Shown: piece after piece, positions 1-40,495 of the stretch
How positions within the stretch are numbered: position 1 is the stretch's first letter
Layout of the letters: each line of letters begins with the position of its first letter
From: Acidocella sp.
Lineage (GTDB): Bacteria; Pseudomonadota; Alphaproteobacteria; Acetobacterales; Acetobacteraceae
Assembly: GCA_026224875.1 (NCBI GenBank)
Contig: JAMFRU010000024.1
Location: 1-40,495, forward strand
Length of the DNA stretch: 40,495 nucleotides
Reading direction: 5' to 3'
Made by a program: the position numbers and the translations under genes
The notes under the pieces: generated by a model
Databases searched by the model: none
Told to the model about the DNA's origin: nothing
What the model saw: only the letters and a program-made list of their open reading frames with translations

Positions 1-29
1 CGTAAGTCCATCGAATATGCTCGTGCCAT
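1..29 (-). CDS. IS630-type transposase, extreme 5' end only
   Basis: Reading leftward from an ATG at 29, the first ten codons give MARAYSMDLR before the window ends. This closely resembles the start of IS630-family transposases, whose N-terminal helix-turn-helix region typically opens with M-A-(K/R)-x-Y-S-x-D-L-R-E. A strong Shine-Dalgarno run (GGAGGAGG on the minus strand, about 39-46) lies 9 bases ahead. A second in-frame-independent ATG at 33 would give MDGTSIFDGLT, which I do not recognise. Only ten residues are visible, so the family call is an inference; the insertion-sequence ends and TA target duplication cannot be located. Confidence 0.5.
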
Positions 30-124
30 CCATGCCAGCCTCCTCCACCAGCAAGCATGGTGAATCAAAGGCAACCGCGTCGGCACAAGATAAAAATTCA
101 ACTCAGAGTAAATTCATATCGCTC

Positions 125-148
125 TAGCGGGTCCAGGGCAGAGCCCTA
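125..148. repeat. dispersed GC-rich palindromic repeat, copy 1
   Basis: A core beginning TAGCGGGTCCAGGGC and ending in AGAGCCC (125-146) is repeated exactly for 22 bases at 12074-12095, and in altered form at 17067-17085. It contains a small hairpin, AGGGC-AGA-GCCCT, followed by a T-run at 151-156. Here the larger hairpin seen before the core in the other copies is absent. It sits in the 190-base leader of the his operon; it could act as a transcription stop for anything arriving from the left, but that is inference. Confidence 0.6.
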
Positions 149-190
149 GCCTTTTTTGCGAAACCGCGGACATTGTTGTAGGCACGGGGC

Positions 191-781
191 ATGACACGTT
201 TAGCTGAACTCAGCCGCAAGACCTCCGAGACGGATATTTTTATTCGTATCGATCTGGATGGTACGGGCAAGACCGACATTGAAACCGGTGTCGGCTATTT
301 CGACCATATGCTCTCCGCCTTCGGGCGGCACGGGCTGTTTGACCTCACCGTCCATGCCAAGGGCGATCTGCATATCGACTCGCACCACACGGTTGAGGAT
401 TGCGGCATTCTACTCGGCCTGGCCTTTGCCCATGCGCTTGGTGAAAAGCGCGGCATTCAGCGCTTCGGCCATGCCGTGGTGCCCATGGATGAGACGCTGG
501 TGGACGCCGCGATCGATCTTTCCGGGCGGAATTTCGTGGTGTGGAACGTGAAGTTCGAGCGCCCGATGCTGGGGCAGATGGACACGCAGATGGTCGAGGA
601 GTTTTTCCGCGCTTTGGCCGGGAATGCGCTGTTCAACCTGCATGTGAATCAGCGTGCCGGGCATAATGCGCATCATGTCGCCGAGGCCTGCTTTAAATCC
701 GTGGCGCGCGCCTTGCGGGCGGCGGTGGCACTGGAGCCGCGCATCGCGGGTGAAATCCCTTCGACCAAGGGCGTGATTTAA
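191..781 (+). CDS. hisB: imidazoleglycerol-phosphate dehydratase
   Basis: Dehydrates imidazole glycerol phosphate to imidazole acetol phosphate, the sixth step of histidine synthesis, in the cytoplasm. The 196-residue length is that of the monofunctional enzyme without the phosphatase domain found in enterobacterial HisB. The two metal-binding signatures are visible: the DSHHTVEDCG stretch near residue 65 and the GHNAHHVAEACFK stretch near residue 160, each with paired histidines and a glutamate for the Mn ions. It opens a compact operon with hisH 6 bases downstream. The start at 191 follows a weak GGGG element; the next downstream gene spacing and the conserved N-terminus support it. Confidence 0.97.
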   Translation: MTRLAELSRKTSETDIFIRIDLDGTGKTDIETGVGYFDHMLSAFGRHGLFDLTVHAKGDLHIDSHHTVEDCGILLGLAFAHALGEKRGIQRFGHAVVPMDETLVDAAIDLSGRNFVVWNVKFERPMLGQMDTQMVEEFFRALAGNALFNLHVNQRAGHNAHHVAEACFKSVARALRAAVALEPRIAGEIPSTKGVI

Positions 782-787
782 GCCGCC

Positions 788-1423
788 ATGCTGGTCGCGG
801 TTATCGATTATCAGAGCGGGAACCTTGCTTCCGCCGCGCGCGGCCTTGTGCTGGCGGCGGAGCAGCGGGGACTACAAGCCGATGTGCAAATCACCTCCGA
901 CCCGGAGTTGGTGGCGCGCGCGGACCGCGTCGTGCTGCCGGGCCAGGGTGCGTTTGCCGATTGCGCGCAGGGGCTGGCTTCAGTCGATGGGCTGGAAGAG
1001 GCGCTGTTCAAGCGCGTTGCCCAGGGCGCGCCGTTTCTGGGCATTTGCGTGGGCATGCAATTGATGGCCCAGCGCGGGCTGGAGTACGGGATTACCCCGG
1101 GTTTCGGCTGGGTGCAGGGCGAAATTGCGCGCATGGAGGTGGGCACGGAACGCCTGCCGCATATGGGCTGGAATGAGCTGCAATTCACACCCGGGGCGCA
1201 TCCTTTGCTGGACGGGCTCAAGCCCGGTGATCACGCTTATTTCGTGCATTCCTACGCGCTGCGAGGCGGGAAAGCGGACGAGATTATCGCCACCACCGAT
1301 TATGCGGGCGATGTTGTGGCCATGGTGGCCAGCGGCAACCGCGCCGGCACGCAGTTTCATGCCGAAAAAAGCCAGCAGGTGGGTTTGACCATCCTCGGCA
1401 ATTTTCTGGCCTGGAACCCGTGA
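788..1423 (+). CDS. hisH: imidazole glycerol phosphate synthase, glutaminase subunit
   Basis: Class I glutamine amidotransferase that releases ammonia from glutamine and channels it to HisF for making imidazole glycerol phosphate and AICAR. The oxyanion region PGQGAF is at about 51-56, the nucleophile elbow GICVGMQ places Cys at 87, and the His-x-Glu pair of the triad is H191 and E193 in FHAEKSQ. Its 211 residues are typical. Its stop codon overlaps the GTG start of the next gene (GTGA), suggesting translational coupling. Its partner HisF is encoded four genes on, after an inserted hydrolase and acetyltransferase. Confidence 0.97.
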   Translation: MLVAVIDYQSGNLASAARGLVLAAEQRGLQADVQITSDPELVARADRVVLPGQGAFADCAQGLASVDGLEEALFKRVAQGAPFLGICVGMQLMAQRGLEYGITPGFGWVQGEIARMEVGTERLPHMGWNELQFTPGAHPLLDGLKPGDHAYFVHSYALRGGKADEIIATTDYAGDVVAMVASGNRAGTQFHAEKSQQVGLTILGNFLAWNP

Positions 1424-2250
1424 GGCGGGTGCGGCGCCTGGTTTTTCGGGCGCTGCTTTGTGTTTGCGTTATATACATAGGTATTTGTGCGCTGCTGCTG
1501 CTCGGGCAAAACCGGCTGCTGTATATCGGCACCGTGCTCCCGCCGCATGACCCGGCGCTGGCCCTCCCCTCCTTCAACGATGCCGGCGGCAAACAGATCG
1601 GCTGGATCGCGGAGCCTGCCGGGCTTGTGCGCGGCACGGTCGTGTATTTTCACGGCAATGATGAAGAGGCGTGGCAGGCGGACCAGAATTACGCGCCCTA
1701 TTTCACCTTACGCGGCTGGCGCGTGGTGTTCCCGGAATATCGCGGTTTTGATTTCCGCAATGGCCAGGCACCCACACATGACAGCGTGATAGCCGATGCC
1801 GTGGCGGTGATGCATCTGGCGCACCAGCGTTACCCCGGCCCGCTCTGGGTCGCGGGTAATTCGCTGGGCGCCGGCATTGCGGCGCAGGCGGCGGGCCCTG
1901 GCAATGCGCAGCGCGTGCTGCTGTTCGTGCCATGGGACTCCATGGGCGCGGTGGCGCAGGAGCGTTATCCGTTCGTTCCCACAAAGCTGCTGCTGCGGCT
2001 CGACGGCACGGAATATGATTCCTGCGTGACGTTGCAAGCCACCCGCGCGCCGGTATTCATCACCTATGCCGGGCTGGATGACATCATCCCATCGCACCAC
2101 GCGCTGAACCTCGCCCATTGCCTGGGCTTGCCGCCATCACGGATTTTCGGCCTGGCGGCGGCCACCCATCTCGACTGGTATGAGCATCTGACCCCAGCCC
2201 AATGGGACCTGCTCCTCAGCCCGCCGCTTAGCCAGCATGAACAAGATTAG
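1420..2250 (+). CDS. membrane-anchored alpha/beta hydrolase
   Basis: A 276-residue serine hydrolase of the Bem46/ABHD13-like alpha/beta type. An Arg-rich start and a hydrophobic helix (about 8-29) suggest an N-terminal inner-membrane anchor with the catalytic domain outside the cytoplasm. The oxyanion turn YFHGN is at 76-80, the nucleophile elbow GNSLGAG gives Ser148, the acid is Asp220 or Asp221 in YAGLDD, and the base is His250 in AATHLDW. The GTG start overlaps the hisH stop by four bases; a GTG three codons later is an alternative. It lies inside the his operon but nothing in it points to histidine synthesis. Substrate unknown. Confidence 0.85.
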   Translation: MRRVRRLVFRALLCVCVIYIGICALLLLGQNRLLYIGTVLPPHDPALALPSFNDAGGKQIGWIAEPAGLVRGTVVYFHGNDEEAWQADQNYAPYFTLRGWRVVFPEYRGFDFRNGQAPTHDSVIADAVAVMHLAHQRYPGPLWVAGNSLGAGIAAQAAGPGNAQRVLLFVPWDSMGAVAQERYPFVPTKLLLRLDGTEYDSCVTLQATRAPVFITYAGLDDIIPSHHALNLAHCLGLPPSRIFGLAAATHLDWYEHLTPAQWDLLLSPPLSQHEQD

Positions 2251-2288
2251 CGCTTGATTACGCGGGCCAATGGCGTCAAGACGCAGCC

Positions 2289-2831
2289 GTGACCAGCGCT
2301 TTGCCCCCTCCCAGCTCCATCTACGCGGAATGCCTCGCCAGCTTCACTGACGATGCCGATGTCCACGCTCTGGCCGAGGCCGCCACCGCCGCGATCCTCG
2401 ATGGCGGCGGATTCGGCTGGGTGAAGGCGCCCAAACGCCTCACCATGGAGCAGTATCTGCGCGGCGTGCCGCTGGTGCCGGAGCGCGAGCTGATCATCGG
2501 GCGCATGGACGGCGTGGTGTATGGCGCGGCGCAGTTGCAGAAACCCAGCCGCAATAATGAGGCGCAGGCGCAGGCGGTGACGCTGATGCACCACTTCGTC
2601 GCCCCTTACGCGCGCGGCCACGGGCTGGCGCGGCTGATTTTGCGCAAGGCCGAGGAACAGGCCCGTTCCCTGGGTTTTCGTGTGCTCAACCTCGATGTGC
2701 GCGAGACGCAATTGGGCGCCATCTCTCTGTACGAATCCGAAGGCTTTATCCGCTGGGGCTCGCACCCGGCCTATGCCTGGGTCAAAGGCAATGTGATTGC
2801 CGGGCATTTTTACTATAAGAACCTCAAATGA
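2289..2831 (+). CDS. GNAT-family N-acetyltransferase
   Basis: A 180-residue acyl-CoA-dependent N-acyltransferase. The acetyl-CoA loop is visible as [20 protein letters not shown] (about 110-130, R-G-x-G-x-A/G type), followed by the typical beta5 and the L-Y-E-S-E-G-F motif near the C-terminus, where the main chain usually carries a Tyr acid. It starts at a GTG 38 bases after the hydrolase and its stop overlaps the hisA start by four bases (ATGA), so it is translated as part of the his operon. The substrate cannot be told; acetylation of an amine or a protein N-terminus is possible. Confidence 0.88.
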
Positions 2832-3559
2832 CACTGACATTATACCCCGCGATCGACCTTAAAGACGGCACCTGCGTACGGCTGGAGCGCGGCGAGATGG
2901 CAAACGCCACCGTGTTCGGCACCGATCCGGGCGCGCAGGCGGCGGCGTGGCAACAGGCTGGGTTCAAATGGGTGCATGTGGTGGACCTCAACGGCGCCTT
3001 CGCCGGCAGGTCCGAGAATGAAGAGGCGGTGCAATCGATCCTCGCCGCCGTAACTATTCCGGTGCAGCTTGGCGGCGGCATCCGCACGCTGGCGCAGATT
3101 GAGCATTGGTTGAAGGCTGGTGTGTCGCGCGTGATCCTCGGCTCGGCCGCGGCCAAGAACCCGGACCTTGTGCGCCAGGCGGCAAAGCTTTTTCCAGCCC
3201 GGGTGGTTGTCGGCATCGATGCCAAGGGCGGCATGGTGGCGACCGAAGGCTGGGCCGAGACCTCCGATATTCCAGCGCCCGAACTCGCGCGCCGCTTCGA
3301 GGATGCCGGCATCGCCGCCATCATCTACACCGATATTTCGCGCGACGGCATGAAGACCGGGCTGAACATTCCGGAAACGCAGGCTTTGGCCGCGGCCGTG
3401 AAACTGCCGATCATCGCCTCGGGCGGTGTTGCCTCGGTAGCCGACATCATCGCGCTTAAATCCGCGGCGGCGCGCCAGGCGAACCTCGAAGGCACGATTC
3501 TCGGGCGCGCTTTGTACGATGGCGCGCTCACACCGCGCGAGGCACTCGCCGCATGCTGA
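2828..3559 (+). CDS. hisA: ProFAR isomerase
   Basis: Catalyses the Amadori rearrangement of ProFAR to PRFAR, fourth step of histidine synthesis. It is a half-barrel-duplicated (beta-alpha)8 protein of 243 residues. The N-terminal catalytic aspartate lies in YPAIDLKDG (Asp9), the second in YTDISRDGM near residue 172, and the phosphate-binding loops appear as GGGIR (about 84) and ASGGV (about 198). It overlaps the acetyltransferase by four bases and hisF by seven. Confidence 0.97.
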
Positions 3560-4326
3560 AACTGCGAGTTATTCCGTGCCTGGATGTGAAGGACGGCCGC
3601 GTCGTAAAAGGCGTGAACTTCGTCTCTCTGCGCGATGCCGGCGACCCTGTGGAGCAGGCGGCCGTGTATGACGCGGCGGGCGCGGATGAGCTTACATTTC
3701 TGGACATCACCGCCAGCTCCGATAACCGTGATACCATCCTCGATGTTGTCCACCGCACCGCCGAGCGGGTGTTTTTGCCGCTTACCGTGGGCGGCGGCAT
3801 ACGCGCCGTTGCCGATATGCGCCGGCTGCTGCTGGCGGGCGCCGATAAATGCTCGATCAACTCCGCTGCTTTGGCACGGCCAGAGCTGGTACGTGAGGGC
3901 GCGCAAAAATTCGGCAGCCAATGCGTGGTGGTGGCGATAGACGCGCGGCAATCCGCGCCCGGCAAATGGGAGGTTTTCTCGCACGGCGGGCGCCAGAACA
4001 CCGGGCTGGATCTAATCGAATGGGCGAAACAGGTGGAGAGCCTGGGTGCGGGCGAGATCCTGCTAACCTCCATGGACCGCGACGGCACCGGCAAGGGGTT
4101 CGACCTGGAATTGTTACGTAAGATGTGCGGCGCCGTGCGTGTGCCGGTCATCGCCTCGGGCGGGGTGGGTACGCTGGCTCATTTCGTCGAGGGCGCGCAG
4201 GCCGGCGCCACCGGATTGCTGGCCGCCAGCGTGTTCCATTTCGGTACATTCACCATCGCAGAGGTCAAGGCTGCTCTCACCGCAGCGCGCTTGCCGGTTC
4301 GTCCCGCCCCGGCAATAGTGGCCTGA
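3553..4326 (+). CDS. hisF: imidazole glycerol phosphate synthase, cyclase subunit
   Basis: Uses ammonia delivered by HisH to convert PRFAR to imidazole glycerol phosphate and AICAR. It is a 257-residue (beta-alpha)8 barrel homologous to HisA. The catalytic aspartates are in [10 protein letters not shown] (Asp11) and [13 protein letters not shown] (near residue 178), and phosphate-binding glycine loops are GGGIR and ASGGVG. Start overlaps the hisA stop within ATGCTGA. The C-terminal dozen residues ([13 protein letters not shown]) are more variable than the family core. Confidence 0.97.
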
Positions 4327-4345
4327 ACAGGAGTCGTTCGTTCCA

Positions 4346-4840
4346 ATGGCAAAAAAAGCCGCCACCACATCGAAGCCCAAGGTAACCAAGCCGAAAGTTG
4401 CGAAACCGAAGGCTGCGAAACCGAAAACCGTAAAGGCGAAAGCCACTCCCAGCCGCGCCGTAACCGTGCCGCCGCCGCAACAGGGGCCCGATGCCCGCGT
4501 GCTGGACAGGCTCTGGGCCACCGTGCTCACGCGCAAACATGCCGACCAGAATGAGAGCCACTCCGCCCGGCTGCTGGCCCGCGGCACCGGCAAGGTCGCG
4601 CAAAAATTCGGCGAAGAGGCGGTGGAATGCATCATCGAGGCGGTGGCCGGCAATACCACCGCACTCATCGGCGAGAGTGCCGATGTGCTCTACCATCTGC
4701 TGGTGTTATGGGTTGATGCCGGTTTGCGTCCGGAACAGGTCTGGACCGAGCTTATGCGCCGCGAGGGCATGAGCGGGCTGGCCGAAAAGGCCGCGCGCAA
4801 AATAGCCATTCCCGGTTTCCCCACCAAAAAAATCCCCTGA
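4346..4840 (+). CDS. hisE: phosphoribosyl-ATP diphosphatase with Lys/Pro/Ala-rich N-terminal tail
   Basis: Hydrolyses phosphoribosyl-ATP to phosphoribosyl-AMP, the second step of histidine synthesis. The all-alpha MazG-like domain occupies about residues 50-155, with the acidic metal-binding motif [13 protein letters not shown] (about 88-100) and [13 protein letters not shown] (about 112-124). The family is usually 90-110 residues; this protein has 164 because of a roughly 50-residue extension made of repeated P-K-x-x-K-P-K units before the domain. The extension is in frame after an ATG and no good internal start is evident before the domain, so I read it as real. No hisI is in the window. 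Confidence 0.93.
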
Positions 4841-4856
4841 GCCCGCGGAGCGACGC

Positions 4857-5222
4857 ATGGCCTATGATGACAACAACATTTTTGCTCGCATCCTGCGCGG
4901 TGAAATCCCCTGCACAAGGCTCTACGAAGATGAATTCGCCCTCGCCTTCCCCGATATCCACCCGCAGGCGCCCACCCATATTCTGGTAATCCCAAAAGGC
5001 AAATATATCTCGGCGGCGGATTTCAACGCCAAGGCCAGCGCGGAAGAGCTTGTTGGCTTCTATCGTGCGGTGTCGGCTGTGGCCAAACAGGCGGCTGTGG
5101 AGGAGAGCGGCTACCGGCTCATCTGCAACGCCGGCCCGCATAGCCACCAGGACGTGCCGCATTACCATATTCACATCCTGGGCGGCCGGCCGCTCGGCCA
5201 TCTGCTCGGCCCGCCTTTATGA
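4857..5222 (+). CDS. HIT-family nucleotide hydrolase/transferase (HinT-like)
   Basis: A 121-residue histidine triad protein. The triad HYHIHILGG places the histidines at 102, 104 and 106, and the N-terminus (DNNIFARILRGEIPC) is typical of HinT-type purine nucleoside phosphoramidases, which cleave AMP-lysine and similar adducts. It follows hisE by 16 bases, an arrangement common in alphaproteobacteria. Its stop overlaps the ATG of the chromate transporter gene (ATGA), so the two are likely co-translated although their functions are unrelated. Confidence 0.93.
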   Translation: MAYDDNNIFARILRGEIPCTRLYEDEFALAFPDIHPQAPTHILVIPKGKYISAADFNAKASAEELVGFYRAVSAVAKQAAVEESGYRLICNAGPHSHQDVPHYHIHILGGRPLGHLLGPPL

Positions 5223-6412
5223 TTTTGGTGCGCGCCTTCGAAGTCCTGTGGACGTTCTTCCTTTTGGGGATCAGCGCGTTCGGCGGGCCGGTGGCGCATC
5301 TGGGCTATTTCCGCCGCACCTTCGTCGACCGCAAAAAATGGGTGGATGACGAGGAATACGGCGCACTGCTGGCTTTGTGCCAGTTTCTGCCCGGGCCGGC
5401 GTCGAGCCAGGTGGGGTTCTGCATCGGGCTGCATCGGGCGGGGTTTCTGGGCGGGCTCTTCGCCTGGATCGGCTTTACCCTGCCCTCGGCGCTGCTCATG
5501 GCCGCCGCCGCGCATTATATGTTTGCCTTCCAGGGTTCGCCGCTGGTGCATGGCGCGCTGCACGGGTTGCAGCTGGCCGCCGTGGCCGTAGTGGCGCAAG
5601 CGGTATGGCTGATGGCGCAATCGCTCTGCCCAGACACGCCGCGCCGCGCTTTGGCCCTGCTTTGCGCCGCCGTGCTGGGGCTGATGCCGGGCACTTTGGG
5701 CCAGCTTTTCATCCTGCTTATCGGCGCACTCACCGGCTGGGCCACGTTGGACGACAGCGGGCTGGTGCGGCACCGCGAAACCCACCGGCTGGCACGCGAA
5801 TGGCCGTCCGCCAAGCGCGAGCTGCAATTGCACGCCCCGGCTTTGCTCTGCCTGATTTTATTTGCCAGCCTGTTGCTGGCCGCGTTCATTTTGCCGCTGC
5901 AAGGGCTTTGGGCGCTGGCCGCCGCCTTCTACCGCTCCGGCGCGCTGGTGTTCGGCGGCGGGCATGTGGTGCTGCCGCTGCTGCGCGATGCCGTCGTCAC
6001 CTCCGGCTGGGTCTCACCACAGGCGTTTCTGGCCGGCTACGGCGCGGCGCAGGCCATGCCCGGGCCGCTGTTCACCGTGGCCTCCTACCTCGGCATGCTC
6101 ACCGGCGGCTACCGGGGGGCGGCCATCGCCACAATCGCCATTTTCCTGCCCGGCCTGCTGCTGGTGGGCGCCACCCTGCCCTACTGGCAAGCATTGCGCA
6201 CCCGCCCCTATGTGGCCGCCATGATGAAAGGGCTAAACGCCGCCGTGGTCGGGCTGCTGGGTGCGGCCTTCATCGACCTGCTGACGCTAAGCACCATCCA
6301 GAGCATCTACGACCCGCCGATCATATTGTTCGCGCTGCTGCTGCTCACGGCCGGACGGGCGCGGCCTATACTGGTGGTTATATTTTGTGCGGCGGCTGGG
6401 GCGGTGGCGTAG
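5219..6412 (+). CDS. chrA: chromate transporter, CHR family
   Basis: A 397-residue inner-membrane protein with two homologous halves, each a chromate-transport domain. Each half begins with its hallmark: FGGPVAHLGYFRR then PGPASSQVGFCIG in the first (about 20-70), and FGGGHVVLPLL then AMPGPLFTVASYLG in the second (about 245-300). ChrA proteins export chromate, probably driven by the proton gradient, and related members may move other oxyanions. It overlaps the HIT gene and ends the his transcription unit; no chrB regulator is nearby. Resistance to chromate in this strain is inference. Confidence 0.93.
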   Translation: MILVRAFEVLWTFFLLGISAFGGPVAHLGYFRRTFVDRKKWVDDEEYGALLALCQFLPGPASSQVGFCIGLHRAGFLGGLFAWIGFTLPSALLMAAAAHYMFAFQGSPLVHGALHGLQLAAVAVVAQAVWLMAQSLCPDTPRRALALLCAAVLGLMPGTLGQLFILLIGALTGWATLDDSGLVRHRETHRLAREWPSAKRELQLHAPALLCLILFASLLLAAFILPLQGLWALAAAFYRSGALVFGGGHVVLPLLRDAVVTSGWVSPQAFLAGYGAAQAMPGPLFTVASYLGMLTGGYRGAAIATIAIFLPGLLLVGATLPYWQALRTRPYVAAMMKGLNAAVVGLLGAAFIDLLTLSTIQSIYDPPIILFALLLLTAGRARPILVVIFCAAAGAVA

Positions 6413-6542
6413 AAAAAGCCAGCTTAATAAAGTCGTAATTTTTCCACGCTATAGTTCAGCAATGATGTTGACGAAGGCGTCACGCCAACCGCCTTTTGGC
6501 TTGCCCGGCCACGCGGTTGTGCCCTTCTCCTAATAATTACGA

Positions 6543-6559
6543 GATGAAATTCTTTCATC
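6543..6559. promoter_or_regulatory. inverted repeat ahead of the Tad-like genes
   Basis: GATGAAA-TTC-TTTCATC is a perfect 7-base inverted repeat with a 3-base spacer in the 244-base gap after chrA. No run of T follows, so it is a weak terminator candidate; an operator for the Tad-like genes starting 98 bases downstream is equally possible. The rest of the gap is relatively AT-rich and holds the GGGGA ribosome-binding site at 6646-6650. Confidence 0.35.
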
Positions 6560-6656
6560 CTCTCTTGCCAGCCACAACTCTTTGCTCTAAAAGATTAAAT
6601 TAGCGCCACAATACCAGCTTCCGGGATAGGTCCTGGAAATCATTTGGGGATGATTT

Positions 6657-7286
6657 TTGAGTCTTTTTGTGCGCAAGCGTTTAGCCAAAGCTTGGTGCCG
6701 CCCTCGGAACTCCGGGTTCTGCGCAGCGACGGGCGGCAGCGCCACTGTGGAATTCGCGATCGTCGGGTTCACCTTCATCTTCATGCTGCTCGCAGTATTC
6801 GAGCTTGGCACCTATTATCTACGGCTCGCCGTGCTGGATCTGGCCGTGCAGCAAGCCTCCCGGCAGTTGATGATCACGAATTCCGCCACCCTTCCAGCCC
6901 CCACCACCCCAACGATACTGACGGCGGCGAATTTTTCCACACTTATTTTGAGTGACAGCTATGGCTTGCTGAACGGCCAATCTCTGCATATCGCGGTGCA
7001 GGCCAACACCTCCAAAGCGTCCAGCGGCACCGGTTTTGGCGGCATTATGGCAAAGACGAGTTTAAGTACAGCCACAGGCACGACCAGCGGCAATAACGTC
7101 ATCGTTGCCTATCCAACCTCCATCTCCTATGGCAGCGATGTTCTGGTACAGGTGGCGTATCAGGATAACATCATCAAAAGCCTGATGCCGACGGGACAGG
7201 ACCAGTCCAATGGCTTGGCGACAAGGTTACTCAACGTATCCGCAACGGTCGCATTTCAGACCGAACCACAGAACACCGCGCAATGA
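6657..7286 (+). CDS. TadE-like pseudopilin
   Basis: A 209-residue protein whose N-terminus carries the TadE signature GSATVEFAIVGFTFIFMLLA (about 24-43): a short basic leader, Gly, then the conserved Glu at position 5 of the mature form, then a single transmembrane helix. Such leaders are cut by a TadV-type prepilin peptidase and the protein is a minor component of Flp/Tad pili. The remainder is rich in Thr, Ser, Asn and Ala, as expected for an exported domain. The start is a TTG six bases after GGGGA; GTG at 6669 is an alternative. Its stop overlaps the next gene's ATG. Confidence 0.8.
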   Translation: MSLFVRKRLAKAWCRPRNSGFCAATGGSATVEFAIVGFTFIFMLLAVFELGTYYLRLAVLDLAVQQASRQLMITNSATLPAPTTPTILTAANFSTLILSDSYGLLNGQSLHIAVQANTSKASSGTGFGGIMAKTSLSTATGTTSGNNVIVAYPTSISYGSDVLVQVAYQDNIIKSLMPTGQDQSNGLATRLLNVSATVAFQTEPQNTAQ

Positions 7287-7894
7287 GGCGGAAAACGCTG
7301 ATGCGTTGTTGCCACAAGGCGATGGGCACAAAAAGCTCGATTGCTGTCGAGTTCGCTCTGCTTGCCCCCTTATTGATCACATTAGCCCTGGCACTCATTC
7401 AAATCGCCGCGGCAATCCGCGTTCAGCTTGAGGTCAACCGGGCGGCATGGGCGGTCGCGGACCTGATCTCTCAGCAAACGGACGTGACAACGGCTGAGCT
7501 TACCGATTATGCCATCGCAGCGAATGATTGTTACGATTTCGGCGTTGGCAATTTCACATTTTCCGCGGAAAGCATCAACTTCCTCAATGCCGGTAGCAGC
7601 TACAGCATCGCATGGGATGCTAATAGCGTTGTCCCCTCCAGCTATGTGCTGACGCCAACAGCCGCGACAACAACGGCAACTGCGACGGGCACAAGATCTG
7701 GCTCCACTGTTTTTAATTTGAGCGATGGCTTGGGCAATGACAGCGTAATCGTGGTTACCGCCAGTTCCACCATCGGCGTACCATTTCCGGTCATGTCGGT
7801 CCTCATGGCGTCATTCCATCTGTCCAACTCTTATACTTTCTCAACAACCGTTTTTGCGCGTTCGAGGACGGGTTACATAACGAGTTTGAATTGA
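7283..7894 (+). CDS. second TadE/TadF-like pseudopilin
   Basis: A 203-residue paralogue-type neighbour with the motif SSIAVEFALLAPLLITLALA at about 14-33, again a short basic leader, an invariant Glu and one membrane helix. The exported portion is low in charged residues and rich in Thr, Ala and Ser. The start overlaps the upstream stop by four bases (ATGA), indicating coupled expression. TadF is the closest named role; the sequence does not distinguish TadE from TadF reliably. Confidence 0.78.
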   Translation: MRRKTLMRCCHKAMGTKSSIAVEFALLAPLLITLALALIQIAAAIRVQLEVNRAAWAVADLISQQTDVTTAELTDYAIAANDCYDFGVGNFTFSAESINFLNAGSSYSIAWDANSVVPSSYVLTPTAATTTATATGTRSGSTVFNLSDGLGNDSVIVVTASSTIGVPFPVMSVLMASFHLSNSYTFSTTVFARSRTGYITSLN

Positions 7895-7919
7895 AACAGC
7901 CGCGGCAAAGGAGGGCATT

Positions 7920-9272
7920 GTGTACGGAATGAAGCGATATCTCAGCAAATTCAGGCATGATCGCCGAGGCGCAATTGCTATGATCGTGGCCATCTCAGCC
8001 ATAGGGCTGCTCTGGGCCGTAGGCACACCGATCGACCTCGCCCGCCAGATCGAAGCCCAAAGCACGTTGCAGAACGATGCGGATGCAGCAGCACTCGCCG
8101 GCGCCACATTACTCGGCGCCACCACCACGACGACCGATGCAACAATTCTGGCGCAGAATTTCATGACGGCAAGCACGGCCCAGATGGTGGCCACCGTCTC
8201 CTCGCCAACGGTTGCATTCGGCACCTCCGTTTCAAACATTACCGTCAGCGCCTTTGCCACGATCCCGACCGCGTTCCTGGCCTGGAAATCCTTAACGCTG
8301 CCCGTGAGTGCCACATCCGTCGTCGGCGGTCCGGGCGCGCCACGGGCCTGCGTCACGCCGGCGGCATCGGGGGCCGCAGATCTGAATAAGCTCTACGTTT
8401 ATGGTATAAATGGAACCACCAACGCCACCGACCCGAATGTGAGCCATTCGGAATTGGCCGATAACAATAACACAACCTACGTGGCGGGCACACCATACTG
8501 CCAGACAGTCGCCCTTCCCATTGGCGACCGCCTGGCGTTCGAGTTGGACAACACCACCGGCGGCCGGACTCCCACCCACTACACAGCATCCACAGCTAAG
8601 AATGCGTTCGGCTACCATGCAAATATCTATGGCGCGACCGCCGGTACGGTGAATATATTTATGACCCGCGATTACCCAAGCAGTCTCAACACTGATTCCA
8701 CTTCCACCGCGGCCTGCGGCTCCACCGGGCCAAATTACACAGCCGCTTGCCAGGAAGCCTTGGCCAATGTGTCAAAAACCAAGGTTCAATTCCCTGCCAC
8801 CGGAACCGCCATCGTCAACAACACCACCGCGGCCACCACTGTTTACACCGCCAATTCCGCAACATTAAGTGTCAAACCATTTGGCGGCAGCACTACCACG
8901 GTCACCACGCCAACGGCCTGTTACGTGGCGAATGGCGCCCTGGTCACGGCCACCTATAACTCCAGTAAAAATGCAATCACCCTTTCCCAACCTGCACAAC
9001 AAGAAAATGTCATCGTTTACAACAACATCACAAAATCAGTCGGATGCGGGAACAATATTATCGACAGCCCATTCAACCTGGACGCCACCTGCGAAGAATT
9101 AAATGGTGCGACATTGACCGTGGATTGGAACGATACGGGTGACACGTATGACAGTGCGGTCAATGGCACATATGCAAGCCTGAACTACGTGGATATGAGC
9201 TACACCTATTCCTGCACTGGTGCTGCTGGCAGCATCACCACCCCCTTTTCCAGGGTCATATTGATACAATAG
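7920..9272 (+). CDS. TadG-like pilus assembly protein
   Basis: A 450-residue protein with the TadG N-terminal domain: RRGAIAMIVAISAIGLLWAV (about 18-37) followed by a stretch like DLARQIEAQSTLQNDADAAA, the conserved helix that in this family leads into AALAGA. The large exported part is Thr/Asn/Ala-rich with several cysteines (about residues 141, 195, 260, 273). I see no DxSxS motif of a von Willebrand A domain, which many TadG proteins carry. The GTG at 7920 is preferred because AAAGGAGGG ends four bases before it; ATG at 7929 would be too far away. It ends the three-gene cluster and converges on phaZ. Confidence 0.78.
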   Translation: MYGMKRYLSKFRHDRRGAIAMIVAISAIGLLWAVGTPIDLARQIEAQSTLQNDADAAALAGATLLGATTTTTDATILAQNFMTASTAQMVATVSSPTVAFGTSVSNITVSAFATIPTAFLAWKSLTLPVSATSVVGGPGAPRACVTPAASGAADLNKLYVYGINGTTNATDPNVSHSELADNNNTTYVAGTPYCQTVALPIGDRLAFELDNTTGGRTPTHYTASTAKNAFGYHANIYGATAGTVNIFMTRDYPSSLNTDSTSTAACGSTGPNYTAACQEALANVSKTKVQFPATGTAIVNNTTAATTVYTANSATLSVKPFGGSTTTVTTPTACYVANGALVTATYNSSKNAITLSQPAQQENVIVYNNITKSVGCGNNIIDSPFNLDATCEELNGATLTVDWNDTGDTYDSAVNGTYASLNYVDMSYTYSCTGAAGSITTPFSRVILIQ

Positions 9273-9316
9273 CATCCGTGGGCCACCACGAGGAATCTCC
9301 ACCGCCAATCGACACT

Positions 9317-10537
9317 TTATACCGCGAACTGAATAACCTCACGCACCAGCGGGTAAATCTCATTCTGCCAGCGCCGGCCGGAGAACACCCCGTAATGCCC
9401 CACGCCGGTTTGGATGTGGTGCCGCTTGAGCAAAGGCCGCAGGTTGGAGCACAAATCCAACGCCGCGGCGGTTTGGCCGAGGCCGCAGATGTCGTCGCGC
9501 TCGCCTTCCACGGTGAACAGAAAGGTCTTCTTGATCATGTCCGGGCGGACCTTGCGGCCTTTGTACATCAGCTCGCCCACGGCCAGCTCGTGCTTCATGA
9601 AGATGCGCTCTACCGTTTCCAGATAGAACTCAGCCGGCAAATCCATCACCGCCAGATATTCATCGTAAAAATTACGGTGCGTCTCGGCCGTGCCGTAATC
9701 CTCGGTGGCTATGGCGCGGAATTGTTTGATATGCGCGCCGATATGCCGTTCCAGATTCATCGACATGAACGCCGTGAGCTGCACGAAGCCGGGATACACG
9801 CGCCGGCCGCCGCCCTTGAAGCGCCAGGGCACGATGCCGATCATTTTACTCTCGAACCAGCCGATGGTCTTGGTTTTGGCGAGCTTGTTCACGCGCGTGG
9901 GGTTGCGCCTGGTGTCGATCGGGCCTGCCATCAGCGTCATGCTGCGCGGGGTCGCGGGGTTGTTGTCCTCGGACATTACGGAGACCGCAGCGAGGACCGC
10001 CACCGTCGGCTGGCACACGCCCACCACATGGCTGCGCGGGCCCAGATGTTCGAGGAATTTTATCACATGCTCCACATACTCATCGAAACCGAATGTGCCG
10101 GCGGAAACCGGTATGTCGCGCGCGTTGGTCCAATCTGTTATGTACACATCATGGTCGCGCAGCAGGGTTTCCACCGTGTTGCGCAGCAAAGTGGCAAAAT
10201 GGCCCGACAAAGGCGAGACCACCAGCACTTTAGGCTGCTTACGCTCGGAATCCTTTTTAAAATGCAGCAGGCCGGCGAAAGGCGTTGCAAACACTGTCTC
10301 CTCGGTCACCTTCACCAGCTCGTTGTCCTGGGCGATGGTATCGATGCCAAAACTCGGCCGGTCATGCGTGGTGCCGGAATAGCCGAATACCTCCAAAGCC
10401 GCGTTATAATGCCGGAGCAGGATGCCATGCGGCGGGTGGGGCAACACGGTGCGCACCAAAGCGCTGGTGGTACGCGCCAGTTTACGCAACGGGTCCATGA
10501 CGTCGGCTTTCGCCTGGTTGATCTGATAAATCATCAT
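9317..10537 (-). CDS. phaZ: intracellular polyhydroxyalkanoate depolymerase
   Basis: Degrades native intracellular poly-3-hydroxybutyrate granules to hydroxybutyrate oligomers for carbon and energy reuse. The 406-residue length and sequence match the PhaZa1-type family, which uses cysteine rather than serine: VGVCQPT gives Cys175, with the acid in the GERDDICG stretch (Asp348 or Asp349) and the base in GVGHYGVF (His381). No signal peptide is present, as expected for the intracellular type. Two adjacent ATG codons at 10537 and 10534 are both possible starts. It is transcribed divergently from the glutathione transferase gene; no phaC or phasin is in the window. Confidence 0.93.
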   Translation of the reverse strand: MMIYQINQAKADVMDPLRKLARTTSALVRTVLPHPPHGILLRHYNAALEVFGYSGTTHDRPSFGIDTIAQDNELVKVTEETVFATPFAGLLHFKKDSERKQPKVLVVSPLSGHFATLLRNTVETLLRDHDVYITDWTNARDIPVSAGTFGFDEYVEHVIKFLEHLGPRSHVVGVCQPTVAVLAAVSVMSEDNNPATPRSMTLMAGPIDTRRNPTRVNKLAKTKTIGWFESKMIGIVPWRFKGGGRRVYPGFVQLTAFMSMNLERHIGAHIKQFRAIATEDYGTAETHRNFYDEYLAVMDLPAEFYLETVERIFMKHELAVGELMYKGRKVRPDMIKKTFLFTVEGERDDICGLGQTAAALDLCSNLRPLLKRHHIQTGVGHYGVFSGRRWQNEIYPLVREVIQFAV

Positions 10538-10649
10538 TAAGCCTTATACTCGCGCAATAACTTATTCCCGTGAGGCCCAACAAACCATTGTAAGCCCCGG
10601 TCGCCTGAGATAATCATGTGTGTATTTTGTGTAAAAGGGAAGGGTGATC

Positions 10650-11306
10650 ATGACCGAAGCGACCCTGCTGATCAGCAGCAAAAACTACTCCTCGTGGTCG
10701 CTGCGCGGGTTCCTCCTCGCAAAACTCTCCGGCATCAGCTTCAAGGAAGAGCGCGTCTCGCCTGACGACCCGCGCGCCCGTGAAGAACTGCTGATGCGCA
10801 CCTCCTCCATTCTGGTCCCCTGCCTCCTCCACGACGGTGTCTCCGTGTGGGACACACTCGCCATCGCCGAATACCTCAACGAAAACTTCCCCGGAGCGAA
10901 CATGCTCCCCACGGAAAAAGCCGCCCGCGCGCGCTGCCGCTCCATCGCCGGGGAAATGCATTCGGGCTTTGCCGCCCTGCGCTCCTCGCTGCCCATGAAC
11001 CTGCGTTTCCGTAAGCCCGGCTTCACCGTCTGGTCCTCGGCCCAGGCCGATATCGACCGCATCACCGCCATCTGGCGCGAATGCCTGACCACCTGGAAAG
11101 GCCCGTTCCTGTTCGGCAGCCAGCCCACCATCGCGGACTGCATGTACGCACCAGTTGTCACCCGCTTCCTGTCCTACGACGTGAACGTCGGCCCGGCCTG
11201 CCAGGAATATTGCAACACCATCCTTAACTGGGCGCCGCTGAAGGAATGGGTCAGCGACGCCAAGGAAGAACCCCAGGAAATCATCGAACTCGACCTGGAT
11301 TTCTAG
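10650..11306 (+). CDS. glutathione S-transferase family protein
   Basis: A 218-residue two-domain GST. The N-terminal thioredoxin-like domain starts with the sequence SSKNYSSWSLRG, where the YSSWSLR stretch is characteristic of a bacterial GST subgroup and supplies the likely catalytic Ser or Tyr; the glutathione-binding V-P-C-L-L and D-T-L-A-I-A-E-Y segments follow (about 53-75). The C-terminal helical domain contains the conserved SQPTIADCMYAPVVTRF capping motif (about 163-180). I chose the ATG at 10650, which follows AAGGGAAGGG, over GTG at 10644 two codons earlier. Substrate unknown. Confidence 0.88.
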   Translation: MTEATLLISSKNYSSWSLRGFLLAKLSGISFKEERVSPDDPRAREELLMRTSSILVPCLLHDGVSVWDTLAIAEYLNENFPGANMLPTEKAARARCRSIAGEMHSGFAALRSSLPMNLRFRKPGFTVWSSAQADIDRITAIWRECLTTWKGPFLFGSQPTIADCMYAPVVTRFLSYDVNVGPACQEYCNTILNWAPLKEWVSDAKEEPQEIIELDLDF

Positions 11307-11349
11307 GCTTTGACCTGTGCAAGGCTCTAAGCCTCGGAGTGACTCGCAA

Positions 11350-11362
11350 GGGGCTTTGCCCC
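11350..11362. repeat. small GC hairpin, relative of the dispersed repeat
   Basis: GGGGC-TTT-GCCCC forms a triloop hairpin in the 99-base gap between the convergent glutathione transferase and cupin genes. It resembles the second hairpin of the dispersed repeats at 125, 12056 and 17049 but lacks their shared core. It could stop transcription from either side, though no T-run follows. Confidence 0.35.
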
Positions 11363-11405
11363 CTGCGGCACCGCCCGAGACACAGAGCCCCACACCGGCC
11401 AAATT

Positions 11406-11840
11406 CTAAGAACCCCAGGGCATGACTTCGGGGATTGCACAAGGGCCTTCGGCTTCCACTGTGCCGAAGGCGGCCGGGGAGGTTATTTCGAGGTATTCCA
11501 TGTCCGGGGAGTAGTCGAAGAGATAATGGGTGATGCCCGGGCGCTGGTGCACACAATCGCCGGCGGCGACGAGGGTTTCCTGGTCGCCATACATGAAGCG
11601 GGCCCAGCCTTTGGTCATCAGCACAATGTGGAAATCCGCGATATGCTGGTGCCAGCCGGTGCCGCCTTCAGGCGGACGGTCCGGATTGGCTTTGACGAGC
11701 TGGGCAATCACGCGCCCGCCTGTCGCACCTTCCACCCCGAGGTCACGGTACAGGAAGAAATCGCGCAGGCCGTCCATCCGCCAGGGGGTATCGCCCGGCT
11801 TAACATGGGAAAACAAGTTAACCATCGGTTGGTCGAGCAT
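11406..11840 (-). CDS. cupin-domain protein
   Basis: A 144-residue single-domain cupin. The first cupin motif appears as GWHQHIADFHIVLMTKG (about 61-77) with metal-ligand candidates His63, His65 and a later His in the second motif region (GDCVHQRPGITHYLFDYS, about 93-110). The family fold is a small beta barrel that binds a metal and does many things, from dioxygenase to sugar isomerase, so no reaction is assigned. A good ribosome-binding site (AAGGAG, minus strand) precedes the ATG. It stands alone, converging on the GST gene. Confidence 0.75.
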   Translation of the reverse strand: MLDQPMVNLFSHVKPGDTPWRMDGLRDFFLYRDLGVEGATGGRVIAQLVKANPDRPPEGGTGWHQHIADFHIVLMTKGWARFMYGDQETLVAAGDCVHQRPGITHYLFDYSPDMEYLEITSPAAFGTVEAEGPCAIPEVMPWGS

Positions 11841-12055
11841 TGACCTTGCTCCTTATTGGTAGGGAATAGGCCATATTCGCACGGTTTCCGCCCCAGTGGC
11901 CAGAAAATTTTGCATTGCACAATTTTTTGTCAACGCGAGAACTGAGAGGTTTCACGGAAAAAGGCGGGGCTCCGCCCTCGACCCGCTGGGGCCTGCCTCC
12001 GTGCCTTTGAAACACCGAGATGGCAGGCCCTTTCAAATCCTTAAGTTACGGGATC

Positions 12056-12095
12056 CTAAGGGCCTGTGGCCCTTAGCGGGTCCAGGGCAGAGCCC
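12056..12095. repeat. dispersed hairpin-plus-core repeat, copy 2
   Basis: A perfect 9-base stem with triloop, CTAAGGGCC-TGT-GGCCCTTAG (12056-12076), is followed directly by the CGGGTCCAGGGCAGAGCCC core (12077-12095). The core plus three upstream bases is identical over 22 bases to 125-146. It lies between the cupin start and the end of ftsK, where it may act as the ftsK transcript 3' end. The remaining gap (11841-12055) shows no gene; it carries the cupin promoter region. Confidence 0.65.
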
Positions 12096-12116
12096 CCGCC
12101 TTTTCCGTGCAACCCC

Positions 12117-14540
12117 TCAGTCCTCATCGCGTTCCTTGCGGACCAGAACCTCGCGTTTGCCCACATGGTTGGCGGGGCTGACGATGCCGTCTTTTTCCAT
12201 TTGTTCGATAAGTTTGGCGGCGCGGTTGTAGCCGATGGTCAGGCAGCGCTGCAGGTAGGAGGTGCTGGCTTTGCGGTCGCGGGCGACGATGGCGACGGCT
12301 TGGTCGTAGAGGGCGCCCTCGCCTGTGGTGTTGCCGCCGATGGCACCGGAGGGCACTGAAGCCGCGTCGTCCTCGTCCATGGGTTCGGTGACTTCGTCGA
12401 GATAGGCGGGCTCGCCCTGTTCGCGCAGATATTCCACCACGGCTTCCACTTCCTGGTCGGACACGAAGGGGCCGTGGACGCGGGTGATGCGGCCGCCGCC
12501 CTGCATGTACAGCAAATCGCCCTGGCCGAGCAGCTGTTCGGCGCCTTGCTCACCCAGGATGGTGCGGCTGTCGAACTTCGAGATCACCTGAAAGGAGATG
12601 CGGGTGGGGAAATTGGCCTTGATGGTACCGGTGATGACGTCCACCGAGGGGCGCTGGGTGGCCATGATGACATGGATGCCGGCGGCGCGGGCTTTTTGCG
12701 CCAGGCGTTGCACGCAAATTTCGATATCCTTGCCGGCGACCATCATAAGGTCGGCCATCTCGTCGATGAACACGACAATGAAGGGCAGCGGCTCCAGCGC
12801 CAGCGGCTGATCCTCGAACACCGGCTTGCCGGTTTCGGAGTCGAACCCGGTCTGCACGCGGCGGGTCACGACCTCACCACGGCCGCGGGCCTCGTTCACC
12901 CGATCGTTATAGCCGGCGATGTTACGCACCGAGAGTTGGCTCATGTTGCGGTAGCGGCGGTCCATCTCGCGCACCACCCATTTGAGTGCGGCCACGGCTT
13001 TGGCCGGCTCGGTCACCACCGGGGTGAGCAGATGCGGGATGCCGTCATAAACGGAGAGTTCGAGGATTTTCGGATCGATCAGGATGAGCCGGCATTGCTC
13101 GGGCGAGAGCTTGTACAGCAGGCTCATGATCATGGCATTCACGCCGACGGATTTGCCCGAGCCGGTGGTGCCGGCGATCAGCAGATGCGGCATGCGGGCG
13201 AGATCGGCCATCACCGGCGCGCCGGAGATGTCCTTGCCCAGAGCCATGGGCAGCGCGGCATGGAGGGAATCCCACATCTCGCTGCCCAGCAGTTCCGAAA
13301 AATACACCGTCTCGCGCTTGGCGTTGGGCACCTCGATGCCGATGACATTGCGCCCGGCGACCACGGCGATGCGCACGGCCATGACCGAGAGCGAGCGGGC
13401 AATGTCTTCCGCCAGCCCGATGACGCGGGCGGCGCGAATACCGGGGGCGGGTTCCAGCTCGTACAAGGTTACCACCGGTCCGGGGCGGATTTCGACGATC
13501 TTGCCCTGCACACCGTAATCCTGGAGCACGTTTTCCAGCAGGCGGGCGTTGGCCTGGAGCGCTTCATCTGAAAGCAGGCTGCCCCCACGCACGGGGGCGA
13601 CGCGGAGCAGGCTGAGCGAGGGCGGGGTCCAGCCGAATTCGAGCAGCGGCAGTCGCTCCTGCCTTGGTGCCACTTTGGGCGCGGGCACGGATTTTACCGG
13701 CGCGGGTTTGGATTTGAAGGAGAGGATCGGCCCAGCGGGTTCGGGGGCGGCTGTGAAGTCACCTTCGTCGTCATACGGGCCGCTCATCGGGGGCTCGGGG
13801 CTCCAGGCACTCCGGGGGGCGTTGCGGGGCGCGGCGTCCTGTTCCGCCGCCACGCTTTGCAGCAGCGGCGTAATCCACGAGGACACAGCCTCGGCGCCGC
13901 GCACGCTGTGCTGTACCGAAGCCGCGGCAGCGCGGGCGGCGCGCTTGCCGCCGGCATGCCATTCGCCGGGGGAAAAGCCGAGGGCGTAGATGAAGCAGCC
14001 GAGCGAGGTTGTAAGGCTCAGGCCCAGCATGATGCCGGCACCGGCGCGCCCGAGCATGGAGCCGCCGCCCATGATGGCGCCGGCGAGGATATGGCCCGCG
14101 GCGCCGCCAATGCCGGCGGGCACCGGCCAGGTTACGGCAGCACCGGGGATTTCAGTAACACCCATGGCCAGGGCAGCGGCCAGCAGCGGCAGCGCGACGC
14201 CGGCCAGCACGATACGGGTTTTCAAGCGGCCGATATAGCCGCGCGTGGCCAGGCGGTAGGACCAGGCGAGCAGGCACAGCACGGGAATAAGGCCGGCGGC
14301 GCCAAACCCTTGCAGCAGAAAATCCGCACCTTGCGCCCCCGCAGCCCCGGCGAGGTTGGTCGGGTGGGCACTGGAAGCGGTGTTCAGCGAGGGATCGGCT
14401 GGGTTGTAGGAGGCAAGGGCGAGGGCCAAAGTAAGGGCGGCGATAGCGAGGATAATGCCGCCAAGCTCCCCTGCCCTGCGGCGCAATTGCGCGCGGAGTG
14501 TGGAAGAGATGAATTGCCGCCTGCCCAGATCGAGTGCCAT
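12117..14540 (-). CDS. ftsK: DNA translocase FtsK
   Basis: Septal DNA pump that moves chromosome ends toward dif and activates XerCD recombination during division. In the 807-residue form the N-terminus has about four membrane helices (about 25-215), then a short Pro/Ala-rich linker, then the RecA-like motor with Walker A GTTGSGKS (about 454-461) and Walker B VVFIDEMADL (about 585-594), and a C-terminal winged-helix gamma domain (about 745-800) that reads KOPS sites. I placed the start at ATG 14540 (MALDLGRRQFISS) because the frame upstream, though open for 105 more codons, is low-complexity and unlike FtsK. The Shine-Dalgarno GGAG is unusually close to this ATG. Confidence 0.94.
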   Translation of the reverse strand: MALDLGRRQFISSTLRAQLRRRAGELGGIILAIAALTLALALASYNPADPSLNTASSAHPTNLAGAAGAQGADFLLQGFGAAGLIPVLCLLAWSYRLATRGYIGRLKTRIVLAGVALPLLAAALAMGVTEIPGAAVTWPVPAGIGGAAGHILAGAIMGGGSMLGRAGAGIMLGLSLTTSLGCFIYALGFSPGEWHAGGKRAARAAAASVQHSVRGAEAVSSWITPLLQSVAAEQDAAPRNAPRSAWSPEPPMSGPYDDEGDFTAAPEPAGPILSFKSKPAPVKSVPAPKVAPRQERLPLLEFGWTPPSLSLLRVAPVRGGSLLSDEALQANARLLENVLQDYGVQGKIVEIRPGPVVTLYELEPAPGIRAARVIGLAEDIARSLSVMAVRIAVVAGRNVIGIEVPNAKRETVYFSELLGSEMWDSLHAALPMALGKDISGAPVMADLARMPHLLIAGTTGSGKSVGVNAMIMSLLYKLSPEQCRLILIDPKILELSVYDGIPHLLTPVVTEPAKAVAALKWVVREMDRRYRNMSQLSVRNIAGYNDRVNEARGRGEVVTRRVQTGFDSETGKPVFEDQPLALEPLPFIVVFIDEMADLMMVAGKDIEICVQRLAQKARAAGIHVIMATQRPSVDVITGTIKANFPTRISFQVISKFDSRTILGEQGAEQLLGQGDLLYMQGGGRITRVHGPFVSDQEVEAVVEYLREQGEPAYLDEVTEPMDEDDAASVPSGAIGGNTTGEGALYDQAVAIVARDRKASTSYLQRCLTIGYNRAAKLIEQMEKDGIVSPANHVGKREVLVRKERDED

Positions 14541-14815
14541 GACTCCGAATATAGCTGGGAGCGGCTGATTTTCAAAGTTTTTTTCGGTTTTAGCCCCGCC
14601 AGGACCTCGCCATTGTCGAGATGGTCGAACGGCAGCGCCAGAAAGGCGTCGGGACGGGATACCCGCGCATGAAGCGCGCAATGTGCTTCCGCCCCCAGTA
14701 CGCAGTTTTAGGCGCGATAGCCAGGCCACCAATCGACGCCGCCAATCGACAGCAAAAGCCACGGCCGTTAAATGCAAAGGTGATCGCCTGGGGATGGATT
14801 CGATGATTAACGCTG

Positions 14816-16840
14816 TTGCGGAGACTGGCTCGCTTACTGGCTCGCTTACTGGCACATGCGCGCCGCGGGGTTCGAAACTTGGACTTTAATCCGTCAGGCA
14901 GATTTTACGGCCTGCTCTGTGCCGCCGCCATCGCCTATTTCGCGGTCATTGTGGCGGCTTTCGCTGGTTTGATCCCGCTGGGCTACTGGCACGACGAATA
15001 CATGACATTCGCCACCATCCGCAGCGGCGGCCTGTTATATAGCGCTTCGGTCCTCATGACCTGGATCCCGCGGCCGGTATCGGATCTGCTCGTGCTCATC
15101 TACGGATGGCTCGCCGTGACCATGCGTGGCGAGATGATGACCAGCGCGCTGGCACCCGTCTGGTTGCTGTTGTTCGTCTGCACAGCCGTGTCCCCGTTTG
15201 TGTTTTTCCGGCACGCCACAGCCACGGCAAAATGCGCGCTTGGCGTGCTGGCCATGGCGCTGATGTGCTCGTTCCTGCTGGGCCATCCCGTGGCCGAGGC
15301 CTTCTACTTTCCGATGGCGGCCTTTGCCTATCTGCCCACCCTCGCGGGGATGACGATTTTGCTTTGGTCGCTCTGTGCCGGTGATACGCGGAGCCGGGGC
15401 GGGAATGTGCTGCGCGGCGGCGCCTTGCTGGTGGCCGCATGGAGTTCCGAAATCGGGGCGATTTTTACCTTTATCTTCGCATCCATGGTGATGGCGGTCC
15501 CCGTGGCGTTCAGCCTGTTGCGCGGCCGGCGCCCCTCCTTCCGTTTCATCAAAGCATGGCTGGCGGTGCCGCTGGCCGGCGCGCTCTGGATGCTCTACAA
15601 AGTCGCCACCGGGCGTGCCCAGGATGCGCATGAGGGTGCAGGCTTCGGTAACGATGCGGTGCGCCACCACGCGCTCAACGCGCTGCTCGCGACCGGCCCC
15701 GGCTTCGACAATGAAATGTTTTCGCTGGGCACCAACATCGCTTCCACCATGGCGATCAAAGTGCTTTTTCTGACCGGCGCCTATCTCATTTTGTCGCTGC
15801 TACCGAGCAAGCCGCTCAAACCTGAGCATCGTGAAGCAGCCTATTACCTGGCAGCTCTTGCGATTGCCGCCGTCGCGACGTTTTTTGCAACCATTGCGGC
15901 GGCTTTCTATCAATACGGCATGGATTGCTGCGAACATCATGTCACGACGCGCCAGGACCTGATCTTCATCGCTTTAATTGCCGTGGCCGCCGTGCCGGTT
16001 TTGCGCGGGCATGGCATTACCCGCCAGAACTGGCTGCGCCCGGCCGGTGTTGCGTGTCTGGCCCTGGCTGTAACAATCCCGATGCACACGGCATTGCCGG
16101 CGCTGGCCTCGAATTATATGATTTACGATACGATTACCGCCACGAAGATCGAAAACTGGCGCGCTGGACTGTCCCCCGCCCCATCCATGAATTTCGTGGT
16201 GCCGCCGCAGGGAGAGATTGTCGGCGGGCTGTCCGGTATGGACGGGACTTTTAAAATCCCCAACGCCCCTGGGAGCGCATTCAATACTGGTCCGTTTTTA
16301 CAGCTCGACGTCGCGCTGTTTTTCAACAAGCGGAGCATCACCTTCATCTCGGCAGGGCAAAGCGTGGCACTGGCGGATGTGGGACCTTTGGTGCGGCTGA
16401 TCGATATTGCCCGGTTCACGCCCGTTAAAGCGTCCGTTAAAACACGCGCCGCCGTAGCCTCGGGCGCATGCTCGCTGAACCCGATTGGTACGCAGGCGCC
16501 GGGGCCAGGGATGACGGTCTCGGCCGATGATGTCGTTCCCATCTCGGGCTGGGCGCTCATGAACGGGCTCGGGCATCTGCCCTCCGCCGTGTTTGTAACG
16601 TTGCACGGCGCCAAGGGCGATTTTTCCGTGCGCACGGCGAAAGGCGATGTACGTACCGACGTAACCGCGTATTTCCATCTGCCCGCGGCGCTGGATGATT
16701 CCGGGTTTCACGTGAACGCCGATTTTTCCCGCGTGCCCGATGGGCAATATCAGTTGTCCATTCGCGCCTTGCGCGGCCACTGGGTGCAGACATGCGGAAT
16801 GTTTCCGCTTACGGTTCAACACGCCAAAGCCTCCCGCTGA
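14816..16840 (+). CDS. large integral membrane protein, GT-C glycosyltransferase-like
   Basis: A protein of up to 674 residues that I do not recognise by name. An N-terminal membrane helix (about 32-54) is followed by YWHDEYMTF, an acidic Asp-Glu pair in the first exported loop as in GT-C glycosyltransferases that use polyprenyl-phosphate sugars. Roughly ten further hydrophobic helices extend to about residue 430, and the last 240 residues form a soluble, probably periplasmic domain with beta-rich character. The TTG start at 14816 is uncertain; TTG at 14879, preceded by GGGG, would remove 21 residues. It is divergent from ftsK. GT-C membership is inferred from topology and the acidic pair only. 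Confidence 0.7.
   Translation: MRRLARLLARLLAHARRGVRNLDFNPSGRFYGLLCAAAIAYFAVIVAAFAGLIPLGYWHDEYMTFATIRSGGLLYSASVLMTWIPRPVSDLLVLIYGWLAVTMRGEMMTSALAPVWLLLFVCTAVSPFVFFRHATATAKCALGVLAMALMCSFLLGHPVAEAFYFPMAAFAYLPTLAGMTILLWSLCAGDTRSRGGNVLRGGALLVAAWSSEIGAIFTFIFASMVMAVPVAFSLLRGRRPSFRFIKAWLAVPLAGALWMLYKVATGRAQDAHEGAGFGNDAVRHHALNALLATGPGFDNEMFSLGTNIASTMAIKVLFLTGAYLILSLLPSKPLKPEHREAAYYLAALAIAAVATFFATIAAAFYQYGMDCCEHHVTTRQDLIFIALIAVAAVPVLRGHGITRQNWLRPAGVACLALAVTIPMHTALPALASNYMIYDTITATKIENWRAGLSPAPSMNFVVPPQGEIVGGLSGMDGTFKIPNAPGSAFNTGPFLQLDVALFFNKRSITFISAGQSVALADVGPLVRLIDIARFTPVKASVKTRAAVASGACSLNPIGTQAPGPGMTVSADDVVPISGWALMNGLGHLPSAVFVTLHGAKGDFSVRTAKGDVRTDVTAYFHLPAALDDSGFHVNADFSRVPDGQYQLSIRALRGHWVQTCGMFPLTVQHAKASR
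14825..14848. repeat. 12-base tandem repeat at a gene start
   Basis: CTGGCTCGCTTA occurs twice head to tail and a third partial copy (CTGGC) follows. It lies in the first codons of the membrane-protein gene if the TTG at 14816 is used, encoding a repeated L-A-R-L unit. Being a multiple of three, copy-number change would keep frame. The rest of the ftsK gap (14541-14815) shows no recognisable gene. Confidence 0.6.
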
Positions 16841-16920
16841 ATTGCTGTGGCTATGCCCCCTGCGGGTCTATCGCCACGGCAGCACCGGTACTTAGAGACT
16901 GTTTGAGAAGTCCCATACGC

Positions 16921-17016
16921 TCCCGTCATCCCCGCGAAAGCCCAGTCATCCCCGCGAAAGCGGGGATCTCTGGCTCCCAAGGCCATGGGAGTCACAGATT
17001 GCGCGGGAATGACGGG
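16921..17016. repeat. imperfect palindromic intergenic element, about 96 bases
   Basis: The outer left arm CCCGTCATCCCCGCG (16922-16936) pairs imperfectly with GCGCGGGAATGACGGG (17001-17016). An inner hairpin is formed by ATCTCTGGCTCCCA (16966-16979) and TGGGAGTCACAGAT (16986-16999). The left arm is duplicated: GTCATCCCCGCGAAAGC occurs at 16925-16941 and 16945-16961. Elements with this GTCAT-CCCGCG-AAAGCGGG layout are widespread dispersed repeats in proteobacteria. It fills the gap between two convergent genes. Confidence 0.7.
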
Positions 17017-17048
17017 GGTGAGAGAGCGCAGTCTAAAGTAATGGGGGT

Positions 17049-17085
17049 CTGGGGCCTCAGGCCCCAGCGGGTTAGGGCGGAGCCC
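17049..17085. repeat. dispersed hairpin-plus-core repeat, copy 3
   Basis: CTGGGGCC-TCA-GGCCCCAG (17049-17067) is a perfect 8-base triloop hairpin followed by CGGGTTAGGGCGGAGCCC, a variant of the core at 12077-12095. Stem sequence differs from copy 2 yet pairing is preserved. It lies just past the dnaA stop and may serve as its terminator region. Confidence 0.6.
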
Positions 17086-17110
17086 TGTGCTTGCTTAAAA
17101 GCGGTGCTCT

Positions 17111-18460
17111 TTAAGTTTCCAGCATCCGGCGGAGCAGGTCCACGTCTTCCGCGAACGCTGCATCGGTGCCGATGAGTTCGGTTACGCGGGAGACGGCGTG
17201 CATCACGGTGGTGTGGTCGCGGTCGCCGAAATGGCGGCCGATGTCGGGGAGGCTTTTCGATGTGAGCTGTTTGGCCAGGTACATGGCGACCTGGCGGGGG
17301 CGGGCGATGTTGCGGGCGCGGCGGGCGGAGGACATTTCGGCGACGCGGATGTTGAAATGTTCGCAGACGCGCTTCTGGATTTCCTGGATGGAGACTTTGC
17401 GGTCGTGCGCTTTTAGCACGTCGTGCAGGACTTCGTGCGCGGTTTCCATGGTGAGGTGGCGGTTGAAGAGGTTGGCATGGGCGACGAGGCGGTTGAGCGC
17501 GCCTTCGAGTTCGCGGTTGTTGGAAGTGATTTTGCGGGCGAGGAATTCTATGACCTTGGCCGGGACTTCGACGCCGGCGCGCTGGGCTTTGGCTTCCAGG
17601 ATGGAGTAGCGCAGCTCGAAGGTGGTGGCGTGCAGATCGGCGACCATGCCGCAGCCAAGGCGCGTGCGCAGGCGGTCTTCCAGGCCGGAGAGATCCGAGG
17701 GGGATTTATCGGCCGAGATGATGATCTGTTTGCCGGCATCGACCAGAGCGTTGAAGGTGTGGAAAAATTCTTCCTGCGTATTGTCCTTGCCGATGAGAAA
17801 CTGCAGGTCGTCGATCATCAAAACGTCAACGCTGCGCAGCTCATTCTTGAAATCCAGGGTGGATTGCGAGCGCAAGGCGTTGATGAAGCGGTACATGAAT
17901 TTTTCCGCCGACATATAGGCGACGGAGACCGGCTTGCCGCCGCGCGTGCGGGAGGAAATTTCCCAGGCGATGGCGTGCATGAGATGCGTTTTGCCGAGGC
18001 CGACGCCGCCATACAGGAAGAGCGGGTTGAAGCCGGCGGTGTTGGGTGCCTCGGCCACGCGGCGGGCGCAGGCATAGGCGAATTCGTTGGGCTTGCCGAC
18101 GACGAATGTTTCGAAGGTGAAGCGCTGGTCGAGCGGGGCCGCACTTTCCGGGCGCGCGGGGGCTGCCTGTACCACCGGGGCAGTTGTCGGCTCGGCGAGG
18201 TTGGGGGCGGCGGCGCGCGAGGCGGCGGCGGTGCGGAAGTCTATGCGCCGGATGGCCGCGTTCTCGGTCTGCCACAACGCGGTGATCAGCTCGCCGTATT
18301 CCTTGTTCACCCAATCGCGCAGAAACCGTGTGGGGAGGATGACGGTGACCTCATCGCCAGCGACGCCCGCGAACACGACCTGTTTGAGCCAAGTACGGTA
18401 TTCGACATCGCCGACTTCAGCCTGCAGGCGGGCGCGCACACGTGACCACTGCTCACTCAT
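17111..18460 (-). CDS. dnaA: chromosomal replication initiator protein
   Basis: AAA+ ATPase that binds DnaA boxes, melts oriC and loads DnaB. The 449-residue protein has domain I at the N-terminus (MSEQWSRVRARLQAEVG), a short linker, the AAA+ domain with Walker A GGVGLGKTH (about 149-157) and Walker B VLMIDDLQF (about 213-221), and the helix-turn-helix domain IV with the signature GDRDHTTVMHA near the C-terminus. I chose the ATG at 18460 because GGAGG stands eight bases ahead on the minus strand; the frame is open 27 codons further but without family similarity. It follows rpsT on the same strand, an arrangement known in alphaproteobacteria. Confidence 0.97.
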   Translation of the reverse strand: MSEQWSRVRARLQAEVGDVEYRTWLKQVVFAGVAGDEVTVILPTRFLRDWVNKEYGELITALWQTENAAIRRIDFRTAAASRAAAPNLAEPTTAPVVQAAPARPESAAPLDQRFTFETFVVGKPNEFAYACARRVAEAPNTAGFNPLFLYGGVGLGKTHLMHAIAWEISSRTRGGKPVSVAYMSAEKFMYRFINALRSQSTLDFKNELRSVDVLMIDDLQFLIGKDNTQEEFFHTFNALVDAGKQIIISADKSPSDLSGLEDRLRTRLGCGMVADLHATTFELRYSILEAKAQRAGVEVPAKVIEFLARKITSNNRELEGALNRLVAHANLFNRHLTMETAHEVLHDVLKAHDRKVSIQEIQKRVCEHFNIRVAEMSSARRARNIARPRQVAMYLAKQLTSKSLPDIGRHFGDRDHTTVMHAVSRVTELIGTDAAFAEDVDLLRRMLET

Positions 18461-18812
18461 GCCTGGTTCCTCCAGCCGCGGTGCGAAAGATTTTGGCATA
18501 GCATCGCCATCGCGCATGGAACTGATCTCCAGGCTCATCATCTACCCCGCCTTCCCCCTGCCCATACCATTGCTCAAAGCCTTAAGCCCCAAACCAGGCA
18601 CAAAGCTCCCCAATCCGGAAAAAGCCTTACGCAAAATTACGCGGACCTTAACTTTCTCAGAAATGAGATTGTGACCAATGGTATCTTGAAGCTCGGACAG
18701 TACGGCGAAAGCATAAGATGATGCAAGCTTTGAAATGTCGCCGCGTTGGTAGACAAGTCGCTGTATCACGGGAATAAAGAAACAAAATCAGAGTGTTATT
18801 TAGTTGGTTCTT

Positions 18813-18821
18813 TGTGAATAG
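18813..18821 (-). promoter_or_regulatory. candidate DnaA box upstream of dnaA
   Basis: On the minus strand the site reads CTATTCACA, one mismatch from TTATNCACA. It lies about 350 bases before the dnaA start, consistent with autoregulation of dnaA, but a single one-mismatch site can occur by chance. Confidence 0.3.
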
Positions 18822-18864
18822 AAAGTTTCGGTTGCATTGCTGCAACGGCAATTGCGGGCATGAC

Positions 18865-18909
18865 AAAACACCGCTGACATGTCTGTGTTACGACAGAATG
18901 ACAGCGGTG
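18865..18909 (-). terminator. rho-independent terminator of rpsT
   Basis: On the minus strand CACCGCTG (18909-18902) pairs with CAGCGGTG (18876-18869). An inner TCTGT/ACAGA stem lies around a six-base loop, and a TTTT run follows at 18868-18865. It starts about 70 bases past the rpsT stop and separates rpsT from dnaA transcription. Confidence 0.7.
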
Positions 18910-18977
18910 CGATGAATGTCTCGTTTTTAGAACAGGACGCCGCAACGTCCGGTAGCTGGCTGCGTTAGTCGGCCGCG

Positions 18978-19247
18978 TTAAGCAGCCGCAACAGCTTTGA
19001 CGCTGGCCGAGAGGCGCGACAGCTTGCGCGACATGGTGTTGGCCTTCAGCACACCCTTGCCGGCAGCGCGCTGCATTTCGGGCTGAGCGGCGGTGAGGGC
19101 AGCCAGAGCGGCGGCCTTGTCGCCAGAGGCCACAGCCTCCTCAACCTTGCGGATGGCGGTGTGGACGCGCGATTTGCGCGCCTTGTTGCGCAAGGTGCGC
19201 TTAACGGTCTGGCGGATGCGTTTTTCAGCGGATGCAATATTGGCCAT
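18978..19247 (-). CDS. rpsT: 30S ribosomal protein S20
   Basis: An 89-residue basic helical protein that binds the 5' domain of 16S rRNA early in small-subunit assembly. [17 protein letters not shown] is the conserved start, and the rest is the usual Lys/Arg/Ala-rich three-helix bundle. I use the ATG at 19247; five codons further upstream is another ATG without family support. Only a GGA triplet precedes the start, a weak ribosome-binding site, as is common for S20. A hairpin terminator follows. Confidence 0.97.
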
Positions 19248-19365
19248 GGTGTCCAAAAACAAAGGAGTTCGAAGAAGCGCGCGGTCTAGCTGGGCTGGAG
19301 GGGAACGTCAAGCGGAATAGGGGGATGCTGGCATTCGCCGCTTGATTTGGGGTGGTTTTAGGCAG

Positions 19366-19710
19366 CTACTCGCGGATTACCCAGGATTTGCGCATGGCGG
19401 TTAAAACCTCCCAGGTGCCGGTGAAACCGGGCTCGATGACGAATTTCTGGCCGGGGCCGGCCTCGATTCTGGTGCCGTCATCACCTTCCAGTACGCAGGT
19501 GCCTGAGATTATCTGGACATACTCCCATTCGGTGTAGGCGATGCGCCATTTGCCGAGGGTTGCTTCCCATTCGCCGGCATAGAGTTTGGCGGCGGGGGAT
19601 TCGTAGAGGGTAATGGTGCGGGTGCGCGGGTTGCCGGCGATGATTTTGTCCGCCGGCACGTCTTCCCATTCGGCTTCGGCCGTTACCGGCAGCAGAGTAA
19701 GGGTACTCAT
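19366..19710 (-). CDS. small cupin-domain protein (DUF861-like)
   Basis: A 114-residue protein of the cupin-3/DUF861 type, related to the cupin domain of ureidoglycine aminohydrolase. The features are the T-x-T-L-Y-E-S-P segment (about 33-40), a W-R-I-A-Y-T-E-W-E-Y core (about 54-63), G-T-C-V-L-E-G-D (about 70-77) and the terminal G-T-W-E-V-L motif. The usual metal-binding histidines of larger cupins are absent and Glu residues occupy the barrel. Its ATG overlaps the lipoprotein stop by four bases, so it is the last gene of a coupled trio with hslO. Function unknown. Confidence 0.72.
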   Translation of the reverse strand: MSTLTLLPVTAEAEWEDVPADKIIAGNPRTRTITLYESPAAKLYAGEWEATLGKWRIAYTEWEYVQIISGTCVLEGDDGTRIEAGPGQKFVIEPGFTGTWEVLTAMRKSWVIRE

Positions 19711-20492
19711 TGTGGGGGCGTGAGGGTTGTGGGGGCGCCAGGGTAGCCGGGCGGGACCAGATTGCCCGTGGGCGGTGCGGGCACTGTAGTAGCGGGGGTC
19801 AACGGCACTGGCATTCCTGCCTGCGGCACCGGGGCGCCAGGGGCGCCTGTGGTTGTGGTGGTGGTGACCGAGCTGCCGGGGGGCCCGGTAAGCGGGGTGG
19901 CCTGAATGGCGCCGGATGCGCCGCCCGTGCCGGTGGAGAAGGCGCCGCCCTGCGGATTGGTCCAGTCCACCCAGGTGGGGATGTTATGGGTGATCTGGTA
20001 GGGCAGCTGCACGTTGATGGCGTCCATCAACTTTTTGGTCATCTGATAGAGGGCGGCCTGCATGTCCGGCGAGTTGTTGTCGCCATCGGGCACGGGGGCG
20101 CTGGCGGTGACCGAAGCCTCCGCGAAGCCGGTGGAGCGGCCGTCGGCGCTGGTGAGGTTGATGTCCACCGTCATCTGGCCGTTGAGGTTGCCGCCGCCCT
20201 CGGTGATGCTGGCGGCCTGCACGGTGACGGTGCCGTTACCGGGCTGGCCGGAGGGCTGCATGCGGTGGTTGAGCATGGCCAGAAGTGCGGGAGCCGGCGG
20301 GGCCGGGTTGTTGGCGTTGAGCTGGGCCTCGTCGGGGCCCGGGACGTAACTGTTCACTACACTGATATTCGCGACCTTGAAGGTGAAGGGGCGCAGATAA
20401 GAGTAGTCGAGCGGGGCGAAGTTTTGCGGCGGTGGGGGTGACGAGCAGGCGGCCAGGGCCAGCACAGAGATAAGAGCGAGACGGTTCTTCAT
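19707..20492 (-). CDS. predicted lipoprotein with Pro/Thr-rich tail
   Basis: A 261-residue exported protein with a lipobox LAAC at residues 13-16 (Cys16) after a short basic and hydrophobic signal, followed by a Ser/Pro spacer, so it should be lipidated and probably sorted to the outer membrane. The middle (about 20-175) looks folded, with alternating polar and hydrophobic strands; the last 80 residues are Pro/Thr/Gly/Ala-rich and probably disordered. I recognise no domain. The start overlaps the hslO stop and the stop overlaps the cupin start, so the three genes are translated as one unit. Confidence 0.78.
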   Translation of the reverse strand: MKNRLALISVLALAACSSPPPPQNFAPLDYSYLRPFTFKVANISVVNSYVPGPDEAQLNANNPAPPAPALLAMLNHRMQPSGQPGNGTVTVQAASITEGGGNLNGQMTVDINLTSADGRSTGFAEASVTASAPVPDGDNNSPDMQAALYQMTKKLMDAINVQLPYQITHNIPTWVDWTNPQGGAFSTGTGGASGAIQATPLTGPPGSSVTTTTTTGAPGAPVPQAGMPVPLTPATTVPAPPTGNLVPPGYPGAPTTLTPPQ

Positions 20493-21433
20493 GGGGAGGC
20501 TGGCCTTCCGGTGATAGTGTCGCGGGCGAAGTGAAAATCGAAATTGCAGAATTCGCAGGTCATCACGATGTCGCCATCGACCGCCATGTGGTCGAGGTCG
20601 TCTTCGGGGAAACCCTCTAATATGCCGGAGAGGCGGGCGCGCGAGCAGCGGCAGCCGAAGCTTAAGGGCCGGGGTTTGGCGACGGCCACGCCTTCGCCGT
20701 GGAACAGGCGGTAGAGGAGGCGTTCGGGGGTTAGGGCATCGTCGAGCAGTTCGTCGGTGGTGATGGTTTCGGCCAATATGGTGGCGGTGCGCCAGGCTTC
20801 CTCCTGCTCGTCCTCGGACATTTCGGGGGATATGCCCCCTGCCCCGGCCACGCGCTCCAGCACCAAGGCGGAGGCGCGCCAGCCGGCTGGCGTTTCAGCC
20901 GCGGCGAGGAAGACGCGGGCGGGCATCTGCTCGGATTGGGCGAAATAATATTCGGCCATGGCGGCGAGCGTGCCGCCTTCCAGCGAGACGATGCCTTGCT
21001 GCGGGTCGTGGTCCGGGCCGAAATCGACGGTGAAGGCGAGGTAGCCGGTGCCGAGCATGGCGCCGGCGCTGGCATCATCTGGGATTTCGGCGGCTTCTTT
21101 TACGCGGGCATAGCCGCGCAGGGCACCGGCATCGGTGCAATCGGCCAGCAGCATCGGCACGGGGCCGTCGCCGCGCGCCTGGACCGAGAAGGTGCCTTTG
21201 AATTTTAGCGCCGTGGCCAGAGCCGCCGCCAGGGCCATGGCCTGGCCGAGCAAGGCTTGCACCGGCGGGGCGTGGTTGTGGCGGGAGAGCAGAGTGGCGC
21301 CGAGCGGGCCTAAACGGATCAGCCGGCCGCGCACCGGCTGGTCGGGCAGGTAAAAGGGTGTGACGCCGCGTGGCACGGCGATATCGGGCACTTGCGGGCG
21401 GGTGGAATCGAGAAAGGCGGGAAGCTCTGTCAT
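20489..21433 (-). CDS. hslO: redox-regulated chaperone Hsp33
   Basis: Holdase chaperone switched on by oxidation: a C-terminal zinc site of four cysteines is released under oxidative stress. The protein has 314 residues and keeps all four, Cys261 and Cys263 in GCRCS and Cys293 and Cys296 in TCEFC. The N-terminal substrate-binding domain includes the R-G-R-L-I-R-L-G-P segment near residue 32. I placed the start at ATG 21433 (MTELPAFLDS), because the 68 codons upstream are low-complexity and lie in the intergenic repeat shared with hldE. Divergent from hldE; coupled to the downstream lipoprotein gene. Confidence 0.94.
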   Translation of the reverse strand: MTELPAFLDSTRPQVPDIAVPRGVTPFYLPDQPVRGRLIRLGPLGATLLSRHNHAPPVQALLGQAMALAAALATALKFKGTFSVQARGDGPVPMLLADCTDAGALRGYARVKEAAEIPDDASAGAMLGTGYLAFTVDFGPDHDPQQGIVSLEGGTLAAMAEYYFAQSEQMPARVFLAAAETPAGWRASALVLERVAGAGGISPEMSEDEQEEAWRTATILAETITTDELLDDALTPERLLYRLFHGEGVAVAKPRPLSFGCRCSRARLSGILEGFPEDDLDHMAVDGDIVMTCEFCNFDFHFARDTITGRPASP

Positions 21434-21533
21434 GGCAAGCCTAGATAAGCATGTTTTTGCGGCGTTGCCAGAAGCGGGGCCAGAAGCGGGGCGTGGCGGA
21501 AGAGGCCGTTGCCAGAAACGGGACTTAGTGAGT

Positions 21534-21555
21534 GGGCCGTTGCAAGAAACGGCCC
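21534..21555. promoter_or_regulatory. perfect hairpin in the hslO/hldE divergent region
   Basis: GGGCCGTT-GCAAGA-AACGGCCC is a perfect 8-base inverted repeat 21 bases ahead of hldE. An imperfect copy of the same unit, GCCGTTGCCAGAAACGG, lies just upstream (21505-21521), and a shorter repeated unit CCAGAAGCGGGG occurs at 21469 and 21480. It could be an operator or an mRNA leader hairpin. Confidence 0.45.
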
Positions 21556-21575
21556 GGCACGTTAGCGGTTGGGTC

Positions 21576-23048
21576 ATGACTGCCGATGTTTTTAGCGAAA
21601 CCAGTGCCGATCTGGGACAATATGTGAAGCGTTTCAACCGCGCCAGCGTGCTGGTGGTGGGGGATGCGATGCTCGACCGCTATGTTTATGGCATTGTGAG
21701 CCGGGTGAGCCCGGAGGCGCCGGTGCCGATTCTCACCGTGACGCGCGAGGTGGCGATGCCGGGCGGGGCGGGCAATGTGGTGCGCAATCTGATTGCCCTC
21801 GACGCGGCGGCTGCGTTTGTGTCCGTGGTGGGGGATGACCAGGCGGGCTCGGATTTGACGGGGCTGGTTGGCGGGCAGGAGCGCGTGGAACCCTGGCTGC
21901 TGGTGCATGGCGGGCGGACCACGACGCTGAAGACGCGGTATATCGCGCAGGGGCAGCATCTTATTCGCGCGGACCGCGAGGAAACGATTGATTTGCCGCC
22001 GAAACTGGCGGAGCGGCTGATACGGATTGCGCTCGATGCGATGGCGGCGACGACGATTACCGTGCTGTCGGATTATCGTAAGGGCGTGCTGGGCGAGGCG
22101 GTTTGCCGGGAGCTGATCGCGGGGGCCAAGAAGCTGGGGCGGACGATTATTGTGGATCCGAAGGGGCGGGATTGGGAGCGGTATCGGGGTGCCGATATTG
22201 TGACGCCGAACCGCAAGGAGCTGCATGAGGCGACCGGGCTGGCCGTGGATAGCGAAGGCGGTGTGGTGGCGGCGGCACAGGTGGTGCTGCAGCGCTATGA
22301 GTTTGGCGCGATTTTGGTAACGCGGGCCGAGGATGGCATGAGCCTGGTGACGCGCACCGAGGTGCGGCATTACCCGGCCGAGGCGAAAGAGGTTTTTGAT
22401 GTGTCCGGTGCTGGGGACACTGTTGTGGCTACGCTGGCGGCGGCACTGGCTTCGGAAGTGCCGTTGGCTGAGGCGGCACGGCTGGCGAATATCGCCGGTG
22501 GCATTGTTGTGGGCAAGGTGGGGACCGCCGTGGCGCGGCCGGCCGATATTCTGGCGGCCATAGCGCCCGCTACCGGTGCTTTGCAGAAGGTGGTGACGCC
22601 GGCTGCTGCGGCTGAGGCTGCCGAGCGTTGGCGGATGCGCGGTTATAAGGTTGGGTTCACCAATGGTTGTTTCGATTTACTGCATCCGGGGCATGTGCAT
22701 CTGCTGGAACAATGCCGGGCGATGTGCGACCGGCTGATTGTGGGGATTAATGCCGATGCTTCGGTGCAGCGGCTGAAGGGCCCGACGCGGCCGGCGCAGG
22801 GCGAGGCGGCGCGGGCGGCGGTGCTGGCGTCTCTGGCTAGCGTGGATATGGTTTGTTTGTTTGAGGAAGATACGCCGATTGAACTGATCAAGCAGATCAA
22901 GCCGGATTATCTGATTAAGGGCGCGGATTATACGCGCGAGACTGTGGTTGGTGGGGAGCTGGTGGAGAGCTGGGGCGGGAGTGTGGCGCTGGCGCAGCTG
23001 CTGCCGGGGCATTCCACGACGGCGACGTTGGCGCGGTTGCGTGGTTAG
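21576..23048 (+). CDS. hldE: bifunctional heptose 7-phosphate kinase / heptose 1-phosphate adenylyltransferase
   Basis: Makes ADP-heptose for lipopolysaccharide inner core: the N-terminal PfkB-type kinase phosphorylates D-glycero-beta-D-manno-heptose 7-phosphate at C1 and the C-terminal domain adenylylates the 1-phosphate. In the 490-residue protein the kinase spans about 20-335, ending with DVSGAGDTVVATLAAAL where the Asp is the catalytic base. The nucleotidyltransferase begins about 360 with TNGCFDLLHPGHVHLLEQC, the HxGH motif. I chose ATG 21576 because the open frame upstream contains intergenic repeats. No other heptose genes are in the window. Confidence 0.95.
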   Translation: MTADVFSETSADLGQYVKRFNRASVLVVGDAMLDRYVYGIVSRVSPEAPVPILTVTREVAMPGGAGNVVRNLIALDAAAAFVSVVGDDQAGSDLTGLVGGQERVEPWLLVHGGRTTTLKTRYIAQGQHLIRADREETIDLPPKLAERLIRIALDAMAATTITVLSDYRKGVLGEAVCRELIAGAKKLGRTIIVDPKGRDWERYRGADIVTPNRKELHEATGLAVDSEGGVVAAAQVVLQRYEFGAILVTRAEDGMSLVTRTEVRHYPAEAKEVFDVSGAGDTVVATLAAALASEVPLAEAARLANIAGGIVVGKVGTAVARPADILAAIAPATGALQKVVTPAAAAEAAERWRMRGYKVGFTNGCFDLLHPGHVHLLEQCRAMCDRLIVGINADASVQRLKGPTRPAQGEAARAAVLASLASVDMVCLFEEDTPIELIKQIKPDYLIKGADYTRETVVGGELVESWGGSVALAQLLPGHSTTATLARLRG

Positions 23049-23066
23049 GGCCAGGGAGAGCTATCC

Positions 23067-23741
23067 GTGACCCAACCCATCGGCCCCGAGGTTGATGCCT
23101 GGCCGCGTCCCCTGCCCTCGCGGGAGAAAATTCTTGGGCGGCGCGTTAGCCTGGAGCCGTTGCGGCGGCGGCATGCGGGGGAGCTGTTTGAGGCGGCGCT
23201 TCAGGCCGATGAGAGTTTTGCCTATATGTCCTACGGGCCGTTTGCGCAGCGGGCGGAGATGGATGGGTTTATCGCAAAACATTGTGCGATGCCGGAGGCG
23301 GCGTTCTGGGCGGTGCGGCCGGTGACGACGGGGCGGGCATCGGGCTGGTTGAGCCTGATGAATATCGAGCCGGGGAATGCGGCAATCGAGCTGGGGAATA
23401 TCTGGTTTGGGCCGGAATTGCAGCGTACACGGGCCGCCACCGAGGCGATGTTTTTGCTGCTGCGGCATGCGGCCGATGATCTCGGCTACCGGCGGCTGGT
23501 TTGGAAATGCAATGCGCTGAATGAGGCCTCGCGGCGGGCGGCTGACCGGCTGGGGTTTACCTATGAGGGCACGCTGCGGGCGCATATGCTGATCAAAGGA
23601 CGCGAGCGGGATACCGCGATGTATTCCATCACAGAATCGGAATGGCCTTCGCGCCGCGATGCGATGCTGGCTTGGCTGGCGGCGGATAATTTTGATGAGC
23701 ATGGGAATGCGCTGCGCGGGTTGGCTTCTTTCAGGCCGTAA
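23067..23741 (+). CDS. GNAT-family acetyltransferase (RimJ/RimL type)
   Basis: A 224-residue acetyltransferase of the ribosomal-protein-alanine type. Features are the R-V-S-L-E-P-L-R start of the fold (about 28-35), the strand and loop ELGNIWFGPELQRTRAATEA (about 110-130) with the CoA-binding Q-R-T-R-A-A-T turn, and the C-terminal W-K-C-N-A-L-N-E-A-S-R-R-A-A motif (about 149-162). Many members acetylate protein N-termini or small amines; the target here is unknown. GTG start 18 bases after hldE with a purine-rich GGGAGAG ahead, so probably cotranscribed. Confidence 0.87.
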   Translation: MTQPIGPEVDAWPRPLPSREKILGRRVSLEPLRRRHAGELFEAALQADESFAYMSYGPFAQRAEMDGFIAKHCAMPEAAFWAVRPVTTGRASGWLSLMNIEPGNAAIELGNIWFGPELQRTRAATEAMFLLLRHAADDLGYRRLVWKCNALNEASRRAADRLGFTYEGTLRAHMLIKGRERDTAMYSITESEWPSRRDAMLAWLAADNFDEHGNALRGLASFRP

Positions 23742-23873
23742 CCAAAGCGCGTGTCCCGCGCGCCACACTCAGCCTAAAGTTACGGCGTGAAGCTGCCACC
23801 CCTTTGCACCGGAGCTGGAACAGACTACGCGGGAAATGCAGGCTTTCCTGTAACAATCAATCCGGGACATACC

Positions 23874-24944
23874 ATGAATTTGCGCTCTCTTCTTGCCGCC
23901 GCGACCTGCCTTGCTCTGCCGCTTGCCGCTTATGCGGCGCCCGTGAGCGGCCCCTATATCGATGCCGGTTTCGGTACCAGCATCCAGCAGGATACCTCTC
24001 TGCACTCCTCCGGACCGCTGACCCTTGTACATGCGAACAACGCCACGGTTACCGGCTCTGTTTCGGGCAAGATCTCCTACGGTCCCGCTTTTGCCGGCGT
24101 GGGCGATGTTGGTTACGGCTTCGGCGATGGTTTTCGCGTGCAGGTCGGCGGTAATTATTTCTATAATAAAGCGAAGAATGGCGGTGGCTCCGCGGACACA
24201 TACGGTGTCATGGTCAACGGGCTGTATGATTTTCCGGTCAGCTTCCCCGTGGTCCCCTATCTCGGCGCCGGCGCCGGCTATCAATGGCAGAAGCTGGACC
24301 TGCATGACGATGGCGACGGGAGCGTGAACGGCTCGTCCGGCAGCCTTGCCTATGATGTGATCGCGGGTGTCTCCTATGACATTCCGGGCGCGCCGGGCCT
24401 GGCCGTGACCGGCGAATATCGCTTCATGCAGCTGGTGCAGACGCGGCATTATCAGTTCAACGATGGTATTGTGAGCGCCAGGCTGAATGCCGGCAACACC
24501 ATCAACAATACGATTCTGGTTGGGCTGCGCTACGCATTTTCCGCGCCGCGCCCGGCACCGTCTTATCCGCTGTCGCTGTCGCCGGCACCGGTTGCCGATG
24601 TGGGGCCGCCGCCGGCGCGCACCTTCCTGGTGTTCTTCGATTGGGACAAGGCCGATGTGTCCGCGCGCGCGGCGCAGATTATTGCGCAAGCGGCAGCCGG
24701 CAGCAAGACCGCCAGCACCACCACGCTTGATGTGTCCGGCTATACCGATACTTCCGGCACGGCTGACTATAACCAGGGCCTGTCCGAGCGGCGTGCCAAA
24801 TCCGTTGCGGCGGCGCTGGTGCAGGATGGCATTCCGGAATCGGAAATCGAAATCCATGCCTATGGCGAAACACATCTGCTGGTGGCAACAGGCCCCGGCG
24901 TGCGCGAACCGCAGAACCGGCGTGTGGAAATCGTGCTGCAGTAA
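23874..24944 (+). CDS. OmpA-family outer membrane protein
   Basis: A 356-residue outer membrane protein. A signal peptide of about 20 residues ends at AYA-AP. An eight-stranded porin-like beta barrel spans about 25-220, with alternating hydrophobic strands and aromatic girdles. A Pro-rich hinge (about 225-250) leads to the periplasmic OmpA/MotB domain, which binds peptidoglycan through its diaminopimelate: VSGYTDTSG (about 285-293) and the NQGLSERRAKSVAAAL helix. It anchors the outer membrane to the wall. I used the ATG at 23874 because it begins the signal peptide. It is a single-gene unit with its own terminator. Confidence 0.92.
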   Translation: MNLRSLLAAATCLALPLAAYAAPVSGPYIDAGFGTSIQQDTSLHSSGPLTLVHANNATVTGSVSGKISYGPAFAGVGDVGYGFGDGFRVQVGGNYFYNKAKNGGGSADTYGVMVNGLYDFPVSFPVVPYLGAGAGYQWQKLDLHDDGDGSVNGSSGSLAYDVIAGVSYDIPGAPGLAVTGEYRFMQLVQTRHYQFNDGIVSARLNAGNTINNTILVGLRYAFSAPRPAPSYPLSLSPAPVADVGPPPARTFLVFFDWDKADVSARAAQIIAQAAAGSKTASTTTLDVSGYTDTSGTADYNQGLSERRAKSVAAALVQDGIPESEIEIHAYGETHLLVATGPGVREPQNRRVEIVLQ

Positions 24945-24960
24945 TCCTGCGATTTTAAGG

Positions 24961-24992
24961 AAAACCCCGGCGGGAGACTGCCGGGGTTTTTT
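24961..24992 (+). terminator. rho-independent terminator of the OmpA gene
   Basis: AAAACCCCGGC (24961-24971) pairs perfectly over 11 bases with GCCGGGGTTTT (24980-24990) around an 8-base loop, ending in a run of six T. With the A-run on the other side it can also stop transcription from the opposite strand, ahead of nothing that needs it. Confidence 0.93.
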
Positions 24993-25010
24993 ATTGCGCC
25001 CGGCACGGCG

Positions 25011-25592
25011 TCAGGTAAGGCGCGCGACCTCTGATTTGAGACGCGGCAATATTTCGTTCCCGAACCATGGGTTTTGCTTTTCCCAGCCGGAGGTGCGCCA
25101 GGACGGGTGCGGCAAGGGCAGAAACTTGCCCCCTGCCCCTGCCCGGACGTTTTCCGTCATGCTGGCTTTGCCGAGGTAGCGCTTTTGCGCGTAGCCGCCG
25201 GCGAGCAGGATCAATTCCAGTTGCGGCAATAACGCTAAAAATTTACCGTGCCATGATAGCGCGCATTCCGGGCGCGGCGGGGCGTCGCCGCCATTGGGCA
25301 GGCGGCCGGGGTAGCAAAAGCCCATCGGCAAGAAGCCTATTTTTGAGGAATCGTAGAATATATCACGGCCTATGCCCATCCAGCCGCGCAGGCGGTCGCC
25401 GGAGGCGTCGTCAAACGGCTGGCCGGAGATGTGTACCTTGGTGCCGGGCGCCTGGCCGATGATCAGCAGCCTTGCTGTTGGCGAGACGCGGAATACCGGG
25501 CGGGGGCCCAACGGCAAAACGGCGGCGCAGAGGGTACAGCCTCGCGCTGCCGTTGCTAGTTGGTCCAGCGGTGTCAGAGGCTCGTGCGCCAC
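25011..25592 (-). CDS. uracil-DNA glycosylase family protein
   Basis: A 193-residue UDG-superfamily enzyme expected to excise uracil or related bases. Motif 1 is GQAPGTKVHISGQPFDD (about 46-62), and the closing motif is LPHPSW (about 159-164), with His as in HPSP. Cysteines in GCTLC (19 and 22), GFCYPG and PECAL could hold an iron-sulfur cluster as in family 4 enzymes. The GTG start lies 19 bases inside the end of the cytochrome c1 gene, so it is probably translated from the same message as the bc1-like operon. The exact UDG family and base preference are not determined. Confidence 0.85.
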   Translation of the reverse strand: MAHEPLTPLDQLATAARGCTLCAAVLPLGPRPVFRVSPTARLLIIGQAPGTKVHISGQPFDDASGDRLRGWMGIGRDIFYDSSKIGFLPMGFCYPGRLPNGGDAPPRPECALSWHGKFLALLPQLELILLAGGYAQKRYLGKASMTENVRAGAGGKFLPLPHPSWRTSGWEKQNPWFGNEILPRLKSEVARLT

Positions 25593-26278
25593 ACTTTGCG
25601 CTTGGAGATGATGGCGATGATCGCGAGGAAGGCGAAGAAGATGATGGCGCGGAAGCCGATCAGATGTTTCGCATCGAGGTTGGGATCCGCCGTCCAGGTG
25701 AGGAACTCGGCGACGTCTGCTGCTTCCTGCGCGGTGGTGGTTGGGGCGCCGTCTGCGTAGGTTACCGCGCCGTCGTGCAGGGCGGCCGGCATTGCCGTTT
25801 GGCCGCCGGGGAAGGCTGCGTTGTAGTAATGGCCGGGAAGAAGTGAGACGCCGGCCGGGGCTGGCGCGTAGCCGGTGAGGTAGTCGTAGATATAGCGCGG
25901 GCCGGGGCGCTGGGCGACGATGCTGGTGAGGTCGGGCGGGACCGCGCCGCCCATGTCCATGGGGGCCGCACCTTTTAGGGCTGAGTCAAGATTACCACCG
26001 GCCGCGGCGGCTTCGCCGGCGGCCTGGTCGGGGGTTAGGCCGAGGGCTTCGAGGTCGCGGTAGTGGACGCCGCTGACGGAGTGGCAGCCGGCGCAGACCG
26101 ATGAGAAGACCTGGAAACCGCGTTGGGCGGCGGCTTTGTCGATGGTGCCAAGCGCGCCTTGGCTTTGGAATTTTAAGGGCGACAGCGTGTCTTCAGCATG
26201 TGCGGCCCGGGGCGCAGCCGCAACAAAGCTAAGCGCGACAAGGCTGAATGCCAGAAGTGGAGCTAAAATGCGGCGCAT
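25574..26278 (-). CDS. petC: cytochrome c1 subunit of a degenerate bc1 complex
   Basis: A 234-residue membrane-anchored c-type cytochrome. A cleavable signal (about 1-28, ending AHA-ED) precedes the heme-binding motif VCAGCH (Cys62, Cys65, His66); the axial methionine is likely Met163 in GGQTAMPAAL. The V-P-P-D-L segment (113-117) and YIYDYLTGYAPAPAG (129-143) are typical of cytochrome c1. A C-terminal helix (about 207-225) ends in K-R-K-V-W for membrane anchoring. It is shorter than usual: the region between the heme motif and V-P-P-D-L lacks the P-N-E segment. The ATG shares one base with the cytochrome b stop. The heme site, unlike those of its partners, looks intact. Confidence 0.9.
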   Translation of the reverse strand: MRRILAPLLAFSLVALSFVAAAPRAAHAEDTLSPLKFQSQGALGTIDKAAAQRGFQVFSSVCAGCHSVSGVHYRDLEALGLTPDQAAGEAAAAGGNLDSALKGAAPMDMGGAVPPDLTSIVAQRPGPRYIYDYLTGYAPAPAGVSLLPGHYYNAAFPGGQTAMPAALHDGAVTYADGAPTTTAQEAADVAEFLTWTADPNLDAKHLIGFRAIIFFAFLAIIAIISKRKVWRTSL

Positions 26279-27399
26279 TATTCGGCCTCCATCGCCGTGA
26301 CCACCGGGGTGATGACCAAAAAGTGGAAAAAATACCAGGTGGTGAACACGCCGGCCAAAGTGCTGGCGAGCGCGCAATGGGAATGGGCGGCCCAGCCCAG
26401 GCCGATGACGTCTAGCGCCAGGAGCCAGATGAAGAAGCCGTAGACCTTGCCTTTGGCGCCGTTGGCGCCGGAGCGGTCCAGCCAGGGCAGTGCGTAGAGC
26501 ACTGCCGCGGCGGCGATTGCGGCCAGAATGCTGAGGGTCGCGGTGGGGAATACGCCGAGCAGACCGGCGGCAGGGGCCAGATACCAGGGCACGGCGGCAC
26601 CAATTGCCACGGTGAGATCCGTGGCGGGCAGCTGGTTCATATGCGTGCTGCTGATGTGCGGCGCGTAGAAGGCGAGGATGACGAAGATGAAGGCAAACAC
26701 TGCCAGAGCCGCGAAATACTGCGCCAAGTAATACGGGTAGAACGCAACAGCGCGGGCTGGGGCGACGGGCAGTGCCACGGCCTTGCGGCTGGCGTGGATG
26801 AGCCAGACCACCAGCAGCAGGGAGGCTGCCAGCAGCGCGTGGAAAACTTCGAGCCGGGCGAGCGTGCCGCCGCCGGCGGGGCCGCCGAAGAACCACAGGC
26901 CGACAGCGCCGGGCAGGCTGCCGAGCGAGAGAGCCGCGTTGGAGGCGTTGAACAGCGACCAGTAGCCGGCCGCACCGCCGGTGAGCACATAGCCCAGCCA
27001 GCCGGTAAGCAGCAGAATGGCCAGGAGCTTGACGCTGAGCAGCCAGACGAACTCGCCGGGGGCGCGGTAGGCGCGGGTGAGGACGGCGCGGAAGAGATAG
27101 AGATAGGTGACGGCGAAAATCATCGTCGTGCCGGTGGCGTGGTAGGCGCGGATGAGCCAGCCGTTGTTCACGTCACGGTCTATGAATTGCACCGAATCGA
27201 AGGCGTGCCAGGGGTTGTAGTACACCGCCAGGACAATGCCGGAGAGGGTGAGGAAGGCCGCCGCAACCGCGATGAGGAAGGGGAAGGCCTCGAAATACGG
27301 TGCGCCGGGGGCGCGGTTTTTCTGGCAGAAGGTGGCGCACAGGCTGCCGAGATATGGCAGGCGCGTGGTTGCCCATGAGGTCTTGCTTTGCGTTGTCAT
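26278..27399 (-). CDS. petB: divergent cytochrome b subunit lacking the heme bH helix-B ligand and PEWY motif
   Basis: A 373-residue, roughly eight-helix membrane protein clearly homologous to bc1 cytochrome b: AFDSVQFIDRDVNNGWLIR (66-84) is nearly canonical. The bL ligands are present, His87 in YHATGTT and His187 in EVFHALL. The helix-B ligand of heme bH, 14 residues after His87, is Tyr101 (YLYLFR). In helix D the residue 14 after His187 is Ile201, but His202 follows; the 15-residue spacing occurs in cytochrome b6. The Qo motif PEWY reads VPWY (270-273), losing the Glu, and the usual P-W-G-Q after G-Y-V-L is T-G-G-A. Shorter than typical cytochrome b (400 or more). Confidence 0.9.
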   Translation of the reverse strand: MTTQSKTSWATTRLPYLGSLCATFCQKNRAPGAPYFEAFPFLIAVAAAFLTLSGIVLAVYYNPWHAFDSVQFIDRDVNNGWLIRAYHATGTTMIFAVTYLYLFRAVLTRAYRAPGEFVWLLSVKLLAILLLTGWLGYVLTGGAAGYWSLFNASNAALSLGSLPGAVGLWFFGGPAGGGTLARLEVFHALLAASLLLVVWLIHASRKAVALPVAPARAVAFYPYYLAQYFAALAVFAFIFVILAFYAPHISSTHMNQLPATDLTVAIGAAVPWYLAPAAGLLGVFPTATLSILAAIAAAAVLYALPWLDRSGANGAKGKVYGFFIWLLALDVIGLGWAAHSHCALASTLAGVFTTWYFFHFLVITPVVTAMEAE

Positions 27400-27402
27400 G
27401 AT

Positions 27403-27957
27403 TCAGCCCAGCTTGATCTGCGCGGCGTTGAGGAAAGTGTAGCGCGGGATGGCGAGGTTCTTCACCGCCGGGCCTTTGCGGACGCGGCCCAGCGGGTCGT
27501 ATTCGCTGCCGTCGCAGGGGCAAACCCAGCCGTTGAAGTCGCCGCGCGGGTCGGAGGTGGCATCGCCTTCCAGCTCGCAGGGCGTGGCGGTGTTCAGGCC
27601 GACGACGACCACGAAACTCGGGTAGCCGGCGTTTACGCGCGCGGAAAAATCGGCCGGGTCCACCAGAGTGGAGGTGACGAGGAACTCGTTATCAGCGACA
27701 TCCTTGGCGGTGAGCTTGCGGATGGTGACCGGCAAACCGCCCCACTGCACAGTTTTTGCAGTATTTTCGGCAATATCGGCAACATTGACGATGAGGTGTG
27801 CTGCACCTTGCGCGGCCGCATCGGGGTTCAGCGCGTCGACCACGGGCCAGAGAATGGCACCCCCCGCTACCGCGCCGGTGGCGGCTGTCAGAAGGGTTAA
27901 AAATTCACGCCGGGAACCCCCGTGCGCCGTCACCTGTGATGCTGCTGATTCAGCCAA
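27403..27957 (-). CDS. petA: Rieske-like subunit lacking [2Fe-2S] ligands
   Basis: A 184-residue homologue of the bc1 Rieske protein. A twin-arginine signal anchor SRREFLTLLTAATGAVAGGA (15-34) is followed by W-P-V-V-D-A-L-N-P-D, as in true Rieske subunits, and the C-terminal RVRKGPAVKNLAIPRYTF is canonical. The two cluster-binding boxes are altered. CTHLGC reads NTATPC (Asn122, Ala124, Cys127), and CPCHGS reads CPCDGS (Cys146, Cys148, Asp149). Three of four cluster ligands are gone, while both disulfide cysteines remain. I chose the TTG at 27957, six bases after AGGGGAG, because no ATG or GTG serves before the signal. It heads the operon, three bases ahead of cytochrome b. Confidence 0.9.
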   Translation of the reverse strand: MAESAASQVTAHGGSRREFLTLLTAATGAVAGGAILWPVVDALNPDAAAQGAAHLIVNVADIAENTAKTVQWGGLPVTIRKLTAKDVADNEFLVTSTLVDPADFSARVNAGYPSFVVVVGLNTATPCELEGDATSDPRGDFNGWVCPCDGSEYDPLGRVRKGPAVKNLAIPRYTFLNAAQIKLG

Positions 27958-28060
27958 TGTCGTCTCCCCTGGAGCAATCAACTCCTGAACACACGCATGA
28001 CGGCTCGGGAAGAAAATTTCAAGAGTGGATGGACGCGGGAGTTTTGCGTATGGGGGTGCC

Positions 28061-28915
28061 ATGAGCACAATTGCCCCACATGATGCCCTGAAATCCGATG
28101 TTGCCGCCTGGTTTGTCCAATTGCGAGACCGGATTTGCGGGGAGTTCGAGGCCATTGAGGATATGGCGGGGCCGAATCCCGGGCGGTTTGAGCGCACCAG
28201 CTGGGACCGGCCGGATGGCGGCGGTGGCGTGATGAGTGTCATCAAGGGCCAGGTATTTGAGAAGGCCGGGGTAAATATTTCCGTGGTGCAGGGGAATTTT
28301 ACGCCGGATTTCGCGGCAAGGATTCCAGGGACCGAGGCGGGGGCGGCGTTCTGGGCGGCGGGGATTTCACTCGTGGCGCATCCGCGTAGCCCCAAACTGC
28401 CGGCGGTGCATATGAACACGCGTATGATGGTGACGGCCAAGGGCTGGTTTGGCGGCGGGGGGGATTTGACGCCCTTGCAGCCGGGCACCGCGGCGGCGGT
28501 TGAGGATACGGCAGGGTTTCATGCGGCGTATAAGGCTGCTTGCGACCGGCATGACCCGGCGTATTACGAAAAATTCAAAAAATGGTGCGATGAATATTTT
28601 TATCTGCCGCACCGGCAGGAGCCGCGCGGGGCGGGGGGGATTTTTTACGACTACCTCGACTCCGGCGATGCGGTGGCGGATTTCGCTTTTACCCGTGATG
28701 TGGGGGAGGCTTTTTGTGCGGCTTATATGCCGATTGCCAGGCGAAGGTTTGCCGAGACTTTCACGCCCGAGGAGCGCGAGGCGCAGTTGATACGGCGCGG
28801 GCGGTATGTGGAGTTCAACCTGCTGTATGACAGGGGTACGACGTTTGGGTTGAAAACCGGCGGCAAGGTGGATGCGATACTCATGTCCATGCCGCCGGAG
28901 GTCAAATGGCCGTGA
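28061..28915 (+). CDS. hemF: oxygen-dependent coproporphyrinogen III oxidase
   Basis: Oxidatively decarboxylates two propionates of coproporphyrinogen III to vinyl groups in heme synthesis, using O2. The 284-residue protein carries the family signatures: VHMNTRMMVTAKGWFGGGGDLTP (in the centre, about 121-143) with the conserved His and Asp, KWCDEYFYLPHRQEPRGAGG (about 179-198), and GRYVEFNLLYDRGT (about 246-259). I chose ATG 28061, preceded by GGGGG; the frame is open 12 codons further. It is divergent from the bc1-like operon across 103 bases, so heme supply and a cytochrome complex may share a regulatory region. Confidence 0.96.
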   Translation: MSTIAPHDALKSDVAAWFVQLRDRICGEFEAIEDMAGPNPGRFERTSWDRPDGGGGVMSVIKGQVFEKAGVNISVVQGNFTPDFAARIPGTEAGAAFWAAGISLVAHPRSPKLPAVHMNTRMMVTAKGWFGGGGDLTPLQPGTAAAVEDTAGFHAAYKAACDRHDPAYYEKFKKWCDEYFYLPHRQEPRGAGGIFYDYLDSGDAVADFAFTRDVGEAFCAAYMPIARRRFAETFTPEEREAQLIRRGRYVEFNLLYDRGTTFGLKTGGKVDAILMSMPPEVKWP

Positions 28916-29380
28916 TTACGGGGTGATACCCACGCCACCTGGGGTAATGACGATCGAAGGTGGGGCCACGTAAACCGGTGGGGGTGGCGCGTAATAGGCC
29001 GGCGGCGGGGCATAATAGCCCGGCTGCGGTACCACATAGACCGGTTGCGGGCCGTAATAACCGTAGCCCGGGCCCCAGCCTGGGTACCAATGCCAGCCAT
29101 GATTCGGGCCCCAATAACCGTGGCCGTTGTAATCGTGATAGGCTTGGTGGCCGTCCCAGCCATGGCCATTATAGCCGCCGTGATAGCCTGGGCCGCCGTG
29201 CCAGCCGTTGCCACCGCCGCCGTGATCGTCGCCGCGACCGTCGCCGTGCCCGTCGCCGTGCCCGTTGTTGCCGCCGCCGTGGTTACCCCAGTCGGCATGG
29301 GCCGGGGCCGTTGTTAAAGCCAGGCTGCCGAACAAAGCCGCGGCCACGGCGCTTAAGCGGAATAGTGATCTAAACTTCAT
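28916..29380 (-). CDS. exported Gly/His-rich protein with Tyr/Pro tail
   Basis: A 154-residue protein with a signal peptide of about 29 residues (ending AHA-DW). The mature part has a Gly/His/Asn/Asp repeat region (about 30-85, built on N-G-H-G and D-G-H-G units), then an aromatic segment with Trp and Tyr (about 88-110), then a P-P-x-Y-Y-A-P-P region of proline and tyrosine (about 112-150). The histidines suggest metal binding in the periplasm or on the surface, but that is inference. It is convergent and directly abutting with hemF: the two stop codons are adjacent. No known family beyond composition. Confidence 0.75.
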   Translation of the reverse strand: MKFRSLFRLSAVAAALFGSLALTTAPAHADWGNHGGGNNGHGDGHGDGRGDDHGGGGNGWHGGPGYHGGYNGHGWDGHQAYHDYNGHGYWGPNHGWHWYPGWGPGYGYYGPQPVYVVPQPGYYAPPPAYYAPPPPVYVAPPSIVITPGGVGITP

Positions 29381-29592
29381 CAGGGTCCCCCGTGATTACC
29401 AATGACACTCATATGGGAGCGCCAGATGGCGTAACCATGCCGGAACCGGGGCTAAATCATGGCAGGTGAAGATAAACATTAAATTTATTTAGAATCAGAT
29501 ATGTACGTAAACTAACTCTTGCGAAACCTGGCGGCCAAGCGATAGACTCGGGCGAGAGTCCGGAATGCTGGATCAAGTCAAGGAATTATTTC

Positions 29593-29913
29593 GTGCTTCG
29601 CGCTATTCGCAACCGCCTCCGCGCTATCGCGCCGCCAGTCGTGTTTCTGGCGCTCACCTATTATTTTGGGTGGAACGCGGTGCATGGGAAGAGCGGGCTT
29701 GAGGCCCAGCATGTGCAGCAGCAACAGCTGGACCAGGCCAATGCGCAGTACAAGGCCGCCGAGGCGGAGAGGCTGGCCTGGCAGACCAAGATCGCGGATT
29801 TGAATGGGCAGTCGATTCAGCCGGATATGCTCGATGAGCAGGCGCGGCAGGTGCTTAATCTGGCCAATCCGCAGGATATGGTGATTGATCTCGCGCCGCG
29901 TAAAGCGGATTAA
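29593..29913 (+). CDS. ftsB: FtsB/DivIC-like septum formation initiator
   Basis: A 106-residue bitopic membrane protein: a short basic cytoplasmic end, one membrane helix (about 12-28), then a coiled coil rich in Gln, Ala and Glu (about 35-75) and a short C-terminal domain. This is the layout of FtsB, which joins FtsL and FtsQ in the divisome. It lies upstream of the PDH operon, as FtsB-like genes often do in alphaproteobacteria. GTG start eight bases after AAGGAA. The short length and low-complexity coil leave some doubt. Confidence 0.78.
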   Translation: MLRAIRNRLRAIAPPVVFLALTYYFGWNAVHGKSGLEAQHVQQQQLDQANAQYKAAEAERLAWQTKIADLNGQSIQPDMLDEQARQVLNLANPQDMVIDLAPRKAD

Positions 29914-30035
29914 GAGGCTTTTAGCTCACCACATGTTGTTTATTTTTGGGTGGTGCGTGGATGAACTGTGCCCGGATGCGGGGTGGTTTGTAATTTTATT
30001 GCGCGGGCTGGCGGTGGTGTTTCGGCCAGTAGCAT

Positions 30036-30060
30036 AAATTAACCACTTATTAGTTAATTT
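30036..30060. promoter_or_regulatory. perfect dyad upstream of the PDH operon
   Basis: AAATTAAC (30036-30043) and GTTAATTT (30053-30060) form a perfect 8-base inverted repeat around CACTTATTA, 104 bases ahead of pdhA in an otherwise GC-rich genome. The form is that of a binding site for a dimeric regulator. The 250-base gap (29914-30163) holds no gene; the AT-rich tract 29985-30075 is the likely promoter. Confidence 0.5.
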
Positions 30061-30163
30061 GAAATTTTGCTGAACATTGAGGGGAGTTTACGAAGCCGCC
30101 CTTGTGCGGATTTGCTGGTTGGGCAACACTTCGGGCGAAAAAAACCTTCCAGGAGCGACGCCC

Positions 30164-31186
30164 ATGGCTGCGGCCCCCGATAAATCACGTAAACCCCCGA
30201 GATCCGCCAAGCACCCCGCCGATACCATGGACCGCGATGAGCTGCTGAAAGCGTATACCTCCATGCTGCTAATCCGCCGCTTCGAGGAGAAGGCCGGGCA
30301 GTTGTATGGCATGGGGCTGATTGCCGGGTTCTGCCATTTGTATATCGGCCAGGAGGCCGTGGTGGTGGGCATGCAGCATGCCATAGATACCGGGGACCAG
30401 GTGATTACCTCCTACCGCGACCATGGGCATATGCTGGCCTGCGGGATGGACCCGAAAGGCGTGATGGCGGAGCTGACCGGGCGCTCGGGGGGCTACTCCA
30501 AGGGCAAGGGCGGCTCGATGCATATGTTCTCCAAGGAAAAAGGGTTCTTTGGCGGGCATGGGATTGTGGGCGCGCAGGTGAGCCTCGGCACCGGGCTGGG
30601 GTTCTCCAACTGGTACCGGGAGACTGACCGGGTTTCGCTGACGTATTTTGGTGAAGGGGCCTCGAACCAGGGGCAGGTTTATGAGAGCTTCAATCTCGCG
30701 AATTTAATGAAACTGCCGGTGGTGTTTATCATTGAAAACAACCGTTACGCCATGGGGACTTCCGTTGAGCGGGCCTCGGCGTCGCGCGATCTGTCGCTGA
30801 ACGGCGTGCCTTGGGGCATGCCGAGCCTTTCCGTGGATGGCATGGATGTGCAAGCGGTAAAGGCTGCCGGCGATGAGGCGGTGGCGCATTGCCGATCGGG
30901 CAAGGGGCCGTTTTTGCTGGAGATGAAGACGTACCGCTACCGCGGGCATTCGATGTCCGACCCCGCCAAGTACCGGACCCGCGAGGAAGTGCAGAAGATG
31001 CGGGCGGAGCATGACAGTCTGGATGCGGCGAAGGCGAAACTGCTGGAGCTGGGGCTGGATGAGGCTGAGCTGAAGAAGATCGACGATGGGTTGAAGGCGC
31101 GTGTGCAGGAGGCGGCGGAATTCGCGCAATCTTCTCCTGAGCCGGAGCGTGGTGAATTATATACTGACGTGCTGGTGGGGTCTTAG
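30164..31186 (+). CDS. pdhA: pyruvate dehydrogenase E1 component, alpha subunit
   Basis: With PdhB, decarboxylates pyruvate on thiamine diphosphate and passes the acetyl group to lipoate. The 340-residue protein has the ThDP/Mg motif GEGASNQGQVYESFNLANLM ending in I-E-N-N (about 163-193), and a Ser-containing phosphorylation-loop-like sequence YRYRGHSMSDPAKYR (about 256-270). The N-terminal 20 residues are basic and flexible. I chose ATG 30164 because AGGAG lies eight bases ahead; the frame is open 29 codons further without similarity. First gene of the PDH operon, three bases before pdhB. Confidence 0.96.
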   Translation: MAAAPDKSRKPPRSAKHPADTMDRDELLKAYTSMLLIRRFEEKAGQLYGMGLIAGFCHLYIGQEAVVVGMQHAIDTGDQVITSYRDHGHMLACGMDPKGVMAELTGRSGGYSKGKGGSMHMFSKEKGFFGGHGIVGAQVSLGTGLGFSNWYRETDRVSLTYFGEGASNQGQVYESFNLANLMKLPVVFIIENNRYAMGTSVERASASRDLSLNGVPWGMPSLSVDGMDVQAVKAAGDEAVAHCRSGKGPFLLEMKTYRYRGHSMSDPAKYRTREEVQKMRAEHDSLDAAKAKLLELGLDEAELKKIDDGLKARVQEAAEFAQSSPEPERGELYTDVLVGS

Positions 31187-31189
31187 ACG

Positions 31190-32563
31190 ATGGTTGATAT
31201 TTTGATGCCGGCACTGTCGCCGACCATGACCGAGGGCAAGCTTGCCAAATGGCTGAAGAAGCCGGGGGATGAGATTAAATCGGGCGATGTGATTGCCGAG
31301 ATCGAGACCGATAAGGCGACCATGGAGATAGAGGCGGTAGATGAAGGCACGATGCAGGAGATTTTGGTTGAGGAGGGCACTGAGGGTGTCGCCGTGAATA
31401 CCATTATTGGCCGCATGGGCGGGGATGAAGTGCAAGCGCCCGCGCCCAAGGCCGAGGCTGAGGCACCCAAGACCGAGGCTGTGCCGGCGAAGGCCGAAGA
31501 GGCGGCAGCCGAGGCGCCGGCGAAGCCCGCTGCCAAGAGTGAGGCCCCTGCCGCCCCTGCCCCGGCTGTTGAGCCGGAGTATGGCGAGACCAAGCCGACG
31601 ACGGTGCGTGAGGCGTTGCGCGAGGCGATGAGTTTGGAAATGCGGGCCGATAAGGACGTTTTTTTGATGGGCGAAGAAGTCGCGCAGTATCAGGGCGCTT
31701 ACAAGATCAGCCAGGGGATGCTGGATGAGTTTGGGCCGCGCCGGGTGATCGATACGCCGATTACCGAGCATGGGTTTACCGGCATGGCCGTGGGTGCGGC
31801 GATGAATGGGCTGAAGCCGATTGTGGAGTTCATGACGTTCAATTTTGCCATGCAGGCGATTGACCAGATCATCAATTCGGCCTCCAAAACTTTGTATATG
31901 TCCGGCGGGCAGATGGGGGCGCAGATTGTGTTCCGGGGCCCGAATGGGGCGGCGGCGCGGGTCGGGGCGCAGCATTCGCAATGCTATGCATCGTGGTATG
32001 CGCATTGCCCGGGGTTGAAGGTGGTTGCACCGTGGAGTGCGGCGGATGCCAAGGGGTTGTTGCGGGCGGCGATTCGCGATCCTAATCCGGTTATCTTTCT
32101 GGAGAATGAGATTCTTTATGGGCATTCCTCGGAATGTCCGATCTCCGACGATTTTATTTTGCCGATCGGCAAGGCCAAGGTGGAGCGTGAGGGTACTGAT
32201 GTTACCATCATCGCTTTTTCCATCATGGTGGATTTGGCGCTGAAGGCGGCTGAGACGCTGGAGAGCCAAGGGATTTCGGCGGAGGTGATCAACCTGCGCA
32301 CGATACGGCCGCTGGATATTGATACGATTGTGGAAAGTGTGAAGAAAACCAGCCGGGTGGTGAGCGTGGAAGAGGGCTGGCCGTTTGCCGGTATTGGCTC
32401 CGAGATTATCGCCACTGTGGTGGAGCATTGTTTTGACTGGCTGGATGCGCCGCCGGTGCGTGTGGCGGGTGTTGATGTGCCGATGCCTTATGCGGCGAAT
32501 TTGGAAAAACTGGCGCTGCCGCAACCGGGTTGGGTTGTGGATGCGGTTAAGAAACTTTTCTGA
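31190..32563 (+). CDS. pdhB: pyruvate dehydrogenase E1 beta subunit with N-terminal lipoyl domain
   Basis: A 457-residue fusion: an N-terminal lipoyl domain (about 1-78) with the lipoylated Lys42 in [13 protein letters not shown], a Pro/Ala/Lys/Glu-rich linker (about 80-130), and the E1-beta body (about 135-457), which has the ThDP-binding region and E-H-G-F-T-G-M (about 186-192). A lipoyl domain on E1-beta in addition to E2 is known from alphaproteobacteria. It carries acetyl groups within the same complex; the extra arm should increase lipoyl number. Spacing to pdhC is 15 bases. Confidence 0.96.
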
Positions 32564-32578
32564 TCCGGGGGGATTAAA

Positions 32579-33901
32579 ATGTCCATTAACATTCTGATGC
32601 CGGCGCTGTCGCCGACAATGACGGAAGGCAAACTCTCCCGCTGGCTCAAGAAAGAGGGGGATGAGGTGAAATCCGGCGATGTGCTGGCCGAGATCGAGAC
32701 CGATAAGGCGACGATGGAGGTTGAGGCGGTCGAGGAAGGGTATCTCGCCAAGATTGTGGTGCCGGATGGGACTGAGGGCGTTGCCGTGAATGCGGTGATT
32801 GGCGTGCTGACGGAGGAGAAGGGCGGGAAGGTGGATGCGCCTGCGGCGGAGAAGCCTAAGGGAGAGCCTGCGCCGAAAGCTGAGGCGGCACCTAAGGAAG
32901 AGCCGAAGCCTGCACCGAAAGTGGAAGCTGCGGCCAAGGCTGAGGAGCCTAAGGCCGAAGAGGCCAAGACTGAAGAGCATGGCGAGCGGGTTTTTGCATC
33001 ACCTTTGGCGCGGCGGATTGCCAAGCAGTCGGGGATTGATCTGGCGACTGTTAAGGGCTCGGGGCCGAATGGGCGGATTGTGAAGGCGGATTTGGATGGC
33101 GCGCCGGCGCATGAGGCACCGAAGGCTGAGGCTAAGGTGGAGGCTCCGAAGGCGGCTGCCCCTGCCCCGGCTGCTGCGAAAGCACCGGCGCCTGCGATTG
33201 CAGCGCCGCATAAGAAAATTCCGAACTCTTCCATGCGCAAGGTGATTGCGAAGCGGCTGCTGGAATCCAAGCAGACGGTGCCGCATTTTTATCTCACAGT
33301 GAATGTGGAGCTGGATGCGCTGCTGGAATTGCGGGCGAAGCTGAATGCGACATCGCCGAAGGACGGGCCTGGGGCGTTTAAGCTTTCGGTGAATGATCTG
33401 ATTATCAAGGCTTGCGGGGTGGCGTTGCGGCGGCATCCGAATGTGAATGCCAGCTGGACGGATGAGGCGATTATTCAGTACGATGATGTTGATATTTCCA
33501 TTGCCGTTGCGATACCGGATGGGTTGATTACGCCGATTGTGCGTAAAGCCGATGCGTTGGGGCTGGCGGCGATTTCCAATAGCATGAAGGATCTGGGCGC
33601 GCGGGCTAAGGCCGGCAAGCTGAAGCCGGATGAGTATCAGGGCGGCGGGTTCTCTATTTCCAATCTCGGGATGTTCGGGATTGCTGAGTTCTCCGCGATT
33701 ATCAATCCGCCGCAGGCTTGTATTTTGGCTGTAGGTGCCGGTGAGAAGCGGGCGGTTGTGAAGAATGATCAGCTGGCGATTGCGACTGTTATGACTGCTA
33801 CGTTGTCCTGTGATCACCGTGTGGTGGATGGGGCGCTGGGGGCGCAGTTTTTGGCGACTCTGAAGGGGCTGTTGGAAGAGCCGTTGGGGCTAATGCTGTG
33901 A
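32579..33901 (+). CDS. pdhC: dihydrolipoamide acetyltransferase, E2 of PDH
   Basis: Core of the pyruvate dehydrogenase complex. The 440-residue protein has one lipoyl domain with Lys43 in [13 protein letters not shown], an Ala/Pro/Lys/Glu linker (about 80-135), the peripheral subunit-binding domain that docks E1 and E3 (about 137-172; [20 protein letters not shown]), a second linker and the catalytic domain (about 210-440), with the active-site [14 protein letters not shown] near residue 412. The lipoyl domain is nearly the same as that of PdhB, suggesting duplication. It is followed by a DUF1493 gene rather than directly by lpd. Confidence 0.96.
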
Positions 33902-33918
33902 TGTTCTGAGGGCATGGG

Positions 33919-34236
33919 ATGGACGACCCTATACTGGACAAGGTTCTTGAAATCGTTTCTCACATTTCTGGTACCAAGAAAATTTCCGAAGCCACGTCCA
34001 TCAATCATGACCTGCCCATTGATGGTGATGATGCCTATGAGTTGCTTAAATCTGTTAAAAATGAATTTGGCACAGATTTCGATAGGCTAGATTTTCATCG
34101 GTATTTTCATGATGAAGGAGAGGTTTTTCCATTTCCCTTTCTTTGGAATTGGCTTCCTTTCATCAGGAAGAAGAAAAATCTGACGGTACGGCACCTTTTT
34201 GACGCTGTTAAAAAAGGTGCTTGGTTTGACGAGTAG
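33919..34236 (+). CDS. DUF1493 acyl-carrier-like protein
   Basis: A 105-residue protein of the DUF1493 family, whose fold is that of acyl carrier proteins. I see the family pattern TSINHDLPIDGDDAYELLKS (about 27-46), with G-D-D where an ACP has the Asp-Ser-Leu carrying phosphopantetheine, so it should not be acylated; then F-H-R-Y-F (about 59-63) and the end L-T-V-R-H-L-F-D-A-V-K-K-G-A-W. Its codons are noticeably A/T-richer than the flanking PDH genes, a sign of recent arrival or low expression. It sits 17 bases after pdhC and 101 before lpdA. Role unknown. Confidence 0.82.
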   Translation: MDDPILDKVLEIVSHISGTKKISEATSINHDLPIDGDDAYELLKSVKNEFGTDFDRLDFHRYFHDEGEVFPFPFLWNWLPFIRKKKNLTVRHLFDAVKKGAWFDE

Positions 34237-34247
34237 ATACGGGACAT

Positions 34248-34322
34248 TGGCCGCGATGCGGCCAGCGCCTCAGGCCCAAAGTAGCAAAAGTTTTTGGTGC
34301 CGCTTTTTTCAAAAAGAGACGG
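34248..34322. repeat. hairpin and dispersed T-rich repeat before lpd
   Basis: TGGCCGC-GAT-GCGGCCA (34248-34264) is a perfect 7-base triloop hairpin. It is followed at 34280-34322 by a T-rich unit starting AGTAGCAAAAGTTTTTGG and containing CGCTTTTTTCAAAAAG. The latter resembles the unit at 39539-39575 near uvrA. The pair may reduce read-through from the DUF1493 gene or simply be an inserted repeat. Confidence 0.55.
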
Positions 34323-34337
34323 AAAAGGAAACGAACC

Positions 34338-35732
34338 ATGGCTGATAGTTTTGATCTGATTGTTGTTGGCGGCGGGCCGGGCGGTTATGTGGCCGCCATT
34401 CGCGCGGCGCAGTTGAAGCTGAAGGTCGCCGTGGTTGAGGCGAAGTATCTGGGTGGGATTTGCCTGAATTGGGGCTGTATTCCGACGAAAGCGCTGCTGC
34501 GGTCGGCGGAGATTAAGCATCTGCTGGATCATCTGCCGGATTATGGGTTTTCGGCCGATAATGTGCAGGTGGATTTGAAGAAGATCGTGGCGCGGTCTCG
34601 CGGGGTTGCCAAGCAGCTTTCGGGCGGCATTGGGCATTTGTTGAAGAAGAACAAGGTGACCGTGTTTGTCGGTTACGGTAAGCTCCTCGGCGGCGGGAAG
34701 CTGGCTGTGACGAAGGATGGTAAGCCGGTGGCGGAGCTTGCAGCACCTCATATTATTTTGGCGACGGGCGCGCGGCCCCGGCAGATTCCGGGGCTGGAGG
34801 TGGATGGCAAGCAGATCGTCTCTTATTTCGAGGCGATGGTGCCCGAAGTGCTGCCGAAGTCGTTGCTGATTATGGGCTCCGGGGCGATCGGGATTGAGTT
34901 TGCGAGTTTCTATAACGACCTTGGCTCCGAGGTGATTGTGGTGGAGATGCTCGACCGGATTTTGCCGGTGGAGGATGCGGAAATCTCTGGTCTGGCGCGT
35001 AAGTCGTTCGAGAAGCAGGGGATTAAGATACTCACCTCCGCGACTGTGAAGGGCGCGAAGAAGGGCAAGGATTCCGTGACCGTGACCGTTGAGGTTGGCG
35101 GCAAGGAGCAGGTGTTTACCGTGGAGCAGGTGATCTCGGCTGTGGGGATCGTCGGCAATGTTGAGGACCTGGGGCTGGACGGCACCAAGGTGAAGGTGGA
35201 GCGGACGCATATTGTGGTGGATGGGTTTGGCCGTACCGGCGAGCCTGGGGTTTATGCCATCGGCGATGTCGCGGGGCCGCCGTGGCTGGCGCATAAGGCG
35301 AGCCATGAGGGCGTGGTGTGCGTGGAGGCGATTGCCGGCAAGAATCCGCACCCATTTGAGACCGGAAACATACCGGGCTGCACCTATGCGCGGCCGCAGG
35401 TGGCCAGCGTGGGGATGACCGAGGCCAAGGCCAAGGAAGCGGGCCATGAGGTGAAGGTGGGGCGGTTCCCGTTCATCGGGAATGGCAAGGCGATTGCCAT
35501 GGGTGAGCCGGAGGGGCTGATAAAGACGATTTTTGACGCCAAGACGGGGGCGATGCTTGGCGCGCATATGATCGGCGCCGAGGTGACGGAGCTGATCCAA
35601 GGCTATGTAATTGCACGGCAATTGGAGACGACCGAGGCGGAGCTGATGCATACGGTGTTCCCGCACCCGACCATCTCGGAAGCCATGCATGAATCCGTGC
35701 TTGACGCCTATGGCCAGGTTATCCATTTCTGA
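34338..35732 (+). CDS. lpdA: dihydrolipoamide dehydrogenase, E3
   Basis: FAD flavoenzyme that reoxidises dihydrolipoyl groups and reduces NAD. The 464-residue protein has the FAD-binding VVGGGPGGYVAA (about 9-20), the redox disulfide Cys42/Cys47 in GGICLNWGCIPT, the NAD-binding MGSGAIGIEFASFY (about 178-191) and the C-terminal dimer-interface HTVFPHPTISEAMHE (about 437-451) with the catalytic His. It has its own good ribosome-binding site (AAGGAAA) and may also have a separate promoter in the 101-base gap. It ends 18 bases before lipA. Confidence 0.96.
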   Translation: MADSFDLIVVGGGPGGYVAAIRAAQLKLKVAVVEAKYLGGICLNWGCIPTKALLRSAEIKHLLDHLPDYGFSADNVQVDLKKIVARSRGVAKQLSGGIGHLLKKNKVTVFVGYGKLLGGGKLAVTKDGKPVAELAAPHIILATGARPRQIPGLEVDGKQIVSYFEAMVPEVLPKSLLIMGSGAIGIEFASFYNDLGSEVIVVEMLDRILPVEDAEISGLARKSFEKQGIKILTSATVKGAKKGKDSVTVTVEVGGKEQVFTVEQVISAVGIVGNVEDLGLDGTKVKVERTHIVVDGFGRTGEPGVYAIGDVAGPPWLAHKASHEGVVCVEAIAGKNPHPFETGNIPGCTYARPQVASVGMTEAKAKEAGHEVKVGRFPFIGNGKAIAMGEPEGLIKTIFDAKTGAMLGAHMIGAEVTELIQGYVIARQLETTEAELMHTVFPHPTISEAMHESVLDAYGQVIHF

Positions 35733-35750
35733 GCTGATGGAAGCCAAGTC

Positions 35751-36716
35751 ATGAGTACCCGTATCGAGATTGATCATCGCTTGATTGAGCAACGCGTTCG
35801 CCACCCCGAGAAGCAGGGGCGGGTGGATAACCCTATCCAGCGCAAGCCGGCGTGGATACGGGTGAAGGCGCCGACGAGTGCGGTGTATCATGAGACGCGC
35901 GCGCTGATGCGGGAGAAGAACCTTACCACCGTGTGCGAGGAAGCGAGCTGCCCGAATATTGGGGAATGCTGGTCTCAGCGGCACGCCACCATGATGATTA
36001 TGGGGGAGATTTGCACGCGGGCTTGCTCGTTCTGCAATGTGGCTACTGGCTTGCCCAATGCGCTGGATGCGGATGAGCCGCGGCGCGTGGGGGAGGCTGT
36101 GGCGACATTGGGGCTGCGGCATGTGGTGATTACCTCGGTGGACCGGGATGATCTGGCTGATGGCGGGGCGGCGCATTTTGTCGCGGTGATTGAGGCGATA
36201 CGGGCGGCGGCGGCCGGGACGACGGTTGAGATTTTGACGCCGGATTTTCTGCGCAAGCCTGGTTGCGGGGAGATTGTGGCGGCCGCGCGGCCGGATGTAT
36301 TCAACCATAATCTGGAGACTGTGCCGCGGCTGTATCCGACGATCCGGCCGGGGGCGCGGTATTATCAGAGCCTGCGGCTGCTGGACCGGGTGAAGCAGGT
36401 GGACCCGGCGATTTTTACCAAATCCGGGCTGATGGTGGGGCTGGGCGAGACCAAGGCCGAGATTGGCCAGGTGATGGATGATCTGCGGATTGCGGATGTG
36501 GATTTTATTACGATTGGGCAGTATTTGCAGCCGAGCGTGAAGCATGCGGCGGTGGATAGGTTTGTGCCGCCGGAAGAGTTTGAAGAGCTGGCCTCGATGG
36601 CGCGGGCCAAGGGGTTTTTGCAGGTTTCGGCGACGCCGCTTACGCGGTCGAGCTACCATGCGGATGCGGATTTTGCGGCATTACGCGAGGCCCGGGCCAA
36701 AAAGCTGGCGGCGTAA
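35751..36716 (+). CDS. lipA: lipoyl synthase
   Basis: Radical SAM enzyme that inserts two sulfurs into octanoyl groups on lipoyl domains, such as those of PdhB and PdhC upstream. The 321-residue protein has both clusters: the auxiliary cluster [12 protein letters not shown] (Cys62, Cys67, Cys73) and the radical [11 protein letters not shown] (Cys88, Cys92, Cys95), plus the R-S-S-Y-H-A-D motif near the C-terminus, whose Ser binds the auxiliary cluster. Location next to its substrates makes the operon self-contained; lipB is not in the window. Confidence 0.97.
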
Positions 36717-36718
36717 CA

Positions 36719-37201
36719 ATGCCCAAATATATGGAGCAAAAGGCCGTGCCTTATACCACGGCCCAGCTCTATGCGCTGGTGGCCGATGTGGGGTCTTACC
36801 CGAAGTTTTTGCCCTGGTGCGTGGGGGCACGGGTGCGCAAGAACGACGGGCATGAGATGGTGGCGGATCTGACCATCGGGTTTAAGATTTTCCGTGAGAG
36901 TTTTACCAGTAGGGTTACGCTGCATCCGCCGGAGGGTGATGGGCCGTGCTCGATACTGGTGACTTATGAGAATGGGCCGTTTAAATATTTGAACAACAGC
37001 TGGAATTTTTCGCCGCGCGAGCAGGGTAGCGTGGTGGATTTTTATGTCGATTTTGAGTTTAAGAATGTGATTTTGCAGAAGGCCATTGGGGTGGTGTTTA
37101 CCGAGGCTGTGAACCTGATGGTGAATGCGTTTTTGAAACGCGCGGCTAAGGTTTATGGGGTGCAGGGGGCTATTGGGGCGGCGGGGACGCTGGCTGTTTA
37201 G
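36719..37201 (+). CDS. RatA/COQ10-type START-domain protein
   Basis: A 160-residue protein of the COQ10/RatA family, a lipid-binding START-like fold. The family motifs are visible: LVADVGSYPKFLPWC (about 20-34), L-T-I-G-F (about 51-55), the F-K-Y-L-N-N-S-W segment (about 82-89) and the C-terminal F-x-x-A-V-N-L-M-V-N-A-F-x-x-R-A pattern (about 129-144). COQ10 homologues bind ubiquinone or its precursors; RatA in E. coli was reported to affect 70S formation. It follows lipA by 2 bases, a frequent alphaproteobacterial arrangement. The name toxin is not supported by the sequence. Confidence 0.88.
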   Translation: MPKYMEQKAVPYTTAQLYALVADVGSYPKFLPWCVGARVRKNDGHEMVADLTIGFKIFRESFTSRVTLHPPEGDGPCSILVTYENGPFKYLNNSWNFSPREQGSVVDFYVDFEFKNVILQKAIGVVFTEAVNLMVNAFLKRAAKVYGVQGAIGAAGTLAV

Positions 37202-37261
37202 TTTTGCTTGAAATTTGGGGGCGGGTGGACTAAGGGGGGTGGACTAAGTGCGGAGCGTCTT

Positions 37262-37498
37262 ATGTCCACCGTTAATATCCATGAAGCTAAAACCCATTTT
37301 TCGCGGCTGGTTGATGAGGCTGCATCTGGCTCACCTGTGATTATTGCCAAGGCGGGGAAGCCTGTGGCGATGCTGGTGGCGATTGCGCCGCCCAAGAAAG
37401 CCAAACGCATTGGATTTTTGGATGGGCAGGCGCTGGTTCCAGATGATTTCGATACGATGGATCAGGCTGAAATCGAAGCGATGTTTTACGGCGCGTGA
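37262..37498 (+). CDS. Phd/YefM-family antitoxin
   Basis: A 78-residue protein opening with MSTVNIHEAKTHFSRLVDE, the Phd/YefM DNA-binding fold, followed by a G-x-P-V-I-I-A-K-x-G-K-P-V-A core (about 22-35) and a C-terminal tail that should wrap the toxin. Such antitoxins neutralise the toxin and repress the shared promoter. I chose ATG 37262, preceded by CGGAG six bases back; the frame is open further up without similarity. Its stop overlaps the toxin gene's GTG (GTGA). No dyad operator is obvious in the 60 bases ahead. Confidence 0.88.
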   Translation: MSTVNIHEAKTHFSRLVDEAASGSPVIIAKAGKPVAMLVAIAPPKKAKRIGFLDGQALVPDDFDTMDQAEIEAMFYGA

Positions 37499-37881
37499 AC
37501 TATCTGCTCGATACGCATTTGCTGCTTTGGGCTGCCTACACGCCGGCACGGCTTTCCGCGCCGGCGCGGGCGGCCATAGAAGAGGAGGATGCAACCTTGA
37601 TCTTCTCTGCGGCGAGCATCTGGGAAGTTGCGATCAAGCGCGCACGAAACAAGCCGGATTTTACGGCGGAGCCCGTTATATTGCGGCGAGCATTGCTGGA
37701 CGCCGGCTATACCGAATTGCCGGTGACCGGCGTGCATGCCGCGGCCATTATGGGGTTTGCGGAGCTGCATAAAGACCCGTTTGACCGGTTGTTGCTGGCC
37801 CAGGCCGCGACGGAAGGGTTTTTGCTGCTCACGGCTGATGCGGCGCTGGCGGCGTATGGCGGGCCGGTGCGGCTGGTTTGA
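37495..37881 (+). CDS. PIN-domain toxin (VapC-like RNase)
   Basis: A 128-residue PIN nuclease. The acidic active-site residues are all in place: Asp6 in YLLDTH, Glu44 in SIWEVAIK, Asp99 in DPFDRLLLAQA (about 96) and Asp115 in LTADAAL. VapC-type toxins cleave tRNA or rRNA to stop translation; the target here is unknown. The GTG start overlaps the antitoxin stop, so the pair is translationally coupled. The pairing of a Phd-type antitoxin with a PIN toxin is common in alphaproteobacteria. Confidence 0.9.
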   Translation: MNYLLDTHLLLWAAYTPARLSAPARAAIEEEDATLIFSAASIWEVAIKRARNKPDFTAEPVILRRALLDAGYTELPVTGVHAAAIMGFAELHKDPFDRLLLAQAATEGFLLLTADAALAAYGGPVRLV

Positions 37882-38119
37882 TTAAAGCACACCATGCCGG
37901 AGCATTTTCGGGTTCAGGCGGTCGTTCATGTCTTGCAGCAGGATGAAGCTGGGGTCGGAATCCAGGCCATTGGTTATGCCGGTGATCTGGTCTTTGGTGT
38001 AGCCGATGAGGAGGCTAAGGATTTCGGTGGCGGTGAGGGCGGCGCGGCGGACATCGAGGATGGTTCCGTAGCCGTTGGCCTGTAGGATTACTGCAGCTTT
38101 GTTAAGGCAATATTTAAGG
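37882..38119 (-). pseudogene. possible C-terminal gene remnant without a start codon
   Basis: On the minus strand a frame open for about 78 codons ends with TAA at 37884-37882, and reads as a plausible protein (for example ANGYGTILDVRRAALTATEI, then LLIGYTKDQITGITNG) with G/C-rich third positions like a real gene. No ATG, GTG or TTG precedes this stretch; the frame closes upstream with TAG inside the end of the neighbouring lipoprotein gene. I do not recognise the protein. A decayed fragment is my best reading, but chance coding-like sequence is possible. Confidence 0.3.
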
Positions 38120-38731
38120 TGTCTGCGCGGCGGCTATGCGTTGGGCTTGGGCTTGGACGTCTGACGAATAATGCAGGCCGGCGTTGCTGAAGGGCAGGCT
38201 GCCGGCGCGCAGGGCGTCCACGGCCCAATTGTTGCAGTTATAAAACATGTTGTAGTCCGGCTGGGCGGCGTAGAACATGCTGGCGTTGTTGGCGACGACG
38301 ATTGGCGTGGGAGCGGCGCCAGTGCGCGGCATGGATTGCCAGATGAAGGCGAGCATGTGGTTGATGTCGTCCTGGCTGACGTAGAGCCAGATTATTTGGC
38401 GGCCTGTGCCGTCGTTCAAATCGTCGAAGGCGGCGAGGTTGATGGCGCTGGGGCCGGGCAGCAGGGCCTCGGCGGCGGTGCCGGCGCCGTGGTGGCCGGT
38501 GAAATAGGCGCGGGCGCCGTAGCCAAACAACAGGTATTTGCGGTGGAGGTTTGCGGGGCCGAGGGTGGCCAGCGGGCCGGTGAGTGCTGCGGCCGGGATG
38601 CCGATTTCCGTGTGCCAGCCGCGTTTGGCTATGGCGATGGCGATGGGGCCGTGCGGTACCGGAACGGGTTGCGGCGTGGCGCAGCTGGTTAGGAAAACCA
38701 TAGCCAGGAGCAGGGTAAAACGGCGTTTCAA
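38114..38731 (-). CDS. DUF2459 predicted lipoprotein
   Basis: A 205-residue exported protein with a lipobox (TSC, Cys17) after a short signal, matching the DUF2459/TIGR02117 family. The family pattern is present: RGWHTEIGIP (about 37-46), the F-G-Y-G-A-R-A-Y-F strand (about 69-77), and the NCNNWAVDALRAG segment (about 165-177), whose Cys, with the early His, suggests a papain-like (NlpC/P60-like) fold. Its activity is not known to me. It lies one base after the YiiX-like gene on the same strand, so the two are a unit. Confidence 0.85.
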   Translation of the reverse strand: MKRRFTLLLAMVFLTSCATPQPVPVPHGPIAIAIAKRGWHTEIGIPAAALTGPLATLGPANLHRKYLLFGYGARAYFTGHHGAGTAAEALLPGPSAINLAAFDDLNDGTGRQIIWLYVSQDDINHMLAFIWQSMPRTGAAPTPIVVANNASMFYAAQPDYNMFYNCNNWAVDALRAGSLPFSNAGLHYSSDVQAQAQRIAAAQTP

Positions 38732-38732
38732 A

Positions 38733-39449
38733 TTACGGGACCCAGAGCAGGTTGTGGTGGTCGAAGGGGCGCGGCATGTCTGGTTTTATCACATGGAAAA
38801 AGGGCGAGAGGTCGAAGTCGCGCGGGGTGAACAGGCCGGTGTCGCGGATGTGGTATATTTCCTGAGCGGAACGGTTTGTCGCGGCGTCGTGAGGTGCTTC
38901 GGGGATTTCGGGCAGGATGGGATAGCCCACGGTCTGGAAGGATTCGGCAATCAACGTGGAGCAGATGGCGCGCGAGGGGTCGGCGCTGCCCAAGGCGATG
39001 GCGCGGCGGCGCCAGCTGCGGGGCATGGGGAGCGGAAGCATGTAGCGGGCCAGGTCGGCCACATGTTTGAGGTCGTATTGCACGCCGAGGCGCGAGGTGG
39101 CGTGGGCGATGACCGTATCGGCATCTTCCGGGGTGAGGCTGATGGGGCGGCAGATGCGGATGCGGTACGGGGCTAACGCCTCCAGCGGGAAACGGCGCAC
39201 ACCTTCCAGCACGTCGGCCTCGATGTATTCACCATTGCCGGCGTAGAGGGCGGCGTGCGACCAAGTGGATTGGGTGAGGTATTTGATAACCGCGGAAATA
39301 CGGAGATGGCCTTCGACCAGGATGACATCGGCTTTGTGCAGCAGATGCGCGAGGGCGGTGATGTCGAGCGGCAGGGCGGGCTCGACCGTGACTTCCGTGG
39401 TGAGGAAGGTGGCGAGCTGGGTGCCAAGAAGGCGACGAAGATTATTCAT
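38733..39449 (-). CDS. YiiX/YebB-like permuted papain-fold hydrolase
   Basis: A 238-residue protein of the YiiX-like NlpC/P60 superfamily. The catalytic order is permuted: His first in the S-H-A-A-L-Y motif (about 90-95; preceded by a D-V-I-L-V-E-G segment), then the Cys in AICSTLIAESFQ (about 160-171). Members act as amidases or are thought to hydrolyse acyl or peptide bonds; the substrate here is unknown. I used the ATG at 39449 (MNNLRRLLG); the frame upstream runs into the repeat hairpin. No signal peptide is clear. It pairs with the downstream DUF2459 gene. Confidence 0.8.
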   Translation of the reverse strand: MNNLRRLLGTQLATFLTTEVTVEPALPLDITALAHLLHKADVILVEGHLRISAVIKYLTQSTWSHAALYAGNGEYIEADVLEGVRRFPLEALAPYRIRICRPISLTPEDADTVIAHATSRLGVQYDLKHVADLARYMLPLPMPRSWRRRAIALGSADPSRAICSTLIAESFQTVGYPILPEIPEAPHDAATNRSAQEIYHIRDTGLFTPRDFDLSPFFHVIKPDMPRPFDHHNLLWVP

Positions 39450-39458
39450 AAGGAAGCA

Positions 39459-39480
39459 GCGCTTTTTTGAAAAAAAGCGC
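39459..39480. terminator. A/T-stem hairpin beside the large inverted repeat
   Basis: GCGCTTTTTT-GA-AAAAAAGCGC is a perfect inverted repeat just before the start of the YiiX-like gene, immediately adjacent to the larger hairpin at 39481. It may stop transcription from uvrA's direction or be one part of a compound repeat. Confidence 0.4.
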
Positions 39481-39556
39481 GCAAAAAACTTTATTACTCG
39501 GAGCATGGGCTGTGGCGGCGTCACAGCCCATGCTCCGAGTAATAAAAGTTTTTTGC
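39481..39556. repeat. 34-base-arm inverted repeat
   Basis: The left arm (39481-39514, starting GCAAAAAACTTTATTACTCG) and the right arm (39522-39556) are complementary across their length except for one extra T in the right arm, around a 7-base GCGGCGT loop. A T-rich unit continues at 39557-39577 with an inner CTTTTTGT-TC-ACAAAAAG hairpin. It separates uvrA from the YiiX-like gene, both on the minus strand, and resembles the unit before lpdA. Confidence 0.85.
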
Positions 39557-39607
39557 TTCTTTTTGTTCACAAAAAGCTTGTCCTCGGCCATGATCGGGGA
39601 AAGACCT

Positions 39608-40495
39608 TTAAGCTTTCTTCTTGGTTTTTTTGAGAGCCAGCAGGGGCTTGAGGAACCGTCCCGTGTGGCTATCCGCCGCCGCGGCGATGTCCTCCGGCGT
39701 GCCCGTCGCGATGATGCGGCCGCCCCCTGCCCCGCCTTCGGGTCCGATGTCGATGATGTGGTCGGCGGTTTTGATGACCTCCAGATTATGCTCGATGACG
39801 ATGATGGTGTTGCCGGTATCGACCAGCGCGTGCAGCACTTCGAGGAGTTTGCGGATGTCTTCGAAATGCAGGCCGGTGGTGGGTTCGTCGAGAATGTAGA
39901 GGGTGCGGCCGGTGGCGCGGCGGGCGAGCTCCTTGGCGAGTTTGATGCGTTGGGCTTCACCGCCTGAGAGTGTGGTGGCTTGCTGGCCGAGTTTTATGTA
40001 GCCCAGGCCGACGCGGCCGAGGATGGCCAGGCGGTCGTGGATTTTGGGGACGGCGGAGAAGAAGACCAAGGCTTCGTCCACGGACATGTCCAGCACGTCG
40101 GCTATGGATTTGCCGCGGAATTTTACCTCGAGCGTTTCGCGGTTGTAGCGTTTGCCTTTGCAGGTGTCGCAGGTGACGAACACATCGGGGAGGAAGTGCA
40201 TTTCGATTTTTATCAGCCCATCGCCCTGGCAGGCTTCGCAGCGCCCACCCTTGACGTTGAAGCTGAACCGTCCGGGACCATAGCCGCGGGCCTTGGACTC
40301 GGGCAGCTGGCTGAACCAGTCGCGGATGGGTTGGAAAGCGCCTGTATAGGTGGCCGGGTTGGACCGCGGCGTGCGGCCAATGGGCGACTGGTCGATGTCG
40401 ATGATCTTATCGAAATATTCCAGGCCCTCGATCCGTTCGTGCGGCGCAGGCGCGTCCGAGGCGTTGTGCAGCCGGCGCGCCGCGGCCTTGTAGAG
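39608..40495 (-). CDS. uvrA: excinuclease ABC subunit A, C-terminal part
   Basis: Damage-sensing ATPase of nucleotide-excision repair; only the last 295 residues are in the window, the 5' part lies beyond the right edge. The visible segment has [14 protein letters not shown], the C-terminal zinc module with [11 protein letters not shown] and [12 protein letters not shown], the ABC signature [15 protein letters not shown], Walker [12 protein letters not shown] and the conserved [11 protein letters not shown]. It is on the minus strand and its 3' end is followed by the inverted repeat. The frame is open to the window edge. Confidence 0.97.

Follow-up and report, generated by a model that had tools for sequence, protein, structure and literature searches.

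The Operon and Its Neighbors

The window, a stretch of 40,495 nucleotides from Acidocella sp., carries three open and tightly packed genes that are encoded together on the minus strand and specify a Rieske protein, a cytochrome b, and a cytochrome c1 (Table 1). Their products match the Pfam/NCBIfam families Rieske_proteo/UCR_Fe-S_N, Cytochrome_B (N- and C-terminal parts), and Cytochrom_C1, and the stop of the cytochrome b gene overlaps the start of the c1 gene at position 26278. An earlier sequence-only reading had described an intact operon with three open frames at 25574..27957. This description holds, and the TTG start of the Rieske gene coincides with the end coordinate given there. The order Rieske-b-c1 was the single arrangement found across the loci of the genus. 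The divergent neighbor, which we take to be hemF (coproporphyrinogen III oxidase) as recognized from its sequence without a family search, adjoins the operon in 33 of the 35 genus loci inspected, the remaining two being cut at a contig end. The uracil-DNA-glycosylase-superfamily gene on the other side recurs in part of the genus, with no sign of a functional link.

Table 1. Genes and diagnostic residues of the petABC-like locus (window coordinates; counts refer to genus sequences).
Feature	Coordinates	Strand	Details
Uracil-DNA-glycosylase-superfamily gene	25011..25592	-	overlaps end of c1 gene; family match
Cytochrome c1, petC-like	25574..26278	-	234 aa; family match
c1 Met163, axial ligand	25790..25792	-	M in 35/35
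c1 heme motif CAGCH	26081..26095	-	CxxCH in 35/35
Cytochrome b, petB-like	26278..27399	-	373 aa; open frame, family match, alignment to canonical sequences
Pro271 replacing Qo-site Glu of PEWY	26587..26589	-	P in 36/36
Ile201 at heme bH His position, helix D	26797..26799	-	His in 10/35
His187, heme bL ligand, helix D	26839..26841	-	H in 34/35
Tyr101 at heme bH His position, helix B	27097..27099	-	His in 9/35
His87, heme bL ligand, helix B	27139..27141	-	H in 35/35
Rieske subunit, petA-like	27403..27957	-	184 aa, TTG start at 27957; TIGR01416 E 3.9e-36
Asp149 replacing second His ligand of Rieske cluster	27511..27513	-	D in 35/35
Asn122 replacing first Cys ligand of Rieske cluster	27592..27594	-	N in 35/35
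Divergent neighbor, presumably hemF	28025..28915	+	open frame; conserved neighbor in genus

Redox Sites of the Three Subunits

The subunits were compared with a canonical reference of 30 loci, the top scorers among 221 matching Acetobacteraceae genomes, a choice that favors canonical sequences; a separate set of 30 low-scoring loci of the family was picked by hand. Against the 30 canonical sequences, the earlier proposal that the Rieske cluster, heme bH, and the Qo-site Glu are lost, with the bL and c1 heme sites kept, proved correct.

In the Rieske subunit of the window, the first Cys and first His ligands are replaced by Asn122 and Ala124, the second Cys is kept as Cys146, and the second His is replaced by Asp149. 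Both the Cys pair of the disulfide (Cys127 and Cys148), which the earlier reading did not mention, and a Tat-type N-terminus are preserved. The same pattern extends across the genus. The Asn and Asp substitutions are fixed, the first His has become Gly or Ala in all 35 sequences, and the second Cys is retained in 23 and replaced by Ser in 12, so that the C-x-H/C-x-x-H set that binds [2Fe-2S] in a functional bc1 complex is absent, while the disulfide pair is present in 35 of 35. Near-invariant sites are nonetheless concentrated in the cluster-binding subdomain (26 of 52, versus 29 of 130 outside it; p 0.0006), and the canonical proteins gave 28 of 52 and 26 of 128. Overall, 39 of the 64 canonical-invariant Rieske sites are still present in the genus. 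An AlphaFold model of the subunit resembles Rieske domains of known structure (TM 0.90 with 1rie, normalized by target length). This model is usable for the soluble domain; because confidence is lower at residues 121-140 (blocks of 60-66), no conclusion was drawn about the geometry of the tip.

The fixation of Asn and Asp at two of the three wholly lost ligand positions is only suggestive of new selection. It gave p 0.028, and p 0.08 by a stricter count, and as proof of such selection it was rejected. These fixed residues, together with the preserved disulfide and the invariant tip, are what a reading of the locus as a rebuilt complex draws on. A cluster-free Rieske head would then act as a non-redox docking or ligand-binding module on a one-heme cytochrome b and a redox-active c1, giving a membrane-bound c-type relay or a redox sensor off quinol. 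We regard this reading as tentative and rather unlikely.

The most extensive changes are found in cytochrome b, where only 44 of 197 canonical-invariant sites are still present and mean pairwise identity is 0.50 in the genus versus 0.79 in the canonical set. Both bL ligands (His87 and His187) are present in the window and in 34 of 35 species, and binding of this heme is predicted. The bL pocket was inferred from the two His residues alone because the structure model of cytochrome b, built on an alignment of 12, was too poor to be used (mean pLDDT 42.4). The bH pair occurs in none of the 35 species: nine have the helix B His alone, ten the helix D His alone, and 16 neither. These losses are patchily distributed over the tree, with Fitch counts of 6 and 4 changes. 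In the window, where the bH positions hold Tyr101 and Ile201, His202 lies one residue beyond the helix D position and may serve as the lone ligand of the bH site. At the Qo site, PEWY has become VPWY through the Glu to Pro271 change, leaving the genus without the PEWY Glu of a functional bc1 complex, and the PWGQM sequence of the cd-loop reads TGGAA; the Qi residues H/K/D are Y/Q/Y. Near-invariant sites number 1 of 15 in the cd-loop of the genus versus 14 of 15 in the canonical sequences. Judged from these alignments, constraint seems to have been lifted from the bH and Qo positions, in contrast to the conserved Rieske tip.

Cytochrome c1 is the least changed subunit with respect to the canonical proteins, and 38 of its 59 canonical-invariant sites are still present in the genus. 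The heme attachment site, Cys62-x-x-Cys65-His66 in the window (positions counted by hand on the translation), and the axial Met163 are both in place, as they are in every genus sequence and in functional bc1 complexes.

Distribution in the Genus and Selection

Cytochrome b was found in 36 of 38 genomes of the genus and in all 23 good ones. The operon is also present in the cultured A. aromatica DSM 27026 and A. aminolytica. The frame is open and has no internal stop in all 35 other positive genomes (one of them with a fragment), and neither frameshifts nor stops, which in sister strains would have meant simple decay according to the sequence-only reading, were seen among the genus matches. In a few cases the genes are not complete: the cytochrome b match of G034 is a fragment, the Rieske gene of L030 is partial, and c1 is missing from L017 and cut in L025. 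Crude dN/dS was below 0.45 in every pair computed. Over 15 genus pairs it was 0.06-0.43 for cytochrome b and 0.02-0.24 for c1; for the Rieske subunit it was 0.09-0.25 over the 12 pairs with correct extraction, which exclude L011-L018, L028-L030, and L046-L047, where Rieske frames were wrongly cut or incomplete. Canonical controls gave 0.05-0.56 (8 pairs). The counts show the petABC losses to be genus-wide, and these ratios show genes that, as estimated from the alignments, are held by purifying selection.

One could still view the complex as a functionless vestige in slow decay. Cytochrome b is strongly relaxed, as the few canonical-invariant sites, the low identity, and the scattered loss of the bH ligands indicate, and in genus g96 c1 decays further. 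The open frames in all good genomes, dN/dS values well below 1 in the three genes, the invariant Rieske sites, and the fully ligated c1 speak against this view, which we consider improbable. Simple decay is unlikely, since the operon is intact, its losses are shared, no frameshift or stop was seen among the genus matches, and retention has been selective for bL and c1. This agrees with the earlier expectations that orthologs would share the substitutions, which recur over 35-36 genus sequences, and that the pattern would not be random decay. The further idea of a selective dismantling of electron bifurcation is right only in part: constraint seems to be gone at the bH and Qo positions, whereas the Rieske tip is still conserved.

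Search for a Second or Substitute Enzyme

The suggestion that the host may hold a second, canonical complex was not supported, as PF00033 gave a single match in the genome of the window. With the window cytochrome b as the query, each genome of the genus showed one strong match and no second cytochrome b. An extra weak match in G019 was considered as a second bc1 complex and discarded, since nothing in its locus (L049) resembles the three subunits. A second bc1-type Rieske protein over the TIGR01416 cut-off was found in none of the 38 genomes, all 11 extra matches being below it. NrfD, a protein of alternative complex III and of other systems, was detected in three of the 38 genomes, and no NrfD of the alternative complex III type was found in that of the window.

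These searches bear on whether the complex could still be an active quinol oxidase, with another Rieske protein or a high-potential acceptor working in trans. The retained bL and c1 heme sites would suit such an enzyme. However, the searches above gave no second bc1-type Rieske protein over the cut-off and NrfD in only three genomes, and the PEWY Glu, the PWGQM loop, and the Qi residues are all gone, which makes continued quinol oxidation highly improbable.

Possible Functions of the Retained Complex

The integrity of c1 would also be explained if c1, perhaps with bL, passed electrons from a periplasmic donor to cytochrome c oxidase, the remainder of the complex being a membrane anchor. Heme-copper oxidase subunit I was found in all 38 genomes of the genus. 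In 30 of these the match reaches E <= 1e-150 in a frame of 466-567 amino acids, which we take to indicate the cytochrome c oxidase type. A source of electrons for the c-type cytochromes has been suggested as well, namely iron oxidation, in the available text of PMC10715153. Nevertheless, such a relay is unlikely in our judgment. The good genome G188 (genus g96) encodes a 135-amino-acid c1 without the Met and yet has two oxidases of the cytochrome c oxidase type; G136 and G192 carry an oxidase of this type but no bc1 genes; and the conserved Rieske tip is left unexplained. Heme attachment may have been kept solely as a requirement for the folding of c1.

A second function has already been proposed in the available text of PMC10715153, according to which the dead complex is kept to stabilize Complex I. 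NuoA was found in 32 of the 38 genomes of the genus (including 21 of the 23 good ones), three of the six genomes without it carry a strong NuoH (G011, G007, and G027), and bacterial supercomplexes with complex III are known as solved structures, e.g., 9fks. Against a specific role of this kind, G016 (96% complete, draft) has bc1 genes but lacks NuoA and gives no more than a weak NuoH-type match, and the family genomes G103 and G106 have bc1 genes without NuoA or NuoH. In addition, 28 genomes of the family lacked PF00032; of these, the 20 listed ones were tested further (G202 among them has a PF00033 fragment), and NuoA was present in 14. PF00033 was found in none of the 14 good genomes without PF00032, and NuoA in 11. 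The presence of NuoA in 11 of these 14 genomes, which have no cytochrome b, weakens the proposal, and we consider it unlikely as the specific reason for retention; Complex I may nevertheless depend on the dead bc1 complex in particular species. Cytochrome oxidase, like Complex I, also occurs in genomes of the family that lack cytochrome b. For the Complex I proposal, PMC10715153 cites a 2004 study of the Paracoccus supercomplex by Stroh et al.

We favor, with a probability of about 0.5, the reading of a dead quinol:cytochrome c reductase that is kept as a structural component of the membrane. The petABC genes of Acidocella would have been inherited vertically and would still be expressed as a bc1-shaped complex, predicted to be unable to oxidize quinol for want of a [2Fe-2S] cluster, the Qo-site Glu, heme bH, and a recognizable Qi site. 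It would probably hold one heme b (bL) and one heme c1. Most likely it would serve the respiratory membrane as a protein platform to which cytochrome c, cytochrome c oxidase, or both can dock, and the Rieske head, bL, and c1 may have been retained for holding the assembly together. Electron exchange between c1 and soluble cytochrome c may also continue. That bL is needed for assembly is not firm, as the bL-ligand mutant H198N of Rhodobacter still assembles according to the available text of PMC4330944.

In this locus, nature has left a central energy-converting enzyme without catalysis and yet retained its protein complex across a whole genus. If its role were shown, it would reveal which function of the bc1 complex besides quinol oxidation deserves keeping, and it would put to the test the view that one respiratory complex is retained because it stabilizes another.

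Comparison with Known Systems

The canonical alphaproteobacterial bc1 complex (petABC/fbcFBC; 2yiu, 1zrt, 2qjp) shares with the window the gene order, the three subunit families, the bL His pair, and the CxxCH and Met of c1. Unlike it, the window lacks the [2Fe-2S] ligand set, the bH pair, the PEWY Glu, the PWGQ loop, and the Qi H/K/D residues. As described in the available text of PMC4807273 and PMC4330944, the Rhodobacter bc1 mutant H212N has its bH function removed, as in the window. H212N and H198N are, however, single engineered changes with the Rieske cluster and the Qo site intact, and H198N affects bL, the very site that Acidocella keeps.

The closest counterpart is the "deranged" bc1 complex of Acidocella and Acidiphilium described by Degli Esposti et al. 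2023 (PMC10715153), in whose available text the Acidocella complex has lost the Rieske and bH ligands and retains the disulfide Cys pair and an intact c1. The window comes from a member of this genus, and its Rieske subunit lacks three of the four ligands and keeps the disulfide; the lost bH ligands and intact c1 fit as well. The earlier suggestion of an undescribed system is thus not borne out. Beyond PMC10715153, a search of the literature turned up no experiments on the complex of Acidocella, a weak result given thin coverage of subscription journals and preprints. With respect to the available text of that report, the present analysis adds the per-site counts over 35-36 genomes, the fixation of the Glu to Pro change, the Qo cd-loop and Qi losses, the dN/dS values, the patchy loss of bH, and the co-occurrence test with Complex I, some of which may already be in its figures or supplements. 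As far as that text describes it, the complex of the window is the already described deranged bc1 complex of Acidocella, found in the same genus and encoded by the same operon, with no difference in kind.

Organization of the operon

The Rieske, cytochrome b and cytochrome c1 genes of the petABC-like operon are intact (Table). A family search matched the Rieske protein to TIGR01416 (E 3.9e-36), cytochrome b to PF00033, PF13631 and PF00032, and c1 to PF02167. Profiles of the Acidocella sequences matched solved cytochrome b and Rieske chains with best E values of 8.6e-58 and 1.1e-41, respectively. The host genome comprises 145 contigs (3.87 Mb) and is 95% complete. A replication origin may be located near the window.

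Table. Features located in the window.
Feature	Position	Strand	Remarks
Rieske subunit gene	27957-27403	minus	TTG start, 184 aa
Cytochrome b gene	27399-26278	minus	373 aa
Cytochrome c1 gene	26278-25574	minus	234 aa
Gly/His/Tyr/Pro-rich, secreted-looking protein	28916-29380	minus	154 aa; adjoins hemF; no Pfam match
Open frame between the ftsK and dnaA regions	14816-16840	plus	TTG start, 674 aa; no Pfam match
dnaA	17111-18541	minus	

Residues lost and retained

Residues were counted in 35 Rieske, 36 cytochrome b and 35 c1 sequences from Acidocella and compared with 30 canonical family sequences. In the Rieske protein, the first cluster ligand is changed from Cys to Asn and the fourth from His to Asp in 35/35 sequences, the second from His to Gly (29) or Ala (6), again 35/35, and the third is retained as Cys in 23/35 and is Ser in 12/35. 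Each Cys of the disulphide pair (35/35 and 35/35) and the Tyr beside the cluster (35/35) were retained. In cytochrome b, the PEWY Glu of the Qo site is replaced by Pro in 36/36 sequences and the Qi H/K/D residues are mostly altered (H in 15, K in 0 and D in 0 of 36, with one row gapped at H). The bL His pair was found in 34 of 35 sequences, the exception reading H/L. At the bH site of 35 sequences, His is present on helix B alone in 9, on helix D alone in 10, on neither in 16 and on both in 0. The window and three others carry a His one residue past the helix D position; since it comes without the helix B His, at most one natural ligand remains at their bH site. The CxxCH motif and Met of c1 are retained in 35/35. 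The observation of a redox-disabled bc1 operon, made by the sequence-only reading, stands, and the ligand losses are common across the genus.

Distribution in Acidocella

Of the 38 Acidocella genomes, including that of the window, 36 carry cytochrome b. Among these are all 23 genomes with a completeness of 90% or more and a contamination of 5% or less (hereafter, good genomes). The gene was missing only from G031 and G033, which are 85% and 77% complete, respectively. The named relatives carrying it include Acidocella aromatica, A. aminolytica and other Acidocella, and MAGs do so too (11 loci). Comparison across relatives, a check proposed for the operon, showed substitutions common to the genus and no internal stops in cytochrome b among the matches listed; one copy (G034), at the end of a contig, is fragmentary.

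The suggestion that the host holds a second, canonical complex was not borne out. The genus search returned one strong cytochrome b match in each genome that carries the gene, and an additional weak match in G019 had none of the three subunits at its locus. The Rieske family was found in 35/38 genomes, over the cut-off in 34, and all 11 further matches to a bc1-type Rieske in the 38 genomes were below it. The operon adjoins hemF in 33 of the 35 loci compared, and the remaining two loci stop just short of the Rieske gene. This neighbourhood, together with the genus-wide single-copy presence, makes vertical inheritance most likely.

Selection and constraint

Crude pairwise Nei-Gojobori estimates of dN/dS, obtained with our own script, spanned 0.06-0.43 (cytochrome b, 15 genus pairs), 0.02-0.24 (c1, 15 pairs), 0.09-0.25 (Rieske, 12 usable pairs) and 0.05-0.56 (canonical control, 8 pairs). 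Canonical-invariant residues retained by 90% or more of the genus numbered 39/64 in Rieske, 38/59 in c1 and 44/197 in cytochrome b. Mean pairwise identities in genus and canonical sets, a rough comparison as the breadths of the sets differ, were 0.63 and 0.66 (Rieske), 0.65 and 0.61 (c1), and 0.50 and 0.79 (cytochrome b).

Near-invariant sites of the genus Rieske are concentrated in residues 120-171 (26/52 versus 29/130 elsewhere, p 0.0006), a pattern much like the canonical one (28/52 versus 26/128), whereas those of the Qo cd-loop number 1/15 in the genus and 14/15 in canonical cytochrome b. These counts indicate that the Rieske tip, although devoid of its cluster, is still constrained and the quinol site is not. 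Twenty-one Rieske sites that are invariant in canonical proteins are replaced in Acidocella; four of them are wholly fixed, two being the former ligands Asn122 and Asp149 (p 0.08 for two ex-ligands by chance, or 0.028 when counted less strictly). A tree was built from 35 Acidocella and 6 outgroup sequences with both bH columns blanked, and some of its inner nodes have low support. On this tree, the presence of the bH His changes at least 6 times on helix B and at least 4 on helix D, which fits a freely drifting site.

Other genera of the family

In genus g96 (4/4 genomes), both bH His are gone and PEWY has become PPWY or VPWY. Of the fetched loci, only that of G230 includes a Rieske gene, whose product has the full set of four cluster ligands. 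The c1 of G188 is a 135-aa remnant in which Met is absent. In two genomes of g54, Asn replaces the helix B bH His, PEWY reads PQWY, and the Rieske protein retains both ligand Cys and neither ligand His. Judging by these loss patterns, the derangement differs from genus to genus. From PMC10715153, we guess g96 to be Acidiphilium and g54 to be Acidisoma. The g96 loci L104 (G230), L103 (G265), L106 (G132) and L107 (G188) form a decay series. The g54 disulphide pair is present in L097 (G166) and absent in L098 (G251). The cytochrome b of loci L100 (G050) and L099 (G066) has both bH His, with PEWY replaced by TVWY and PPWY.

Complex I and terminal oxidases

The Complex I marker NuoA was found in 32/38 Acidocella genomes and 21/23 good ones; G016 (96% complete) lacks it and has no strong NuoH. 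Out of 28 family genomes without PF00032, 20 were tested and 14 carry NuoA; in their good subset (n=14), PF00033 was found in 0/14 and NuoA in 11/14. These counts indicate that Complex I does not generally need bc1 in the Acetobacteraceae, and they weaken the proposal of PMC10715153 that the deranged bc1 stabilises Complex I, although such a role may still apply in Acidocella.

The oxidase subunit I family occurs in 38/38 Acidocella genomes. In 30/38 the match is strong and lies in a short frame, a type interpreted as cytochrome c oxidase; this type also occurs in G136 and G192, both without bc1, and in G188, whose c1 is broken. The alternative complex III marker NrfD was found in 3/38.

Comparison with known systems

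On evolutionary grounds, retention of a non-catalytic bc1 for structural reasons seems most likely, and by the same kind of evidence c1 is perhaps still active. According to two other studies, an H198N bL-ligand mutant assembles with an impaired Qo site (PMC4330944), and in yeast the second haem is inserted at the bH site, following partial hemylation (PMC9502982). The operon had been put forward as a leading candidate for an undescribed system; the Acidocella complex is, however, already described in PMC10715153. That paper reports a Rieske protein with three or four cluster ligands missing and the disulphide Cys pair retained, a cytochrome b without bH ligands and an intact c1, and proposes an iron-oxidation route to cytochrome c.
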